From Kordia sp. TARA_039_SRF (GTDB lineage Bacteria; Bacteroidota; Bacteroidia; Flavobacteriales; Flavobacteriaceae), in NCBI GenBank assembly GCA_006383075.2, contig SMNH02000009.1, positions 62,001 to 126,000 of the forward strand: a stretch of DNA of 64,000 bases, written 5' to 3'. How positions within the stretch are numbered: the stretch's first letter is position 1; every line of letters starts with the position of its first letter. A program made the position numbers and the translations under genes. The notes beneath the pieces are model-generated. The model saw only the letters and a program-made list of their open reading frames with translations. It did not search any database and had not been told where the DNA came from. Positions 1-64,000 of this stretch are shown here, piece after piece.

Positions 1-770
1 GTATCGTAATGCTGCGTTACCACTATCAAAGCAGATGCTTCTTGTGAATTGATACCAACTTTGTTCAACACTTCGACAGACTCTTCCAAACCACGCGCAA
101 TTTCACGACGCTGATCGGCAATACCTTGTCCTTGCAAGCGCTTGCTTTCTGCTTCTGCTTTTGCCTTTTCCACGATTAAAATACGTTGTGCATCACCTTC
201 ATATTGTGCCGCAATTTTTTCACGTTCTGAAGCGTTAATTCGGTTCATCGCCGCTTTTACCTGTGCATCAGGATCAATGTCAGTTACCAGTGTTTTAATA
301 ATATCATATCCATAGTCCATCATCGCATCGTTTAATTCTGTTTTCACAGCAATCGCAATATCATCTTTCTTCACAAAAACATCATCTAATTTCATTTTTG
401 GAACTTCGGCACGAACTACATCAAAGACATACGACGTAATTTGATCGTGCGGATAATCGAGCTTATAAAAAGCATCGTATACTTTATCTTTAATCACCAT
501 GTATTGCACAGAAACTTTCAATCGTACAAAAACATCATCTAAGGTTTTGGTTTCGACAATTACATCTAACTGCTGAATTTTTAAACTTAATTTTCCTGCA
601 ATTCTATCCACAAGTGGAATTTTAAACTGCAATCCTGATTGACGAATGCTTTGAAAACGACCAAAGCGCTCAATAACGGCAGCCGTTTGTTGTTTTACAA
701 TAAAAAAAGTGGCAATCAAAAAAATGACTCCCAAAACAATCAGAACTATCAAAGAAGGACTTATTGGCAT
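1..770 (-). CDS. SPFH/Band 7 family membrane protein (partial, C-terminus beyond window)
   Basis: Reading from the ATG at 770 down to base 1 gives 256 residues with no stop, so the C-terminus lies outside the window. Residues about 5-24 form one N-terminal hydrophobic anchor (start MPISPSLIVLIVLGV). The stomatin/prohibitin pattern follows: VIERFGRF near residue 33, FKIPLVDRIAGKL, then SLKIQQLDV. A Glu/Ala/Lys-rich helix (AAQYEGDAQR, EKAKAEAES) follows, as in the QmcA/HflK-like SPFH branch. Such proteins form membrane-bound rings that organise microdomains or regulate proteases; the client here is unknown. It is transcribed away from the gene at 866, and the 95-bp gap carries promoters for one or both. 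Confidence 0.88.
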   Translation of the reverse strand, partial: MPISPSLIVLIVLGVIFLIATFFIVKQQTAAVIERFGRFQSIRQSGLQFKIPLVDRIAGKLSLKIQQLDVIVETKTLDDVFVRLKVSVQYMVIKDKVYDAFYKLDYPHDQITSYVFDVVRAEVPKMKLDDVFVKKDDIAIAVKTELNDAMMDYGYDIIKTLVTDIDPDAQVKAAMNRINASEREKIAAQYEGDAQRILIVEKAKAEAESKRLQGQGIADQRREIARGLEESVEVLNKVGINSQEASALIVVTQHYD

Positions 771-829
771 AATGTGTAGTATTTAAAATGTTAGTGTATA
801 AAAATAAATTTTTTTGCGTAAAAAAAGGA

Positions 830-837
830 TACATTTG
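830..837 (+). promoter_or_regulatory. Candidate -7 box (TACATTTG)
   Basis: TACATTTG matches the Bacteroidota -7 consensus TAnnTTTG and ends 28 bp before the ATG at 866. No TTG sits at the expected 19-21 bp upstream; the nearest is only 13 bp away. The call therefore rests on the -7 box alone. Confidence 0.4.
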
Positions 838-865
838 CGAAGTTTAAAAAATATACGCTCCCCAA

Positions 866-1516
866 ATGCAAAAACCTACTTACTTTTTATTAGTAGCAAC
901 ACTACTACTTTTTGTTACAAATTCATTCGCTCAAGGAAGATATGATAGCTATAATCGTTTGGGGATTTCGGTGGGAATTCACCAATTTGATATTAAAACA
1001 GACGATTTGGTAACTACAAAATCCACAGGTTTTCAAGCAGGATTATCTACACGTGGAACGGTTGCTCGACACTTCGATATGGTGTATTTTTTACACCTAA
1101 ACTTTCACGAAGTCAATGTCTTGGGACGACAAACCTTGCTATCTGAAAATGTAGAAATTCCGTTTGAATTGTTAGCGGCTAAAATTGGCGTGTTGGGAAG
1201 TTATAAAATCAGCGAGAAACATTTTAGTGTGGAATTTGGTCCAGCATTGCAACTCTCAGAAAAATTTGAAATTGACAGCGAGTTTGAAGATTATATTTTA
1301 CAAGGATATGACACGTTTACTGCTAAAGATGCGCGACAAACCAATCGCTTAAACATTATGGGAATTATAGGCGTTTCGGCAGGATTTCAATCATTTAAAA
1401 TATCGTTGCAATACGAATATGGATTTTCCAACGTTCTTAGTAAGTTATCTGTGAATAATCAACAATTAAAAGGACATATAGAACAGTTGAGTGTTTTAGC
1501 CACTTTCTATTTGTAA
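866..1516 (+). CDS. Small outer-membrane beta-barrel protein
   Basis: The 216-residue protein begins with a clear signal peptide (MQKPTYFLLVATLLLF, cleavage probably after NSFAQ). The rest consists of alternating aromatic/polar strands (LGISVGIHQF, DMVYFLHLNF, FKISLQYEYGF). It ends in an aromatic-hydrophobic strand, ATFYL, the usual C-terminus of an outer-membrane barrel. Size and pattern fit the porin-like OMP_b-brl_2 family of Bacteroidota, about eight strands. No catalytic motif is visible and the cargo is unknown. It stands alone: a divergent SPFH gene lies upstream and a strong terminator follows 11 bp after the stop. Confidence 0.75.
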   Translation: MQKPTYFLLVATLLLFVTNSFAQGRYDSYNRLGISVGIHQFDIKTDDLVTTKSTGFQAGLSTRGTVARHFDMVYFLHLNFHEVNVLGRQTLLSENVEIPFELLAAKIGVLGSYKISEKHFSVEFGPALQLSEKFEIDSEFEDYILQGYDTFTAKDARQTNRLNIMGIIGVSAGFQSFKISLQYEYGFSNVLSKLSVNNQQLKGHIEQLSVLATFYL

Positions 1517-1527
1517 TTAATACGAAA

Positions 1528-1551
1528 AGAGCGCCATAAGCGCTCTTTTTT
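1528..1551 (+). terminator. Rho-independent terminator
   Basis: Stem AGAGCGC, loop CATAA, stem GCGCTCT, then TTTTT. It lies just after the stop of the barrel gene at 1516. Confidence 0.85.
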
Positions 1552-1561
1552 ATTTTCATCT

Positions 1562-1644
1562 CGTCATGCTGAACTTGATTCAGCATCACAGAACAGTAAG
1601 AAATTCATGTAGTATGAGATTCCGCATCAAGTGCGGAATGACAG
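1562..1644. repeat. Intergenic palindromic repeat element
   Basis: Two nested hairpins, ATGCTGAA-CTTGA-TTCAGCAT at 1566-1586 and TTCCGCA-TCAAG-TGCGGAA at 1620-1638, are bracketed by GTCAT and ATGAC. The bracketing GTCAT...GGAATGAC pattern recurs at 15909-15932 and 23623-23645. This is a dispersed non-coding repeat between the convergent barrel gene and gltX. Confidence 0.65.
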
Positions 1645-1656
1645 TATTCTCAGTTT

Positions 1657-3168
1657 TTACAACATCCCCAAAACCTTCTCAATACGCTTGATGGTTTCTT
1701 GTTTTCCAATCATAAACATAATGGTAAACAAATCTGGTCCGCTGAGTGCGCCAGCCAAGGCAAAACGCAACGGTTGCATTACTTTTCCAAAACCAATTCC
1801 GTTGTCAGTTATCCAACCTTTGATATTGGTTTGTAAGCTTTCTATGGTATACTCTTCTGTAGACTCAACAATGTCTATCAACTTGCGTAAAATATCGTCT
1901 GTGCCTTCTTTTAACGCCTTTTTCTGTGCTTTTGCGTCAAATTCTGTTGGTGCTACAAAGAAAAAGTGACTTTCATCCCACAATTCTTTCACAAACGACA
2001 CACGCTCTTTTACAATACCAACTACCATTTCAATATACTGAATGTCAATTCCGTTCAATTCTGGGCGTAATGCTTGAAACGAAGCTGCTAATTGCTCGTT
2101 CGGTTTATGATGCATATACTGCTGATTGAACCATTGCATTTTGTCAATATCAAAACGTGCGCCTGCTTTGTTGATACGCTCCAATTCGAATGCTTCAATC
2201 AGTTCTTCCAAACTGAAAATTTCTTGTTCCGTTCCAGGATTCCATCCTAAAAAGGCTAAAAAGTTTACCAATGCATCGTCAAAATAGCCTTCTTCTTTAA
2301 AGCCTAAATACAGTTGGTCTTCCTTATCATCATGCCATTCCATTGGAAATACTGGAAAGCCAAATTTAGCGCCGTCACGCTTGCTGAGTTTCCCTTTTCC
2401 TGTTGGTTTTAAGATTAATGGTAAATGTGCAAACTGTGGTGCTTCCCAACCAAATGAGCGATATAATAAACAGTGCAATGCTAACGAAGGCAACCATTCT
2501 TCTCCACGAATAACATGTGTAATTTCCATCAAATGGTCGTCCACAATATTAGCTAGGTGATAGGTTGGCATTCCATCACTTTTAAACAATACTTTATCAT
2601 CTAAAATATTAGTTTCAATTTCTACATCGCCACGCACAATGTCTTTTAAATGCAACGTTTCATCTTGTGGCGATTTAAAACGAATGACATACGGTTCGCC
2701 CGCTTCTAGTTTTGCCTGTACTTCTTCCGCAGAAAGCGACAAAGAATTCGTCAATTTTAAACGGTTGTGCCAGTTATAGATAAAGGTTTTACCCTTCGCT
2801 TCATGCTCTTTTCTGTGTGCATCTAATGCTTCTGCTGTGTCAAATGCGTAGTAGGCATGACCTTTGGCAATCAATTCATCGGCGTATTGTTTGTATAAAT
2901 GTTTGCGCTCGCTTTGTCGGTACGGACCAAATCCGCCATCTTTTCCAATGCCTTCGTCAAACGGAATTCCACACCATTCCAACGCATCTACGATGTATTG
3001 TTCGGCGCCTTCTACAAATCTGTTTTGATCGGTATCTTCAATACGTAAAATAAAATCGCCACCGTGTTTTTTGGCGAATAAATAGTTGAATAGGGCGGTT
3101 CTTACGCCTCCAATATGTAATGGCCCTGTTGGACTCGGTGCAAAACGAACACGAACTTTTTTAGTCAT
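1657..3168 (-). CDS. gltX: Glutamate--tRNA ligase
   Basis: Class I aminoacyl-tRNA synthetase of 503 residues that charges tRNA-Glu with glutamate in the cytoplasm. The HIGH-type signature FAPSPTGPLHIGG lies at residues about 9-21 and the KMSKS loop, KLSKRDG, near residue 260. The central glutamate/tRNA region includes RIEDTDQ and VIRGEEWLPS. The C-terminal anticodon-binding part is complete, ending before 1657. Length is normal for bacterial GluRS. The start follows a canonical Bacteroidota promoter at 3197-3227. It is probably monocistronic: a hairpin separates it from the upstream same-strand gene, and the downstream neighbour is convergent. Confidence 0.97.
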   Translation of the reverse strand: MTKKVRVRFAPSPTGPLHIGGVRTALFNYLFAKKHGGDFILRIEDTDQNRFVEGAEQYIVDALEWCGIPFDEGIGKDGGFGPYRQSERKHLYKQYADELIAKGHAYYAFDTAEALDAHRKEHEAKGKTFIYNWHNRLKLTNSLSLSAEEVQAKLEAGEPYVIRFKSPQDETLHLKDIVRGDVEIETNILDDKVLFKSDGMPTYHLANIVDDHLMEITHVIRGEEWLPSLALHCLLYRSFGWEAPQFAHLPLILKPTGKGKLSKRDGAKFGFPVFPMEWHDDKEDQLYLGFKEEGYFDDALVNFLAFLGWNPGTEQEIFSLEELIEAFELERINKAGARFDIDKMQWFNQQYMHHKPNEQLAASFQALRPELNGIDIQYIEMVVGIVKERVSFVKELWDESHFFFVAPTEFDAKAQKKALKEGTDDILRKLIDIVESTEEYTIESLQTNIKGWITDNGIGFGKVMQPLRFALAGALSGPDLFTIMFMIGKQETIKRIEKVLGML

Positions 3169-3196
3169 AGATTTTTTGGTAAATGATTATAAACGC

Positions 3197-3227
3197 AAAG
3201 GTAATTGTAAAAGTGAAACCCTCAAAG
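3197..3227 (-). promoter_or_regulatory. Promoter of gltX (TTTG-N19-TACCTTTG)
   Basis: On the minus strand TTTG occupies 3227-3224 and TACCTTTG 3204-3197, with exactly 19 bases between. This matches the primary sigma consensus TTTG-N19-TAnnTTTG of Bacteroidota at every defined base. It ends 28 bp before the gltX ATG. The -33 element is part of one arm of the hairpin at 3216-3248. Confidence 0.8.
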
Positions 3228-3248
3228 TTTTAATTTTTGAGGGTTTCG
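3216..3248 (-). terminator. 12-bp stem-loop after the T9SS protein gene
   Basis: GAAACCCTCAAA and TTTGAGGGTTTC form a perfect 12-bp stem with a 9-nt AT-rich loop, 28 bp past the stop at 3277. Neither side has a strong T run, so termination efficiency is uncertain. One arm contains the gltX -33 element. Confidence 0.55.
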
Positions 3249-3276
3249 AGTGATTAACTAAAATAAACCAAGTTTT

Positions 3277-5229
3277 TTATTCCTTAATAAATTTTTCAGT
3301 GTGTTGAATGCCCGATTGTGTAGTAACAGTTAAGAAATACATGTTGCTACTTAATTGTGATACATCAATTTCTGAAACTTCTGTGGCGTTGCTTTGAATC
3401 AATCGCCCAGAAATGTCTGTGATTTTATAGGAAACTATCGGTTCGTCACTGCGAAATTGCAACACATTAGTAGTTGGGTTTGGAAACATGGTAAAGTTGA
3501 TACGATCTGCTTCTTCACGTCCTAACGTGCCGCTTTGTGTTTCGCCCATCACAAATAATGAACGCAAATGGTCTTTTACTTCGTCCGTGAAAACATTAAA
3601 CGATTGTGAAGATGAACTTTCGGTACTTAATGTAATTTGATACGACCAATCTTCATCGTAGCAACTATCACAACAAGAAGGCACATACAACCCAATAACG
3701 TACAGTTTATTTGGATCAAAGTTATAGTTTGGAAATGTCGTGGTTAATCCCCAAACTGGATTTGTAGAGGTTGGTAATTGGTTGTTAAATCCACCAATAT
3801 TACTAGACCATGCAAAAGTATTTGGAACCATATTAATAAAGTCTAGTGGATTTGTAAATGGGAACGAAGAATATTCTAATTCGTATACAAACCAAGTATA
3901 TTGATATCCATTGTTTTGCTCGGTACAAACATCATTTACAGCCAACGAGTCATCGGTAGTATCAATACTATTTATTGAGCCTGTAATTTGTAGTGGACTT
4001 CCTTGATGCAATACGCTAATGTTGAGGTTTTGGTCAAGTTTTTCTTGGAGTGAAATATCGTCGATTGCTAAGTCATTTCCGTCGCCTAAACCGTCTTCTT
4101 TTAAGTGAATTTTAATGTCTAACACATCATTGTCACCTTCAAAGCATTCTGAAATTTGTTGCCAATCGCAAGGGTCGTCACTGTTGGTGTCAATCGTAAT
4201 CCAATTGTACAATTGTCCGTTTACTTCCAAACGAATTTCTGGTTTGATATTGAACGTACATTGTGGCAAATCTTTGAAGTTTGCACAGAATTTATATACT
4301 TTCTCAGGATCAATTGGAATGCTTTGTTCCCAAATTACGGAAGTAGTTCCCGCAGGTTGTGTGGTACGGCCGTTTACTAATAAGAAGTCTGTATTGTTGC
4401 TGTATTGTTCAGGATCAGCACAGGCAGAATGGTCAGTAACAGTTGTTCCAAAAATACTTGCATCGTTTGATACATGATAGGCTCCTGGAAATAAAGCTGC
4501 GTCTTCTACATAGTCGCTACCAAATCCGTTAGCACCATTTTCAAAATTTCCATTTTCAACCAAATTGTCACCTTCACAACAAAAAGCACCTTCGTTATTT
4601 GGTTCGCCAGTGTCAATGTCACATTCTTGAATACAAATATTGTCGTATCCATATTCTTCTGTTGGACTAGAAGTTAAATCTAAAAAGAATCGGATTCCAG
4701 AAATATTACTAATTAAATTGTTCCAATCGCTACAATCAGAACCAGTTGCCATTACCCATTGCCCGTTTTCGTTAGACGGTAAATCTGTGCCTTCACATAT
4801 ATTAATTGGTGCACACACATGTACCCAACCACCACCTTCTGTAGCTTGTACGTTTGCTACAAAAGTTGCGCTTGCTGTCGGACTCGTTGGAGGGCCTGTG
4901 TAAATAATTAAGCGTGGTGAAACAGGCTCACCAAAATTCCCATCTTCAATTACTTGAAAATCCCAACACAAACATTGTCCGTCAAATTCACGCCAATCAC
5001 CTGCATAATCGACATTGTTATAAATGTAAGAAGCTCCCTGGTCGTCATAAGAATGTAAAAAGATATCATCTGCGGTTCCGCTTGGTCCAAACGGATCGGC
5101 AGTATTGGCTCCTGCGGCTACTCCAAGCCAGTTAGCGATATCAGGATTTCCATCGTTAAAATCTTCGCAAAATTGTCCAAAGCTTACTCCCCAAGCGAGA
5201 AGTAAACACATAGTAATTGTGTTTTTCAT
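3277..5229 (-). CDS. Secreted multidomain protein with type IX secretion sorting domain
   Basis: The 650-residue protein starts with a signal peptide (MKNTITMCLLLAWGVSFGQ). Two Cys-containing extracellular modules follow. The first, about residues 20-205, has WDFQVIEDGNFG and DNICIQEC. The second, from about 215, begins NLVENGNFENGANGFG, like carbohydrate-binding galactose-binding-fold modules, and ends with LAIDDISLQE. The last 75 residues are a classic T9SS type A sorting domain (FTMFPNPTTNVLQF, YKITDISGRLIQ, MYFLTVTTQSG, EKFIKE). The protein should be exported by the Por/type IX system and attached to or released from the surface. No hydrolase motif was recognised; a binding or adhesion role is inference. 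Confidence 0.82.
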   Translation of the reverse strand: MKNTITMCLLLAWGVSFGQFCEDFNDGNPDIANWLGVAAGANTADPFGPSGTADDIFLHSYDDQGASYIYNNVDYAGDWREFDGQCLCWDFQVIEDGNFGEPVSPRLIIYTGPPTSPTASATFVANVQATEGGGWVHVCAPINICEGTDLPSNENGQWVMATGSDCSDWNNLISNISGIRFFLDLTSSPTEEYGYDNICIQECDIDTGEPNNEGAFCCEGDNLVENGNFENGANGFGSDYVEDAALFPGAYHVSNDASIFGTTVTDHSACADPEQYSNNTDFLLVNGRTTQPAGTTSVIWEQSIPIDPEKVYKFCANFKDLPQCTFNIKPEIRLEVNGQLYNWITIDTNSDDPCDWQQISECFEGDNDVLDIKIHLKEDGLGDGNDLAIDDISLQEKLDQNLNISVLHQGSPLQITGSINSIDTTDDSLAVNDVCTEQNNGYQYTWFVYELEYSSFPFTNPLDFINMVPNTFAWSSNIGGFNNQLPTSTNPVWGLTTTFPNYNFDPNKLYVIGLYVPSCCDSCYDEDWSYQITLSTESSSSQSFNVFTDEVKDHLRSLFVMGETQSGTLGREEADRINFTMFPNPTTNVLQFRSDEPIVSYKITDISGRLIQSNATEVSEIDVSQLSSNMYFLTVTTQSGIQHTEKFIKE

Positions 5230-5381
5230 ACTGTAAAATGTTTAAGTTTCTATAAATTGTTTCAGGGCAAAGATGCGCCAAGAAGCAACAGTAGGATAGC
5301 AGCAAAGCACTGAAATTAAATTCGTGTTTTACCTAAAGAATTTATAGAAAAACCGTAAGAAGAACAGGAAAAACACCCTTA

Positions 5382-6428
5382 CTATGTAGTAGAAATCATT
5401 TCTTTTGGAATGCGTTTGTTCATCACTTTAAACCATAAAGGCGGAATGAGTGCCATAACCATCGACGTTGGATAACCAAAAGGCATTTGCGGACTTTTCT
5501 CGTGACAGTCCAGCAGTTGATATTTTTTTGAAGCTTTGTAATGATGATCGCTATGACGTGTAAGTTCGTACAATACAATGCGCCCAATGACATGATTGGA
5601 ATTCCAAGAGTGAATCTCGCGTACACGCTCGTAACGTCCAGAAGCGAGTTTTTTTCGTAGCAACCCGTAATGTTCTATATAGTTGATGGTTTCTAGCAGT
5701 AAAAAACTCACCACAGCACTCGCTAAGGCAAATAGAAGCGCCAAACTTCCCAAGAAAAACAAAATACTCGCCAAATAGCCGATCTGCAGCAGCGTAAACC
5801 AAAACATGTTGTGTTTAAACGAGAAAAAAGAGAAGTTTCCGCGTTTTTGCAAGTTTTGTTGAATTTTCCAAGCATTCACATATTGACGAACTGTTGAGGT
5901 AATCCAAAACGAATACACAACTTGATTGTATCGCGCCGTTGCAGGATCTTCTTTGGTAGCCGCATGTAAATGATGTCCAAAATTATGCTCTACAAAAAAG
6001 TGCATGTACAGCGAAGGCAAGAGCAGTAATTTTGCCATCAATTGCTCGTATTTAGTTTGTCGGTGACCGAGTTCGTGTGCGACATTGATACCATTAGAAC
6101 CCAACACAATTCCCGTAGAAAAGATGAGTCCGATGAGTTCATAGGTTTCATACATTCCGCTAGAAACATTTAAAAGCGTCACAATCAACAAGCCAAAAAC
6201 TACAGGAATATTTAAGTATAATAACCAATCAAAAATTGGATTGATTGACTTTTCTTCGACTTCTTCTTCGGTTAAATTTGCCGTGCTTTGTGAAAAAATC
6301 AATTCCATGATGGGAATCATTCCAAATGCATAAATGGGCGTCAAAAACGTGTAATAGCCTCGTAAATACAAGGCAATTACGGCAACCAACGGTGTAGAAA
6401 ATGCCGCTATATATTTTAAATCTTTCAT
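5382..6428 (-). CDS. alkB: Alkane 1-monooxygenase-like membrane di-iron enzyme
   Basis: The 348-residue integral membrane protein has about six hydrophobic segments and the complete histidine set of AlkB hydroxylases: HELGH at 118-122, EHNFGHH at 147-153, NYIEHYG at 249-255 and LTRHSDHH at 289-296. These ligate the di-iron centre that hydroxylates terminal carbons of alkanes or related chains, using rubredoxin electrons. The NYxEHYG box separates AlkB from fatty-acid desaturases. No rubredoxin gene is visible nearby. It follows the outer-membrane gene ending at 6493 by 64 bp on the same strand, suggesting an operon. Substrate range is not determinable from sequence. Confidence 0.9.
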   Translation of the reverse strand: MKDLKYIAAFSTPLVAVIALYLRGYYTFLTPIYAFGMIPIMELIFSQSTANLTEEEVEEKSINPIFDWLLYLNIPVVFGLLIVTLLNVSSGMYETYELIGLIFSTGIVLGSNGINVAHELGHRQTKYEQLMAKLLLLPSLYMHFFVEHNFGHHLHAATKEDPATARYNQVVYSFWITSTVRQYVNAWKIQQNLQKRGNFSFFSFKHNMFWFTLLQIGYLASILFFLGSLALLFALASAVVSFLLLETINYIEHYGLLRKKLASGRYERVREIHSWNSNHVIGRIVLYELTRHSDHHYKASKKYQLLDCHEKSPQMPFGYPTSMVMALIPPLWFKVMNKRIPKEMISTT

Positions 6429-6492
6429 GGTTTCATTTCTAAGTTCAAAGCATTTAAAAATACCATTTTTTTCTTTGAAATGAAATCACAAC

Positions 6493-7320
6493 TTAAAACC
6501 GTTTGTACAAACCAAAAGTCAACGCGGCTTGTTTGGCAACATTGTTTCCAGAAAATGCGCCGCCAAAGGTTACAATTCCACCAAAAGAATCGTTGATTTC
6601 TCCAATGGCTTTTAAGCCAAACGCACCGTATTCTTGATTGTTGACGTATAACGCTGTCACGAGATTGGACAGTGGAAGCGTAACATCGCCATCGTTGAAC
6701 GATTTTACGATATCTACAAAACCAATTAACCAAATTTTTGAATGGATTTTCGTTCCAATTTCGCCACCAACCTTAAAATTGTTACTGTAATTGTCGGTTC
6801 TCAAATCAATTCCCGTAAAGGCTTGAATGTAAAATTTGTCAAAACTACGCCCCAAATTTAGCGTAGGCGTAAAGCTCCAAGCATCTTCTCCTGTTCTGAT
6901 TCCCGAAGCAATATCAAAAGTACTTGTATTGGCTTTGATGTCTAATTGTCCCGAAATAATCCACTTTTCTTTGTAAAATTGATGACGAATTCCCACCGAA
7001 ATATTTCCAAAAGCCGTTTCGGAATCTTCAGTAATAAAAGCGGATCCGCCAACAATATCATTGGTACTAATCAACTTTACAGGCACATTGACAATCAACG
7101 TAGTGTTGTTCGATATTCCGTATTCTCCATACAATTGTAGCGTATTATCGGTAATTTCTCGGTCGGTTTGATAGTCTGGATCACCAAAAATTTCATCATA
7201 ATTTGAAATGGAAGTAAACGAAAGCTGCGTGTAAAATTTTCCTTTTTCTTGTGTCCAAGGACTTTGCGCAGACACGATACCTAAACAAAAAAGTGCGATA
7301 ATAGTATAAAAATTTCTCAT
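6493..7320 (-). CDS. Outer-membrane beta-barrel protein upstream of alkB
   Basis: The 275-residue protein has signal peptide MRNFYTIIALFCLGIVSAQ. Regularly spaced amphipathic strands follow (KFYTQLSFTSI, NTLQLYGEYGI, SVGIRHQFY, FYIQAFTGIDL), ending ALTFGLYKRF, a terminal barrel strand. The pattern resembles the transporter/phenol-degradation MetA-like barrels. No plug or TonB box is visible. Same strand and 64 bp ahead of alkB, it may admit the hydrophobic substrate of that enzyme; this is inference from position. The overlapping 6425-6733 reading frame is a shadow. Confidence 0.7.
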   Translation of the reverse strand: MRNFYTIIALFCLGIVSAQSPWTQEKGKFYTQLSFTSISNYDEIFGDPDYQTDREITDNTLQLYGEYGISNNTTLIVNVPVKLISTNDIVGGSAFITEDSETAFGNISVGIRHQFYKEKWIISGQLDIKANTSTFDIASGIRTGEDAWSFTPTLNLGRSFDKFYIQAFTGIDLRTDNYSNNFKVGGEIGTKIHSKIWLIGFVDIVKSFNDGDVTLPLSNLVTALYVNNQEYGAFGLKAIGEINDSFGGIVTFGGAFSGNNVAKQAALTFGLYKRF

Positions 7321-7430
7321 AATTGGCTTGTTTATGTTGCCTTAGTAGGATGTTTTTCAAAAATCTTACAGAATCTTTAACAAGTTCCGCATACTATTAA
7401 TTCGCTAAATATGTTATTTTTATCAGTTAT

Positions 7431-10400
7431 ATGATGAAGGCATACGAACACATACAAAAGAAACTAAGTCAGTTTGTGACCAAATATTACACAAACGAAC
7501 TCATAAAAGGAGCGATACTATTTTTTAGCATCGGACTCTTATATTTTATCATCACGTTGTTGGTGGAACATTTTCTATGGCTAAGCACAGGTGCGAGGAC
7601 AGCGTTATTTTGGATTTTTATTGCGGTAGAGGTATCGCTTTTCGCGAAATTCATTGTGCTGCCATTGACAAAACTGTTTAAGCTGCAGCAAGGAATCAGT
7701 TTCAAAGAAGCATCTACCATTATCGGGAATCATTTCCCAGAAGTGAACGACAAATTATTGAACGTTTTGCAACTGTCAGAAACGTCTCAGGAATCGGAAT
7801 TGCTGTTGGCAAGTATCGAACAAAAATCGAAAGAACTACAACCGATTCCGTTTCAAGTAGCGATAAATTTCAAGAAAAATATCAAATACGCGAAATATGC
7901 AATTCTCCCACTAGCGATTGTACTTTTTGTGTGGATTTCAGGAAATAGTTCTTTATTCAGTCAAAGTTACGAGCGCGTTGTCAACTACAAAACGGCGTAT
8001 GAACCGCCAGCGCCTTTTCAATTTATGGTGGTAAATGATAGTTTGCAAGCTATTGAAAATCAATCATATACTTTAAAAGTGCAAACTTTAGGTGATGTCA
8101 TTCCAGAAGAAGTACAAATCAATGTGGACGATGAAACCTATTTCCTTCAAAATAAAGGAATTGGAACTTTTGAATACACATTTACACAACCAAAAGAAGC
8201 TACAACCTTCACGCTCAACGCGAATGAAGTTATTTCAAAACCGTATACGCTGAATGTTGTAAAAGTGCCGTCATTGGTTAATTTTCAAATGGTGTTGGAT
8301 TATCCTGCGTACACCAAACGAAAAGATGAGGTATTGCAAAGTACAGGAAATGCTACCATTCCTGAAGGCACTAAAATTATATGGCAAGCAAAAGCAAAAC
8401 AGACTAACAAGCTAGAATTGATTTCAAAAGATTCTACGTATACGTTTGCTAAAGAGGCAGACGAATTCAAGCTTGAAAAAAGCATTTTTCAGCAATTGGA
8501 TTATCAAATAAGTACGAGCAATGATGAACTCCAAAATTATGAAAACTTAGGATTCAACATCAACGTGATTCGTGATGAATATCCAAAACTGGAATTGCAA
8601 TCCAAACGCGATTCTATTGATGGAAGAACGATGTACTTCTTAGGACAAGTTTCGGACGATTACGGATTAAAGCGTTTGCAGTTGATTTATTATCCAGCAG
8701 AAAGAGTAGAGGCGAAGTCCAAAGAAATTATTCCGATTAGCACGTCAAATATTGACCAATTTCAATATACGTTTCCAGGGAATCTAGACTTGGCAAAAGG
8801 TGTGAATTATGAATTCTATTTTGAATTGACAGATAATGACGGAATTCGCGGAGGAAAAAAAGTCAAAAGTGAAGTATTTAACTATCGTAAATTGACGGAT
8901 ACTGAATTGCAAACAGAACAGTTGCAACAGCAAAATGAAACCATCAAAGATTTAGATAAATCGCTTGAAAAATTACAAAAGCAACAAGACGAGCTGAAAA
9001 AAATCACGCAAAATCAAAAAGAGAAAAGTGAGCTGAATTTCAACGATCGTAAAAAGCTGGAAAAATTCTTGCAACGACAAGAACAAAGCGATGAAATGAT
9101 GAAGAAATTCTCAGAGCAATTAGAGCAAAACTTAGACGAATTTCAAAAAGAAGAAACAAAAGATGATGTTGATAAAGAATTGCTAAAAGAACGTTTGGAG
9201 CGTCAACAAAAAGAATTGGAGAAGAATGAAAAACTGATGGAAGAGCTGAAAAAATTAGCCGAAAAAATCAGCGAAGAAGAATTGCAAGAAAAACTTGAAG
9301 AACTTGGAAAGCAACAACAAAATAACAAAAAGAATCTGCAACAAATTCTAGAGTTGACCAAGCGTTATTACGTGACGAAAAAAGCAGAAAAAATTCAACG
9401 TGAATTACAAGAATTAGCCAAAGAACAGGAAGAACTTTCCAAAAAATCTGGTGAAGAAAACACCAAAGAAAAGCAAGAAGAACTCAACAAAAAATTTGAA
9501 GATTTGCAAAAGCAAATGGACGAATTGGATGAAGAAAATAATAAACTCAAAAAACCATTAGACTTAGAACGCAGCAAGGAAGACGAAGAAGACGTTAAAC
9601 AAGAACAGCAAGAAGCCACGGACGATTTAGAAAAAAGTGAAGAATCTAAAAGTGAGCAGCAAAAAAGTGAGCAACAGCAAAGTGCGAAACAAAAGCAGAA
9701 AAAAGCAGCTCAGAAAATGCAGCGTATGAGTAAAAGTATGCAAAGCGCGATGCAAATGAGCGGACAGGAAAGCATTCAAGAAGATGCTGAAATGTTGCGG
9801 CAAATTCTAGATAATTTGTTGCTATTTTCGTTTGACGAAGAAAAACTAATGAACGATTTCAAAGAAATTGACAACACCAATGCAGCTTATGCAGCGCGAT
9901 TAAAACGTCAAAAAGAACTCCGAAAAATGTTTGAACATGTAGATGATAGTCTATTTGCGTTATCATTACGTCAACCAACCATTTCAGAGCGTATTAATGG
10001 AGAAATTACAGAAATTTATTACAATATTGACAAATCCTTAGAACAATTAGCAGAAAATAATGTCTATCGTGGCGTGGCTTCTCAGCAATACGCACTGACA
10101 TCAACCAACAAACTTGCGGACTTTCTCAGTGCTGCTTTGGACAATATGAATCAAAGTATGGGACAAGGTCAAGGGCAAGGCTCCAATGGCATGGGACAAA
10201 GCGGACAAAATCAAGGCCAAGGAAAAGGTTTTCAGTTACCTGATATCATTCAATCGCAAGAAGAATTGAACAAGCAGATGCAGCAAGGCATGAAACAAGA
10301 AGGACAAGGAAAGGAGGGAAAAGATGGTAAAGAAGGCGGAAAGGAAGAAGGCGATAAAGGCAAAGGTGGTAAAGAAGGTAAAGATGGAGAAAATGGAAAA

Positions 10401-10856
10401 ACTGGCGGCGGCTCAGGTAGCGGCAGCGAATACGAATCTGAAAAACTCTACGATATTTACAAGCAACAACAGCAATTGCGCAATCAATTAGAGCAGCAAT
10501 TAAAAGATAAATATGGAGAAAAAATTAACGATCCACAAGCGCAGGAATTGCTGAAACAAATGGAGGAAGTAGAAACTGAATTGTTAGAGAAAGGCTTCAA
10601 TGATGAAACCATGAAAAAGATGATTGAGCTTAAATATCAATTGCAAAAATTAGACAAAGCTGCCTTTGAACAAGAGAAAGAATCTCGACGAGAATCGACT
10701 ACAAATCGCAAAGACTATAACAACACTACAAACGAAAAAATGCCTGATGTGCGACAGTATTTCAATCAAATTGAAATATTAAACAGACAAGTATTACCTT
10801 TGCGGAATAATTACAAAAAGAAAGTACAAGAGTATTTCAAAAAGAAGGATGATTAG
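7431..10856 (+). CDS. DUF4175 family membrane protein with long coiled coil
   Basis: The 1141-residue protein has hydrophobic segments near residues 23-45, 57-76 and 158-172. An extracytoplasmic-looking beta-rich region follows to about 490, then a very long charged coiled coil (about 494-764, dominated by K, E, Q and L). A Gln/Gly/Lys-rich low-complexity stretch (about 909-1000) precedes a C-terminal helical region. This order matches the DUF4175 family conserved in Bacteroidota, whose function is not established. The second codon is also ATG, so either could be the start. Its stop overlaps the start of ybeY by 8 bp, so the two are translationally coupled. A role in the envelope is inferred from topology only. 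Confidence 0.85.
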   Translation: MMKAYEHIQKKLSQFVTKYYTNELIKGAILFFSIGLLYFIITLLVEHFLWLSTGARTALFWIFIAVEVSLFAKFIVLPLTKLFKLQQGISFKEASTIIGNHFPEVNDKLLNVLQLSETSQESELLLASIEQKSKELQPIPFQVAINFKKNIKYAKYAILPLAIVLFVWISGNSSLFSQSYERVVNYKTAYEPPAPFQFMVVNDSLQAIENQSYTLKVQTLGDVIPEEVQINVDDETYFLQNKGIGTFEYTFTQPKEATTFTLNANEVISKPYTLNVVKVPSLVNFQMVLDYPAYTKRKDEVLQSTGNATIPEGTKIIWQAKAKQTNKLELISKDSTYTFAKEADEFKLEKSIFQQLDYQISTSNDELQNYENLGFNINVIRDEYPKLELQSKRDSIDGRTMYFLGQVSDDYGLKRLQLIYYPAERVEAKSKEIIPISTSNIDQFQYTFPGNLDLAKGVNYEFYFELTDNDGIRGGKKVKSEVFNYRKLTDTELQTEQLQQQNETIKDLDKSLEKLQKQQDELKKITQNQKEKSELNFNDRKKLEKFLQRQEQSDEMMKKFSEQLEQNLDEFQKEETKDDVDKELLKERLERQQKELEKNEKLMEELKKLAEKISEEELQEKLEELGKQQQNNKKNLQQILELTKRYYVTKKAEKIQRELQELAKEQEELSKKSGEENTKEKQEELNKKFEDLQKQMDELDEENNKLKKPLDLERSKEDEEDVKQEQQEATDDLEKSEESKSEQQKSEQQQSAKQKQKKAAQKMQRMSKSMQSAMQMSGQESIQEDAEMLRQILDNLLLFSFDEEKLMNDFKEIDNTNAAYAARLKRQKELRKMFEHVDDSLFALSLRQPTISERINGEITEIYYNIDKSLEQLAENNVYRGVASQQYALTSTNKLADFLSAALDNMNQSMGQGQGQGSNGMGQSGQNQGQGKGFQLPDIIQSQEELNKQMQQGMKQEGQGKEGKDGKEGGKEEGDKGKGGKEGKDGENGKTGGGSGSGSEYESEKLYDIYKQQQQLRNQLEQQLKDKYGEKINDPQAQELLKQMEEVETELLEKGFNDETMKKMIELKYQLQKLDKAAFEQEKESRRESTTNRKDYNNTTNEKMPDVRQYFNQIEILNRQVLPLRNNYKKKVQEYFKKKDD

Positions 10857-11271
10857 TTTTCATTATGAAACACAATTTGAGCTTCCAAATGAGGCGCAAA
10901 TTGAAGCTTGGATTGGCAAAGTAATCGCATCGGAAAACAAGCGTGAAGGTGATATCAATTACATATTTTGTGACGACAATTATTTACACAAATTGAATGT
11001 AGAATTTTTAAATCACGATACGTTGACAGATATCATTAGCTTTGACAATACGGTTGGAAATGAATTGCATGGTGATATTTTTATCTCAGTGGAACGCGTT
11101 GCTGATAACGCAAAAGATTTCAAAGTTTCATTTGAGGAAGAATTGCGTAGAGTGATGGTTCATGGCGTATTGCACTATTGCGGATACAAAGACAAAACAG
11201 AAGCAGATCAAGCTGAAATGACAGCGAAGGAAAACGAAAAACTTCAAATGTTCCACGTGGAACAATCGTGA
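10849..11271 (+). CDS. ybeY: Endoribonuclease YbeY (rRNA maturation factor)
   Basis: The 140-residue metal-dependent RNase acts in 16S rRNA 3'-end maturation and ribosome quality control. The metal site is visible as HGVLHYCGYKD, with H105 and H109; the usual third His is Asp115, a substitution I take to be normal in this phylum. The preceding motif LTDIISFDN is also typical. It overlaps the DUF4175 gene by 8 bp. The last codons (MFHVEQS) are formed by a parS-type palindrome at 11249-11264, so the C-terminal tail is dictated by a DNA site rather than by the enzyme fold. Confidence 0.94.
   Translation: MISFHYETQFELPNEAQIEAWIGKVIASENKREGDINYIFCDDNYLHKLNVEFLNHDTLTDIISFDNTVGNELHGDIFISVERVADNAKDFKVSFEEELRRVMVHGVLHYCGYKDKTEADQAEMTAKENEKLQMFHVEQS
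11249..11264. promoter_or_regulatory. parS-type site 1 (inside ybeY 3' end)
   Basis: TGTTCCACGTGGAACA is a perfect 16-bp palindrome. It differs from the classical ParB site TGTTTCACGTGAAACA by one symmetric pair. It lies in frame within ybeY, encoding FHVE. Confidence 0.8.
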
Positions 11272-11311
11272 AATACTCAAAAAAAAATATAAGAATTTCA
11301 ATCGTTAGAAT

Positions 11312-13183
11312 ATGTTTACTACGGAATATGATGTGATTGTGGTTGGTGCTGGACACGCAGGTTCAGAAGCTGCGGCTGCGGCTGCCAACATGGGAAGCAA
11401 AACGTTGCTCATTACGATGAATCTTCAAAACATTGCGCAAATGTCTTGTAATCCAGCTATGGGCGGAATTGCAAAAGGGCAAATTGTGCGAGAAATAGAT
11501 GCACTTGGTGGTTACAGCGGAATTGTCACAGACAACTCTGCAATACAGTTTAAGATGCTCAACAAATCCAAAGGTCCTGCCATGTGGTCGCCACGTGCGC
11601 AAAGTGACCGAATGCGTTTTGCAGAAGAATGGCGTATGATGCTAGAGCAAACCAAAAATCTTGATTTCTATCAAGAAATGGTGCGCGGATTAATCATAGA
11701 AGGTGGAAAAATTAAAGGTGTAAAAACCTCGTTAGGATTGGAAATTCGTTCCAAAACGGTAGTCTTAACCAATGGAACATTCCTTAATGGTTTGATACAT
11801 ATTGGCGATAAAAACTTTGGCGGCGGAAGAGCAGGAGAGAAGGCAGCCACAGGAATTACGGAAGAGTTAGTCGAACTAGGTTTTGAATCAGGCAGAATGA
11901 AAACAGGAACGCCACCACGTGTGGATGGTCGTTCGTTAGATTACTCTAAAATGATAATTCAACCAGGCGATGAACAACCTGATAAATTCTCCTATCTAAA
12001 AACAACAAAACCGTTGGAAAATCAGCGTGCGTGTCACATGACGTATACGTCTCCAGAAGTGCATGATTTATTGCGTGAAGGTTTTGACAGATCGCCCATG
12101 TTTAATGGAAGAATTAAGTCGATTGGACCGCGTTATTGTCCTTCGATTGAAGATAAAATCAACCGTTTTGCTGACAAAGATCGCCACCAATTATTTGTGG
12201 AGCCTGAAGGTTGGAATACGGTGGAAGTATATGTAAATGGCTTCTCAACATCACTTCCAGAAGACGTGCAATTCAAAGCCTTAAAATCTGTGGCTGGGTT
12301 TGAAAATGTCAAATTCTTTCGACCTGGTTATGCTATTGAATACGATTACTTTCCACCTACACAATTAAAGCATACGCTAGAAACTAAAATTGTAGATGGA
12401 TTGTTTTTTGCTGGACAAATCAATGGAACAACAGGATATGAAGAAGCCGCTTCACAAGGATTGATGGCAGGAATAAATGCAGCATTAAAAGTGCAAGAAA
12501 GAGACGAATTTATCCTCAAAAGAAACGAAGCCTATATTGGAGTTTTAATTGATGACTTAATCACAAAAGGAACGGAAGAACCATATCGTATGTTTACTTC
12601 TCGTGCAGAATATAGAACGTTATTGCGTCAAGATAATGCCGATTTCAGATTGACTCCTGTGGGTTACGAACTTGGTTTGGCAAGTGAAGAACGTCTACGC
12701 GCGATGGAAGATAAGAAGCAAAAGTCGGATGCATTTATTCAATTCTTTAAAGATACGAGTGTGACCACGGGAGAAATAAACCCGATTTTGGAGGCTAAAA
12801 ACTCGTCAAAAGTAAAGCAACAAGATAAGATGTTTAAGATATTCGCACGTCCAAATATCACGATGGATGATATGCGAAAAGTGGCTTCGGTTTCAGAATA
12901 TATTGCAGAACATGATTTGAATAAGGATGTCCTAGAGCAAACCGAAGTACAGGTAAAATATGCAGGTTATATCAACAAAGAAAAAAGCAATGCGGATAAA
13001 TTAAACAACTTGGAACGTGTCAAAATTCCAGCAGATTTTGAATATGATGGTTTGACGAATTTATCAATGGAAGCACGTCAAAAGTTGTCTAAAATTCGTC
13101 CTGTAAACCTATCACAGGCATCACGAATCAGTGGTGTTTCTCCAAGCGATATTAGTGTGATGTTGGTATATTTGAACAGATAA
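11312..13183 (+). CDS. mnmG: tRNA uridine-5-carboxymethylaminomethyl modification enzyme MnmG
   Basis: The 623-residue FAD protein, with MnmE, installs the cmnm5 group on wobble U34 of several tRNAs. The dinucleotide-binding motif VVGAGHAGSEAA lies at residues about 7-18. Family signatures CNPAMGGIAKG, NGTFLNGLIH, GRMKTGTPPR and GYEEAASQGLMAG are all present. The C-terminal MnmE/tRNA-binding helical domain is complete, ending in the ISGVSPSDISVMLVYL motif. Length is normal. In many bacteria mnmG lies near the origin, and here parS-type sites sit on both sides of it. Confidence 0.97.
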   Translation: MFTTEYDVIVVGAGHAGSEAAAAAANMGSKTLLITMNLQNIAQMSCNPAMGGIAKGQIVREIDALGGYSGIVTDNSAIQFKMLNKSKGPAMWSPRAQSDRMRFAEEWRMMLEQTKNLDFYQEMVRGLIIEGGKIKGVKTSLGLEIRSKTVVLTNGTFLNGLIHIGDKNFGGGRAGEKAATGITEELVELGFESGRMKTGTPPRVDGRSLDYSKMIIQPGDEQPDKFSYLKTTKPLENQRACHMTYTSPEVHDLLREGFDRSPMFNGRIKSIGPRYCPSIEDKINRFADKDRHQLFVEPEGWNTVEVYVNGFSTSLPEDVQFKALKSVAGFENVKFFRPGYAIEYDYFPPTQLKHTLETKIVDGLFFAGQINGTTGYEEAASQGLMAGINAALKVQERDEFILKRNEAYIGVLIDDLITKGTEEPYRMFTSRAEYRTLLRQDNADFRLTPVGYELGLASEERLRAMEDKKQKSDAFIQFFKDTSVTTGEINPILEAKNSSKVKQQDKMFKIFARPNITMDDMRKVASVSEYIAEHDLNKDVLEQTEVQVKYAGYINKEKSNADKLNNLERVKIPADFEYDGLTNLSMEARQKLSKIRPVNLSQASRISGVSPSDISVMLVYLNR

Positions 13184-13190
13184 AAACATA

Positions 13191-13216
13191 AGTGTTCCAC
13201 GTGGAACACTTTTTTT
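13191..13216. promoter_or_regulatory. parS-type site 2, also a possible terminator of mnmG
   Basis: The 20-bp perfect palindrome AGTGTTCCACGTGGAACACT lies at 13191-13210, with the parS core at 13193-13208, starting 8 bp after the mnmG stop. T6 follows directly. In RNA the palindrome would fold into a stem with a short loop followed by U residues, so it could serve both as ParB site and terminator. Confidence 0.78.
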
Positions 13217-14053
13217 ATGGAAATAAAACCTTTAGCACATACGCCGATTTCAGAGATTGTTGCAACGCTCAATCACGCTTTTTCAGATTATTTTGTGCCT
13301 ATCAATTTCACAGAAGAATATGTGAACGAACGTTGGGCAGCTTCTGGCGTAGACTACAAATTATCCTTTGGTGTTTTTGATGAGAATAAACTTGTGGGAT
13401 TCCTTATTCATGCAATCAATTTTTACGGAACTACGAAAGTTGCCTACAATGCTTCTACGGGAATTATTCCGAAATATCGAAGACAAGGATTGCTCACAAA
13501 ATTATATGACAAAGCAATCGTTGTTTTAACAGAAAACGGAATTCAGAAAAGTACGTTGGAATGTATCACTAAAAATGAACGTGCCATTGGAGCATATCAA
13601 AAAGTAGGTTTTTCAATTGACAGAAAATATCATTTATATAAATTTGATTGGAAAGGCATCGAAGTTGAAACTGAACTTGAAATCGAAATTAAAGCGATAA
13701 CTGATTTTCAGTTTTCAGACTTTAATCATTTACAGAATTATATTCCTTCAATAGAAAATCAAAATCATTTTTTAGAAAAGTACAAACAGAATTTAACCGC
13801 GATTTCAGTTTTTGACAAAAATGAAAACGTTGCGTATTTAATTTTTCATAATACCTCTAAAAGAATTCACAGACTCGGTGTAAAAAATAATAACTGGAAA
13901 AAATACGGCGCTATTTTATTTTCAGGTTTGCAAAAAGCAAATTATAATATCATTAACATCGATTCAGAAAATAAAAGTATGCATAAGTTTTTCAAAAAGA
14001 TGAATTTTGACAATTATATCAATCAATATGATATGAGTTTTGATTTTGTTTAA
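13217..14053 (+). CDS. GNAT family N-acetyltransferase
   Basis: The 278-residue protein has an N-terminal GNAT domain (residues about 1-150) with the acetyl-CoA-binding motif A, GIIPKYRRQGLLTKLYDKA, and the motif B region NERAIGAYQKVGF. A second domain (about 155-278) looks like a degenerate GNAT half (RLGVKNNNWKKYGAILFSGL). Tandem GNAT enzymes of this kind acetylate amines or protein N-termini; the substrate is unknown. It lies between parS-type copies 2 and 3 and separates mnmG from the methyltransferase. Confidence 0.85.
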   Translation: MEIKPLAHTPISEIVATLNHAFSDYFVPINFTEEYVNERWAASGVDYKLSFGVFDENKLVGFLIHAINFYGTTKVAYNASTGIIPKYRRQGLLTKLYDKAIVVLTENGIQKSTLECITKNERAIGAYQKVGFSIDRKYHLYKFDWKGIEVETELEIEIKAITDFQFSDFNHLQNYIPSIENQNHFLEKYKQNLTAISVFDKNENVAYLIFHNTSKRIHRLGVKNNNWKKYGAILFSGLQKANYNIINIDSENKSMHKFFKKMNFDNYINQYDMSFDFV

Positions 14054-14072
14054 TTTTAATTGTAAAATAAAA

Positions 14073-14088
14073 TGTTCCACGTGGAACA
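14073..14088. promoter_or_regulatory. parS-type site 3
   Basis: A third perfect copy of TGTTCCACGTGGAACA lies in the 53-bp gap between the acetyltransferase and methyltransferase genes, 880 bp from copy 2. Confidence 0.8.
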
Positions 14089-14106
14089 ATTCCCAGAAAA
14101 CTAACA

Positions 14107-14949
14107 ATGGAAAATAAGAGCGTAAAAGATTATTCCGTTTCAGGAGAAGAATTTCAATTGGTTTTTGATGCCGTTTTAGAATTATACAAAACGGAGCCAC
14201 AACCAAGCTTATCAAAATTGGGTTCGTATTACGAAAGTGAAGATTACATTTCGCATACAGACGCCAAACGAAATCTTTTTGAGAAAATCTATCATTGGGT
14301 TCGCTCGTATATGCTTTCCAAAAAAATAAAGCTTGTAGAACAACACACGAAAAGTGACACTAAGAAGTTACTGGACATTGGTTGCGGAACAGGAGATTTT
14401 TTAGCAATCGCCCAAAAAAGACATTGGGAAATTTCAGGAGTAGAACCAGATGTGCAAGCTCGAAAAATTGCTTCAGAAAAAACAACTACTAAAATTGAAA
14501 CCAACGAATACCTTTCTCAAATTCCAAACGAAAGTTTTGATGCGATTACAATGTGGCATGTGTTGGAACATGTTCCAAATTTGTCCGAGCAGATTCAAAT
14601 CCTAAAAAGATTGCTCAAACCAAAAGGAACTATTTTTATTGCCGTTCCAAATTTTAAAAGTCACGATGCAAAACATTACAAAGAATTTTGGGCAGCGTAT
14701 GACGTTCCACGACATCTTTGGCATTTCTCTCAAAAATCGATAAAATTACTTTTTGCGAAAGAAAATATGAAAGTAGTAAAAATCTTACCAATGAAGTTTG
14801 ATGCGTATTATGTAAGTCTACTTTCCGAAAAACATAAAAATGGTAAAATGAATCCAATTAAAGGATTTTACAGAGGATTTTTGTCAAATCTCAAAGCGAA
14901 GTCATCTTCTGAGTATTCTTCACTAATTTATGTCATTCAGAATGACTAA
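14107..14949 (+). CDS. Class I SAM-dependent methyltransferase
   Basis: The 280-residue protein has the SAM-binding motif I LLDIGCGTGDF at about residues 88-98 and the acidic post-motif GVEPDVQA. FDAITMWHVLEHVPN and the late motif LLKPKGTIFIAVPN complete the Methyltransf_11/23-type Rossmann core. About 85 N-terminal residues and a C-terminal helical cap flank it. It resembles the ubiquinone/methionine-biosynthesis-like methyltransferases of Flavobacteriia; the substrate is not identifiable. The nearest upstream signal is parS-type copy 3, 18 bp before the ATG. Confidence 0.85.
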   Translation: MENKSVKDYSVSGEEFQLVFDAVLELYKTEPQPSLSKLGSYYESEDYISHTDAKRNLFEKIYHWVRSYMLSKKIKLVEQHTKSDTKKLLDIGCGTGDFLAIAQKRHWEISGVEPDVQARKIASEKTTTKIETNEYLSQIPNESFDAITMWHVLEHVPNLSEQIQILKRLLKPKGTIFIAVPNFKSHDAKHYKEFWAAYDVPRHLWHFSQKSIKLLFAKENMKVVKILPMKFDAYYVSLLSEKHKNGKMNPIKGFYRGFLSNLKAKSSSEYSSLIYVIQND

Positions 14950-15139
14950 AACCGAATTTAAAGCAGTTTTAAGCGCAGTTTTCACGTTAAGAAGTATACT
15001 TTATTGAAATTTTCATGAAATGATGTAAAAAGCCTTCTTTTAAAACGTTTTTCAATTGATGAAAACTATATAATAAAAATAGATTATAATTTTTACTTAT
15101 AGTTTTACATTTCGTAAAAAATCCCTCAATTTTCAGAAG
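14950..15139. other. AT-rich non-coding gap upstream of ompH promoter
   Basis: No credible reading frame or strong hairpin is seen between the methyltransferase stop and the promoter at 15140. The sequence is mostly A/T runs. Confidence 0.6.
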
Positions 15140-15168
15140 TTGTTATGTAAACTTTATTTCTATTTTTG
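15140..15168 (+). promoter_or_regulatory. Promoter of the OmpH-like gene
   Basis: TTG at 15140-15142 is followed after 18 bp by TATTTTTG at 15161-15168. This matches the Bacteroidota TTG / TAnnTTTG architecture, 75 bp before the ATG. Confidence 0.65.
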
Positions 15169-15175
15169 CGGCAAC

Positions 15176-15211
15176 AAAAAGATGATAGAGAACATGTGGT
15201 TTCATCTTTTT
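15176..15211 (+). promoter_or_regulatory. 5'-leader stem-loop of the OmpH-like mRNA
   Basis: AAAAAGATGA at 15176-15185 and TCATCTTTTT at 15202-15211 form a perfect 10-bp stem with a 16-nt loop, just downstream of the predicted transcription start. It could protect the mRNA 5' end or act as a weak attenuator. The stem is AT-rich, so stability is modest. Confidence 0.4.
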
Positions 15212-15243
15212 ATAAAATTGACAATATTTAAAAAACATACAAC

Positions 15244-15768
15244 ATGAAAAAACTCATCGTTTTAGGAATTGCAGTGATGGCATTTGTGTCATGTGAAAAA
15301 CCTGCGAAAATTGGTTTTGTAAACAATGCGGAATTGATTAACGAATATCAAGAGAAAAAAGATTTGGAAGCCGTTTTTAAAACGCGTATTGACAATTTCA
15401 ACAAACGAAAAGACAGCATGCAGCAAATGTTCAATTTGGAATATAAGCAAGCACAAGAAAAAGCAGCTAAAGCTTCTCAAAAAAAGCAACAAGAATTATC
15501 GATGCAAATTCAGCAATTGGGTGAGCGTTTGGATCAGCAAATCAACATTGAACAAAAACGTATTTCTGACGATAGCAAAATGAAAAACGATTCGCTCATT
15601 AGCACGGTAAAGAAATTTGTTGAAAAATACGGAAAGGATAACAACTACGATTTCATTATCGGTCAAAACGATAACACAGGAAGCTTATATCACGGAAAAG
15701 AAGAGCACGATTTAACACAAAAAGTATTGGAAGCACTCAATAAACAATACGCTGACAAGAAGAAATAA
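15244..15768 (+). CDS. OmpH/Skp-family periplasmic lipoprotein
   Basis: The 174-residue protein has a lipoprotein signal peptide with lipobox AFVSC, lipidated Cys at residue 17. A short beta segment (IGFVNNAELINEY), a long Lys/Gln/Glu-rich coiled-coil hairpin (about 40-125) and a closing beta/helix part (YDFIIGQNDNTG, VLEALNKQYA) follow. This is the jellyfish-like Skp/OmpH fold, a chaperone for outer-membrane proteins in the periplasm. Unlike E. coli Skp, it would be membrane-anchored by its lipid. It is monocistronic, with its own promoter and a terminator 86 bp after the stop. Confidence 0.88.
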   Translation: MKKLIVLGIAVMAFVSCEKPAKIGFVNNAELINEYQEKKDLEAVFKTRIDNFNKRKDSMQQMFNLEYKQAQEKAAKASQKKQQELSMQIQQLGERLDQQINIEQKRISDDSKMKNDSLISTVKKFVEKYGKDNNYDFIIGQNDNTGSLYHGKEEHDLTQKVLEALNKQYADKKK

Positions 15769-15853
15769 ACGTTTTTAATGTATTAATTTTTCAATTTGAA
15801 AATGTACCAATTGTTTCTTTTTTTAAAAGAAAACAAGACCACAAGATTCACGT

Positions 15854-15883
15854 AAAAGACTTTCGAAAGAAGGTCTTTTTTTG
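15854..15883 (+). terminator. Rho-independent terminator of the OmpH-like gene
   Basis: AAAGAC-TTTC, loop GAAA, GAAG-GTCTTT, with one G-T pair, then a run of T. Confidence 0.75.
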
Positions 15884-15908
15884 TTTGGACTTGAAAATCT
15901 AAGAAATA

Positions 15909-15932
15909 GATTCCTGCCTTCGCAGGAATGAC
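15909..15932. repeat. Dispersed palindrome (GATTCCTGC...GCAGGAATGAC)
   Basis: TTCCTGC, loop CTTC, GCAGGAA, flanked by GA and TGAC. The same hairpin appears at 23626-23645 and in variant form at 1620-1644. It sits between convergent genes. Confidence 0.7.
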
Positions 15933-15987
15933 AAATAAAAATATTTGAATACACAAAAATTTTCAAATTGACACATTTTCAAATTAG

Positions 15988-16746
15988 CTAATTGTCACAC
16001 CAACAATTCCGAACAAGTTCCAAAAAATCCGAACGTTTATTTCGCGAAACCGGCAACTTATGATTGTCCTGCAACACCACATACCCTTCGTTTAAATATT
16101 TTTCGATGTAATTAATATTGATGAGATGCGATTTGTGGATGAGGTAAAAATCGTTGTGTTGCAGTAACTTGTGAAAATGCCCGATACTGTACGAACTCAC
16201 AATCGGTTTTTCGTTGCGGAAATGAATTTTGGTATAACCGTCAATTCCTTGACAGTGAATGATTTCCTCAATTTTTACAAACTCCAAACCTTCTTGACAC
16301 GGAATGACAATTTTTTTCTGCTGAAACGATTGAATACCCAAATTTTCAATCAATTGTCGGTTTTTTTGCAGCGCGGTTTTATCGGAAATATTCTGCGTAG
16401 CGACAGAAACTGCCTGAATCAAATCTTGACTGTCAATTGGTTTTACAATATATCCAATCGCGCAATGTTTGATGGCTTCAATGGCAAAATTGTCAAAAGC
16501 AGTTACAAAAATTACTTCAAAACTAGGTTTTGAGATTTTCTCCAGCACTTCAAAGCCGTTCATACCAGGCATGGCAATGTCCAAAAACACCAATTGTGGT
16601 TGTAAATTTGTAAGCAATGCTACAGCTTCTTCAGCATCTTGGGTTTCGCCGATAATTTCAACATTCGGACACAAACGTTTTAGTTTATTTCTTAAAATCG
16701 CTAACGATTTATGTTCATCATCAATTAAAATAGCAGTTACAGTCAT
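15988..16746 (-). CDS. LytTR-family response regulator
   Basis: The 252-residue DNA-binding regulator has an N-terminal receiver domain with acidic pocket D9/D10, phosphoacceptor D56 (VFLDIAMPGMNGF), T82 and K102 (GYIVKPID). A LytTR domain follows from about 148 to 250 (KIEEIIHCQGIDGYTKIHF, FYLIHKSHLININYI, LPVSRNKRSDF). Phosphorylation by the adjacent kinase should switch binding to paired direct repeats at target promoters. It begins 1 bp after the stop of the kinase gene and is the last gene of the minus-strand array. Confidence 0.93.
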   Translation of the reverse strand: MTVTAILIDDEHKSLAILRNKLKRLCPNVEIIGETQDAEEAVALLTNLQPQLVFLDIAMPGMNGFEVLEKISKPSFEVIFVTAFDNFAIEAIKHCAIGYIVKPIDSQDLIQAVSVATQNISDKTALQKNRQLIENLGIQSFQQKKIVIPCQEGLEFVKIEEIIHCQGIDGYTKIHFRNEKPIVSSYSIGHFHKLLQHNDFYLIHKSHLININYIEKYLNEGYVVLQDNHKLPVSRNKRSDFLELVRNCWCDN

Positions 16747-16747
16747 A

Positions 16748-17560
16748 TCAATTTGGTAGTTTAAAAGTTAGGGTAACCATAGTGCCTTCTTCGTTGCCGA
16801 TATCTGAGCAATCTTCAATCGTGTACGTTACGTGCCAATTGTCTATTTGTTCTAGTAATTTTAAGCGTTCGTCTAGCACTTGCGAGGAATGTGATCCTTG
16901 ATTTTTTATGTTTTTGTTGGATATTTTTTTTGATTGTTTGATGCCAATTCCGTCATCTTTCACAACAACGCGTAGACTTTCGTCAGAAAGTTGCGAAAAA
17001 TGAATGGTCACTTTTCCCGTAGTTTTCTTGTGAAAAATCCCGTGATTCACTGCATTTTCAACAATCGGTTGCAATACCATCGACGGCATTTCTGCATCTG
17101 TATGTACAGCATCGTCACAAACAATTTCGTATGATAACTTATCTTCAAAGCGTAATTTTTCAAGCGATAAATAATTGGAAATCAGTGCTATTTCTTCTTC
17201 AATCGTGATGAGTTGCTTGCGCGAATAATCAAAAAATTGCCGAACTAACTTTGAAAATCGCGTCAAATAATTTTCCGATTGCTCAATATCGTTCAACTGA
17301 ATATAATACTGAATCGCGTTGAGCGAATTGTGCACAAAATGTGGATTCATTTGCGAGCGAAGTGCATTTAACTCAAGTTCAATCATCCTTTTTTCATACT
17401 GATTGACAGCCAGGCTTTTTTCGGTCAAAATTTTATTTTTTCGCGAGTTAAACACAAAAAGAAGAATCACCACCGCAACCGCAATCAATAATGCTGCGCC
17501 CGATAACAGCAGGAATATTTCTTCGGAAAATACTTTTGCTATGGTTTCTTTCTCAGACAT
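16748..17560 (-). CDS. LytS-type sensor histidine kinase (single membrane span)
   Basis: The 270-residue protein has one transmembrane segment (about 15-37), a short linker, and the His_kinase domain with LRSQMNPHFVHNSLNAIQYY, phosphoacceptor H74. The ATPase has N-box LQPIVENAVNHGIFH, G1-box VKDDGIGIK and a terminal GTMVTLTF. It has no sensory domain of its own. Its start lies inside the preceding membrane-protein gene (22-bp overlap), so that protein may supply the sensing part. Together with the LytTR regulator it makes a two-component pair. Confidence 0.93.
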   Translation of the reverse strand: MSEKETIAKVFSEEIFLLLSGAALLIAVAVVILLFVFNSRKNKILTEKSLAVNQYEKRMIELELNALRSQMNPHFVHNSLNAIQYYIQLNDIEQSENYLTRFSKLVRQFFDYSRKQLITIEEEIALISNYLSLEKLRFEDKLSYEIVCDDAVHTDAEMPSMVLQPIVENAVNHGIFHKKTTGKVTIHFSQLSDESLRVVVKDDGIGIKQSKKISNKNIKNQGSHSSQVLDERLKLLEQIDNWHVTYTIEDCSDIGNEEGTMVTLTFKLPN

Positions 17561-18165
17561 AAAAAACTTTTAAAAATACAACCATACAACACAGCATTTA
17601 AAACCGTAATAACTATCGAATAAAAATTACCGCCATAATTCAGGAAACGATGAAAAATAAGCAGCGGAATCAATCCTATATAAAAAGAAAACAATCCTGT
17701 AACAATCCAAAAGCGTTGCGAAGAAGCAAACGACATGATGGTGTTCGTGTTCAGTAATTCTACAAAATAGCTAATGGTTAGGGTTAAAATGCAAAAAGAG
17801 CCTGTAATGATAGGATTTAAGTACAAATTGTAAAATACATCCTTATCAAACAAATCATACAGGTAAAAAATCAGAAAAATAGAAAGCAATACCGGAATTA
17901 AAAATAACCGTTTCCGTAAAATTTTAGAAAACCAAAAAAAGTAAAAAAGAAACGATACTAGTGTAAATACATTGTAGATGATATCATTCAAATTATTTGT
18001 AAAATATGTGTAACAAAGTCCCACAACTTCATGAATGACAACATATATCATAAACCACAAAAAATAACGCTCTGTCGAATGTTTATAGGAATGCCAATAC
18101 CAAATAGCAGCAATCAAAGCTGCTATTTGGAAGCTTAAAAAAAAGGTGTTTACTAATAACTGCAT
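17539..18165 (-). CDS. Multi-pass membrane protein coupled to the LytS kinase
   Basis: The 208-residue protein has about six or seven hydrophobic helices and almost no soluble loops (start MQLLVNTFFLSFQIAALIAAIW; others LFYFFWFSKILRKRLFLIPVLL, split by short charged turns). I recognise no named family. Its 3' end overlaps the kinase start by 22 bp, and its own start is 8 bp after the upstream lipoprotein stop. It is therefore probably co-expressed with both and may form the membrane sensor for the kinase. That role is inference. Confidence 0.7.
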   Translation of the reverse strand: MQLLVNTFFLSFQIAALIAAIWYWHSYKHSTERYFLWFMIYVVIHEVVGLCYTYFTNNLNDIIYNVFTLVSFLFYFFWFSKILRKRLFLIPVLLSIFLIFYLYDLFDKDVFYNLYLNPIITGSFCILTLTISYFVELLNTNTIMSFASSQRFWIVTGLFSFYIGLIPLLIFHRFLNYGGNFYSIVITVLNAVLYGCIFKSFLCLRKKP

Positions 18166-18173
18166 ACTAAAAA

Positions 18174-18728
18174 TCAGTGTATTACATTATGGACTTGACA
18201 TTTTAAAGTAGGCTCGTATTTCTTTGGTGGTCTGCGAGAACCTCCATAATTTAAAGCAGGGATTTCATATACGTTTTCATAATCATTTTCATCATCAGAA
18301 TCAGCACTTTTCTTGGTGGCTACAAAAAATACGGTTGTATAATAAATACCAGGTTCATTTCTGATAGACTTCAAATCGCCTTTAACCTTATCTACTTTCT
18401 GATTGAAATCTTCTATATATTTAGCACCGATATACACACGAAAGCCCAATTCTTCTTCGTTTACATTGTGTTCTTTTGCTTTTTCTCTGAGATATGTTAA
18501 ACCATCTACCATTTGCTTATTGGTAAATGAAATAACTCTATTGTCATATCCTGGATGATTGATAAAATCTTTATTTACGATATAATTATCTTCCATCGTT
18601 TGGGCATCTATAGTGCATAAAGCCGTGTCTGGTACTACCGCAAGATTAACTTTAGGAGTTTTATCGCAGCAACTATTCAATACTAAAAGTAAGAATAAAA
18701 TTGTTAAATATGTTGTGTTTGTTTTCAT
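18174..18728 (-). CDS. Uncharacterised lipoprotein
   Basis: The 184-residue protein has a lipoprotein signal peptide ending in lipobox VLNSC, lipidated Cys at 20 followed by a second Cys. The mature part is mixed alpha/beta (DYNRVIS-like start, GLTYLREKAKEHNV, LGFRVYIGAKYIEDF, IYYTTVFFVATKK). An acidic turn (SDDENDYENVYE) and a basic Pro-rich tail (RRPPKKYEP) end it. No family was recognised. It sits between the Cys-rich protein gene and the membrane protein gene on the same strand, 8 bp before the latter, so a link with the signalling genes is plausible but unproven. Confidence 0.7.
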   Translation of the reverse strand: MKTNTTYLTILFLLLVLNSCCDKTPKVNLAVVPDTALCTIDAQTMEDNYIVNKDFINHPGYDNRVISFTNKQMVDGLTYLREKAKEHNVNEEELGFRVYIGAKYIEDFNQKVDKVKGDLKSIRNEPGIYYTTVFFVATKKSADSDDENDYENVYEIPALNYGGSRRPPKKYEPTLKCQVHNVIH

Positions 18729-18743
18729 AATTGTAAATTTTAG

Positions 18744-18769
18744 GTTCCGCCAATCAAAATCAGCGGAAC
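18744..18769 (-). terminator. Stem-loop between the Cys-rich gene and the lipoprotein gene
   Basis: GTTCCGC and GCGGAAC form a 7-bp stem with a 12-nt loop in the 57-bp gap. There is no good T run on the minus strand, so it may attenuate or process rather than end transcription. Confidence 0.45.
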
Positions 18770-18785
18770 GTTTTTAAAATGATAA

Positions 18786-20063
18786 TTAACTCTTTATGAG
18801 TGAAATAGGAAAGCGTGTTTTTCCTGTATTATCTTGATTGATTTCAATTTGATCAATACAATACTCCACTTCAATTTGGTAATCGCCAGCTCTTGCGTTT
18901 TTACTGGAGAAATGCACTGCCTGACTTGTACAACTACATCCGCACAAATCGCCCAAGTGAATCAAACGATTCGGCACAATTTGAATAAAATTGCTGTCTA
19001 AGGTTCGGATTGTTGGCAATTCCAGCTCTGAAATATCAACCATGTCTGAAATGTTTTGGAAATCTCCAGCTTTTAAACTATCTTCAATATCACGTACATT
19101 ACCAACAGAAACTTGTCCTGAAGCATTGCCAATCCCTTGAATAAGTTCACGCTTTTGCAACAAACTGATTTTGGTAATCGTCAATCCGCGCATGCGTAGA
19201 TTCTTATACGGATTGCAGGCAGTAATGTAGAGAACTTCGTTATCATTATTTTCAAGTTGGTCTCTCTTACTATCGCCCCAATGTAAGTAGAAGCAAGGCT
19301 CTAGTCGTGGTAAATCAAGTTCAGAACAAGTTTCCTTTGTGTACGGAGCTTTGCAACGTCTTGAATTATTTTCGTCACCTTTAATGACAAAAGTTTTTTC
19401 CAAAGCTGATTCCTTCAACTCTTTTCGTTCGTTCTTTATAGAATCTGCACAAGTTCCGCAATGACAATTATCATCACACTCACAATCTTGCTTACAGTCA
19501 TGACATTCTTCCGCAAACAATTCGCGAATAGGAAATCTAAAAATCAAAAACTCATCATGGTTAAACCCTTGAAACGGTGCGCCAGCAGAAGAATCTTTTC
19601 CTGAATCAAACCAAATAAAACGTGCGTTTTTGCTAATATCCGGATACGTTCTAAAAGGTCTTTTTCCATTCGTGTTTCCTTCGGTCACCTTTTTCCATTT
19701 TTTACAATGTGCTTTTTTGAGCTCAGTATTTATCAACTTTTCTGAAGGTCGAGTAGTGTGTAAACTAAAATTAATTCCTGTTGGAAACACTTCCCATTTT
19801 GCATTTGTTCCTGACAATGCACTGTTGCTTCCGTGAAGTTCCGCAAGCAATCCGTTTAAACCGCCATCATCACTCCAACACACAAAATAAATAAACGCTT
19901 CGCAAGTTGCTTTTGCTTCAAATTGAACGGAATCTAAAGAGCTATTACTCGCTATCTTTTGCTGAACTTGATTGCAGTCTCCTATATACACATCTGCATA
20001 ATTATCGCACGAATAAATGCCTTTAAACTGTCTGATTTTTGTACATTCTTTTATATTTTTCAT
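18786..20063 (-). CDS. Uncharacterised protein with a central cysteine cluster
   Basis: The 425-residue protein has no signal peptide or membrane span. Residues 187-205 carry seven cysteines (CHDCKQDCECDDNCHCGTC), spaced like a metal-binding cluster. Further Cys pairs lie near the N-terminus (C7, C19, C30) and late (GDLCGCSCTSQ). The rest appears beta-rich (FIYFVCWSDDGG, FYLHWGDSKRDQ, VLYITACNPY, DYQIEVEYCID). I recognise no family. It is the first gene of the array leading to the lipoprotein, membrane protein, kinase and regulator, with a 57-bp gap and a hairpin after it. A cytoplasmic metal- or redox-responsive role is only a guess. Confidence 0.6.
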   Translation of the reverse strand: MKNIKECTKIRQFKGIYSCDNYADVYIGDCNQVQQKIASNSSLDSVQFEAKATCEAFIYFVCWSDDGGLNGLLAELHGSNSALSGTNAKWEVFPTGINFSLHTTRPSEKLINTELKKAHCKKWKKVTEGNTNGKRPFRTYPDISKNARFIWFDSGKDSSAGAPFQGFNHDEFLIFRFPIRELFAEECHDCKQDCECDDNCHCGTCADSIKNERKELKESALEKTFVIKGDENNSRRCKAPYTKETCSELDLPRLEPCFYLHWGDSKRDQLENNDNEVLYITACNPYKNLRMRGLTITKISLLQKRELIQGIGNASGQVSVGNVRDIEDSLKAGDFQNISDMVDISELELPTIRTLDSNFIQIVPNRLIHLGDLCGCSCTSQAVHFSSKNARAGDYQIEVEYCIDQIEINQDNTGKTRFPISLIKS

Positions 20064-20380
20064 AATCTTTGATTGAACTTTTTACCTACTCTATTAAAAA
20101 ATGGCTTTTCGGTTTCCGCCGTTGAGGTTGTGTCATTACGTAATTCAAGTACAAAGTTGACAGGATGGTTCTCAAAATAATAGTGCAGTTTTATGAAATG
20201 TGAAGTTGATTCGATAAACGGTTTTACTGATTTTATAATACTTTGTTAAAAAACTTACAAAAAGCAATCGCTCTGCTGCGAGAACGTTAATTTTGTGTAA
20301 AATGTAACAGCGTCACGTAACCTTTTGCAATTTGAATCGTCAAGATGCTACACGAATCAATCGAAAAATACATACCACAC
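20064..20380. other. Divergent intergenic region between Cys-rich gene and TonB receptor
   Basis: About 317 bp with no supportable gene. It must hold promoters in both directions. TAATTTTG at 20288-20295 fits the -7 box for the plus strand, but no TTG lies at the right distance. No strong hairpin is seen. Confidence 0.5.
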
Positions 20381-22759
20381 ATGAAACACAGGCTAGTTTG
20401 TCTCTTTCTACTCATGACAACTTTAATCTTCGCGCAAGAAAAATTCAGCGTAAGCGGAACCATCAAAGACCAAAAAAATGGAGAAACATTACTCGGTGCA
20501 ACGGTATACTTAAAAGGCACAACTAACGGCGCCGTTACCAACGAATACGGTTTTTACTCGCTCACCGCAATCGAAGGAAACTATACCTTAGTTGTCTCTT
20601 TTTTAGGCTATGAAACTGTTACCAAAGAAATCACGCTCAACGTAGACCAAACGGTAAATTTTGAAATCACGGAAGCTTCTACATCACTGGAAACGGTAGT
20701 GATAGAAGCCGAAGAATCGGAACGCGTCAGCATTCGAAAACCACAAATGAGTGTTTCCAAACTCAATGCGGCAACCATCAAGCAAATGCCAGTGGTTTTG
20801 GGTGAAGTAGATGTTCTAAAATCAATTCAATTATTACCTGGCGTTACAAATTCTGGAGAAGGAACGGCAGGTTTCAACGTACGTGGTGGCGCGGCGGATC
20901 AAAATTTGGTATTGCTCGACGAAGCCATTATTTACAATACCTCTCACTTTTTTGGGTTTTTCTCGGTGTTTAATGCAGATGCCATCAAGGATATCAAACT
21001 CTACAAAGGTGACATTCCCGCAAAATATGGTGGTCGAATTTCATCAGTGTTAGATGTACGTCAGAAAGATGGAAATAGTAAAAATTTGGAAATTAACGGC
21101 GGTGTCGGACTCATTTCAAGTCGTCTTGCAGTAGAAGGACCGATGTTTAACAAAAAAGGCTCGTTTTTGGTTGCAGGAAGAAGCTCGTATGCACACTTGT
21201 TTATGCCATTAATTGAAGAAATTGCCGATGATAAAATCTCGTTTTACGATTTAAACCTTAAAACCAACTACGAAATCAACGAAAACAATCGAATTTATCT
21301 TTCGGGCTATTTCGGAAGAGATATTTTTGACATTTCACAATTTATCAAAAACCGTTACGGAAATACGTCGGCAAACTTGCGTTGGAATCATGTATTTAAC
21401 GAAAAACTATTCTCCAATCTCTCGTTTATCTACAGCGAATACGATTATGAAGTTATTCTAGATTTCATCAAACTCGATTGGATATCTGACATTAAAAATT
21501 TCAACCTAAAATACGATTTGCGCTATTACGCCAATGACAAACTCAAACTCGATTTTGGTGTTAGTGGCATCACCTACGATTTCAATCCCGGAATCGTGCG
21601 TCCATCAGATCCAAGTTCCACCATCAATTTCAGAAAGCTTGACCAGAAAAGAGCCTTTGAAGGCGCTGCATACATCAGCGCAGAGCATAAATTATCAGAC
21701 AAACTCACCGCGCAATACGGTGTGCGACTGAGTATGTTTAGTCGTTTGGGCGGACAAGCATTGTCAAACTACGCTAACAATCAACCTGTAGTGTATAATG
21801 ACGAAATTGGCATCTATGAAGAAGGTGAGGAAATTGGCACTACGGAATACGACAAAAACGAAAGCATCAAAACCTTTGCAAACGTTGAACCGCGTTTGGG
21901 ACTGTCGTATCAACTCAATGATGAATCTTCGATAAAAGCGAGTTACACGCGCTCTGTGCAATATGTACACTTGTTGTCCAATACCATTTCGGTAACGCCG
22001 TTGGATGTTTGGGCACCAAGTGGTGAATATATTGATCCGCAAAAATCCAATCAATATGCTGCAGGATATTATCGAAATTTTAACGACAAGAAATATTCGC
22101 TAGAAGTAGAAGCATACTACAAAAATGTTGATAATCGAATTGACTATATCGACGGCTCCAACTTAATTGGAACCAACAATATTGAAACCGAAATCTTAAA
22201 TGGAGAAGCACGCGCGTACGGTTTGGAAGTATTATTCCGAAAAGACAAAGGAAAATTTAAAGGTTGGATAGCGTATACTTTATCAAAATCGGAGCAACGC
22301 GCATTGGGCGGAATTGCTGGCGGACCTGGCATTAATCGTGGAAATTGGTACAATACACCATTCGACAGAACACACGACATTTCCATCACGGGAAGTTATG
22401 ATTTTAGTGAAAAATGGAAATTCAGTGCAAATTTTGCTTATCAAACAGGTCGCCCAGTAACCTTTCCAAACGGACAATATGAGTATGACAATTTATCGAT
22501 TGCGAGTTTCAACCAACGAAATGCCAATCGCTTGCCTGATTATCACCGATTAGACCTTTCCGCAACTTATACTCCGACAAAAAATAAAAATCGTCGCTGG
22601 CAAAGTGAATGGGTTTTTGGGTTGTATAACGCTTACGCGAGAAGAAATGCTGCATCAGTCTCATTTACACAAGATTTTAACACAGGAATTAACGAAGCAC
22701 GTCGATTGTCCATTTTTGGAAGTGTTATTCCGTCAATCACATATAATTTTAAATTTTAA
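20381..22759 (+). CDS. TonB-dependent outer-membrane receptor (carboxypeptidase-regulatory-like domain)
   Basis: I choose the ATG at 20381 (792 residues) because it begins a clean signal peptide (MKHRLVCLFLLMTTLIFAQ); an in-frame ATG at 20345 would put 12 extra residues before it. Next comes a CarbopepD_reg-like domain (about 22-105: SGTIKDQKNGETLLGATVYL). The plug has LPGVTNSGEGTAGFNVRGG and DIPAKYGGRISSVLDVR. The 22-strand barrel ends in ITYNFKF. Such receptors import or bind large ligands using TonB energy. The DUF4249 lipoprotein follows after 4 bp, a common pairing in Flavobacteriia. The ligand is unknown. Confidence 0.92.
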   Translation: MKHRLVCLFLLMTTLIFAQEKFSVSGTIKDQKNGETLLGATVYLKGTTNGAVTNEYGFYSLTAIEGNYTLVVSFLGYETVTKEITLNVDQTVNFEITEASTSLETVVIEAEESERVSIRKPQMSVSKLNAATIKQMPVVLGEVDVLKSIQLLPGVTNSGEGTAGFNVRGGAADQNLVLLDEAIIYNTSHFFGFFSVFNADAIKDIKLYKGDIPAKYGGRISSVLDVRQKDGNSKNLEINGGVGLISSRLAVEGPMFNKKGSFLVAGRSSYAHLFMPLIEEIADDKISFYDLNLKTNYEINENNRIYLSGYFGRDIFDISQFIKNRYGNTSANLRWNHVFNEKLFSNLSFIYSEYDYEVILDFIKLDWISDIKNFNLKYDLRYYANDKLKLDFGVSGITYDFNPGIVRPSDPSSTINFRKLDQKRAFEGAAYISAEHKLSDKLTAQYGVRLSMFSRLGGQALSNYANNQPVVYNDEIGIYEEGEEIGTTEYDKNESIKTFANVEPRLGLSYQLNDESSIKASYTRSVQYVHLLSNTISVTPLDVWAPSGEYIDPQKSNQYAAGYYRNFNDKKYSLEVEAYYKNVDNRIDYIDGSNLIGTNNIETEILNGEARAYGLEVLFRKDKGKFKGWIAYTLSKSEQRALGGIAGGPGINRGNWYNTPFDRTHDISITGSYDFSEKWKFSANFAYQTGRPVTFPNGQYEYDNLSIASFNQRNANRLPDYHRLDLSATYTPTKNKNRRWQSEWVFGLYNAYARRNAASVSFTQDFNTGINEARRLSIFGSVIPSITYNFKF

Positions 22760-22763
22760 GAAG

Positions 22764-23612
22764 ATGAAAAAATACATACCACACTTACTTTTAGTTTTCT
22801 TACTAACGACATTGATTTCGTGCGATGATCCAATAGATGTAGAGTTGACAGAAGCGCCACCACGACTAGTGATTGAAGCATCTCTCGATTGGGAAAAAGG
22901 CACTGCTGGAAACAATCAAACGATAAAATTAAGCACTTCTACGCCATTTTTTGACAACAATTCAGATACAAGTGTTACAGGAGCCAGCGTAAAAGTGACG
23001 AACAACGATACTAATGCAGAATTTTTCTTTACCGACCAAAATGACGGAACGTACACAACCAATAGTTTTGTGCCAATTTTAAACAACTCGTATACGTTAG
23101 AAGTTGCTTACAACGGCGAAGTGTATAACGCTACGGAAACCATGATGCCAATTACAGGCATCAATGAAGTATTTCAGTCGTTGGAAGGTGGTTTTGACGA
23201 AGAATTGCTCGATGTCAACATTACGTATGACGATCCGCAGGAACTAGGAAATCACTACATGATACGTTTGCAGGAAGTAGGTGATTTATTTCCAATCATT
23301 GAAACGCGCTCAGATGAATTTACCAACGGAAATGTCCAAGATGAATTCTTTGAAAAAGACGAAGATGATGACAATCCCAACAATCAATTTGATCCAGGAG
23401 ATTCTGTAAACATTAAGCTTTTTGGGATTTCGGAGCGGTATTACAATTTCATTACTTTACTTATAGAACAGTACGATTCGGCAGGGAATCCGTTTGCAAC
23501 AACGCCAGCAGAAATTCGCGGAAACTGTATCAATGTAACCAACGAAGACAACTACGCTTTCGGTTATTTTAGAGTTACCGAATTTGATCAAGTAGATTAT
23601 ACGTTTCAGTAG
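22764..23612 (+). CDS. DUF4249 family outer-membrane lipoprotein
   Basis: The start chosen is the ATG at 22764, 4 bp after the receptor stop, because it gives a lipoprotein signal peptide (MKKYIPHLLLVFLLTTLISC, Cys 20). The mature 262 residues are beta-rich with an immunoglobulin-like first part (ASVKVTNNDTNAEFFF, NNSYTLEVAYNGEVYNATE). A strongly acidic stretch (EKDEDDDNPNNQ) suggests calcium binding. The C-terminus has the NCINVTNEDNYAFGYF motif typical of DUF4249. It is probably a surface-exposed partner of the receptor, comparable in position to SusD with SusC. Confidence 0.88.
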   Translation: MKKYIPHLLLVFLLTTLISCDDPIDVELTEAPPRLVIEASLDWEKGTAGNNQTIKLSTSTPFFDNNSDTSVTGASVKVTNNDTNAEFFFTDQNDGTYTTNSFVPILNNSYTLEVAYNGEVYNATETMMPITGINEVFQSLEGGFDEELLDVNITYDDPQELGNHYMIRLQEVGDLFPIIETRSDEFTNGNVQDEFFEKDEDDDNPNNQFDPGDSVNIKLFGISERYYNFITLLIEQYDSAGNPFATTPAEIRGNCINVTNEDNYAFGYFRVTEFDQVDYTFQ

Positions 23613-23622
23613 AGTGTCTTTT

Positions 23623-23645
23623 GTCATTCCTGCGTAGGCAGGAAT
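23623..23645. repeat. Dispersed palindrome (GTCATTCCTGC-GTAG-GCAGGAAT)
   Basis: ATTCCTGC, loop GTAG, GCAGGAAT at 23626-23645, preceded by GTC. It is the same family as 15909-15932. A degenerate copy with GTCATTTT and GGCAGAAATCTACAC follows within 120 bp. Confidence 0.7.
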
Positions 23646-23805
23646 CTTAGTGTAAGGAATTATAAAAGTAATTTTCAGAATCTAACGTAAAGAGTTTAGA
23701 CTTTTTCAGATGTCATTTTAGTTTGTTACAGAAAGGCAGAAATCTACACTAGAAAAAAGTCTTGATTCCAGCTTCCAAAAATCTTGAATTCTTAAAAAAA
23801 GGCAT

Positions 23806-23840
23806 AAAAAAACCTCGGTAATAGTAAGACACTACCGAGG
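23806..23840 (-). terminator. Minus-strand rho-independent terminator
   Basis: Read on the minus strand, CCTCGGTA and TACCGAGG enclose a 12-nt loop and T7 follows. No annotated minus-strand gene lies just upstream of it. Confidence 0.75.
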
Positions 23841-23898
23841 GAAGAAAAACTAGTAAATAGGTTTTGAGATGTATTTTCTTTTTCCCGAACTTTGTGAG

Positions 23899-23930
23899 AC
23901 AACTATCGAAATAGTTGTTTTTCTTTTTCA
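23899..23930 (+). terminator. Hairpin with T tract (plus strand)
   Basis: ACAACTAT, loop CGAA, ATAGTTGT, followed by TTTTTCTTTTT. On the plus strand it is a good terminator. On the minus strand it would be an internal hairpin with a TTCG loop. Confidence 0.65.
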
Positions 23931-24229
23931 TAACATTCGTTTTCCCATGCTAATTTTGTAAGTTCAGTTAAAAAAAGGGCAACAAAGACTTTAGCCTCGA
24001 TCTCAATAGCTTTGCTGCCACTTATTTTCAACTAATAAAAAACCGACTTAATTGAACTTAATTATTTTTATGAACGTTTAGAAATGTTAAATTTCTATGT
24101 ATTTAATATCTTTTTTGTGCGTTGTTTGATGATAAAACAAGCAACTTTCAAAATACCCTACCGATATTTAAAAAAAATTTAAAAATAAATTTACGTAGTT
24201 TTGAAAATCGAACATTTAGAAGCCAATTA

Positions 24230-24742
24230 ATGACCTCAGACGATAAATCTGTTTGTGAGCAAAAACACTACGAAAGTATCTTTAATACACATGCCGAAAC
24301 CTTACGGAATTTTGTGTATTATAAATGTGGTAGCCAACAGCAAGCAGAAGACATTGTACAAGAAGCATTCATAAAATTGTGGAAAAACTGTTCGAAGGTA
24401 ATTTACACCAAAGCAAAATCATATTTATTTACCGTAGCAAATAATATGTTTTTAAACGAGGTGGCACATGAAAAAGTAGTATTAAAATACAAACAACAAA
24501 CCAAAAGTAAAGTTTCAAACGAAACGCCCGAATTCCTATTGCGACAAAAAGAATTCCAAGAAAAATTGCAGCGAACCATTGCCAATTTGCCAGAAGGACA
24601 ACGCGAAGTATTTTTATTAAGTAGGATAGACAAAAAAACGTATGCAGAAATTGCAGAAATCATCGGACTTTCTGTAAAAGCAGTGGAAAAAAGGATGCAC
24701 AAAGCACTCATAACCATGCGAAGGGAAATAGGAAATATTTAA
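24230..24742 (+). CDS. ECF-type RNA polymerase sigma factor (FecI-like)
   Basis: The ATG at 24230 gives 170 residues. Upstream in-frame codons back to a TTG at 24122 encode a Lys/Asn-rich, non-family extension and are not used. Sigma region 2 is visible (FVYYKCGSQQQAEDIVQEAFIKLWKN, promoter-melting residues in AEDIVQEAF). Region 4 contains LPEGQREVFLLSRIDKKTYAEIAEIIGLSVKAVEKRMHKAL (split here by my reading into a linker plus helix-turn-helix). It directs transcription of its own regulon and is normally held by the FecR protein encoded 53 bp downstream. The TonB receptor after that completes a cell-surface signalling set. Confidence 0.92.
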   Translation: MTSDDKSVCEQKHYESIFNTHAETLRNFVYYKCGSQQQAEDIVQEAFIKLWKNCSKVIYTKAKSYLFTVANNMFLNEVAHEKVVLKYKQQTKSKVSNETPEFLLRQKEFQEKLQRTIANLPEGQREVFLLSRIDKKTYAEIAEIIGLSVKAVEKRMHKALITMRREIGNI

Positions 24743-24795
24743 AAAAAAGTAGGGTATTTTGTATAGAAACTGTTTAATAAGCGAATCAATCACGA

Positions 24796-25713
24796 ATGAT
24801 GGAAGAAAAATATGATGATACATTTTTAGCAAGATGGCTTGCCGATGAACTTACAGAAGCAGAAAAGCTTCAGTTTGAAAGTTCTGAGGAGTATCAAGAC
24901 TATCTGCAAATCATTGAAAGTGCGGATCAACTAGAAGCACCTTCATTTGATGGAAAAGCCGTGTTACAATCGATTCAACAAAAACAACAAGAAACTCCAA
25001 AAGTGCGCAAACTCCGTACTTATTGGGCATATGCTGCGGCTGCAGTCGTAGTTTTCTTTGTTAGCTTTTCGTATTTCTACCTTAATGCTTCAGAAATTGT
25101 TACTACCGATTTCGGCGAGCAAACAACGGTAACCTTACCAGATGGCTCAGAAGCGATTTTAAACGCAAAAACAACGCTTTCGTTCAACGAAAACGCTTGG
25201 GCAAACGACCGAACGGTTATCTTGGAAGGAGAAGCATTTTTTAACGTAAAAAAGGGTGAAACTTTTACCGTACAAACAGCTTTGGGCACTGTTGAGGTAT
25301 TGGGAACACAATTCAACGTGCTTACTGACGACGAAAATATCTTTGAAGTAAAATGTCACGAAGGAAAAGTAAAAGTGACTTCCAAAACACAAGAAACCGC
25401 TATTTTAACACAAGGAAATGCATTTTCTTCTATTGACGGTCAAACGGCTTCTTGGGATTTTAATCCGAATCATCCTTCGTGGAGAGACGGCGAAAGTAAT
25501 TTTAGAGAAATGCCGTTGCAGCATGTTATAAAAGCACTTCAAAATCAATACAATGTTAAGTTCCAACTAGGACAGATAGACGTTTCTCAACGTTTTACTG
25601 GAACATTTTCTCATAAAAATTTAAAACTTGCATTGCGAACAGTCTTTGATGCTATGGAAATTTCATATACTTTTAAAGGCAAAAAAGCAATTATACTCAC
25701 AGAAGCGAAGTAA
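24796..25713 (+). CDS. FecR-family anti-sigma factor
   Basis: The 305-residue inner-membrane protein has a cytoplasmic N-terminal sigma-binding part (residues 1-72: FLARWLADELTEAEKLQFE) and one transmembrane helix (about 75-95, YWAYAAAAVVVFFVSFSYFYL region). The periplasmic FecR domain (TTDFGEQTTVTLPDGSEAIL, TVEVLGTQFNVLTDD) is followed by a C-terminal DUF4974 domain (HVIKALQNQYNVKFQL). It should restrain the sigma factor and release it when the downstream receptor binds ligand. Gaps of 53 bp on each side mark one operon. Confidence 0.93.
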   Translation: MMEEKYDDTFLARWLADELTEAEKLQFESSEEYQDYLQIIESADQLEAPSFDGKAVLQSIQQKQQETPKVRKLRTYWAYAAAAVVVFFVSFSYFYLNASEIVTTDFGEQTTVTLPDGSEAILNAKTTLSFNENAWANDRTVILEGEAFFNVKKGETFTVQTALGTVEVLGTQFNVLTDDENIFEVKCHEGKVKVTSKTQETAILTQGNAFSSIDGQTASWDFNPNHPSWRDGESNFREMPLQHVIKALQNQYNVKFQLGQIDVSQRFTGTFSHKNLKLALRTVFDAMEISYTFKGKKAIILTEAK

Positions 25714-25765
25714 TTTTTTCAATTAAAAAGATAAATTCGCAAGAGGAAGTTTTACCGTTACGTTT

Positions 25766-28366
25766 ATGAGAACTATCTTGAGTGTTGTCTTAGTATTCAT
25801 CACCTCTTCATTGTTAGCCCAAAACAATGGAACGTTCTCGTTTGAAAATGAGCCACTTGAAAACGTACTTACGGCTATTGAAAAAACGTACGACGTAAAA
25901 TTCTCTTACAATGCAGCACTAGCCGAAAATAAAACGATTACACTACAAGTTACAGACGCTTCCCTCAATACTGTAATTCAGCGTTTGCAAAAGCAAGTTC
26001 CAATTGTTTTTGAAAAAGTCAACGAACGCTATTACATCATCCGAAATCAAATACAAGCTGGAAAAATTCGAATATGTGGCGTTTTAAAAGATACTAAAAG
26101 TGACGAAGCTATTGCAGAAGCGTCAGTTGTCAATATTTCACAAAACAAAGGAACAGTTACCAATACCGCAGGAAAATTCGAATTATTTTTAGCCATTCCA
26201 TCAGATACCATTGAAGTTCGATTTTTGGGATATAAAACCAAACGATTGCAAGCAAAAAGCTTACAAAATACGCCTTGCAAAACCATTCTCATGGAAGCAG
26301 AGCAATACGATTTGGAAACAGTTTTACTAAGCAACTATTTAACGTCTGGAATTGACAAAAACACCGATGGTTCTATTTCCTTATCGCCTTCGCAATTGGG
26401 AATTCTTCCAGGACTCACCGAACCAGATGTACTGCAAAGCATACAACTCTTACCAGGCATTCAAAGTCCGAACGAAACCGCTTCCGGATTGTTCATTCGT
26501 GGCGGAACACCTGACCAAAATCTAATCCTGTGGGACGGAATCAAAATGTACCATTCGGGACACTTTTTCGGATTAATTTCAGCTTTCAATCCGTACGTTA
26601 TTGAGGAAGTTTCGGTATACAAAAGCGGTACGGAAACTCGTTATGGCGACCGTATTTCGGGTGTCATTGACATTCAGACCGATACCAAAGTTCCTGAAAA
26701 GCTTTCTGGCGGATTTGGGTTTAATATGACACATGCAGACGCGTACTTAAAAGTACCAATTGCCAAAAACTTTGGAATCACCGTTTCGGCGCGTAGAGCA
26801 TTTACAGACATTTTGGAAACGTTTACCTATAACAATTTTTCGGATCGTATATTTCAAAACACCAAAATCACAGAAAGTACCGAAATCATAGAAAATGTAT
26901 TCTCAGAAACGGAAAACAACTTCTTTTTTACCGATTACACCATCAAATTGATTGGAAAACTTTCAGACAAAGACGAAATCATGATTAGCAATTTGCGCAC
27001 GAATAATGAATTGGATTTTTTATCTGAAATAGAAGCTTTTGAAGAGACTTCGCGTGACCAATTGAGCATTCGAAATACCGGTTTTAGCGGACTTTGGAAG
27101 CGACAGTGGAATGCAAACTTTTCACATTCGTTGGAAGCTTACTATTCCCGATTCGATTTTGATTATTTAGGAAGATTTCGAGGAAATTTGGTAAATGCTA
27201 CCGAACAAGATCAAAAACGCAACAAAATCAAGGATATTGGCTTTTCATACAATACCAATTGGACGCTTAATGAAAAAAATAGCATTCAGTCAGGATATCA
27301 ATTTTCCTCCAACGATGTTTCTTTTGGCTTTTCTGGTTTTAGCGGAACAGAAGAAGAAGTCACCACGTACAACGTAGGCGAAGAAAGCATCAACAACTCA
27401 CATGCGTTATTTGCAGCCTACAAATACAACAACAAAAAGGAATTGATTGTAAATGCAGGTTTGCGCGTTAACTATTTTAGCACTACAAAAACAGCCTTTT
27501 TTGAACCAAGATTGTATGTGGAAAAGAAGCTAAGCAATCTATTTACGGTAAATTTTTCGGGCGAATTAAAACACCAAGCAGTTAGTCAAATATTGGAATT
27601 CAATACCGCAAACTTCGGATTGGAAAATCAAGTCTGGGCAATTGCAAATGGAGAAGAATTTCCAGTACTGAAAAGCAGACAAATCTCAACAGGCGTTATC
27701 TTTAGCAACAACGGCTGGCGCGTCGATTTGGACATGTATTACAAAAACATTACGGGACTTACTTCGTTTAACAGAAGCTTTGGAAATACCAGTGTTTTAG
27801 AAACGTTTACGGAAGGAAACAGTCGTATTTACGGTGTTGATGTGTTGATTGAAAAAAAGATTAACAATTACAAAACGTGGATGGGATATTCATATACGGA
27901 CAACAATTTTGAATTTTCGCGTATCAACAACGGCTTACCATTTGACGGAAACTACGACATTCGTCACTACTTTCGTTGGGCACATTCATATACCATTGAT
28001 AACTTTGAGTTTTCTTTAGGTTGGAATTACCGCACAGGAACGCCATATACGCCTGTAACGTCGCAAACGCAAACCAATGGAGACTTATTTGTATTTATTG
28101 GAGAAACCAACAGCACGCGCATTCCAGACTATCATCGCTTGGATTTTTCAGGAACCTACACGTTCAATTTTGATAAAAAGAACAATTGGAAAGGAAAAAT
28201 CGGTTTTTCACTCTTGAACCTTTACGATAGAAACAATCTGCTAGAACGTTACTACGAAATACGACCATTTCTCAACCAAAACAACAACGTACAATTTCGC
28301 CTAGAAACGGTAGATAAATTCTCATTAGGCATCACGCCAAATTTGGTATTTCGTGTGGATTTTTAG
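25766..28366 (+). CDS. TonB-dependent receptor with STN signalling domain (FecA-like)
   Basis: The 866-residue protein has signal peptide MRTILSVVLVFITSSLLAQ. An STN domain (about 20-92: FENEPLENVLTAIEKTYDV, YYIIRNQ) is the module that contacts a FecR protein in trans-envelope signalling. A carboxypeptidase-regulatory-like domain (about 98-180) comes next. The plug has LPGIQSPNETASGLFIRGG and TRYGDRISGVIDIQ. The barrel ends GITPNLVFRVDF. Position directly after the sigma/FecR pair fits ligand-induced control of its own expression. Ligand unknown; siderophores and glycans are the usual classes. Confidence 0.94.
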   Translation: MRTILSVVLVFITSSLLAQNNGTFSFENEPLENVLTAIEKTYDVKFSYNAALAENKTITLQVTDASLNTVIQRLQKQVPIVFEKVNERYYIIRNQIQAGKIRICGVLKDTKSDEAIAEASVVNISQNKGTVTNTAGKFELFLAIPSDTIEVRFLGYKTKRLQAKSLQNTPCKTILMEAEQYDLETVLLSNYLTSGIDKNTDGSISLSPSQLGILPGLTEPDVLQSIQLLPGIQSPNETASGLFIRGGTPDQNLILWDGIKMYHSGHFFGLISAFNPYVIEEVSVYKSGTETRYGDRISGVIDIQTDTKVPEKLSGGFGFNMTHADAYLKVPIAKNFGITVSARRAFTDILETFTYNNFSDRIFQNTKITESTEIIENVFSETENNFFFTDYTIKLIGKLSDKDEIMISNLRTNNELDFLSEIEAFEETSRDQLSIRNTGFSGLWKRQWNANFSHSLEAYYSRFDFDYLGRFRGNLVNATEQDQKRNKIKDIGFSYNTNWTLNEKNSIQSGYQFSSNDVSFGFSGFSGTEEEVTTYNVGEESINNSHALFAAYKYNNKKELIVNAGLRVNYFSTTKTAFFEPRLYVEKKLSNLFTVNFSGELKHQAVSQILEFNTANFGLENQVWAIANGEEFPVLKSRQISTGVIFSNNGWRVDLDMYYKNITGLTSFNRSFGNTSVLETFTEGNSRIYGVDVLIEKKINNYKTWMGYSYTDNNFEFSRINNGLPFDGNYDIRHYFRWAHSYTIDNFEFSLGWNYRTGTPYTPVTSQTQTNGDLFVFIGETNSTRIPDYHRLDFSGTYTFNFDKKNNWKGKIGFSLLNLYDRNNLLERYYEIRPFLNQNNNVQFRLETVDKFSLGITPNLVFRVDF

Positions 28367-28402
28367 GGAAGTACAAATTATCAAATTTCACACTGAACAA
28401 AC

Positions 28403-28470
28403 CGTCAGTTCGAGTAAATTTGCTGCTCATTGAGCCTTTCGAAATGAAGCAAATTTGTATCTAGAAGTAC
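28403..28470. repeat. Degenerate GTCAGTTCGAG-type inverted repeat
   Basis: GTCAGTTCGAG begins an imperfect palindrome with arms around AAATTTGC and GCAAATTT, ending CTAGAAGTAC. The same opening GTCAGTTCGAG occurs at 33977-33987. It lies between convergent genes. Confidence 0.55.
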
Positions 28471-28492
28471 TTTGAAAAACAACAGCTCTAAT

Positions 28493-29653
28493 CTATAAAG
28501 GCAAATCCTTTCGATGCAACAGCCGCGTTAATTTAATAGACAAATCCGTCAATACGATTTTCGCATTTCCGTTGCGTTCTATATGATACATAGCGTCTTG
28601 TAATTCGTTTGAAATATCCATGATATTATTTCCGTGTACAAACGGTGCAAATTTCTCTAAGAAAAACCCTTTGGTACTCGATTCAAAAAAGACCAAATCA
28701 GTTGCGGTGTAATTCTGTAACAAGGCTTGTCGGAACAAATTCAGGCAAAAACCTAAAAACTTCTTTTGTGTTTCTCGTCCTGTTTTCGCGACTTCTTCAC
28801 TCCACGCAATCAAATCGCGAATAGCTGCTTTATTTCCTTTGGCTTTAAATGCTGAACGAACCCACGTAACAAACCAAGTTTCAAATAATAAATCTTCCGA
28901 ATCTTGATGTACCAAATCTACCGCTTTATTATAATTTCCATTCGCTTGATGCGCAATTTTAGTCGCTTCAGCTTCCGAAACATTCAAATTTTGTATCAAC
29001 GATTCTTTAATAGCTTCTTCGCCCAAAGGTGGAAAATGTAAAATCTGACAACGCGAACGAATCGTATTGATAATCTGTTCTTCGTCTTCTGCAATCAAAA
29101 TAAAAAGTGTTTGATTTGGCGGTTCTTCAATCAATTTCAACAACTTATTGGCAGCTGCGGTATTCATACGCTCTGCCATCCAAATAATCATCACTTTATA
29201 ACCGCCTTCATACGACTTTAACGTGAGCGATTTTACCACATCCAATGCTTCATCAACACCAATTTGTCCTTGCTTGTTATCAATGCCGAGTAATTTATAC
29301 CAATCAAACAAATTGCCATAAGGTTGCTCTTTCAAAAACTGCCGCCATTCTTCTAAAAAGTGCTTGGAAACAGGATGACTTTTCACTTTATGATTTCCCG
29401 CCACAGGAAATGCAAAATGCAAATCGGGATGCGAAAAATGGTTCAATTTCAAATTACAAGCTTCGTTTCCGCCCGTATTTTCACCGTTCACATTATTACA
29501 CAAAACATACTGCGCGTACGCCACTGCCATTGGCAACGTTCCGCAACCTTCAGGACCGACAAAAAGTTGTGCATGCGGAATGCGTCCGTTATCGGCACTC
29601 AATGTCAAATGTTTTTTAATATGGGTAAGTCCTAAAATATCCTGAAAAAGCAT
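28493..29653 (-). CDS. holB: DNA polymerase III subunit delta'
   Basis: The ATG at 29653 gives 386 residues starting MLFQDILGLTHIKKHL; the 41 further in-frame residues upstream are hydrophobic and not family-like. The clamp-loader AAA+ fold shows a degenerate P-loop (FVGPEGCGTLP, no GKT/S), as usual for delta'. It also has sensor-type residues near MNTAAANKLLKLIEEPPNQTLF and the SRC motif (IRSRCQ). It works with tau/gamma and delta to load the beta clamp at replication forks. A TATATTTG box ends 4 bp before the ATG. Confidence 0.93.
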   Translation of the reverse strand: MLFQDILGLTHIKKHLTLSADNGRIPHAQLFVGPEGCGTLPMAVAYAQYVLCNNVNGENTGGNEACNLKLNHFSHPDLHFAFPVAGNHKVKSHPVSKHFLEEWRQFLKEQPYGNLFDWYKLLGIDNKQGQIGVDEALDVVKSLTLKSYEGGYKVMIIWMAERMNTAAANKLLKLIEEPPNQTLFILIAEDEEQIINTIRSRCQILHFPPLGEEAIKESLIQNLNVSEAEATKIAHQANGNYNKAVDLVHQDSEDLLFETWFVTWVRSAFKAKGNKAAIRDLIAWSEEVAKTGRETQKKFLGFCLNLFRQALLQNYTATDLVFFESSTKGFFLEKFAPFVHGNNIMDISNELQDAMYHIERNGNAKIVLTDLSIKLTRLLHRKDLPL

Positions 29654-29657
29654 GTGA

Positions 29658-29665
29658 CAAATATA
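29658..29665 (-). promoter_or_regulatory. Candidate -7 box very close to the holB start
   Basis: The minus strand reads TATATTTG then TCAC then ATG. It matches TAnnTTTG, and the predicted transcription start would fall on or next to the start codon. No TTG is found at the -33 position. Confidence 0.4.
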
Positions 29666-29894
29666 GTTGTAAGTGTTCAATTTTTGGGTGAAAGGCATGA
29701 TAAAATCCTTGAAAAAGCATACTAAAAATGTCAAAAAGGAGCCAAAAACCGTAATTTTAAGTCGCATAAGCGCCAACTAAAACGTTTGAAGGAAAAAAAC
29801 TTCTCAAAAGTCCTTTTAAAAAATAGAAAACAACTTATCTTGCTTACAAATTTAAGATGTAAAACAAGAGTTTAACTCATAAAAAAGAAATACT

Positions 29895-31082
29895 GTGAAA
29901 ACGCTGAACGATTTTAATTTTAACGGTAAAAAAGCACTCATTCGAGTAGATTTTAACGTGCCACTCAACGATAAATTTCAAGTAACAGATGATACGCGAA
30001 TCAAAGCGGCAAAGCCAACCATTATCAAAATTTTGGAAGATGGTGGAAGCTGTGTATTAATGTCGCACCTGGGAAGACCTAAAGGTTTTCAAGAAGAATT
30101 CTCGCTGCGTCATATTGTTAAAAAAGTATCTGAAATTATCGGTGTAGAAGTGAAATTTGCAGGAAATTGTATTGGAGAAGAAGCCGAAAAAGCTGTTACC
30201 GGATTGGATAATGGGGAAGTTTTATTACTAGAAAATCTACGTTTTCACGAAGAAGAAAAACTAGGTGATGAAAACTTTGCTGCGCAATTGGCAAAGTACG
30301 GAGATATTTACGTAAACGATGCATTCGGAACCGCGCACAGAGCGCATGCTTCTACAGCAATCATCGCGCAAAACTTTCCAGAAAAAAAGTGTTTCGGATT
30401 GTTATTGGCAAAAGAAATAGAAAGCATTGCCAAAGTGATGGAAACGGGCGAAAAACCAGTTACGGCGGTGTTGGGCGGCGCAAAAGTATCTTCCAAAATT
30501 ACGATTATTGACAATATTTTAAATAAAATTGACCATTTAATCATTGGTGGCGGAATGACGTTTACGTTCATCAAAGCGCAAGGCGGAAGTATTGGAAATT
30601 CATTGGTTGAAGATGACAAACTAGACTTGGCAAAAGAAATTATGGCAGAAGCGAAAGCCAAAAATGTGACCATTCATTTACCGGTAGATTCTGTGATTGC
30701 TGATGCTTTCGCGAATGATGCCAACACCAAAGTAGAGGATGTCACTAAAATTCCAGACGATTGGATGGGATTGGATGCTGGTCCAGCAACGCAAGCAAAA
30801 TTTGCAGAAGTCATTGCACAATCAAAAACCATTTTATGGAACGGACCATTAGGCGTTTTTGAAATGCCAACCTTTGCTAAAGGAACCATCGCTTTAGGTG
30901 ATGCCATTGCAGAAGCAACCAAAAAAGGAGCTTTCTCTTTAGTTGGCGGTGGCGATTCTGTAGCAGCGGTAAAACAATTCGGATTTGAATCCAAAGTAAG
31001 TTACGTAAGTACAGGCGGCGGCGCAATGCTGGAAAGCTTAGAAGGAAAAACATTGCCAGGAATCGCTGCGATTTTAGAGTAA
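29895..31082 (+). CDS. pgk: Phosphoglycerate kinase
   Basis: The 395-residue glycolytic enzyme converts 1,3-bisphosphoglycerate and ADP to 3-phosphoglycerate and ATP. Family motifs run in order: [58 protein letters not shown], the nucleotide-binding WNGPLGVFE and the glycine-rich GGGDSVAAV. The initiation codon is GTG at 29895, since the family N-terminus begins right there. It has its own terminator 27 bp after the stop. Length is standard. Confidence 0.97.
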
Positions 31083-31108
31083 AAACCCTATAAAATATCA
31101 ATATTTGA

Positions 31109-31140
31109 AAAAGTCCAATTCCCGTAGTTGGACTTTTTTC
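31109..31140 (+). terminator. Rho-independent terminator of pgk
   Basis: AAAAAGTCCAA and TTGGACTTTTTT enclose a 9-nt loop; the T6 tract is part of the second arm. Confidence 0.9.
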
Positions 31141-31243
31141 GTATGCTGGAATTTCAAAATCCAACAAAAAAACACGAATTTAGCAGGAATTTCGTTTCTG
31201 TATGTAGAAAAACATGCAAAACCATCAAATTATAAGTTCGTAC

Positions 31244-32881
31244 ATGAAATATTTAGTAAGTATTCTCTTTTTATTGTTCACTTTCGTGGGAATGGCGCAA
31301 GAAGATGAAAAAAAGCCAACAATAGAAAAACCTGCGTTTAAAATTGTAAAAGACACGGTCATTTTGGACGGAAAAAAAACCGTGATGACCGATACAATTT
31401 ATCTCGATACTCAAAACGAAATCAAACGCTCCGCCGATGAGGTACTTCCACAATTAGACAGTCTAAAAACAGCACCAGAAAACAATCTGCTGCAAAAAGT
31501 CAATGAAAGTTATGTGTTGCTCGACAATCAAATGGCAGCAGAAATTGACAGTTTATGGCTGCGCGAATTGGGCGGAGAAGAATTGTTTGATACCATTCAC
31601 AAAGAAATCTCCGAACTCAAATACGAACCTGTCGTTTATCAAGAGTTACCAACCGATACACTCAAAGCACGCTTGGCGGAATTGAATGCTAAAACACCTT
31701 TCAACATTGAATACAATCCGTCGTTGGAAAGTGTCATTCGCCGATTTTTAAAACGACGCAAAAAATCAATGGAACGCTTGATGAAAATCAGTCAGTATTA
31801 CTTTCCAATGTTTGAGCAAGAATTGGCAAATCATAACATTCCGTTAGAAGTAAAATACTTGGCGATTGTAGAATCGGCACTAAATCCACGCGCACGTTCT
31901 CGCGTGGGCGCTACAGGTTTATGGCAATTTATGTATCAAACAGGAAAAATGTATGACTTAAACGTAAGTTCGTATGTAGATGATCGTCAAGACCCTGAAA
32001 AATCAACGGTTGCTGCATGTAAATATCTAGCGAGTTTATACAAAATATTTGGCGATTGGGATTTGGCGTTGGCAGCCTACAATTCCGGACCAGGAAACGT
32101 TTCCAAAGCGATTCGACGTTCGGGCGGTTATGAAAACTATTGGAATATCCGTTCCAACTTACCACGTGAAACAGCTGGATATTTGCCAGCGTTTCTAGCC
32201 ACGATGTATATTTTTGAATACGCTGAAGAACATGGTTTTCAAGTAGATAAAATAGAAGTGCCGCATTTTGCGACTGACACCATTCGCGTGAAGCAATTAC
32301 TGACGTTTGACCAAATTTCGGAAGTATTAAACGTCAAAGTAGAAGACATCCAATTTTTCAATCCAGCGTATAAATTAGACATCATTCCACACATAAAAGG
32401 AAGAGATTATGCTTTGCGGTTGCCAGTACAAGAAGTTGGAAAATTTGTCAATAACGAAGAAGCCATTTACGCTTTAGCGAAAGAAGAATTGGCAAAGCGT
32501 GAAAAACCATTGCCACAACTTTTTGAAATGGACAAACGAACGCGTTATCGTGTGCGAAGTGGTGATTACTTGGGAAAAATTGCGAGACGATTTGGTGTTC
32601 GTGTGAGTGATATTAAACGTTGGAATGGTTTACGTTCAAATCGTTTGCGGATTGGACAACGCTTGACGATTTACCCTAAAAAACCAGGATTCGCCGCAAA
32701 AAAACCTTCGAAAAAACAAAAAAATATAAGCAATGCAAAAACCTACACGGTTAAGTCTGGCGACTCCTTGTGGAGCATTGCACAAAAATTTCCAGGAGTT
32801 TCTGTGAAAAATATTCAAAAATGGAACGATATTCGCGGGAATAAATTGAAACCTGGCATGAAACTCAAGGTTTCCAAATAA
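31244..32881 (+). CDS. Membrane-bound-type lytic murein transglycosylase with two LysM domains
   Basis: The ATG at 31244 gives 545 residues with signal peptide MKYLVSILFLLFTFVGMAQ; an in-frame ATG 30 bp earlier would bury it. The SLT domain lies at about 190-340 and has catalytic E210 in LAIVESALNPRA, then GATGLWQFM and LALAAYNSGPGNV. Two LysM peptidoglycan-binding repeats close the protein (about 437-480 YRVRSGDYLGKIARRFGV; about 503-545 YTVKSGDSLWSIAQKF). The layout is that of MltD. It cleaves peptidoglycan glycan strands to 1,6-anhydro products during wall growth. The DUF4837 gene follows after 27 bp. Confidence 0.92.
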   Translation: MKYLVSILFLLFTFVGMAQEDEKKPTIEKPAFKIVKDTVILDGKKTVMTDTIYLDTQNEIKRSADEVLPQLDSLKTAPENNLLQKVNESYVLLDNQMAAEIDSLWLRELGGEELFDTIHKEISELKYEPVVYQELPTDTLKARLAELNAKTPFNIEYNPSLESVIRRFLKRRKKSMERLMKISQYYFPMFEQELANHNIPLEVKYLAIVESALNPRARSRVGATGLWQFMYQTGKMYDLNVSSYVDDRQDPEKSTVAACKYLASLYKIFGDWDLALAAYNSGPGNVSKAIRRSGGYENYWNIRSNLPRETAGYLPAFLATMYIFEYAEEHGFQVDKIEVPHFATDTIRVKQLLTFDQISEVLNVKVEDIQFFNPAYKLDIIPHIKGRDYALRLPVQEVGKFVNNEEAIYALAKEELAKREKPLPQLFEMDKRTRYRVRSGDYLGKIARRFGVRVSDIKRWNGLRSNRLRIGQRLTIYPKKPGFAAKKPSKKQKNISNAKTYTVKSGDSLWSIAQKFPGVSVKNIQKWNDIRGNKLKPGMKLKVSK

Positions 32882-32908
32882 TAATAACAAACCTAAAATA
32901 GATTTCTT

Positions 32909-33895
32909 GTGAAAAAATTATACATATTTTTATTCGTTTTGGCACTATTTGCCTCTTGCGAAGATCCAAAAGATAAAGACGTTGCAGCACAATATTTACC
33001 ATTATCAGCAGGAAAGGTAAACATGCTCGCTGTTGTGATGGATGTTGACCAATGGAAAGGAAAAATAGGAGACAGCATCCGCAACATATACGGAGCTCCA
33101 ACGGATGGTTTGCCAATGGAAGAACCGCTTTTCTCTTTAAAACAAATCAATCCAGAACTCTTTCAAAGTCCTATAACGCACTACCGAAGTGTACTACTCA
33201 TTGAATCGTCCGACAAAAAACAATACGAAGTACGCGAAAATGTATTCGCCAAACCACAAAGAATTATTTACGTTTCTGGTTCGGAAGAAGAAATCATTCA
33301 GCAACTCAGTCAAAATGCTGAGAGCGCAATTGAAGTCTTTAAAAACAACGAATTAGTTTCCAAGCAACGATTCATCAATAACGCATTAAGTAATGACAAA
33401 ACCTTGGAAGAAACCTTTGGTATATCTATTAATATTCCATCCGTTTACAAAATGGTAAAGAAGGAAGATAACTTTGTTTGGTACGAGCGAAAAGTAAAAA
33501 ATGGTACCATGAATATCATTGCGTATACCATGCCGTATGGCAGTATTCCAAAAGGAGATACTACAGTGGATGCTATTATAAAAATGCGCGATTCAATAGG
33601 AGAAGCGTATGTGCCAGGAAAAGACCCCGAAACGATGTATATGATTACGGAAAAAGCCTATGCACCGTATTTATACGAAGCAGAAATAGATAACAAATTT
33701 GCCTTTGAAACCAAAGGAATGTGGGAGATTTATGGCTATCAAATGGCAGGACCGTTTATCAACTATGTTGTAGATGATAAAGAGCACAATCGTTTGATGG
33801 TTATTGAAGGATTTACCTTTGCACCGTCGGAAGACAAGCGCGATTTTATGTTTGAAATAGAAGCGATTCTAAAATCGTTGAAGATTCAAAAATAA
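32909..33895 (+). CDS. DUF4837 family lipoprotein
   Basis: The 328-residue protein has initiator GTG and a lipoprotein signal peptide MKKLYIFLFVLALFASC (Cys 17). The mature part matches the DUF4837 pattern (WKGKIGDSIRNIYGAP early; GISINIPSVYKMVKKEDNFVW; MYMITEKAYAP; FETKGMWEI; GPFINYVVDD). Function is not established; the family is confined to Bacteroidota. It sits 27 bp after the transglycosylase and is probably co-transcribed, suggesting an envelope role. Confidence 0.85.
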   Translation: MKKLYIFLFVLALFASCEDPKDKDVAAQYLPLSAGKVNMLAVVMDVDQWKGKIGDSIRNIYGAPTDGLPMEEPLFSLKQINPELFQSPITHYRSVLLIESSDKKQYEVRENVFAKPQRIIYVSGSEEEIIQQLSQNAESAIEVFKNNELVSKQRFINNALSNDKTLEETFGISINIPSVYKMVKKEDNFVWYERKVKNGTMNIIAYTMPYGSIPKGDTTVDAIIKMRDSIGEAYVPGKDPETMYMITEKAYAPYLYEAEIDNKFAFETKGMWEIYGYQMAGPFINYVVDDKEHNRLMVIEGFTFAPSEDKRDFMFEIEAILKSLKIQK

Positions 33896-33974
33896 CAGCT
33901 GATAATACTAAAAGAATGTGAGTTCGCCTTAAGAAATCACTATGTAATTCATAATTCACTGAGGAATAACTAAT

Positions 33975-34050
33975 TGTCAGTTCGAGCGCAGTCGAGAACA
34001 GCTAAGAATTGATAATTTCAAAAGGAATCTCGACTGCGCTCGATTTGACA
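33975..34050. repeat. Long inverted repeat (GTCAGTTCGAGCGCAGTCGAGA family)
   Basis: Arms of 23 nt at 33975-33997 and 34028-34050 are reverse complements with two mismatches; the core is TCGAGCGCAGTCGAGA. They are separated by 30 nt. Similar elements are common between flavobacterial genes. Confidence 0.75.
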
Positions 34051-34120
34051 TTGAGTATAATCTATTAGTAATCAGTCATATAATAAAATAGTTATATCTA
34101 ACTCACGTTAAAAATATTCA

Positions 34121-34152
34121 AAAGCATCTAAGGCATCCTTAGGTGCTTTTTT
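34121..34152 (+). terminator. Rho-independent terminator
   Basis: AAGCATCTAAGG, loop CAT, CCTTAGGTGCTT with one T-G pair, then TTTT. It is 226 bp past the DUF4837 stop and just ahead of tex. Confidence 0.85.
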
Positions 34153-34219
34153 AGTACATTGCAAATCCAAAAGAAGCTTTTCAATTCTTCAATCTTTTAA
34201 TTTTTCAATACAAAAAGAA

Positions 34220-36346
34220 ATGACCTTACTTCACTACATACAATCACAATTGTCTTTGCCAGAACGAAGCATTTTAAAAACCGTTGAATTGCTCAATGAA
34301 GATTGTACCATTCCTTTTATAGCACGCTATCGAAAAGAAATGACAGGAAATTTGGATGAAGTGCAAATTGGTCAAATTGTCAAACTGAAAACTGCCTTTG
34401 AAGAGCTCGAAAAACGACGCGAAGCCATTTTAAAAGCCATTACTGAGCAAGATGCCTTAACGCCACAATTACAAGAAAAAATCGCGAAAGCGAAAACCTT
34501 AACTGCGTTGGAAGATTTGTATTTGCCGTTCAAAAAGAAACGCAAAACCAAAGCTTCTGTAGCTCGAGAAAACGGCTTGGAACCATTGGCAAAAATCATC
34601 ATGAAACAACAACACCAAGATGTGGAACATGCTGCGCAACGTTTTGTAAAAGGTGAGGTGGAATCTATTGAAAAAGCGCTAGAAGGCGCGCGTTATATTA
34701 TTGCGGAGTGGATTAACGAAAACGAATACGTTCGAAACAAAATAAGACGTCTCTATCAACGAAAAGCTACGATTGCTACCAAAGTAGTCAAAACCAAAAA
34801 AGACGACGATACAGCGCAAAAATACAAGCAATATTTTGACTGGAGCGAATCGCTTCACCGAACGCCTTCACATCGATTGCTGGCAATGCTTCGCGCAGAA
34901 AAAGAAGGTTTTATCAAACTAAAAATTGAAGTTGACAAAGAAGAAGCATTGGACATTATTGACAGAATGATTATCAAAACCGATGTTACTTCTTGTACTG
35001 ATCAAATTTTTATCGCTATTGCAGATGCGTACAAGCGTTTGTTGTCGCCAGCCATTGTCAACGAAGTCTTGAACGAAGCCAAAGCCAAAGCCGATGCAAC
35101 GGCAATTTCAGTCTTTGCAGATAATTTAAAACAATTGTTATTGGGCGCGCCGTTGGGACAAAAACGTGTATTGGCAATCGATCCTGGATTTGCTTCAGGT
35201 TGTAAAGTAGTGTGTTTGGACGAACAAGGCGATTTGTTACATAATGAAAATATTTATCCGCATCCGCCGCAGCGAGAAACAGCTCAGGCTGGAAAAAAAA
35301 TTCGTTCGTTGGTTAATGCGTATAAAATTCAGGCGATTGCGATTGGTAATGGAACCGCTTCACGCGAAACGGAATTCTTTGTGAAGAAGATTCAATTTGA
35401 TCGCGATTTGCAAGTATTTGTGGTCAATGAAGCTGGCGCATCGGTGTACTCGGCCTCTAAAATTGCTCGTGCCGAATTTCCGAATTACGATGTTACAGTC
35501 CGTGGAGCCGTTTCTATTGGAAGGCGATTGAAAGATCCGTTGGCAGAACTCGTAAAAATTGATCCGAAAGCAATTGGCGTGGGACAATACCAACACGATG
35601 TTGATCAAAGCAAATTAAAAGAAGAATTAGACACGGTTGTGATGAGTTGTGTAAATGCAGTTGGTGTCAATGTAAATACAGCAAGCAGCGCGTTGTTGAG
35701 TTACGTATCTGGCATTGGTGTGAATTTGGCAGAAAATATTGTGAATTATCGTTCTGAACATGGAAAAATTGCGTCGCGTCGTAGTTTGAAAGACGTTCCA
35801 CGTTTAGGTCCAAAAGCGTTTCAGCAAGCCGCGGCATTTTTACGAATTACAGATGGTAAACATCCGTTGGACAATTCTACCGTGCATCCTGAAAGTTATC
35901 ATATTGTAGAAAAAATGGCGAAAGACGTAAAGCTTTCCGTTGACGAATTGATTGGAAACAAAGCAGTTTTACACAACATAAAACTAGAAAAATATTGCAC
36001 AGAAAGCATCGGATTGCCTACCTTAAACGACATCATAAAAGAACTTGAAAAACCAGGTATTGATCCGCGAAAAGCTGCTAAACTTTTTGAATTTGACCCA
36101 AATGTAAAAACCATTGCAGATGTCAAAGTTGGAATGTCTCTGCCTGGAATTGTCAACAACATCACCAATTTTGGTTGTTTTGTAGATATTGGCATCAAAG
36201 AAAGCGGTTTGGTACACATTTCCAAGTTGGCAAACGAATTTATCAGCGATGTTAATTCCGTTGTCAAACTGCACCAACATGTGGTGGTAAAAGTCGTTGA
36301 GGTAGATGAAGCTAGAAAGCGAATTCAGTTGTCAATGATAGACTAA
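34220..36346 (+). CDS. tex: Tex-family RNA-binding transcription accessory protein
   Basis: The 708-residue protein has the full Tex layout. The N-terminal helical domain includes IPFIARYRKEMTGNLDE and LEDLYLPFKKKRKTKA. The YqgF/RNase H-like domain starts near 316 (VLAIDPGFASGCKVVCLD). Helix-hairpin-helix motifs (LLSYVSGIGVNLAENIV, DVPRLGPKAFQQAAAFLRI) precede a C-terminal S1 RNA-binding domain (about 635-705: GIVNNITNFGCFVDIGIKES). It is related to eukaryotic Spt6 and associates with transcription and RNA metabolism in the cytoplasm. It is monocistronic, facing a convergent gene. Confidence 0.95.
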   Translation: MTLLHYIQSQLSLPERSILKTVELLNEDCTIPFIARYRKEMTGNLDEVQIGQIVKLKTAFEELEKRREAILKAITEQDALTPQLQEKIAKAKTLTALEDLYLPFKKKRKTKASVARENGLEPLAKIIMKQQHQDVEHAAQRFVKGEVESIEKALEGARYIIAEWINENEYVRNKIRRLYQRKATIATKVVKTKKDDDTAQKYKQYFDWSESLHRTPSHRLLAMLRAEKEGFIKLKIEVDKEEALDIIDRMIIKTDVTSCTDQIFIAIADAYKRLLSPAIVNEVLNEAKAKADATAISVFADNLKQLLLGAPLGQKRVLAIDPGFASGCKVVCLDEQGDLLHNENIYPHPPQRETAQAGKKIRSLVNAYKIQAIAIGNGTASRETEFFVKKIQFDRDLQVFVVNEAGASVYSASKIARAEFPNYDVTVRGAVSIGRRLKDPLAELVKIDPKAIGVGQYQHDVDQSKLKEELDTVVMSCVNAVGVNVNTASSALLSYVSGIGVNLAENIVNYRSEHGKIASRRSLKDVPRLGPKAFQQAAAFLRITDGKHPLDNSTVHPESYHIVEKMAKDVKLSVDELIGNKAVLHNIKLEKYCTESIGLPTLNDIIKELEKPGIDPRKAAKLFEFDPNVKTIADVKVGMSLPGIVNNITNFGCFVDIGIKESGLVHISKLANEFISDVNSVVKLHQHVVVKVVEVDEARKRIQLSMID

Positions 36347-36384
36347 ACGAATAATTTTTAGCAAGCTTTTAGCAAGCAAAAATA

Positions 36385-37101
36385 CTATTGATTTATATCC
36401 TTTCGTTTTATAATCATGAATTGTTTAAGTGCCTTATATTCAACTTCTTGTTCCCAAGTGCCGGCATAGTTTTTTAGAAGTTCCATTCCATCATCCCATT
36501 GTTCATTATTAAGCGTACATTCAATAGCAAGTTGCGCTGAATTTTGTTTGCTTACGTACAATTTCAAAGAATTCATTTCTTGACTCAAAGGAGCTGATTT
36601 TAAACCTTCTTTCAATAAATTGAATAAAGTATCTTCCTTTGGAGCTTCTATCCATTCTCCTTGACATACAGATTTACTTGTATATACCTCCCAATCTTCT
36701 GCCTTTGCGTGAAAAGAATAATTAGGAACAACGTCTGTAGTAAGAGTCTTTGTCAGTGTTTCAAAAAAGTCATGAATATATTCTTCCGTCAGCATAGCGA
36801 CTTTAGTTTCAACAGAATCGCCTAAACCTGTTAAATACGTTACAATTCCATCTGGAAAATGTGTTGGATGAATGGTAATTACCATCATAGGAAGCATCAT
36901 AGGATGATAATCGCCAGGCATTGGTGCTGTAGCAATTTCTATTTCATCATTGACTTCCAAAGCAGCGTATTTACTAGAAAAAGCAACTGAGTGTCCTAGT
37001 GCTTCTAATTGTGTTTTTAAGTGAGTTAATAAAAAAGCATTTACATTTATCTCTTCTTGTTTCGCTTTCTTTTTAGGTTTTAAAAAATCAAAAAATCCCA
37101 T
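36385..37101 (-). CDS. Uncharacterised cytoplasmic protein (DUF6348-like)
   Basis: The 238-residue protein has no signal peptide and a very basic start (MGFFDFLKPKKKAKQEE). The body is mixed alpha/beta with FLLTHLKTQLEALGHSV, a Met/Pro-rich strand (MPGDYHPMMLPMMVITIHP) and VTYLTGLGDSVETKVAML. It is probably the family I know as DUF6348, which has no known function; I am not certain of that match. It ends close to the convergent tex stop. Upstream lies a decayed gene remnant (37135-37288) on the same strand. Confidence 0.65.
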   Translation of the reverse strand: MGFFDFLKPKKKAKQEEINVNAFLLTHLKTQLEALGHSVAFSSKYAALEVNDEIEIATAPMPGDYHPMMLPMMVITIHPTHFPDGIVTYLTGLGDSVETKVAMLTEEYIHDFFETLTKTLTTDVVPNYSFHAKAEDWEVYTSKSVCQGEWIEAPKEDTLFNLLKEGLKSAPLSQEMNSLKLYVSKQNSAQLAIECTLNNEQWDDGMELLKNYAGTWEQEVEYKALKQFMIIKRKDINQ

Positions 37102-37134
37102 GTAATTTATATGTAATTTTGTTTTATGAACTAT

Positions 37135-37288
37135 TTATGAAAGTTGCTTTTTAACGTCTTCAAGCAATCTTATTCCTTTTTCTTGCAAGTCTGCCTTTTA
37201 CTTCAGACCAATTTCCAGAGTTGATAAAACACAGATGTTCAGCATCTATGTTTACGTAGCCGCATTTGTATGTAAGCTATTCTTTCAT
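37135..37288 (-). pseudogene. Remnant of a small gene (one stop, one frameshift)
   Basis: On the minus strand a frame reading MKE, stop, LTYKCGYVNIDAEHLCFI then NSGNWSEVK continues, after removal of one G, as ADLQEKGIRLLEDVKKQLS and a stop at 37135. Both halves look like real soluble protein with natural codon use. They join at a single-base shift, which points to a decayed gene of about 50 residues. The original function is unknown. Confidence 0.45.
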
Positions 37289-37312
37289 TTTATAATCTTA
37301 AAAAAGAATGAC

Positions 37313-37831
37313 CTATTTCACCTGAAACGTATCAAAAATCTTTCGTGCAGTGGTTATATAGTCGTCAAAATTATCAACCGTACAAGTTAGCGTCAGTACA
37401 TACGCAGTTTCGTTGATAACATAATAACGCTGTTCAAACTGTAAGTTAAAACCACTTTGTTTGCCTACATATACCAAACGGTGATAGGGTATTTTACCAT
37501 TGGTAATTCGCTCACTTTGGGTAATTTTTCCACCTTTTAACATGCTTTTAATTTGCTGCTCAGAAAGTTTGGTATACGAATCAAGATTTAAGTTGTATCC
37601 TTTTAAATCTTGAACAACTACATTAATATTTTCACTAAAAGTATCGTCTGCGGAAGTTGCAGGTGCGTACAAAATCAAATCAACGCCAACATTGTTTGAA
37701 GTTTCTGATTTCCATTCGGAAGGATATTGTATTGAAAAATTGTCTAATTTCTTTGTTTTCCAAGATTTTTGAGCGTTTACAGTTACATTCACAAATGCAA
37801 CTAGGAGTATAAAAAGTGTTATTTTTTTCAT
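37313..37831 (-). CDS. Secreted PsbP/DcrB-like protein
   Basis: The ATG at 37831 gives 172 residues with signal peptide MKKITLFILLVAFVNVTVNAQ; the upstream in-frame start at 37894 would bury it and overlap the tatA terminator. The mature domain begins KLDNFSIQYPSEWK, with LKGYNLNLDSYTKLSEQQIK, a strand pair YHRLVYVGKQSGFNLQFEQRY (conserved in pieces) and VLTLTCTVDNFDDY at the end. This pattern is typical of PsbP/DcrB-like periplasmic proteins. Its role is unknown. It stands between the small gene remnant and tatA. Confidence 0.7.
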   Translation of the reverse strand: MKKITLFILLVAFVNVTVNAQKSWKTKKLDNFSIQYPSEWKSETSNNVGVDLILYAPATSADDTFSENINVVVQDLKGYNLNLDSYTKLSEQQIKSMLKGGKITQSERITNGKIPYHRLVYVGKQSGFNLQFEQRYYVINETAYVLTLTCTVDNFDDYITTARKIFDTFQVK

Positions 37832-37882
37832 GTATGTAAATTTTGTCGATTGCTTAAAACTACTTCTTTCTGAGGTATAAAC

Positions 37883-37912
37883 AAAAAAATCCACGCTATT
37901 GTGGCGTGGATT
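37883..37912 (-). terminator. Rho-independent terminator of tatA
   Basis: On the minus strand AATCCACGC, loop, GCGTGGATT is followed by T-rich sequence. It begins 27 bp after the tatA stop at 37939. Confidence 0.85.
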
Positions 37913-37938
37913 CAGTATTTTTTATATCAAATAGAAAA

Positions 37939-38127
37939 CTATTCTTTCTCTACTTTCTTTGTATCGTCGTCTCCTTTGGTGGCGTCTTTAAACTCTTTAA
38001 TTCCGCTACCTAAGCCGCGCATTAATTCTGGAATCTTTCTTCCACCGAATAATAGCAATACAACAACTACAATTAAAATAATTGAATATCCTCCAGGAAT
38101 GGCTAAAAACATATGTAATGACATCAT
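37939..38127 (-). CDS. tatA: Sec-independent translocase subunit TatA/TatE
   Basis: The 62-residue protein has one N-terminal transmembrane helix ([16 protein letters not shown]), the hinge [20 protein letters not shown], an amphipathic helix and an acidic/basic tail ([12 protein letters not shown]). This is the canonical TatA/B/E layout. The short amphipathic helix and the F-G hinge favour TatA/E. It oligomerises to form the Tat pore that exports folded proteins. No tatC is adjacent. A TACCTTTG box lies at 38148-38155 upstream. Confidence 0.93.
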
Positions 38128-38147
38128 AATGATTCGTATTTAAGTTA

Positions 38148-38155
38148 CAAAGGTA
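38148..38155 (-). promoter_or_regulatory. Candidate -7 box of tatA (TACCTTTG)
   Basis: This matches TAnnTTTG on the minus strand, 20 bp before the tatA start. No -33 TTG is found at the normal distance. Confidence 0.45.
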
Positions 38156-38232
38156 AAAATAAATAGATACCTATCGCTACAGAAGCACAAAAAAAACACT
38201 TTCATACGCTATAAACCTACTATTTTTATTTT

Positions 38233-38240
38233 TAAGTTTG
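38233..38240 (+). promoter_or_regulatory. Candidate -7 box of the M23 peptidase gene (TAAGTTTG)
   Basis: TAAGTTTG ends 5 bp before the ATG at 38246, so the transcript may be leaderless or nearly so. The -33 element is not evident. Confidence 0.4.
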
Positions 38241-38245
38241 TATCC

Positions 38246-39118
38246 ATGGCAAAAGACAAACAAAAAAGGCAGCGACTCAAAAAGAAACTTTTGCACAAGT
38301 ATCGGCTAGTCATTTTAAATGAAGATACGTTTGAAGAACGTATTTCTTTTAAACTCACACGGTTAAATGTATTTGTATTGGTTGCTTTTTCGGCAATATT
38401 GCTCATTGTATTAACAACGTTTTTAATTGCGTTTACCTCTTTGCGAGAATACATTCCTGGCTATTCGTCAACTGCATTAAAGCAGAAAGCAATTAATTTG
38501 AATGAAAAAATTGACTCGTTAGAGCAAATTGTGCGTCGCGATTCTGTGTATTTACATTCTATTCGAAATGTCCTTACGGGAGAAATAAAAAGCGAAAGCA
38601 TTAACAAAGATTCATTGTACAAATCGTTTGAATTCGATCCTGAGCAAGTCAATCTGGCACCTAATAAGCAAGATTCGCTACTGCGTGAAGAAGTTGCGCA
38701 AGAAGACAAATACAACTTATTTGAAACTGCTACAGCTAAGGTCAATTTTAAGCTTTTTCCGCCTGTAAAAGGAGACATCACACAAAAATACAATCCGAAA
38801 GAAAAACACTTTGCCGTAGATGTAGTCGTACCCAAAGATACACCTGTAAAAGCCACGGCTGACGGAATGGTCATTTTTTCCGAATGGACAGCCGCCACAG
38901 GATATGTCATCATCATTGAACATCCAAACAACTTAATATCGGTGTACAAACACAATGCATCTCTGACAAAACGACAAGGTGAATTGGTTACCGCAGGCGA
39001 AGTAATTGCACGAGTAGGAAATACGGGAGAATTAACCACAGGACCGCATTTACACTTCGAATTGTGGAGCGAAGGATATTCTATTGACCCAGAATCGTTT
39101 ATCGATTTTACACTATAA
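38246..39118 (+). CDS. M23-family peptidoglycan endopeptidase, membrane-anchored
   Basis: The 290-residue protein has a basic cytoplasmic N-terminus (MAKDKQKRQRLKKKLL) and one transmembrane helix (about 51-75). A coiled-coil linker and a C-terminal LytM/M23 domain follow. Zinc ligands are visible: H188 and D192 in HFAVD, and H268-x-H270 in HLHFELW; the domain includes GNTGELTTGPHLHF. It should cut peptide cross-links of murein in the periplasm, unless it acts mainly as an activator. The GH3 gene follows after 37 bp and may be co-transcribed. Confidence 0.92.
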   Translation: MAKDKQKRQRLKKKLLHKYRLVILNEDTFEERISFKLTRLNVFVLVAFSAILLIVLTTFLIAFTSLREYIPGYSSTALKQKAINLNEKIDSLEQIVRRDSVYLHSIRNVLTGEIKSESINKDSLYKSFEFDPEQVNLAPNKQDSLLREEVAQEDKYNLFETATAKVNFKLFPPVKGDITQKYNPKEKHFAVDVVVPKDTPVKATADGMVIFSEWTAATGYVIIIEHPNNLISVYKHNASLTKRQGELVTAGEVIARVGNTGELTTGPHLHFELWSEGYSIDPESFIDFTL

Positions 39119-39155
39119 AAATGCATAGCTGAATTACGCAAAAAAGTACACACAC

Positions 39156-40655
39156 ATGAAATCAATCAAAGCTCTTTTAGCGAAACCTTTTGCAAAGTAC
39201 ATTCAACGAAAAGTGTCAAAATGGGCAAACAATCCTGTGCAAACACAGGAAAAAGTTTTTCAAAAACTCATCAAAGACGCAGCGCATACAGCTTTTGGAA
39301 ACGACCATGATTTTGCAAGCATTCATTCGCATGCCGATTTTGTAAAACGTGTTCCTATTCGCGATTATGAAGCTTTGCGTCCGTATGTAGATAGAGTTGT
39401 AGCGGGCGAAAAAGATATTCTCTGGAAAGGACAACCGTTATACTTTGCCAAAACATCAGGAACAACTTCGGGCGCTAAATACATTCCTATCACCAAAGAA
39501 TCTATGCCAACTCATGTAGAAGCCGCTCGGAATGCTATTTTACTCTACATTGCGGAAACAGGAAATACCGATTTTGTAGACGGAAAAATGATTTTTCTAC
39601 AAGGAAGTCCTGAATTGCAAGAAAAAAACGGTGTCAAACTCGGACGACTTTCAGGAATTGTAGCGCATTATGTGCCTGGGTATTTACAAAAAAACCGAAT
39701 GCCAAGCTGGGAAACCAATTGCATTGAAGACTGGGAAACCAAAGTAGAAGCCATTGTGGATGAAACGCTGCATGAAAAAATGGCAATCATTAGCGGAATT
39801 CCGTCGTGGGTACAAATGTATTTTGAGCGGATTGAAGCGCGTACGGGTAAAAAAATTGGCGAGGTTTTTCCGCATTTCAAGCTCTTTATTTATGGTGGTG
39901 TGAATTTTGAACCGTATCGCAACAAATTTGAAAATCTCATTGGTAGAAAAGTAGACAGTATTGAATTATATCCTGCCAGCGAAGGATTTTTTGCCTTTCA
40001 AAACCAGAAAGATGATAAAGGAATGTTGTTGCAGTTAAATTCTGGAATTTTCTATGAATTTATCAAAGCAGACGAGTTTTTTGATGAAAATCCAACACGA
40101 ATCACGATAAAAGAGGTAGCAATCGGCGTGAATTATGTGATGATTATTTCGTCCAACGCGGGACTTTGGGCATACAATATTGGCGACACTGTCGAGTTTA
40201 CCTCTATAAAACCGTATAAAATCATTGTTTCGGGAAGAATCAAACATTTTATTTCGGCATTTGGCGAACATGTGATTGGAAAAGAAGTAGAACAAGCCTT
40301 GCACGATGCGTTACAACAATCGGGAGCAAGCATCAATGAATTTACGGTGGCGCCACAAATCAATCCGATAGAAGGATTACCGTATCATGAGTGGTTTATC
40401 GAATTTGAAAAAGAACCATCAGATTTAGAAAAATTTGCGGAAATTATCGATGCGTCTTTACAACAACAAAACAGTTACTATTTCGATTTAATCGAAGGGA
40501 AAATATTGCAGCGCTTACAAATTACAAAAATCGAAAAAGATGGCTTTCAAAACTATATGAAATCCATTGGAAAATTGGGCGGACAAAATAAAATTCCTAG
40601 ATTGTCAAACGATAGAAAAATAGCGGAATTGCTAACGAAACACAAAAAAGCTTAG
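39156..40655 (+). CDS. GH3-family acyl-adenylating ligase
   Basis: The 499-residue protein has the ATP/AMP-binding motif of the adenylate-forming superfamily, YFAKTSGTTSGAKYIPIT at about residues 98-115. SIELYPASEGFFAFQ and VVTSNAGLWAY-like VMIISSNAGLWAYNIGD follow, then the hinge ISGRIKHFISAFGEHV (here VSGRIKHFISAFGEHV). It belongs to the bacterial branch of the GH3 auxin-responsive family. These enzymes join carboxylic acids to amino acids or other amines through an acyl-adenylate. The bacterial substrate is not known. It lies 37 bp after the M23 peptidase. Confidence 0.88.
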   Translation: MKSIKALLAKPFAKYIQRKVSKWANNPVQTQEKVFQKLIKDAAHTAFGNDHDFASIHSHADFVKRVPIRDYEALRPYVDRVVAGEKDILWKGQPLYFAKTSGTTSGAKYIPITKESMPTHVEAARNAILLYIAETGNTDFVDGKMIFLQGSPELQEKNGVKLGRLSGIVAHYVPGYLQKNRMPSWETNCIEDWETKVEAIVDETLHEKMAIISGIPSWVQMYFERIEARTGKKIGEVFPHFKLFIYGGVNFEPYRNKFENLIGRKVDSIELYPASEGFFAFQNQKDDKGMLLQLNSGIFYEFIKADEFFDENPTRITIKEVAIGVNYVMIISSNAGLWAYNIGDTVEFTSIKPYKIIVSGRIKHFISAFGEHVIGKEVEQALHDALQQSGASINEFTVAPQINPIEGLPYHEWFIEFEKEPSDLEKFAEIIDASLQQQNSYYFDLIEGKILQRLQITKIEKDGFQNYMKSIGKLGGQNKIPRLSNDRKIAELLTKHKKA

Positions 40656-40673
40656 AAATATCAAATTAACTTG

Positions 40674-40681
40674 TATTTTTG
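40674..40681 (+). promoter_or_regulatory. Candidate -7 box (TATTTTTG)
   Basis: This matches TAnnTTTG and ends 16 bp before the ATG at 40698. No TTG is found at the -33 distance. Confidence 0.4.
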
Positions 40682-40697
40682 TGCGGAAAAACTTTTT

Positions 40698-42392
40698 ATG
40701 AGTAACATTAAAGTACACGAAAGAACAAGAGCCCAAGAATCATCAGGAGCCATTGAACGTTTGTATATCACCATGCGCCATTTATTTAATCGCGGATTTT
40801 ACAAGCCAATGGGCGTTTCTGGAGAAACGTTGCGCGAGTCTTTACTATTGTTACGTCCAGAAATCTACGGTTCTGTTGCTGATAAAAAGGCGGAAATCAA
40901 TGGGTTAGCTTATGTGATTGATCGTTTGCCAGTTGGTATTGAAGAATGTCGCTTTATCAACTTAACATCTGATGAAGGATTTAAAAACTCACACTTTAAA
41001 GTCATCATTCCACCAAAAAGACGTAGAAATTGCTACCGAATTGACGAGGAGCAGATGAATATTGAAATCACGCGCGGTCGCTCAGAAATCTACGATATTT
41101 TAACGCATTTGACCTTTTTATTTATCGAATCACACAAAATTAGTGAACGTGTTTTAATCAGTGAAGATGGAGAAACTACGCGCGATTGGGTAAAATTGGC
41201 GCAAGCAGTTGATAAAAAGAAAAAGCTCACACAAGCAGAACGCGAAGTTGCCATTACGCATACCGCAAATATTTTAGGAAGAACTTTTGAAGAAATTTTA
41301 GACGCACACAAAACATTTTCGACTAAAGAAAATCCAGAGCGTTTTTTAAATATCATCTATTGGCTAGGAAAATTGGCTATCAAGGAAGTTACAACGGGTC
41401 AAAAAAGAACTATTACCTTTAGTCCGGTATTGCGTGAGCGTTTGGGACATCATATTCATGGAGAAGTTTGGGCAAACAACATCAAAAAAGTGCTCAAAGA
41501 CCATCAATTATTGCACAGACCTATTCACATTATCAGTGCCAATATGCACAGTGTGATGAACTCTATATTTGCTCCAAAATTGTTGCAAAAACAACTCAAC
41601 ACTACAGATGAGTTTGATATATTTGAAGCGTTGAGCGCTTCTAACAGCAATGCACTTCGAAATAAAGTAGAAAAAGAAGCGTTGAAGAAGGGAATGATGT
41701 ATATCAAAGACGAATCAGGAACCAATATTGACGTGCAAATTTTTGATACCGCTAAAATAGATTTCAGCAAAACCTCGTACACCTGTTGCGCAGAAAGTGA
41801 CGCTGAAAAACCTGTGTTATTTGTGATGGATTATGCCTTTGGCGAACAAGCCTATGAAACCATAGATGAGTTTTTAAAACCATACACGAGCGACGACCAA
41901 ACCCAGAAAGAATACTTGAACGTAGCGTCAATTTCTATTATGGGAAAAGCGGGAATTTTAGAAGGAGGGAAAGGAGATATCATGATTCCATCAGCACATA
42001 TATTTGAAGGAACAGCGGACAACTATCCTTTTAAAAACGAGTTGACCAAAGAAGATTTGGACGGTCATGGATTGCAAGTGTTTGAAGGCTCTATGATTAC
42101 CGTTTTAGGAACTTCTTTACAAAATAAAGACATTTTAAAGTTCTTCCACGATTCTACTTGGAATGTGATTGGACTCGAAATGGAAGGTGCACATTATCAA
42201 AAAGCTGTTCAATCAGCTTCAAAAATACGAAGAAGTATTACAGAAGATGTAAAAGTACGATATGCGTATTATGCTTCTGACAATCCTTTAGAAACAGGAA
42301 GTACATTAGCTTCTGGCGGATTAGGTACCACAGGTGTAAAACCTACCTATTTAATAACAAGAAAAATATTAGAACAACTATTTAACAACTAA
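40698..42392 (+). CDS. DUF6909-like protein, C-terminal half resembling nucleoside phosphorylases
   Basis: The ATG at 40698 gives 564 residues; nine upstream in-frame residues overlap a promoter box and are not used. The N-terminal half is helical (RLYITMRHLFNRGFYKPMGVSGE). The C-terminal part has SISIMGKAGILEGGKGDIMIPSAHIFEG and GLEMEGAHYQKAV, which resemble the phosphorylase/MTA-nucleosidase core (GxxG loop, GD(I)xxP strand, EMEG ribose-binding loop). This suggests nucleoside or nucleotide cleavage, as in AMP nucleosidase. It appears to be a Bacteroidota family (DUF6909) of unestablished function. It just precedes the polysaccharide locus. Confidence 0.7.
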   Translation: MSNIKVHERTRAQESSGAIERLYITMRHLFNRGFYKPMGVSGETLRESLLLLRPEIYGSVADKKAEINGLAYVIDRLPVGIEECRFINLTSDEGFKNSHFKVIIPPKRRRNCYRIDEEQMNIEITRGRSEIYDILTHLTFLFIESHKISERVLISEDGETTRDWVKLAQAVDKKKKLTQAEREVAITHTANILGRTFEEILDAHKTFSTKENPERFLNIIYWLGKLAIKEVTTGQKRTITFSPVLRERLGHHIHGEVWANNIKKVLKDHQLLHRPIHIISANMHSVMNSIFAPKLLQKQLNTTDEFDIFEALSASNSNALRNKVEKEALKKGMMYIKDESGTNIDVQIFDTAKIDFSKTSYTCCAESDAEKPVLFVMDYAFGEQAYETIDEFLKPYTSDDQTQKEYLNVASISIMGKAGILEGGKGDIMIPSAHIFEGTADNYPFKNELTKEDLDGHGLQVFEGSMITVLGTSLQNKDILKFFHDSTWNVIGLEMEGAHYQKAVQSASKIRRSITEDVKVRYAYYASDNPLETGSTLASGGLGTTGVKPTYLITRKILEQLFNN

Positions 42393-42402
42393 TAAGAAGA
42401 AT

Positions 42403-43482
42403 ATGAGCGAAAATATTCAGAATACAGAAAATAACAAACCTGAAAAGTCTACTGAAATAGATTTAGGCGAATTATTTAGAATGATTGGACGCGGATTCAG
42501 TCGTTTGTTCGCGTTTATAAGCAATACCTTTTTAGTTCTTCTCGACTTGTTAATCAAGATGTTGATAATTTTTAGAGAGCATATATTAAAATTCATAATT
42601 GTTGGGGTATTGAGTATTATCGTAGGATGGTTTCTTGATTCTAGAAAACCAACAGTGTATGGGTCTAATATGATTATAAAAATAAATTATGAAAGTGAGC
42701 AGCAATTGTACTCAAACTTACAATATTACAATGGCTTAGTAGAACAATCTGATAGCACCGCGTTAGCTACGACTTTCGATATTACAGAAGATGAGGCAAA
42801 TTCTCTTTTGGGCATATATATTGAGCCTATGACTACCGAATTGCAACTACTAAAACAATATGATCAGTTTATGAAAGATACTGATAGTGTAAACGTAGTA
42901 GGTCAAATCAATTTTGATAAATTCAAAAGAAATGTAGATCCACTCACAGCTAAAACACATCGTATTAGAGTAGCTGCTTTGGAAAAAGGTATCTTCAAAA
43001 AACTAGCAGATAGATTAACATCTCTTGATGTAGAGAATGATTATGTGAAAACACGTAAAAAAGTTCTCTATAAAACGCTCGAAAATGAAGAGGAAGCATT
43101 AAAAAAACGCTTAAAGACAATTGATACACTACGAGATGTGTATAACAAAGCAATACGTAACGAGTCTAAAAAGACAAGTCAGGCGCAAACACAAATTCAA
43201 ATGAGCTCTTCAGTCATTAAAACAAACGAACTGGAATTATTTAATTTAGACCAAGAAATTCTAAGCAGATTGGCTCAGATAGAAAGAGAAAAAGAATTAA
43301 ATAAAAATACAGTAAATATATTGAGTACTTTTTCTGAAGGAGTTGAATTAAGAGATTTTCATGATAAGTATTTATACAAAATTCCATTTGTGACAATTGC
43401 ACTGTTGCTAATTTTTATTCTATTAAGAGAATTAAACAAATACCTAAATAACTACGCAGAAAAAAAACGATTGGATGCCTAA
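42403..43482 (+). CDS. Wzz-like polysaccharide co-polymerase
   Basis: The 359-residue protein has two widely spaced hydrophobic segments (about 62-80, and about 325-343 near the C-terminus, FVTIALLLIFILLREL). A large extracytoplasmic domain with long coiled coil (about 200-310) lies between. This is the topology of chain-length regulators that control Wzy polymerisation. An extra hydrophobic stretch at 34-57 is unusual. No C-terminal kinase domain is present. It opens the surface-glycan locus and overlaps rfbB by 8 bp. Sequence motifs of Wzz are weak, so the call rests on topology and context. Confidence 0.65.
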   Translation: MSENIQNTENNKPEKSTEIDLGELFRMIGRGFSRLFAFISNTFLVLLDLLIKMLIIFREHILKFIIVGVLSIIVGWFLDSRKPTVYGSNMIIKINYESEQQLYSNLQYYNGLVEQSDSTALATTFDITEDEANSLLGIYIEPMTTELQLLKQYDQFMKDTDSVNVVGQINFDKFKRNVDPLTAKTHRIRVAALEKGIFKKLADRLTSLDVENDYVKTRKKVLYKTLENEEEALKKRLKTIDTLRDVYNKAIRNESKKTSQAQTQIQMSSSVIKTNELELFNLDQEILSRLAQIEREKELNKNTVNILSTFSEGVELRDFHDKYLYKIPFVTIALLLIFILLRELNKYLNNYAEKKRLDA

Positions 43483-44494
43483 AAACGCCATATTAATTAC
43501 TGGAGGAGCAGGATTTATAGGAGCCAACTATATTCCGTATTTCTTGGAGCAACACCAAGACACCACGGTGGTTAATATTGACAAGCTCACGTATGCAGGT
43601 GACTTAAATAATTTGGCAGAAGCTGAAAATTATTCAAACTATACGTTTGTTCAAGGTGATATTTGTGATAGAGCTTTAATTGAAAAATTGTTTGAAACCT
43701 ACGATTTTAAAGCAGTGATTCACTTTGCAGCAGAATCGCATGTAGACAATTCTATTGCAAATCCGGATGCGTTTATACAAACCAATATCTTCGGAACCTT
43801 CAATTTGTTGGATGTTGCTAAAAAACATTGGATGGATGGTCCAAATCAGGTAAAAGCAGGGTATGAAAACTGTCGTTTTCACCACATTTCAACCGATGAG
43901 GTATACGGAACGCTAGGAGAAACAGGGTTGTTTACCGAAGACACCTCGTATGCACCCAACAGTCCGTACAGCGCATCCAAAGCATCGTCTGATTTTATCG
44001 TACGCAGTTATTATCATACCTACGGAATGAACGTAGTTACGACCAACTGTTCTAACAATTACGGACCCAAACAACACGATGAAAAGTTGATTCCAACCAT
44101 CATCCGAAAAGCGGTTACAGGTGAAAACATTCCAATTTACGGTGACGGAAAAAACATTCGCGATTGGTTATACGTATTAGATCATTGTAAAGGAATTCAC
44201 CTTGTGTATCAAACAGGAACAGCAGGCGAAACCTACAATATCGGTGGAAGAAACGAGCGTACCAACGTATATATTGCAAACACCATCTGCGAATTGCTTG
44301 ACGAATTACGTCCAAAAGAAACCTCATACAAAGCACAAATCACCTTTGTAAAAGACCGACCAGGACACGATTTTCGCTATGCCATTGATGCTAGTAAAAT
44401 AGAAAACGAACTTGGCTGGAAAGCAGAAGAAACCTTTGAATCGGGCATTTTAAAAACGATTGAATGGTATTTGAAAAAATACGAAACAAAATAA
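43475..44494 (+). CDS. rfbB: dTDP-glucose 4,6-dehydratase
   Basis: The 339-residue short-chain dehydrogenase-fold enzyme catalyses the second step of dTDP-L-rhamnose synthesis. It has NAD motif TGGAGFIG at about 9-16, the active-site STDEVYG near 139-145 supplying the Asp-Glu pair, and Y165-x3-K169 in SPYSASK. The subfamily signature [13 protein letters not shown] is also visible. It is the first of four contiguous rhamnose genes (B, A, C, D), with 7-bp gaps to rfbA and from rfbA to rfbC, and a 4-bp overlap from C to D. Confidence 0.96.
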
Positions 44495-44501
44495 GTTATA
44501 C

Positions 44502-45359
44502 ATGAAGGGAATAGTATTAGCCGGCGGCTCTGGCACACGATTGCATCCACTTACACTCGCAGTAAGCAAGCAACTCATGCCTGTATATGACAAACCGATG
44601 ATTTACTATCCTGTTTCAACACTTATCAGCGCAGGAATTCGTGAAATACTGATTATTTCCACACCGCAAGATTTACCATTATTCCAAAAACTATTGGGCG
44701 ATGGCACACAATTCGGCTGCGAATTTCAGTACGAAGTACAAGAAGCGCCTAACGGATTAGCAGAAGCGTTTATTATTGGTGAGCAATTTATTGGCGATGA
44801 TAAAGTGGCGCTTATTTTAGGCGATAATATATTTTACGGCTCAGGATTGTCCAACTTATTACAAGCCAATAACAATCCTGATGGCGGCATCATTTACGCA
44901 TATCACGTACACGATCCAGAGCGTTACGGAGTCGTAGAATTTGACAAAGAAGGCAATGCAATTTCTATTGAAGAAAAGCCACAACAACCAAAATCCAACT
45001 ATGCGGTGCCAGGTATCTATTTCTATGACAATGAAGTAGTGAAAATTGCTAAAAACATTCAACCAAGTGGAAGAGGCGAGCTTGAAATTACAGATGTCAA
45101 TCGTGTATATTTGGAAAAAGGAAAACTAAGCGTAAGTATTCTCGATAGAGGAACGGCTTGGTTAGATACCGGAACATTCAATTCATTGATGCAAGCTTCG
45201 CAATTTGTGCAAGTCATTGAAGAACGTCAGGGACTCAAAATTGGAGCTATTGAAGAAGCTGCGTATCGAATGGGATTCATCAACAAAAAACAACTAGATA
45301 CATTGGCGGAGCCACTACTAAAAAGCGGTTACGGAAAACATCTATTAGAAATACAATAA
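44502..45359 (+). CDS. rfbA: Glucose-1-phosphate thymidylyltransferase
   Basis: The 285-residue nucleotidyltransferase makes dTDP-glucose from glucose-1-phosphate and dTTP, the first committed step to dTDP-rhamnose. The signature [13 protein letters not shown] lies at 6-18, followed by [16 protein letters not shown]. Substrate loops [13 protein letters not shown] and [19 protein letters not shown] are visible, as is [14 protein letters not shown] near the C-terminus. Length is standard. It is feedback-inhibited by dTDP-rhamnose in known homologues. Confidence 0.97.
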
Positions 45360-45366
45360 CTAGGTC

Positions 45367-45900
45367 TTGAAAATAACAAACACACCATTAGCAGGCTGTT
45401 TTGTCCTAGAACCTCAAGTATTTGGGGACGCTAGAGGAAGTTTTATGGAAAGCTATAACGAGCAAAAATTTCCAGCAAAAGTTCATTTTGTTCAAGACAA
45501 TCAATCCGTTTCGCAAAAAGGAGTGTTGCGCGGATTGCACTTTCAAAAAGGTGAACACGCACAAGCAAAATTGGTTCGTGTTATTCGCGGAGAAGTATTG
45601 GATGTTGCGGTAGACATTCGTCCAAATTCTGAAACTTTTGGACAACACTTTTCCATCATTCTCAATGCAGAAAACAACAAGCAATTGTTTGTGCCAAGAG
45701 GATTTGCACATGGTTTTGCCGTGTTGGAAGACGATACTATTTTCGCGTACAAATGTGATAATTTTTACAACAAAGAAGCAGAATCGGGCATCATTTACAA
45801 CGATCCTGACATTGCGATTGATTGGATGTTGCATGAAGATGAAATCATGCTATCAGACAAAGACAAACTACTTCCAAACCTGAAAACGCTCTCGCTATGA
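45367..45900 (+). CDS. rfbC: dTDP-4-dehydrorhamnose 3,5-epimerase
   Basis: The 177-residue cupin-fold enzyme performs the double epimerisation of dTDP-4-keto-6-deoxyglucose. It has the start motif GCFVLEPQVFGDARGSFMES, the catalytic His in KGVLRGLHFQKG, and VVAVDIRPNSETFG-type VDVAVDIRPNSETFG, then FVPRGFAHGFAVL. The start codon is TTG at 45367, fixed by the family N-terminus and the 7-bp gap from rfbA. Its stop overlaps the rfbD start by 4 bp. Confidence 0.95.
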   Translation: MKITNTPLAGCFVLEPQVFGDARGSFMESYNEQKFPAKVHFVQDNQSVSQKGVLRGLHFQKGEHAQAKLVRVIRGEVLDVAVDIRPNSETFGQHFSIILNAENNKQLFVPRGFAHGFAVLEDDTIFAYKCDNFYNKEAESGIIYNDPDIAIDWMLHEDEIMLSDKDKLLPNLKTLSL

Positions 45901-46751
45901 AAACGGTTTTGGTCACAGGCGCAAATGGACAGTTAGGACAGTGTATTCAAAAAATACAAACACAGCATACGGATATTGACTTTCACTTTGCGTCGATTAA
46001 CGAATTGGACATTACAGACACAAAAAAAGTACAAGAATTCTTTAAAAATCATTCTTTTGACTATTGTGTGAATTGTGCTGCGTACACCAATGTTGAATTG
46101 GCAGAAGACGAAGAGGAAAAAGCATATTTGGTCAACGCGGAAGCAGCAAAACATCTAGCGCAAGCGTGTAAAAAACACAACACAACACTCATCCATATTT
46201 CAACCGATTATGTGTTTGATGGTGAAAAAACGTCGCCATACCTAGAAACGGATGCAACAAATCCAATAAGCGTGTACGGTGCGTCCAAATTGAAAGGCGA
46301 ACAATACATTCAAGAAGTATTTGATAATTATTTCATCATCCGAACGTCGTGGTTGTATGCAGAATTTGGAAAGAATTTCTACAAAACCATGGTACAAAAA
46401 GCCAAAGAAAAGGCAAATTTGACCATTACCACCGAACAAACAGGAACGCCAACCAACGCCAACGATTTGGCAGCGTTGATTGTAAAAATTATTCAAACGA
46501 ACAATACCAATTACGGCATTTATCACTTTAGCAACGACGGTGAAGCCACTTGGTACGATTTTACCAAAGAAATCATTCAAAATCTTCATCTGGCGGAAGC
46601 CGATCAACCTTCCTTAAAGCCAGTCGCTACTTATAAAACCAAAGCCGCACGACCAAAAAATAGTGTGTTGGATAAAACCAAAGTCCGAAATATCATTGAA
46701 ACGATTTCTTGGCAAGAAAGTTTGCGAAACCTCATGAAAAACTACCAATAA
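45897..46751 (+). CDS. rfbD: dTDP-4-dehydrorhamnose reductase
   Basis: The 284-residue reductase performs the last, NAD(P)H-dependent step to dTDP-L-rhamnose. It has cofactor motif TGANGQLGQCI at 7-17, the substrate-site segment CVNCAAYTNVELAE, ISTDYVFDGEK, and the catalytic Tyr-Lys pair in YGASKLKGEQ. The C-terminal substrate domain ends ARPKNSVLDKTKVR. It completes the rhamnose set and is followed 4 bp later by cysQ. Confidence 0.96.
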   Translation: MKTVLVTGANGQLGQCIQKIQTQHTDIDFHFASINELDITDTKKVQEFFKNHSFDYCVNCAAYTNVELAEDEEEKAYLVNAEAAKHLAQACKKHNTTLIHISTDYVFDGEKTSPYLETDATNPISVYGASKLKGEQYIQEVFDNYFIIRTSWLYAEFGKNFYKTMVQKAKEKANLTITTEQTGTPTNANDLAALIVKIIQTNNTNYGIYHFSNDGEATWYDFTKEIIQNLHLAEADQPSLKPVATYKTKAARPKNSVLDKTKVRNIIETISWQESLRNLMKNYQ

Positions 46752-46755
46752 TTTG

Positions 46756-47556
46756 ATGCAAGAATATCTATATACCGCCATAAAAACAGCTGTACAGGCT
46801 GGCGGAATCATTATGGATATTTACGAAAATCAAATTGTAAATGTGGAGACAAAAGCGGACAATTCGCCTGTAACGATTGCTGATAAAACTGCGAATGCAT
46901 ACATTGAAAAAGAATTGGCAATAACCAACATTCCTGTACTAAGTGAAGAAGGTGAACACGCGGCGTATGAAATTCGCAAAAACTGGCAACAATGCTGGAT
47001 TGTTGATCCGCTAGACGGCACTAAAGAATTCATCAAGCGAAATGGTGAATTTACGGTGAATATTGCGTTGGTTGAAGACGGAAAAGCCTTGTTAGGCGTC
47101 ATTTATATTCCGGCCACAAAATCATTGTATTACGCTATTACGGCAGAACAAAAAGCGTATAAACTTACGTTAGACACACACAACATTATGCGTGATGCAC
47201 TCAAAAATGCTACACAAATATTTGCCGCTGAAGAAAACGATGATGAAATTACGCTGACCTCGAGTCATTCGTATACCAACAAAAAAGTGTTGGACTTAAT
47301 CGATTCGCTTGAAACGGAAGGAAAAGAAGTTAATCTCATCATGGCAGGAAGTTCGCTAAAATTTTGTCTTATGGCAGAAGGACAAGCGTCGTATTATCCG
47401 CGATACGCGCCCACAATGGAGTGGGATACAGCGGCAGGACATGCCATTTGCAATGCTGTCGGATTGGAAGTCTACAATTTAGAAACCCAAAAACCACTAA
47501 AATACAACAAGGAAAATCTACTAAATCCGTGGTTTCTTGTTCGAAAAGTAGGTTAA
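46756..47556 (+). CDS. cysQ: 3'(2'),5'-bisphosphate nucleotidase CysQ
   Basis: The ATG at 46756 gives 266 residues; a TTG one codon earlier is also in frame. It is an inositol-monophosphatase-fold, Mg-dependent, Li-sensitive enzyme that hydrolyses 3'-phosphoadenosine 5'-phosphate from sulfotransfer reactions. Metal-site motifs are LSEEG near 62-66, WIVDPLDGTKEF with D84 and D87, and EWDTAAGHAI. Location within glycan loci is frequent and may relate to sulfated polymers; no sulfotransferase is seen here. Its last 19 codons are duplicated at 50678-50737. Confidence 0.94.
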   Translation: MQEYLYTAIKTAVQAGGIIMDIYENQIVNVETKADNSPVTIADKTANAYIEKELAITNIPVLSEEGEHAAYEIRKNWQQCWIVDPLDGTKEFIKRNGEFTVNIALVEDGKALLGVIYIPATKSLYYAITAEQKAYKLTLDTHNIMRDALKNATQIFAAEENDDEITLTSSHSYTNKKVLDLIDSLETEGKEVNLIMAGSSLKFCLMAEGQASYYPRYAPTMEWDTAAGHAICNAVGLEVYNLETQKPLKYNKENLLNPWFLVRKVG

Positions 47557-47769
47557 ATAACTGTGATTGAAGAACTGATTTTTAAACAAAAATAGCATTA
47601 CTTATAATTTATTCGACTTCTTAATCTTTTACGCAGAGTATATATCTTTTTTAGTATATTCGCGAAGTCTTAAGTAACAATAAAAACAGGCATTTAGCTA
47701 TCTAATTTAAATAAGGCTTGATTGTTTTTTGAGTTAAAATGTTTTAAATCTGAATGTAAATAGACCAAT
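47557..47769. other. Non-coding gap upstream of the MBOAT gene
   Basis: This 213-bp AT-rich gap follows cysQ. TATATTCG near 47656 resembles a -7 box with one mismatch. No strong hairpin is visible. It is the left border of the probable inserted cassette. Confidence 0.4.
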
Positions 47770-49233
47770 ATGTTTTTCAATTCATTAGATTTTGCAATCT
47801 TTTTTCCAATCGTATTTGTTCTTTATTGGTTTTTTTCAAAAAACTTACGCCAAAGAAATATTTTCATTTTAGCTGCGAGTTATTTTTTCTATGGATTTTG
47901 GAATTGGAAATTCTTATCTCTAATCATTATCAGTTCATTTGTAGATTATTTTATTGGAAAAGAATTGTACAAAACTGAAGCCAAAAAGAAGCGAAAACTC
48001 CTGTTATATGGAAGCTTACTTGTCAATTTAGGCTTTTTGATTTACTTCAAGTATTTTAACTTTTTCATAGAAAGCTTTGTGGATGCTTTCAATCTTTTTG
48101 GAAAAGAACTACAAATAGAAACATTGAATATTATATTACCTGTTGGGATTAGCTTCTATACCTTTCAAACACTTAGTTATACCATTGATATTTACAAAGG
48201 AAAGCTGAAACCAACCAATGACATTGTTGCATTCTTTACATTCGTTGCATTCTTTCCACAGTTAGTAGCAGGTCCAATTGAAAGAGCTTCACATTTATTA
48301 CCTCAATTTTTTAAAAAATATACCTTCAATTACGAGCAAGTAAAAAGCGGTATCATATTAATGCTATGGGGACTTTTTAAGAAGATGGTTATTGCTGATA
48401 GGCTGGCGTTGTTGGTTAATGAAACATACAATAATGTTGGAAGCTACTCAGGAATAGAATTTATCATCGGTACCATCTTTTTTGCATTTCAGATTTACTG
48501 TGATTTCTCAGGGTATTCAGATATTGCTATTGGAATTTCGAGAACTATGGGATTTGATTTGATGAAAAACTTTGAAAGGCCTTATTTTTCTAAATCCATC
48601 ACAGAGTTTTGGAGACGATGGCATATTTCCTTATCTACGTGGTTTAGAGATTATGTGTACATTCCACTAGGAGGAAGTCGAAATGGAAAATACAGAACCT
48701 ATTTTAACTTGTTTATGGTGTTCTTTATCAGTGGAATATGGCACGGTGCGGCAATGACTTTTGTTATTTGGGGAGCTATACACGGAATCATTATCGTATT
48801 AGAAAAAGCTACCGGAAAATTTCGAAAAAAGATGTTTGCATCTATACACCTCACAAAAGACAACGTATTTGGAAAAATATTCTTTATCACAATTACTTTT
48901 GTCATAGTATGCTTTGCATGGATATTTTTTAGAGCAAATTCATTAAGCGATTCAATGGTGATTATAGAACAAATATTTTCTTTTGGGTCTAGTGGAAAAA
49001 GTGTTGTTTCTGAATTAGGATTAAATCAAGTAGAATTTTATGCTTCGCTGGCATTTATAGTTTTTATGCTGAGCTTTGAATGGAGTCATAAAAAGTGGAA
49101 TTTAAGTGCGTTACTACAGCAACAAAATATTTTTATTAGATGGAGCGTGTATACAATCTCTGCTATAGCAATAATTATACTTGGAGTCTATGGCTCTTTC
49201 AATGAATCTGAATTTATATACTTTCAATTCTAA
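47770..49233 (+). CDS. MBOAT-family membrane O-acyltransferase
   Basis: The 487-residue protein has about ten or eleven transmembrane helices and the AlgI/DltB-type pattern: NLGFLIYFKYFNFF, ILPVGISFYTFQTLSYTIDIY, FFPQLVAGPIERA, EFWRRWHISLSTWFRDYVYIPLGG (split at its natural turn) and GIWHGAAMTF, containing the catalytic H325. It moves acyl groups, usually acetyl, across the inner membrane for transfer to a secreted polymer. The SGNH-type protein encoded 4 bp downstream is the expected partner that completes transfer. Both sit between two copies of the cysQ 3' end. Confidence 0.92.
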   Translation: MFFNSLDFAIFFPIVFVLYWFFSKNLRQRNIFILAASYFFYGFWNWKFLSLIIISSFVDYFIGKELYKTEAKKKRKLLLYGSLLVNLGFLIYFKYFNFFIESFVDAFNLFGKELQIETLNIILPVGISFYTFQTLSYTIDIYKGKLKPTNDIVAFFTFVAFFPQLVAGPIERASHLLPQFFKKYTFNYEQVKSGIILMLWGLFKKMVIADRLALLVNETYNNVGSYSGIEFIIGTIFFAFQIYCDFSGYSDIAIGISRTMGFDLMKNFERPYFSKSITEFWRRWHISLSTWFRDYVYIPLGGSRNGKYRTYFNLFMVFFISGIWHGAAMTFVIWGAIHGIIIVLEKATGKFRKKMFASIHLTKDNVFGKIFFITITFVIVCFAWIFFRANSLSDSMVIIEQIFSFGSSGKSVVSELGLNQVEFYASLAFIVFMLSFEWSHKKWNLSALLQQQNIFIRWSVYTISAIAIIILGVYGSFNESEFIYFQF

Positions 49234-49237
49234 CATT

Positions 49238-50638
49238 ATGAAAAAACTATTTTTAAAATTATCGTTACTATTTGTAATAGTTTTAGTTTTGTTACAATTA
49301 GGAAATAAATTTTTCAAATCTCATAAGGGTTCGGTGAAAACATGGCAACAATTCTATGAAAATGAAGAGCCAAAATATGATATTATAATTTCAGGAAATT
49401 CCATAGCATATTCTGCATATAATCCTCAAATAATTAACTCCAAATCAAGCTTAAATACTTTCAATTTGTCCAGTTCATCCATAGGAATTGAACAAGTACT
49501 TTATAATTTTAAAGAAATTATAAAGTATAATAAACCGCAGTTGTTCATCGTAGAAGCACACGCGTTGGATATAACGACAACAAATATAGGTAAACGGTTA
49601 AAGTTCAATTATCAGAATATTGACGGACAAAAATTATCGCTGAATAAATTGAGCAGCATTTACCATGTTTTTGATTCGAAAAGCACAATGGTTGAAGCGA
49701 TGTTTCCCGTAGTTCGAAATCATAACAAATGGTCAGATTTTGAGTTTCTAGAAAAGAATGCCAATTATACCTACAGATTTGATAAAAAATTAGGTTACAG
49801 AAATTTATCTACCAAAGGATATAAAAAGCGTATTGCAAAAACCATTGGCAAAATGCCTAAATCTTACGAAATTCCAGAAGAGAATATACATTTTCTTAAA
49901 GAAATAGTTGACTTATGTACTGAAAATGATATAGAATTTTTATTGGTAAGAGCTCCTCAAATAAAATATCAATCCGATAAAAAACTTGTCAATCAAATTT
50001 ACGAGACAACCACAAAACTATGTGAGGAGCTTTCCATAGCATATCTCGATCAGAACTACGGCTACGACAAAGTTGGTTTTAAAGAATCAGAATTCTATGA
50101 TGCTTTACACTTAAATACAACTGGAGCTACCAAAGCCACGGAGTTGCTCAGTGAAGCAATTGACAAGAACTTTGCACTTACCAAAAATGAAAATATAGTG
50201 CATAAAGTCCCAAATCAGAATACTGATGAAGATCATTATAAAAACTTTAAAGGACTTCTTGAAAAACCGTTCACACCTATTGAAGGAATTATTATTGACC
50301 AAGTATATGTAAAGTATTTTGAAGATGGCACATACAGCTTTTATGTATGCTTTGATAAAAAATCAAATACTGAAACAATCTCTAAATACAAACTAGCCAT
50401 GCAATTCTTCCCCGAAAAAGAAGATATAGCATCTTTGAAAAATGCTGCGGAACGAAAAAAAGGACGTATAAGTTTTGGTGCATTATCAGAACCTTACCTA
50501 ACAAATCAAGAACATCATATACGCGTCATTGATCAAAAGAAACTAGACCTCTCCAAGTTTAAATCGTTTGTCATGTATTTGTACAATAGTGAAGAAGTGA
50601 GTAAAAAAGTCACCTCAAGAAATGTTAACTTACAATAA
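49238..50638 (+). CDS. SGNH-type acyltransferase/esterase partner of MBOAT, with extra C-terminal domain
   Basis: The ATG at 49238 gives 466 residues, with one N-terminal membrane anchor (residues 5-23, LFLKLSLLFVIVLVLLQLG) and a periplasmic catalytic domain. The nucleophile block IISGNSIAYSAYNP places Ser55; the Asp-His pair lies in EFYDALHLNTTG (D288, H291). This is like the AlgJ/AlgX/DltD-type proteins paired with MBOATs. Residues about 345-466 form an added beta-rich domain (TYSFYVCFDKKSNTE, ISKYKLAMQFFP, HHIRVIDQKK, FKSFVMYLYNSEEV). That domain closely resembles the lipoprotein encoded at 55471. The 3' end is followed by the cysQ remnant. Confidence 0.82.
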   Translation: MKKLFLKLSLLFVIVLVLLQLGNKFFKSHKGSVKTWQQFYENEEPKYDIIISGNSIAYSAYNPQIINSKSSLNTFNLSSSSIGIEQVLYNFKEIIKYNKPQLFIVEAHALDITTTNIGKRLKFNYQNIDGQKLSLNKLSSIYHVFDSKSTMVEAMFPVVRNHNKWSDFEFLEKNANYTYRFDKKLGYRNLSTKGYKKRIAKTIGKMPKSYEIPEENIHFLKEIVDLCTENDIEFLLVRAPQIKYQSDKKLVNQIYETTTKLCEELSIAYLDQNYGYDKVGFKESEFYDALHLNTTGATKATELLSEAIDKNFALTKNENIVHKVPNQNTDEDHYKNFKGLLEKPFTPIEGIIIDQVYVKYFEDGTYSFYVCFDKKSNTETISKYKLAMQFFPEKEDIASLKNAAERKKGRISFGALSEPYLTNQEHHIRVIDQKKLDLSKFKSFVMYLYNSEEVSKKVTSRNVNLQ

Positions 50639-50677
50639 GAAATACTACCATAGGGTATATTATTGAAACGGTAAACA

Positions 50678-50737
50678 TTAAAATACAACAAAAAAAATCT
50701 ACTAAATCTCTGGCTTCTTGTTCGAAAAGTAGGATAA
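50678..50737 (+). pseudogene. Duplicated 3' end of cysQ (fragment)
   Basis: The last 19 codons plus stop of cysQ recur here: LKYNKKNLLNLWLLVRKVG against LKYNKENLLNPWFLVRKVG. At DNA level 50 of 55 bases agree between 47498-47552 and 50679-50733, at a constant offset of 3181 bp. The copy has no start and is not expressed as a protein. Confidence 0.85.
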
Positions 50738-50744
50738 TAAAAAA

Positions 50745-50779
50745 GGGGAATTAACCCTTTCCAAAAAGGGTATTTCCCC
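50745..50779 (-). terminator. Strong hairpin after the cysQ fragment
   Basis: GGGGAA pairs with TTCCCC and, inside, ACCCTTT with AAAGGGT around a short loop. The T run (TTTTTT) is on the minus-strand side, so as a terminator it works best leftward; no leftward gene is annotated. On the plus strand it could be an attenuator. Confidence 0.5.
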
Positions 50780-50817
50780 AGAAAAGTCAATTATTTCCTA
50801 GACTTATAATTTTTAGC

Positions 50818-50825
50818 TAGTTTTG
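50818..50825 (+). promoter_or_regulatory. Candidate -7 box (TAGTTTTG) of the epimerase gene
   Basis: This matches TAnnTTTG, 17 bp before the ATG at 50843. It suggests that transcription restarts here, after the hairpin at 50745-50779. No clear -33 element is seen. Confidence 0.45.
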
Positions 50826-50842
50826 CAGCGAATAATAGCAAC

Positions 50843-51838
50843 ATGTATCAAGAAGCATATTACCCAACACACCTACATACGCACAGTTTTTTAATCACGG
50901 GAGGCGCAGGATTTATTGGTGCCAATTTGGTGGAATATTTACTGAAACACAACGCCAAAAAAGTACGTGTATTAGATAACTTGGCAACAGGTTTTAAACA
51001 CAATATTAGCGAATTTGAATCACATCCAAATTTTGAATTTATTCAAGGCGATATTCGCGATTTGGAAACCTGTAAAAACGCTGTCGCGGGAATGGACTTT
51101 GTGCTACACCAAGCGGCGTTAGGCTCTGTACCGCGTTCGTTCAACGATCCAGTTTCTACGAATGAAGTCAATATTTCAGGATTCTTAAACATGTTACTAG
51201 CTTCGCGTGATGCAGGCGTACAACGTATGGTATATGCTGCTTCTTCAAGTACATATGGCGATAGCAAAGCATTGCCAAAACAAGAAGAAATCATCGGAAA
51301 ACCTTTGTCGCCGTATGCGATTACCAAGTATGTCAACGAATTGTATGCAGACAATTTTTCAACACATTTTGACTTTCATACCGTCGGATTGCGATACTTT
51401 AATGTTTTTGGACCAAAACAAAATGTGAAAGGCGCGTATGCAGCCGTAATTCCGCTATTTTTCAATGCTGGAATACATAACACAAACGTAACAATCAATG
51501 GTGACGGAAATCAAACAAGAGATTTTACTTTTGTCGAAAATGTAGTACAGGCGAATATGAAGGCGTTATTTGCAGAAATTACACAGCATGAAGTAGTTAA
51601 CGTAGCTGTGGGCAATCGCATCAGCGTAAACGATTTGTGGAAAAATATTAAAGACATCACAAAAAGTACGGTAGAAGCGCATCATGGTGAAAGTAGAATA
51701 GGAGACGTACGCGATTCACTAGCCGATATTTCAAAAGCAAAAAAAATATTAGGATACGAGCCAACATATACAGTTCGTGATGGTTTAGCTATTACACACG
51801 ACTTTTTTAAACAACAAGCAGCAACCAATGACAAATAA
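50843..51838 (+). CDS. UDP-N-acetylhexosamine C4-epimerase (TviC/WbpP type)
   Basis: The 331-residue extended short-chain dehydrogenase has NAD motif [10 protein letters not shown] at 19-28, HQAALGSVPRSFNDP, the catalytic YAASSSTYGD and Y158-x3-K162 in SPYAITKYVNE. GSVPRS is characteristic of the WbpP/TviC group acting on UDP-GlcNAc/UDP-GalNAc or their uronic acids. The dehydrogenase gene overlaps its end by 11 bp, reproducing the TviB/TviC pair that makes UDP-GalNAcA. The exact sugar is inferred from the family. Confidence 0.88.
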   Translation: MYQEAYYPTHLHTHSFLITGGAGFIGANLVEYLLKHNAKKVRVLDNLATGFKHNISEFESHPNFEFIQGDIRDLETCKNAVAGMDFVLHQAALGSVPRSFNDPVSTNEVNISGFLNMLLASRDAGVQRMVYAASSSTYGDSKALPKQEEIIGKPLSPYAITKYVNELYADNFSTHFDFHTVGLRYFNVFGPKQNVKGAYAAVIPLFFNAGIHNTNVTINGDGNQTRDFTFVENVVQANMKALFAEITQHEVVNVAVGNRISVNDLWKNIKDITKSTVEAHHGESRIGDVRDSLADISKAKKILGYEPTYTVRDGLAITHDFFKQQAATNDK

Positions 51839-53087
51839 AATACTTTCCATAATAGGATTAGGATATGTTGGATTGCCATTGGCTGTCGAATTCAGCAAAA
51901 AAGGATATCAAGTCATCGGATTTGACATCAATGCGGCGCGTGTTGAAGAATTACAACAAGGAAAAGATCATACGCTAGAAGTAAGCGAAGCAGAATTGCA
52001 AGAAGCTTCCAGCTTACAATACAGCTGCAAAGCAGAAGATATTGCACAAGCAAATGTCTATATCGTAACAGTTCCAACGCCAATTACAGAGCATAAATTT
52101 CCAGATTTAACGCCAATTGAAGCGGCTTCAAGCTTAGTTGGTTCGGTATTAAAAAAAGGAGATATTGTCATTTATGAATCTACCGTGTTTCCAGGTTGTA
52201 CCGAAGAAGTTTGTGTACCAATTTTAGAAGCGCAAAGCGGATTAAGCTTTAATGAAGATTTCTTTTGTGGGTATTCTCCCGAAAGAATCAATCCTGGAGA
52301 TAAAAAACATCGAGTGAATAACATTGTCAAAGTGACTTCAGGAAGTACGCCTGAAATTGCAGAAACGATTGACGAACTCTACAAAAGCATTGTGACGGTT
52401 GGTACGTACAAAGCATCTTCCATCAAAGTTGCGGAAGCTGCTAAAGTGATTGAAAACTCTCAGCGCGACATCAACATTGCATTTGTCAACGAATTGGCAT
52501 TGATTTTTGGAAAACTAGGTATTGACACACACGAAGTACTAGAAGCTGCGGGAACCAAGTGGAATTTTCTACCGTTTACACCAGGTTTGGTTGGCGGACA
52601 TTGCATTGGCGTAGATCCGTATTATTTAACACACAAAGCCAAAAGTGTAGGATACCTTCCGCAAGTTATTTTAGCAGGAAGAAAAATAAACGATAATATG
52701 GGCAAATACATTGCAGAACGCGTGGTAAAGCTCATGATAAAACAAGAAAAACTCATCAAAGGCGCTAAAGTGACTATATTGGGAATTACGTTCAAAGAAA
52801 ACTGTCCCGATATTAGAAACACGCGCGTTATTGACATTGTACATGAGTTGGAAGAATATGGAATTGAAGTTGAGGTATTTGATGACAACGTCAACGCTTC
52901 TGAAGTAAAAACAGCATACAATATTGACTTGGTTTCGTCTATTTCAAACGACACTAGAGCGATTATTTTGGCAGTTGCGCATAAAAGTTTCAATAAAATT
53001 GACGTAACTCCCTTTTTTAAAGCAGGATGTATTATTTTTGACGCGAAAAATTTCTTCCCAAAACCAATAGTAACCGAAAGATTATAG
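51828..53087 (+). CDS. UDP-N-acetylhexosamine 6-dehydrogenase (TviB/WbpO type)
   Basis: The 419-residue UDP-sugar dehydrogenase has N-terminal NAD motif IIGLGYVGLPLAVEF, YIVTVPTPI, ESTVFPGCTEEVCVP and FFCGYSPERINPGDK. The catalytic Cys259 is in GLVGGHCIGVDPYY, and the C-terminal UDP-binding motif is LGITFKENCPDIRNTR. GYSPERINPGD with FPGCTEE is the TviB/WbpO variant, which oxidises UDP-GlcNAc or UDP-GalNAc to the uronic acid with two NAD. It overlaps the epimerase gene by 11 bp. Confidence 0.9.
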   Translation: MTNKILSIIGLGYVGLPLAVEFSKKGYQVIGFDINAARVEELQQGKDHTLEVSEAELQEASSLQYSCKAEDIAQANVYIVTVPTPITEHKFPDLTPIEAASSLVGSVLKKGDIVIYESTVFPGCTEEVCVPILEAQSGLSFNEDFFCGYSPERINPGDKKHRVNNIVKVTSGSTPEIAETIDELYKSIVTVGTYKASSIKVAEAAKVIENSQRDINIAFVNELALIFGKLGIDTHEVLEAAGTKWNFLPFTPGLVGGHCIGVDPYYLTHKAKSVGYLPQVILAGRKINDNMGKYIAERVVKLMIKQEKLIKGAKVTILGITFKENCPDIRNTRVIDIVHELEEYGIEVEVFDDNVNASEVKTAYNIDLVSSISNDTRAIILAVAHKSFNKIDVTPFFKAGCIIFDAKNFFPKPIVTERL

Positions 53088-53121
53088 CCGTAATACTAAA
53101 TAAAAGAACAAAAACAAACTG

Positions 53122-54249
53122 ATGAAAAAAAACCTAATTGTATTTGGTACACGACCAGAAGCCATCAAAATGGCACCACTGGTAAAAGAATTTTTAAAAC
53201 ACCAAGACACTTTTGAAACAAAAGTTTGCATCACGGCACAGCACAGAGAAATGCTAGATCAGGTACTTTCATTCTTTGAAATCACACCAGATTATGATTT
53301 GGATCTTATGAAACCGAATCAGAATTTATATGGACTTACGTCAGATATCATCATGAATTTAAAACCTGTGTTGGAAGATTTTCAACCAGATTACGTATAC
53401 GTTCACGGAGATACAACTACGACAATGGCAACGAGTATTGCAGCCTTTTATTCAGGCGCCAAAGTATGTCACGTAGAAGCTGGCTTGCGAACGTTTAATA
53501 AGCGTTCTCCATTTCCAGAAGAAATCAATCGCTGTGTAACGGGAAGTATTTGTGATTATCACTTTTCTCCAACAGAAACTTCAAAAAACAATCTGCTCAA
53601 CGAAAATGTAGCAGATGAAAACATATTAATCACTGGAAATACGGTTATTGATGCGTTGCATTTTAGTGCAGCCAAAGTAAAATCAGACGGTTTCCAAGAC
53701 CAAGAAATCGAAGACGTAAAAGAAGTTTTAGACACGTCAAAGCGCTTGATTTTGGTGACGGGACATCGTAGGGAAAATCACGGGCAAGGATTTATCAATA
53801 TTTGTACAGCATTAAAACAGATTGCCACTAATCATCCAGACACGCAAATCATTTACCCTGTACACTTAAATCCAAACGTACAAAAGCCAGTTTACGAATT
53901 ATTAGCTGATATTGATAATGTAAAATTGATCAATCCGTTATCGTATCCTGCATTTGTATGGTTAATGGACAAATCGCACATCATCATTACAGATAGTGGC
54001 GGCGTACAGGAAGAAGCACCTAGTTTAGGAAAGCCAGTATTGGTAATGCGTGATACTACCGAGCGCCCAGAAGCAGTTGATGCAGGAACCGTTTTATTGG
54101 TAGGAACCGATACTGAAAAAATTATCAGTGAAGCAAACAAATTACTAACAGACGAATCATCATATCACAAAATGAGCAAATTGCACAATCCGTATGGAGA
54201 CGGAACAGCTTGTGATAAGATTGTAACATACATGTCAAAATTACACTAA
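53122..54249 (+). CDS. wecB: UDP-N-acetylglucosamine 2-epimerase (non-hydrolysing)
   Basis: The 375-residue GT-B-fold enzyme interconverts UDP-GlcNAc and UDP-ManNAc. It has the start VFGTRPEAIKMAPLV, TAQHREMLDQVL, VHGDTTTTMA, HVEAGLRTFNKRSPFPEE-type HVEAGLRTF..., VTGHRRENHGQG and DSGGVQEEAPSLGKPVLVMR. All are active-site or UDP-contact segments. With the dehydrogenase encoded 5 bp downstream, it supplies UDP-ManNAcA. Confidence 0.96.
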   Translation: MKKNLIVFGTRPEAIKMAPLVKEFLKHQDTFETKVCITAQHREMLDQVLSFFEITPDYDLDLMKPNQNLYGLTSDIIMNLKPVLEDFQPDYVYVHGDTTTTMATSIAAFYSGAKVCHVEAGLRTFNKRSPFPEEINRCVTGSICDYHFSPTETSKNNLLNENVADENILITGNTVIDALHFSAAKVKSDGFQDQEIEDVKEVLDTSKRLILVTGHRRENHGQGFINICTALKQIATNHPDTQIIYPVHLNPNVQKPVYELLADIDNVKLINPLSYPAFVWLMDKSHIIITDSGGVQEEAPSLGKPVLVMRDTTERPEAVDAGTVLLVGTDTEKIISEANKLLTDESSYHKMSKLHNPYGDGTACDKIVTYMSKLH

Positions 54250-54254
54250 AAATC

Positions 54255-55460
54255 ATGGGAACTAACAAACCAAGCGTTGTAATGGTAGGTTTAGGATATA
54301 TTGGACTTCCTACAGCAGCGTTAATAGCAAGTAAAGAAATAAAAGTAACAGGAGTTGATATTCATCAACACGTAGTAGATACTATTAACAAAGGAGAAAT
54401 CCACATTGTAGAGCCAGACTTAGATGGTTTGGTGCATCATGTCGTAAAAGAAGGATATTTAACAGCAAGTACTCAACCTGTAGAAGCAGATGTGTATTTA
54501 ATTGCCGTACCAACACCTTTTAAAGGCGATTACGAACCAGATATTTCGTATGTAGAATCGGCAACAAGAGCATTGTTACCAACCTTGAAAGAAGGTGCGT
54601 TGGTTATTGTAGAATCGACAAGTCCTGTTGGAACTACCGAAAAAATGCAAAAAGTCATTGAAACGGAACGTCCTGAGTTGAAAGGAAAAATATATATGGC
54701 GTATTGCCCAGAGCGTGTATTGCCTGGAAATGTTATTTACGAATTGGAGCACAACGATAGAGCTATTGGCGGAATCAATCCAGAATCGACAGAGAAAGCG
54801 GTAGCATTTTACAGACATTTTGTAAAAGGAACTTTGCATAAAACCAACTCTAAAACGGCAGAAATGTGTAAGTTGGTTGAAAACTCATCAAGAGACGTTC
54901 AAATTGCATTTGCTAACGAATTATCTATGATTTGTGATGAAGCTGGTATCAATGTATGGGAATTGATCAATTTAGCCAACAAACATCCACGTGTCAACAT
55001 TTTACAACCTGGAACGGGCGTTGGTGGACACTGTATTGCAGTAGATCCTTGGTTTATTGTTTCTGAATTTCCAGCGCAAGCAAAAATTATTCGTTCTGCA
55101 CGAGAAATCAACAATTACAAAACAGAATGGGCAATTGAAAAGGTGAAAAATACAGCCTTACAATTTAAAATTGACAATGGAAGAGATGCAAAAATCGCGT
55201 GTATGGGATTGGCATTTAAACCAAATATTGACGATTTAAGAGAATCGCCAGCATTGCAAGTGGTTGACAAGCTTTCTATCGATGGCTTTCAGGTACTTGC
55301 AGTAGAACCGAACATTAAAGAACACGAAAACTATACCATCTACGATATGGAAGATGCTATAGCACAAGCAGATATTATTGTATATTTGGTTGCGCATAGA
55401 GAGTTTGCAAATACTGAAAAGGTAAAACAAACGTTAGACTTTTGTGGAATATTTAAATAA
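54255..55460 (+). CDS. wecC: UDP-N-acetyl-D-mannosamine dehydrogenase
   Basis: The 401-residue dehydrogenase oxidises UDP-ManNAc to UDP-ManNAcA. It has VGLGYIGLPTAALIA, YLIAVPTPFKGDYEPD, VESTSPVGTTEKM, YCPERVLPGNVIYEL, the catalytic Cys260 in GVGGHCIAVDPWF, and MGLAFKPNIDDLRESPA. The AVPTPF and CPERVLPG variants separate WecC from the TviB-type gene at 51828. It is 5 bp after wecB, forming a compact operon pair. Confidence 0.95.
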   Translation: MGTNKPSVVMVGLGYIGLPTAALIASKEIKVTGVDIHQHVVDTINKGEIHIVEPDLDGLVHHVVKEGYLTASTQPVEADVYLIAVPTPFKGDYEPDISYVESATRALLPTLKEGALVIVESTSPVGTTEKMQKVIETERPELKGKIYMAYCPERVLPGNVIYELEHNDRAIGGINPESTEKAVAFYRHFVKGTLHKTNSKTAEMCKLVENSSRDVQIAFANELSMICDEAGINVWELINLANKHPRVNILQPGTGVGGHCIAVDPWFIVSEFPAQAKIIRSAREINNYKTEWAIEKVKNTALQFKIDNGRDAKIACMGLAFKPNIDDLRESPALQVVDKLSIDGFQVLAVEPNIKEHENYTIYDMEDAIAQADIIVYLVAHREFANTEKVKQTLDFCGIFK

Positions 55461-55470
55461 TAAACATACA

Positions 55471-56043
55471 ATGAAAATTATGAAAAAAGCATTTATATTA
55501 GTTCTTGGTCTTTTTCTAGTGGCTTGCGGGTCAGAAGAAAAAAAGAAAAACAGCGAACCAATAGATAAAGACAAAACTAAAACTGAAGAGGTAAATAAAG
55601 AGGATACAAAACAATATCCTAAAGTAGAAAAGCAGTATCCTGTAAATATGAATATTATTTACAGCGGTGGATATCTTTTTGACGAAAAAATCCAGTTAGA
55701 GGAAATTGCAGTTGTTGCAACAGAAAAAGCAAATACATACGATCTTGTAATGTTTTTTAATAATAAAGCAACAGATTATGAGGTGTTAGAAAAGTATAAA
55801 GTAGGACTTATTTTATACCCTAATGACCCTAGCAAATTAGAATCTGATAGTGATAAAGCAGCTAAAAAGAAAAAATTTGGAAAGCCTGCTGATGTAAAAA
55901 TGTTAGAGACGGAACATGTTATTGTGTTAGATGATATTGAAGTAGCACCAAAAGACTTCAAACAAATAAAAATATATTTATATGACTCTAAAGGTGTTTT
56001 AAATAAAAACTTCTTGAAGTTAACCAATACTGTTTTTCCATAA
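55471..56043 (+). CDS. Lipoprotein sharing the C-terminal domain of the SGNH protein
   Basis: The ATG at 55471 gives 190 residues, with an alternative ATG three codons later. The lipobox is LFLVAC, lipidated Cys at 19. A charged linker (residues 20-60, Lys/Glu/Asp) is followed by a beta-rich domain (TYDLVMFFNNKATD, LEKYKVGLILYPNDP, HVIVLDDIEVAPKDFKQIKI, YLYDSKGVLNKNF). This domain aligns by eye with the last 120 residues of the MBOAT-linked SGNH protein. No function is known. It lies 10 bp past wecC and ahead of the first polymerase, so a role in glycan handling at the membrane is plausible. Confidence 0.72.
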   Translation: MKIMKKAFILVLGLFLVACGSEEKKKNSEPIDKDKTKTEEVNKEDTKQYPKVEKQYPVNMNIIYSGGYLFDEKIQLEEIAVVATEKANTYDLVMFFNNKATDYEVLEKYKVGLILYPNDPSKLESDSDKAAKKKKFGKPADVKMLETEHVIVLDDIEVAPKDFKQIKIYLYDSKGVLNKNFLKLTNTVFP

Positions 56044-56067
56044 TTCACTCATAAAATACTACGGATC

Positions 56068-57432
56068 TTGCTAAGATTTGAAAAATACCCGTTAGTTATC
56101 CTAATACTAATTTTTATTGGAGTAGTTGTATCTTTTTTCTTTACAAATGATTTTGCTTTTGTATTTGAAGGATACAACTACTTGATTTTTCAAGTGCTAT
56201 TATTTTCCCTTGTCTTTGCTTTAAAGGATAGAGGAGTTAATTTTCTGCTTTCTCCAAGCTTTATAGCAGTTTCGTATGTGAATATAAATTTTTGGCTAGG
56301 GAGCTATGTTTTTAAAACGGGAAACGTTTTTACGAAGTTGCTTCCTACTTTTGAAGCATGGGAAAATTATGATCATCGCATTTTTTTTTTTAATGCCATA
56401 AATTTCCTGATTATACTCTCTTATTTTCTAACTATAAATTTAAGACTCAAAAGGCGAAAACTTCCTATTTTATTAGACATAAAAAGAATTAATCCTCGAA
56501 AGCTGTTCGTAGCAACAGCAATTCTTTTTCTAATAATTTCTCCTCTTAAGTTTAGTTTTTCTATTGTTCTCAAAAGCTTACTAGCAATTATATTATTCGT
56601 ATTGATTTCACAACGATATTCGTTAAGGAAGCGAATTTTCTTCTATGCGTTAATCATCTTTATTTTTGTATTATTTTCAACTCATAGTAAGCGAGAAGCA
56701 ATCTTTTTACTATTGCCTATTTTTCTTTTAGAATCTTATAATATAAAAATAAAGCTATCCGTAAAATTGTTTCTGAAAATTTTTGTGGGGAGTTTCATAC
56801 TGCTGTATGCCATTATAGCCATGTCTATATTAAGAGGATATGGAGGATATAAAGTTGATAATTTTTATGATGCATCTGGGCATGTATTTGATTATATGAC
56901 ATCACACTTTTTTATGCCCGCAATTGCAAACAATTTAGAAATTTCATCTACCTATTTACACTCTAACAACTGTATAGAATATCTGCAGGATGGAAAGATG
57001 GATTATTTACTTGGAGAAACATTTATAAAGCCATTATTTATATTTTTCCCTCGAAGCATAATCACAAAGCCCAAGAGTTCTATTGGTTATTATACAGAAA
57101 CACACGATCCAGGATTCCGAGCCAAAGGCGGCTCGTTCCCAATTAGTATTCAATCAGAGTTTTATTTGAACTTTGGAGTTTACTCACTATTATTAATTAT
57201 TCCATTCTTTATGATTTTTAATATGATGTATAAAACAATACTAGTCATGATTAAAAATCGGGAGATTATTAATTTTGCATATGCCTTGTATATCTATCAA
57301 GTTTTTTTAAGCTTGGTAAGAGGTTCTGGTCTCGATATATTTTTAGTGTATACCATTTTTTTACTATTCTTCTTTTTCTTGTATAAAATAAGTATTAAAG
57401 TATTTACCATGCCTTTACATGTTAAAGTTTAA
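56068..57432 (+). CDS. O-antigen polymerase-like membrane protein (Wzy candidate 1)
   Basis: The 454-residue protein has about eleven or twelve transmembrane helices and one larger periplasmic loop in the second half (about 270-350, with SSTYLHSNNCIEYLQDGK and FFPRSIITKPKSSIG). This is the layout of Wzy-type oligosaccharide-unit polymerases, with the FPR and GxxxxxY-type loop seen in the OPA/Wzy family. The start is TTG at 56068, since no ATG precedes the first helix. It overlaps the next gene by 14 bp. Low sequence conservation makes the exact activity uncertain. Confidence 0.72.
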   Translation: MLRFEKYPLVILILIFIGVVVSFFFTNDFAFVFEGYNYLIFQVLLFSLVFALKDRGVNFLLSPSFIAVSYVNINFWLGSYVFKTGNVFTKLLPTFEAWENYDHRIFFFNAINFLIILSYFLTINLRLKRRKLPILLDIKRINPRKLFVATAILFLIISPLKFSFSIVLKSLLAIILFVLISQRYSLRKRIFFYALIIFIFVLFSTHSKREAIFLLLPIFLLESYNIKIKLSVKLFLKIFVGSFILLYAIIAMSILRGYGGYKVDNFYDASGHVFDYMTSHFFMPAIANNLEISSTYLHSNNCIEYLQDGKMDYLLGETFIKPLFIFFPRSIITKPKSSIGYYTETHDPGFRAKGGSFPISIQSEFYLNFGVYSLLLIIPFFMIFNMMYKTILVMIKNREIINFAYALYIYQVFLSLVRGSGLDIFLVYTIFLLFFFFLYKISIKVFTMPLHVKV

Positions 57433-58603
57433 AAGTAACATACACCAAACTCAAATAACACTATTGGCTGTTTTTGGTCTTTTCATGCCTTTTAGCAGAA
57501 TTGTAAATGTTAATATGGTATTGTTAGGTCTAGTTGTGCTATTATCTATAATCACCGCGATAAGAAAACAAAATAAACAAAACATAAGCAGTGGAAAAGA
57601 GCTTTTTAGTCTAATTTTCTTTTTTGGAATCTTATTGTGTTCTTTATTATATACAGAAGAATTTTACAAAGGTCAAAAAGTTATTGTTCGAAGTTTGCCC
57701 ATACTATTATTTGCTCTGAGCTTTCTTTTGATGGAACAATTCACAAAAAAAGACGTACACAAAATTTTCAAATATTATGTTATAGGTTGTGCACTGTCTA
57801 TCTTTTATTGCTTTCTTATTGCCTTTATAAACTACACAGATAACCCTTTACCATTAACGGAAGGATTTACCTATTTTACACTAACTCTAGATTTTCACCC
57901 ATCATACTTTGCGCTATATATCATCTTTGCATTTTGCGCTTTTGTATCCATATTTGATTGGAACTCAAAAACTAAAAGATGGATTCCAGTTGCAACTTGG
58001 TTTTTACTATTATTACTCATACTATTTCTAAGAAGTAGAGCTCCATTGATTATCTTACTTAGTGTTACTATTTTAATGTTGCTTAAAAAGGTAAAAAAAC
58101 AACTAGCATTCATAATAGTTGCAGTATTACTTATACCTGCTTTTTTTTACATTCAAGACATTTTAGAAGTAATCTCTCAGGGCAGAAGCATCACATTATC
58201 ATTGGCCGATAGGTTTCATATTTGGTCAAGTACTACCGATATTATAAAAGAAAATATGTTTTTGGGTGTTGGAGTAGGCGATTATCAAGTAGCGTTAGAT
58301 AAGCAATATTTCTTAACAGGGTTTGATAAAGGAATAGATGAAAAATTTAATTGTCACAATCAATACTTACAAACATTTCTTTCAGTCGGTTTAATTGGTT
58401 TGATAAGTCTCCTTTCAATATTTTTCTTCATCTTAAAAAAGGGAGTTCAAACACAATTATTTTTACCATTTTATTTCTTAATTGGTATAAGTATTTTAAT
58501 GTTTTTTGACGCTGTATTAATTCTACAGCATGGAGTGTACTTTTTCTCTTTTTTTGCAGCTATATTTTTAAAATTTAAACAGAATACTCATGAATCTACA
58601 TAA
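57419..58603 (+). CDS. O-antigen ligase/polymerase (Wzy_C family) membrane protein
   Basis: The 394-residue protein has about ten or eleven hydrophobic helices. The Wzy_C signature region includes FHPSYFALYIIFAF, LFLRSRAPLIILL, GVGVGDYQVAL and CHNQYLQTFLSVGLIGL, with His and Arg residues typical of WaaL-like ligases. It either joins the polymer to its carrier or polymerises units. The ATG at 57419 lies within the previous gene, and its own 3' end overlaps the beta-propeller gene by 14 bp, so all three are coupled. Confidence 0.82.
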   Translation: MLKFKSNIHQTQITLLAVFGLFMPFSRIVNVNMVLLGLVVLLSIITAIRKQNKQNISSGKELFSLIFFFGILLCSLLYTEEFYKGQKVIVRSLPILLFALSFLLMEQFTKKDVHKIFKYYVIGCALSIFYCFLIAFINYTDNPLPLTEGFTYFTLTLDFHPSYFALYIIFAFCAFVSIFDWNSKTKRWIPVATWFLLLLLILFLRSRAPLIILLSVTILMLLKKVKKQLAFIIVAVLLIPAFFYIQDILEVISQGRSITLSLADRFHIWSSTTDIIKENMFLGVGVGDYQVALDKQYFLTGFDKGIDEKFNCHNQYLQTFLSVGLIGLISLLSIFFFILKKGVQTQLFLPFYFLIGISILMFFDAVLILQHGVYFFSFFAAIFLKFKQNTHEST

Positions 58604-59492
58604 ATTACTTACTTGCTTTTGTTTCTTCATAGGCTGTGTAGCGTATTGCCAGATAGATACTAGTAGATGTAGTGAAGTATTAAACGAAGATTTTTCGCCA
58701 AGAGTTTTCAATCTTTTAAAAAACAAACTTCTTTCTAACTCATCCAATGCTAATACGATGTATTTAGTTGATAAAAACGACTTAAAAATATTCTCGTACA
58801 ATGGCAATGGCGTAGTAACAGCAGGCATAGATGAGCAACACAAAAGAATAGCAATTTCCTACTATGTAAACACTATACATGTATACAACATACAAACGCT
58901 AGACACTATCAAAAAAATTGACTTAGAAGCAAAGTGCAGCGCTTTGTCGCTACATAAAGATGTATTGGTGTACGGTTTAGATAACGGATTGGTAAAAGAA
59001 TATGATTTTATCTCCAAAAAGGAAAAAACAATTGCAACGCATGCCGGTATTGTGAGAGGCGTACAGGTGCTTAATGACGGTACTATACTAAGTATTTCAA
59101 GTGATGGTGAATTAAAAATGAATCATCCAACAAAAAAATTAAAACACAAATTTCCTAAAGTGCTTACCGCAATGGCAGTTTCTTCAAGCGAAGAGATGAT
59201 TGCAATTGGCACTTTTGACGGATCGGTGTATCTTTTAAATAGAAACTATGAAACTGTGGCAGAATTAGCGCCGCACACAAGTGTTATTACTCAGATAAAG
59301 TTTAGAAATAATCAAGAACTTATCACGTCTTCGTTTGACAAAAAGTTAATAAATACAGATATTACCACAAAAAAAATGACACTTATACACACATCAAAAG
59401 ATTATATAATGGCGTTCGACATGAGTGCAGATAAGCTTATATTTAGTGATAGAAGTGGAACGGTTACGTTTTACAATCTTAAATGTCAATAA
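58590..59492 (+). CDS. Secreted WD40/quinoprotein-like beta-propeller protein
   Basis: The 300-residue protein has signal peptide MNLHKLLTCFCFFIGCVAYC. Six or so repeats of about 40 residues follow, of the form strand-turn-strand with end signals (IAISYYVNTIHVYNIQTLDT, LVYGLDNGLVKEYDF, ILSISSDGELKMN, IAIGTFDGSVYLLNR, LITSSFDKKLINTDI, LIFSDRSGTVTFYNL). This is a WD40-type propeller, a protein-binding platform. It is unusual inside a Wzx/Wzy locus. It is translationally coupled to the ligase-like gene by a 14-bp overlap, and 28 bp separate it from the flippase. Confidence 0.75.
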   Translation: MNLHKLLTCFCFFIGCVAYCQIDTSRCSEVLNEDFSPRVFNLLKNKLLSNSSNANTMYLVDKNDLKIFSYNGNGVVTAGIDEQHKRIAISYYVNTIHVYNIQTLDTIKKIDLEAKCSALSLHKDVLVYGLDNGLVKEYDFISKKEKTIATHAGIVRGVQVLNDGTILSISSDGELKMNHPTKKLKHKFPKVLTAMAVSSSEEMIAIGTFDGSVYLLNRNYETVAELAPHTSVITQIKFRNNQELITSSFDKKLINTDITTKKMTLIHTSKDYIMAFDMSADKLIFSDRSGTVTFYNLKCQ

Positions 59493-59520
59493 AGTCTAAA
59501 AGAGGTATATTTAAAATTGA

Positions 59521-60798
59521 ATGGCTACAATAAAACAACAAATACAGAAGCTATTAAAAACGAAGTTAATTAAGGACTCTTTTTGGTCTTTATTTGGGAA
59601 TGTAGCACACAAAGGATTGGCCATCGTTGCAGGAATTTTTATTGCTAGAATTTTAGGAAGAGATATTTTTGGCGAATACAGTATTATAAAAAGTACAATT
59701 ACTGCTGCAGCACTCTTTTCAAACTTTGGCTTGATGTACACATCAACAAAGTTCATTTCAGAATACAACAAAAAAAGCAAAGAAGATTTAAAACTAATTG
59801 TAAAATATACACACCAAATTGTATTATTACTCAGTAGTGTTGTGGCAATTTTAATTTGCTTAAACGCAGAATATGTCGCAGAAGTGATTTTAGAGAGTGA
59901 AACGTTTAAAAAACCTTTGCAAATATTTGGTGTCTTAATTATTGTAAACTCTCTAGTATCGTTACAAATAGGAATACTTGCTGGTTTAGGGAAGTTTAAG
60001 GAAATGAGCAAAATTAATGCTATTGTTGGTGTGTTAACACTAGTACTCAGTATTGTATTTGTCTATTCCTATGGATTATATGGTGCATTAGCAGCACTTT
60101 TAATCGTTCAAGTAGTCAACTTATTACTTAGTTTTAGATTGATTGGAGCTTCACTTCCTAAAGACATTACATACAATACAGAAGAACCTGAATTGCGAAA
60201 AGCTATTATTAAATTCTCTTTTCCAATTGCTATTCAAGAAGCCGTATATTCGGTATTTAGTTGGACTATCGTATATTTAATTCTAAATGTATCATCCTCT
60301 GGTGAAGTTGGATTATACAGAGCGAGTTTACAACTTAACGCTATCATTTTATTCATTCCTGGCATTTTAAGAAATGTAGTACTTTCTCATTTATCGAGCG
60401 CAGATGAAGATGACCATAGTAAAATTATGAAAACGATATTAAAAATAAATTTTGTAGCTACCTTTATCCCTGCATTAATATTATTTCTAGGAGCAAACTA
60501 CATTGCGCAACTATATGGAGAAACCTTTTCAGACTTAGGGAATCTAATTCAAATATCTGTATTTATTACTATTTTTGTCAGTATTAGTAATGTTTATGCG
60601 CAAGCATATATGTCCAAAGGAATGAACTGGACAATGTTGGCTTTTAGACTTATAAGAGATTTAGGAACCATTAGTGTATTTCTACTATTGGTCAATGAAT
60701 TCCATTCTACAGCTAAAACAATGATTTATAGTCAGCTTACCTTGAGTTTTGTTTTCATGCTTATCATGATTTTTTATTATAAATACAAAAAGCATTGA
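59521..60798 (+). CDS. Wzx-type oligosaccharide-lipid flippase
   Basis: The 425-residue MATE/MOP-superfamily protein has about twelve helices. Its family-typical N-terminal pattern is DSFWSLFGNVAHKGLAIVAGIFIARILGRDIFGEYS (seen in pieces: FIARILGRDIFGEYSIIKS). The middle has ALAALLIVQVVNLLLSF. It should flip undecaprenyl-diphosphate-linked repeat units to the periplasmic face for polymerisation. It begins 28 bp after the propeller gene and its stop overlaps the next frame by 4 bp. Confidence 0.88.
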   Translation: MATIKQQIQKLLKTKLIKDSFWSLFGNVAHKGLAIVAGIFIARILGRDIFGEYSIIKSTITAAALFSNFGLMYTSTKFISEYNKKSKEDLKLIVKYTHQIVLLLSSVVAILICLNAEYVAEVILESETFKKPLQIFGVLIIVNSLVSLQIGILAGLGKFKEMSKINAIVGVLTLVLSIVFVYSYGLYGALAALLIVQVVNLLLSFRLIGASLPKDITYNTEEPELRKAIIKFSFPIAIQEAVYSVFSWTIVYLILNVSSSGEVGLYRASLQLNAIILFIPGILRNVVLSHLSSADEDDHSKIMKTILKINFVATFIPALILFLGANYIAQLYGETFSDLGNLIQISVFITIFVSISNVYAQAYMSKGMNWTMLAFRLIRDLGTISVFLLLVNEFHSTAKTMIYSQLTLSFVFMLIMIFYYKYKKH

Positions 60799-60806
60799 AT
60801 GATAAA

Positions 60807-62000
60807 ATGATACATAAAAAAGTTAATTTAAATATTGTTTTAGGGGTAATTCTATGCTTTTTGCTTTTTGATTTAATTACCAAAATATTCCACGTATACA
60901 GAATAAGCGGATTTAATCGGTATAGTGCTATTCCTAAGCTATTTTTAGAAGTATATTTAATTTATCTGTTCTTTAAAAACAGTAAAAAAGATATAAAAGG
61001 GATTTCTTGCATATTAATATTAATTATAATATCTGGCATCAATCTGTTTTTTACAGATGAAAAAATAACCAATGAATTAATATTCAATAAAGTATATGAT
61101 CTCAACAAATACATATATTCCTTTTTCTTTGCTATCGTTTTATTAGCGTATGAAAAAAATGAGCGAATAAAGGTTTTGACCTACATACGAAATGTTTTAT
61201 TAGTCATAGGTATTATCAATGGAATATGTATGATTATTGGTTTATTTACAAACATAGAACTGCTAAGGTCGTACGAAGGTACAGGTAGATTTGGATACAA
61301 TGGGCTTTTCGTAAAAACTTCAGAGACGAGTTATATGTATATCTTGTTCATTATATCTACATATTATGAGTATATTAAAACAAATAAAAATGGACTTCTA
61401 TGTCTGTTTTTTATTTTCGTTTCCTTACTTATAGGAACCAAAGCGATTTGGTTATTTATATTATTATTGACAGGGATACACTTATTACTTCATAAAAATA
61501 AATTTATCCGAAGCGTATCAAAAGTAGGCTTAGCTCTTAGTGTACTATTCTCATTTATATTTTATGATTACATCGTAAAATTAGTAGTTAACTCATTTTC
61601 TTTTGGACCTGTTATATATGAAAAGCATGGATTCCTTACGGTACTAACATCAAAGAGAGACTTGTTACTTATGGATACCATAGCATATATAAACGAAAAA
61701 GGAACCGTATTAAATTATCTATTTGGCGGAATAAATATTAGAAAATATGGCTCTGAATTTGGAATAGTAGATATCTTTATTTTCTTTGGAATAATAGGGA
61801 TTATCATATTTACTTATTTAATAAAAAGAATCTATTTCAAAGAATTCGCAGGAATTCACAAAATTTTACTACTAATTTCTCTGATACTAGTTACTTTCTT
61901 TGCTGGAAATTTTTTTATGAGTATAATGTGTAGCATCTTTGCATTTGTAGTTTTTCAGAACATGGATTATGCCAATGTTCCTAATAAGTTAGATGGCTAG
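60807..62000 (+). CDS. O-antigen polymerase-like membrane protein (Wzy candidate 2)
   Basis: The ATG at 60807 gives 397 residues; a TTG at 60795 overlapping the wzx stop is also possible. About ten transmembrane helices are visible, with a central loop (NIELLRSYEGTGRFGYNGLF, SETSYMYILFIISTYY) and a late periplasmic loop (GPVIYEKHGFLTVLTSKRDLL, FGGINIRKYG). These features fit Wzy/EpsG-like polymerases. The gene is very AT-rich: the row 61021-61080 has 13 G+C of 60. Which of the three polymerase-like proteins is the true polymerase cannot be told from sequence. Confidence 0.7.
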   Translation: MIHKKVNLNIVLGVILCFLLFDLITKIFHVYRISGFNRYSAIPKLFLEVYLIYLFFKNSKKDIKGISCILILIIISGINLFFTDEKITNELIFNKVYDLNKYIYSFFFAIVLLAYEKNERIKVLTYIRNVLLVIGIINGICMIIGLFTNIELLRSYEGTGRFGYNGLFVKTSETSYMYILFIISTYYEYIKTNKNGLLCLFFIFVSLLIGTKAIWLFILLLTGIHLLLHKNKFIRSVSKVGLALSVLFSFIFYDYIVKLVVNSFSFGPVIYEKHGFLTVLTSKRDLLLMDTIAYINEKGTVLNYLFGGINIRKYGSEFGIVDIFIFFGIIGIIIFTYLIKRIYFKEFAGIHKILLLISLILVTFFAGNFFMSIMCSIFAFVVFQNMDYANVPNKLDG

Positions 62001-62146
62001 AAATGATTTTTTGATAAAAAAACAAAAACCTTGATAGGTCTTATAAAACCTTCAAAATATGCAATTATTAATGTCTATATACTTTTTGGATAATATTTAA
62101 ATCAACAACAAAAAAGTAAAGAATTAAACACAGTACATAATAAAAA
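62001..62146. other. AT-rich intergenic gap before the glycosyltransferase
   Basis: No gene is seen. The sequence is almost entirely A/T, with a weak TATACTTTTTG promoter-like tract near 62080. It may contain a secondary promoter for the last three genes. Confidence 0.4.
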
Positions 62147-63220
62147 ATGAGTGTCAAAGTTCTCTTCATAACGGGTAAATTACAGCATTACAGAGTGCCT
62201 ATTTTCAACTTAATAGTTAAAAATAGTAACATTGATTTAACCGTAGCACATGCCTCAAAAAAAATAACTACTGAAGATGACTTATTTGAAGAAAAAATTC
62301 TAAACGAGAAAAAACTAGGGCCTTTTACATATCACAAAGAAAACCTTCTGAAATATTGCAATGAATTTGATGTAGTAGTTTCTATGTTATACCTTCAAAA
62401 GCTCTCTTTGATGAAGTTGTTATTTTCAAGAAGAAAATTTAAACTTCTTTATTGGGGAATTGGAGTTAAAGCCTCACAAAATAGTGAGTTTGATGCGCCT
62501 ACATTTCTAAATAAAATACGATATTACATTGCACGAAAAAGCGATGGAATGATATTTTATACAGAGTATGCTAAAGATAAATATATCGCTAATGGTATTA
62601 AAAAAGAGAAGTTATTCGTAATGAATAACACTGTAGAAGTATTACCTAAAATTACAAAAGCAGAAAAAAAAGAAATTTTACTATTTGTAGGAACTTTAAA
62701 CAAATCCAAAAAAATTCTAGATCTCTTAAAAGCTTATAAAAAAGTGTACGCAACAAATAAAGAGCTTCCAATATTAGAAGTTGTAGGAAATGGAGTTGAC
62801 TTTGAAGAAGCGAATACTTGGGTGAAAGAAAATAATCTAAGCGAAAAAATAAAAATGCTTGGTGCTATTTATGACGAATTAGAATTAGAAAAAAAATACA
62901 AAAGAGCGTTAGCTTGTATATCTCCAGGTCAAGCTGGCTTATCTGTTTTATCTGCATTTGGGCATGGAGTTCCATTCATAACAAGTAGTAATGCAATAAC
63001 AGGAGGAGAAAGACTAAATATAAAAAATGGATTCAATGGTATTCTCTTCAGTACAAATGAAGAATTAGAAAACATCATTGCTGACATTGCAACAAACCCC
63101 AAAAAATATATTAAAATGGGCGATAACGCTCAAGAATTTTATCATAAAGAACGCTCTCCAAAAATTATGGCGAAAGGCTTTATAGATGCTGTTAATTATG
63201 TTCAAAACAAAGACTCATGA
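62147..63220 (+). CDS. Glycosyltransferase family 4 protein
   Basis: The 357-residue GT-B enzyme has N-terminal domain start [19 protein letters not shown] and [21 protein letters not shown]. The GT4 C-terminal core shows [34 protein letters not shown], the acidic motif region and [20 protein letters not shown], in place of the usual E-x7-E. It is predicted to add one sugar to the lipid-linked repeat unit on the cytoplasmic face. Donor and linkage are not predictable. It overlaps the acetyltransferase gene by 4 bp. Confidence 0.88.
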
Positions 63221-63858
63221 TATCTTACTTTATCTCACTATTTTCATTAAAAAAACTGACGCACAAAGCAGTTTCATTTTTAGCGTATTGGGACAAAACT
63301 TCATCCTTTACCAAAACATCAGAAATAAGACGATTTGCAAAATTAAAATCTAGTACTGTCGGTAGATATTCTAGGATTAATCCAAACTGTAAATTGGCAA
63401 ATACAAATGTAGGGAACTTTACAGCTATAGGTAGAGATACTACTATTGGACTAGGAAAACACCCAATGAACTATGTTTCTACTCAAAACATTTTTTACAA
63501 AAAAAATAACATGAATAATAGATGGGTAAAACCAATCAATATGGAGCCTACACCACCTATTAGTATTGGAAGCGATGTGTGGATTGGGGTAGAAGCCATG
63601 ATTTTAGACGGGCTTACTGTCGGTGACGGAGCTGTAATTGGAGCCAGAGCTGTTGTCACTAAAAATGTACCTCCATATGCAATTGCCGTTGGAGCACCAG
63701 CCAAAATAATAAAATACAGATTTGAGCAAGAAGTTATAGATAGACTTTTAGAAATTCAATGGTGGAATTTTACTGATGAAGAAATTGATAAATATGTAGA
63801 GTTTTTTAGGGAAGAAGAGATTACACTCGAAGTAATCAACAAATATTTTCCTAAATGA
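63217..63858 (+). CDS. CatB-like hexapeptide O-acetyltransferase
   Basis: The 213-residue left-handed beta-helix protein has hexapeptide repeats ([57 protein letters not shown], read as short I-G-x4 units). KHPMNYVST carries the catalytic His of xenobiotic/galactoside-type acetyltransferases, and [16 protein letters not shown] closes it. It should acetylate a sugar, either nucleotide- or lipid-linked, with acetyl-CoA. This is a second acylation activity in the locus besides the MBOAT pair. Its start overlaps the glycosyltransferase stop by 4 bp. Confidence 0.9.
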
Positions 63859-63879
63859 TTTTTTTAAATTGAAGAAATA

Positions 63880-64000
63880 ATGAAACAAATACTACAATCC
63901 TTCAAAACAGGAGTCACTGAATTGGCAGAATTGCCTTCACCTCGTGTAAAAGGTGGACAAGTTTTAATCCAAACGACAAGAAGTCTAGTGTCTTTAGGAA
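63880..64000 (+). CDS. Zinc-type alcohol dehydrogenase / bi-domain oxidoreductase (5' part only)
   Basis: Forty codons are visible before the window ends. The protein starts MKQILQSFKTGVTELAELP and continues SPRVKGGQVLIQTTRSLVSLG. This is the N-terminal GroES-like fold of medium-chain dehydrogenases. In glycan loci such starts usually belong to the long fusion of a zinc-alcohol-dehydrogenase-like domain with a Gfo/Idh/MocA domain. The rest is outside the window, so the second domain is inference. It follows the acetyltransferase by 21 bp and is probably in the same operon. Confidence 0.7.
   Translation, partial: MKQILQSFKTGVTELAELPSPRVKGGQVLIQTTRSLVSLG

Follow-up and report, generated by a model that had tools for sequence, protein, structure and literature searches.

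The SGNH-type protein and a small lipoprotein of a Kordia-like glycan locus share a C-terminal domain of about 120 residues. We propose, and give the proposal an even chance of being right, that this domain is a small β-sandwich glycan-binding module of Flavobacteriaceae surface-polysaccharide loci, with a role on each of the two proteins. Both genes lie in the window (the whole 64,000-nucleotide stretch analysed here), at the positions given for them in the original prediction. The features referred to below are, by position in the window:

47770..49233, + strand: MBOAT membrane O-acyltransferase (AlgI/PatA/DltB-like), ending in FIYFQF; PF03062 at E 3e-32, above cut-off.
49238..50638, + strand: SGNH-type transferase partner, 466 aa, ATG at 49238; N-terminal TM-like helix, SGNH core, C-terminal accessory domain.
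50279..50635, + strand: shared domain, copy 1; SGNH C-terminus, residues ~348-466.
50450..50467, + strand: basic segment of copy 1; domain residues 58-63, a short predicted helix end and the following turn.
50843..53087, + strand: TviC-like and TviB-like genes; TviB model E 9e-171, TviC model E 9e-99, both below cut-offs.
53122..55460, + strand: wecB- and wecC-like genes (UDP-ManNAcA supply); TIGR00236 E 3e-151 and PRK11064 model E 3e-169, both above cut-offs.
55471..56043, + strand: lipoprotein, 190 aa, ATG at 55471; lipobox Cys, CGSEEKKK, charged linker, then the shared domain.
55678..56040, + strand: shared domain, copy 2; lipoprotein residues ~70-190; AlphaFold2 β-sandwich, pLDDT 83.6, pTM 0.74.
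55852..55875, + strand: basic segment of copy 2; domain residues 59-66.

In a direct BLASTP comparison the lipoprotein and the SGNH protein are identical at 26 of 94 positions (28%; E 2e-6 for a single comparison), and the landmarks that had been matched by eye are positions that BLASTP aligns. Searching the window's own genome with the lipoprotein returned the SGNH C-terminus as the sole other domain copy (E 3e-5); the three remaining matches (E 0.25 to 1.9) are confined to the N-terminal ~50 residues of the lipoprotein. An HMM built from 11 lipoproteins, containing no SGNH rows, recovers the window SGNH protein at E 2.3e-16 and also matches SGNH proteins in two other genomes. The profile-profile comparison suggested with the original prediction, here lipoprotein-only (10 rows) against SGNH-only (4 rows), matches over 116 columns with a probability of 99.0 and an E of 9.6e-18. 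Chance similarity of the copies is ruled out, as a lipoprotein-only domain HMM scores the window SGNH C-terminus at 58.9 bits, compared with a best of 12.4 in 1000 shuffles and 5.6 bits for the best of 531 reversed ORFs. Secondary-structure elements are predicted in the same order in both copies, which is not an independent test since the two predictions share alignment rows. The end-to-end correspondence first seen by eye is thus borne out by BLASTP, profile and profile-profile comparisons.

The shared module is uncatalogued, as no curated family of Pfam or NCBIfam reaches its cut-off. Searches of Pfam, NCBIfam and PHROGs with 23 domain members yielded single-member matches only (best E 0.0084, 0.0034 and 0.0015, respectively), and the few Pfam and NCBIfam matches (E ≥ 0.0084 and 0.0034) include no CBM family. 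The domain profile matched no PDB chain by sequence. AlphaFold2 models the lipoprotein copy as a coherent, weakly Ig/Fn3-like β-sandwich. Together with the family searches, this upholds the idea of a new shared domain. Among the best 50 of 1200 Foldseek matches of this model to the PDB, none falls under E 0.001 and no named carbohydrate-binding module appears; most are to generic sandwiches of the Ig/Fn3-like kind, a type of fold also used in protein binding, which counts against the glycan-binding proposal. A viral fold library likewise gave nothing under E 0.001. Two labels for the whole lipoprotein were rejected, as a LytA-type lipoprotein (E 6e-4; 20 bits, where the cut-off is 110) and as PLCC (E 0.008), since each match is restricted to the signal peptide and linker.

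Among the sampled genomes, the domain has relatives in Flavobacteriaceae only, where they sit among glycan genes. It is borne by 19 lipoproteins, four firm MBOAT-partner SGNH proteins, one lyase and, tentatively, one multi-TM protein (locus L168) that has a weak domain match and no match in Pfam or NCBIfam. Two SGNH proteins of L071, with borderline domain matches (E 3e-4 and 0.01), were left out of the firm SGNH count. The lyase, from locus L136, is of the heparinase II/III type (PF16889, PF07940) and carries two tandem copies. A domain-only profile (A3) detected the domain in 18 of 249 family genomes, four of them by weak matches (G118, G197, G226 and G248, with internal stops in G226), and in the window's own genome only among 158 phylum genomes. 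This profile replaced a full-length lipoprotein profile (A1), most of whose listed matches (at least 217/397 family and at least 36/395 phylum genomes) were rejected because they extended over roughly its first half at most, a region made up of signal peptide and linker. No relative was found in viral contigs searched with the lipoprotein or in genome contigs in a first search with the SGNH C-terminus.

Further small lipoproteins encoded in loci of this kind (L069 13618, L072 12101, L074 8349, L169 5761) are not matched by the domain profile, and the SGNH C-termini of L070, L072, L073, L074, L075 and L138 fall below its detection. Because some of these C-termini, for example those of L070 and L075, may have escaped detection through divergence, we did not rely on a swapped C-terminal slot in SGNH proteins without a detected domain. 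A tree of 25 of the 27 domain hits, omitting L071 and L168 (E over 1e-5), shows SGNH and lipoprotein labels no more clustered than shuffled labels, with at least two label changes forced by well-supported branches. The domain is a mobile accessory, present across lipoproteins, SGNH fusions, the lyase and the weak multi-TM fusion. The sequences are very divergent, sharing as little as 12% identity with the window copy in the A3 set, and their most conserved positions are hydrophobic and core-like. Such divergence, with mostly hydrophobic positions kept, would also be expected of a folding or stability appendage with no ligand of its own, the lipoprotein being a spacer or chaperone-like factor. 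We regard this as improbable, slightly more so than any other reading discussed here, as finding the domain on unrelated proteins from one kind of locus suggests a shared function.

The presence of the domain on a sugar-cutting enzyme suggests that it is probably a grip on the sugar chain. Polymer binding, one of the functions originally put forward, gains indirect support from the two copies on the lyase, and a predicted β-sandwich-like fold fused to a heparinase II/III-type lyase and to SGNH proteins would fit a carbohydrate-binding module. It would then be a new domain family of an already known kind of accessory module.

Locus context and charge bear on the putative ligand. The wecB-/wecC-like pair lies immediately upstream of the window lipoprotein, and a WecC-like gene is directly upstream of 11 of the 19 lipoproteins and of the lyase. 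From sequence, the TviC-/TviB-like genes are a probable second N-acetylhexosaminuronic acid route. Domain residues 55-70 have a mean net charge of +2.3 compared with -0.1 for the rest of the domain, and are positive in 18 of 23 members, zero in five and negative in none, in a segment chosen after inspection of an alignment whose rows are related. The segment is short or absent in some members (L138 and the second copy of L137), and a second, less basic stretch spans residues 89-104. Against the proposal, too, the overall charge of the lipoprotein copies ranges from -4 to +11. A basic segment would suit an acidic polymer, in keeping with the uronate genes, or a sulfated one; sulfate-activation genes adjoin the lipoproteins in L137 and L138.

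An Ig/Fn3-like sandwich could also serve protein docking. Both copies would then bind one third protein, such as a polymerase, flippase, ligase or export component, and so join modification and an outer-membrane lipoprotein at one assembly site. One locus can indeed hold both copies (the window and L058), and the outer-membrane lipoprotein AlgK forms a complex with AlgX, as described in the cited part of PMC9734138. Two tandem copies on the lyase, however, are easier to understand as a way to bind a repeated ligand with avidity, and in 12 of the 18 lipoprotein loci the fetched stretch (for L066 a 6-kb contig) contains no MBOAT. Moreover, what follows the lipoprotein gene differs from locus to locus, so that no one conserved extracytoplasmic partner gene is seen beside it. 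We consider docking rather unlikely.

The same loci bear on the earlier suggestion of a scaffold for acylation at the membrane, in which the lipoprotein would position the MBOAT-SGNH pair or the acylated polymer. MBOAT and lipoprotein do share six of the 18 loci (the window, L058, L059, L060, L063 and L138), the SGNH and lipoprotein genes are adjacent in L058, and whole-genome searches of six genomes without an MBOAT in the locus found one elsewhere in five. In the sixth, G296 (99% complete), no MBOAT relative was detected at E ≤ 1e-10, and nothing evident connects the lyase fusion with acylation. Together with the MBOAT-less loci, G296 speaks for a glycan-binding module rather than a scaffold for acylation; as a general role, scaffolding is not supported, and we judge an acylation-specific scaffold improbable.

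As for the SGNH protein, family, motif, predicted fold and catalytic residues suggest that it and the MBOAT form a bacterial MBOAT-SGNH acyltransferase pair. The MBOAT matches the DltB model TIGR04091 at E 4e-46, below that model's cut-off, and all 14 MBOATs found in the window and the other loci end in FIYFQF; the excerpt of PMC12148441 cited here describes FxYxxF as the acyl-shuttle motif at the MBOAT C-terminus. In the SGNH partner S55 and H291 are invariant in 11 of 11 rows, while the Asp before the His is not in every row. The protein has no Pfam match. Its full model (pLDDT 62) gave 14 PDB matches at E ≤ 1e-3, namely 10 SGNH hydrolase chains and four designed-scaffold chains; PatB and DltD are in the list at E 5.7e-3 and 5.3e-3. 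As in PatA/PatB and DltB/DltD, an MBOAT with a C-terminal FxYxxF is paired with an SGNH partner (in Dlt the motif is on a separate microprotein, according to PMC12148441). Unlike in those systems, the window SGNH protein carries an extra C-terminal domain, and the expected acceptor is a surface glycan rather than peptidoglycan or teichoic acid.

The closer parallel is AlgX, which, in the cited sections of PMC9734138 and PMC4148444, has an SGNH core followed by a C-terminal module of ~115 residues (348-463 in P. aeruginosa AlgX) and is encoded in an acidic-polymer locus whose acetylation uses an MBOAT. The cited section of PMC4148444 describes that module as carbohydrate-binding and AlgX as binding mannuronate oligomers, with core and module binding not distinguishable by its authors. 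AlgX is not, however, among the best 50 fold matches for either model, and the domain profile matches no PDB chain by sequence.

The SGNH enzyme probably decorates a sugar chain, by predicted acyl transfer. The MBOAT would load an acyl group, probably acetyl, on the Tyr of its C-terminal FIYFQF and pass it to S55 of the SGNH protein, whose core would transfer it to an acidic, aminouronate-containing polymer. The domain, which follows the catalytic core and would face outwards from the inner membrane, would hold the polymer in place, by analogy with what is thought for the AlgX module. On the lipoprotein the same module would sit on a charged tether, lipid-anchored most likely in the outer membrane. 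There it may bind polymer of the same kind while this is being exported, or retain it at the cell surface. A broader version, which we put forward only tentatively, is a Flavobacteriaceae-specific lectin-like module matched to the acidic glycan of each strain and common to its extracytoplasmic handlers (acyltransferase, lyase, perhaps a membrane glycosyltransferase). On the lipoprotein it would tether that glycan non-covalently to the outer membrane or guide its export.

The lyase fusion, the acyltransferase fusion and the lipoprotein, all among surface-glycan genes, give an uncatalogued domain a handle. If polymer binding is true, it would explain substrate recognition by the MBOAT-SGNH enzyme. 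The domain would also be a candidate means by which Flavobacteriaceae retain or steer their surface glycans at the outer membrane, a process for which, to our knowledge, few parts are known in this family.

In the equivalent locus of Kordia algicida, K. periserrulae and G148, MBOAT and lipoprotein are followed by a second type of SGNH protein (546-551 aa), in which an inserted region with a weak CBM_4_9_1 match (E 0.014, below cut-off) replaces the shared domain. Surface lipoproteins of Bacteroidota, in the cited part of PMC5080379, carry an export signal (LES) in which a polar or basic residue, together with two acidic ones, comes right behind the lipobox Cys. The CGSEEKKK start of the window lipoprotein fits a loose form of this pattern, but overall only 6 of the 19 lipoproteins start in this way, which counts against the proposed role.

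The C-terminal domain of about 120 residues that the original prediction placed in both the SGNH protein (49238-50638; residues about 348-466) and the lipoprotein (55471-56043; residues about 70-190) was confirmed by BLASTP, a lipoprotein-only profile, profile-profile comparison and shuffled sequences. Pairwise BLASTP aligned the two proteins at E 2e-6. A profile built from 11 lipoproteins, with SGNH proteins left out, matched the SGNH C-terminus at E 2.3e-16, as well as the SGNH proteins of two other genomes, G155 (locus L058, 1e-15) and G129 (L068, 9e-13). The real C-terminus scored 58.9 bits, versus 12.4 for the best of 1000 shuffles, and a lipoprotein-only profile matched an SGNH-only profile with a probability of 99.0 and an E-value of 9.6e-18. 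An iterated search of 476 ORFs, from 24 fetched loci plus the window, converged on 25 domain matches (two borderline, in L071), none in a protein of evidently unrelated context; from three further loci came two more lipoproteins and a weak match.

Both genes lie in a surface-glycan locus (43475-63858). The genome comprises 27 contigs and 4.59 Mb and has two relatives of its own genus among those sampled (G179 and G353); Kordia is a member of the Flavobacteriaceae.

Features of the glycan locus and its left edge
40698-42392: DUF6909 protein (left edge)
within 43475-63858: dTDP-rhamnose-type genes
46756-47556: CysQ-like gene (TIGR01331 above cut-off)
from 47770: MBOAT
from 49238: SGNH protein with the domain
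within the locus: TviC/TviB-like genes; WecB-like and WecC-like genes
from 55471: lipoprotein with the domain
56068: repeat-unit-polymerase-like protein (E 7e-4 only)
57419: O-antigen-ligase-type protein
58590-59492: secreted-looking WD40/beta-propeller protein, between the ligase-like and flippase genes
within the locus: flippase, glycosyltransferase and hexapeptide transferase genes

Since two probable uronic-acid routes are encoded here (TviB-like; WecB/WecC-like), an anionic polymer is expected. Models for adenylyl-sulfate kinase and sulfate adenylyltransferase identify cysC, cysD and cysN genes in L137 (5556-10559) and L138 (7462-13417), with the domain lipoproteins among them, a hint that the glycans of these two loci are sulfated. 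In the window locus, just the CysQ-like gene was seen. The position of the WD40/beta-propeller gene is unchanged in L058 and L061, and relatives of the DUF6909 protein occupy an equivalent position in many fetched loci.

Across 27 fetched loci and the window, the domain occurs in 19 lipoproteins (18 loci) and in four firm SGNH fusions (window, L058, L068 and L069), with one or two more borderline (L071). L136 encodes a 908-residue protein with two domain copies that also matches the N-terminal and the C-terminal heparinase II/III domains of Pfam (E 2e-18 and 6e-18). In L168 the domain is C-terminal in a 681-residue protein with about seven TM-like segments (E 2e-5, 7e-5 and 6e-4 in three separate searches); this protein has no match in Pfam or NCBIfam, and our guess is a glycosyltransferase. 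A WecC-like gene lies immediately upstream of 11 of the 19 lipoproteins and of the L136 lyase; the SGNH and lipoprotein genes of L058 are side by side. The heparinase II/III-type protein of L136 (9478-12204) carries a signal peptide and a possible lipobox; its gene, inside a biosynthesis locus, occupies the place directly downstream of the WecC-like gene often taken by the lipoprotein.

The domain has moved from one type of protein to another. When 25 copies were placed in a tree, the labels lipoprotein and SGNH clustered no more than shuffled labels, and the starred branches require at least two changes of each label; the tree contains many weak branches and three long terminal ones. At E <= 0.001 the domain-only profile matched at least 18 of the 249 Flavobacteriaceae genomes searched, with four weak matches among these; in a set of 158 genomes from across the phylum it matched only the window's own. 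Both counts are lower bounds, since the number of candidates scored in each genome was limited in the first pass.

The lipoprotein domain was modeled with eight strands and two short helices (mean pLDDT 83.6, pTM 0.74, from just seven aligned sequences). In the SGNH copy the elements follow the same order, within a poorer full-length model (pLDDT 62), an agreement that is not independent, as the two predictions have alignment rows in common. Foldseek against the PDB gave 1200 matches to the lipoprotein domain model at E <= 10, of which none reached 0.001; most of the best 50 were sandwiches of Ig, Fn3, TapA and GH2-linked type, and query TM-scores ranged from 0.21 to 0.54. The core of the SGNH protein, by its model, is recognizable as an SGNH fold: 14 matches in the PDB reach E <= 1e-3 (10 chains of SGNH-type esterases or thioesterases and four chains of designed scaffolds), and DltD (6pfx) and PatB (8tlb) follow with E-values of about 5e-3.

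A basic segment of the domain is a lead for a binding site. Residues 55-70 have a mean net charge of +2.3 versus -0.1 elsewhere in the domain, positive in 18 of 23 copies and zero in five, a segment spotted prior to testing and in related alignment rows. Lysine or arginine fills positions 60-63 in 38-71% of rows with a letter there. In sliding windows the most basic stretch is 60-75 (+2.6), the next separate one 89-104 (+1.5). In the model the segment covers the last part of a short helix plus the turn that follows.

The gene content speaks against the suggestion that the domain scaffolds acylation at the membrane: no MBOAT is seen in the fetched stretch (some 10 kb on each side, and a shorter span in L066, L137 and L139) in 12 of 18 lipoprotein loci. 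Among six genomes with such loci searched whole, five have MBOAT relatives elsewhere (best of each 40-54% identity), whereas at E <= 1e-10 none was detected in G296, so that action in trans is possible in most of them, not in G296.

We give roughly an even chance to the following explanation as a whole: a glycan-binding module, acylation via MBOAT-SGNH and a tethered lipoprotein copy. Every MBOAT in the window and the loci, 14 in all, ends in FIYFQF, and the tyrosine of FXYXXF in PatA is auto-acetylated and then supplies the SGNH partner, according to PMC12148441. Given this ending and precedent, the acyl group would be expected to pass from acyl-CoA to the MBOAT tyrosine, to Ser55 of the SGNH protein and on to the polymer. 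The SGNH C-terminal domain would hold the polymer, by analogy with the polymer-holding role proposed for the module of AlgX in PMC4148444. The lipoprotein would be a copy of the domain tethered at the outer membrane; its CGSEEKKK resembles a lipoprotein export signal reported in PMC5080379, a loose version of which fits just 6 of the 19 lipoproteins. Searches of open-access papers listed none that was recognized as a description of this domain.

The lipoprotein gene of K. algicida, K. periserrulae and G148 has downstream of it a more distantly related MBOAT (39-40% identity to that of the window) and an SGNH protein of another type. Proteins of this type (L059 6416-8071, L060 6584-8224, L063 10521-12173; 546-551 residues) have an insert that is jelly-roll-like by eye, with a weak CBM_4_9_1 match (E 0.014). 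Similar loci also encode small lipoproteins (L069 13618, L072 12101, L074 8349, L169 5761) that do not match the domain profile and possibly do the same job with another sequence.
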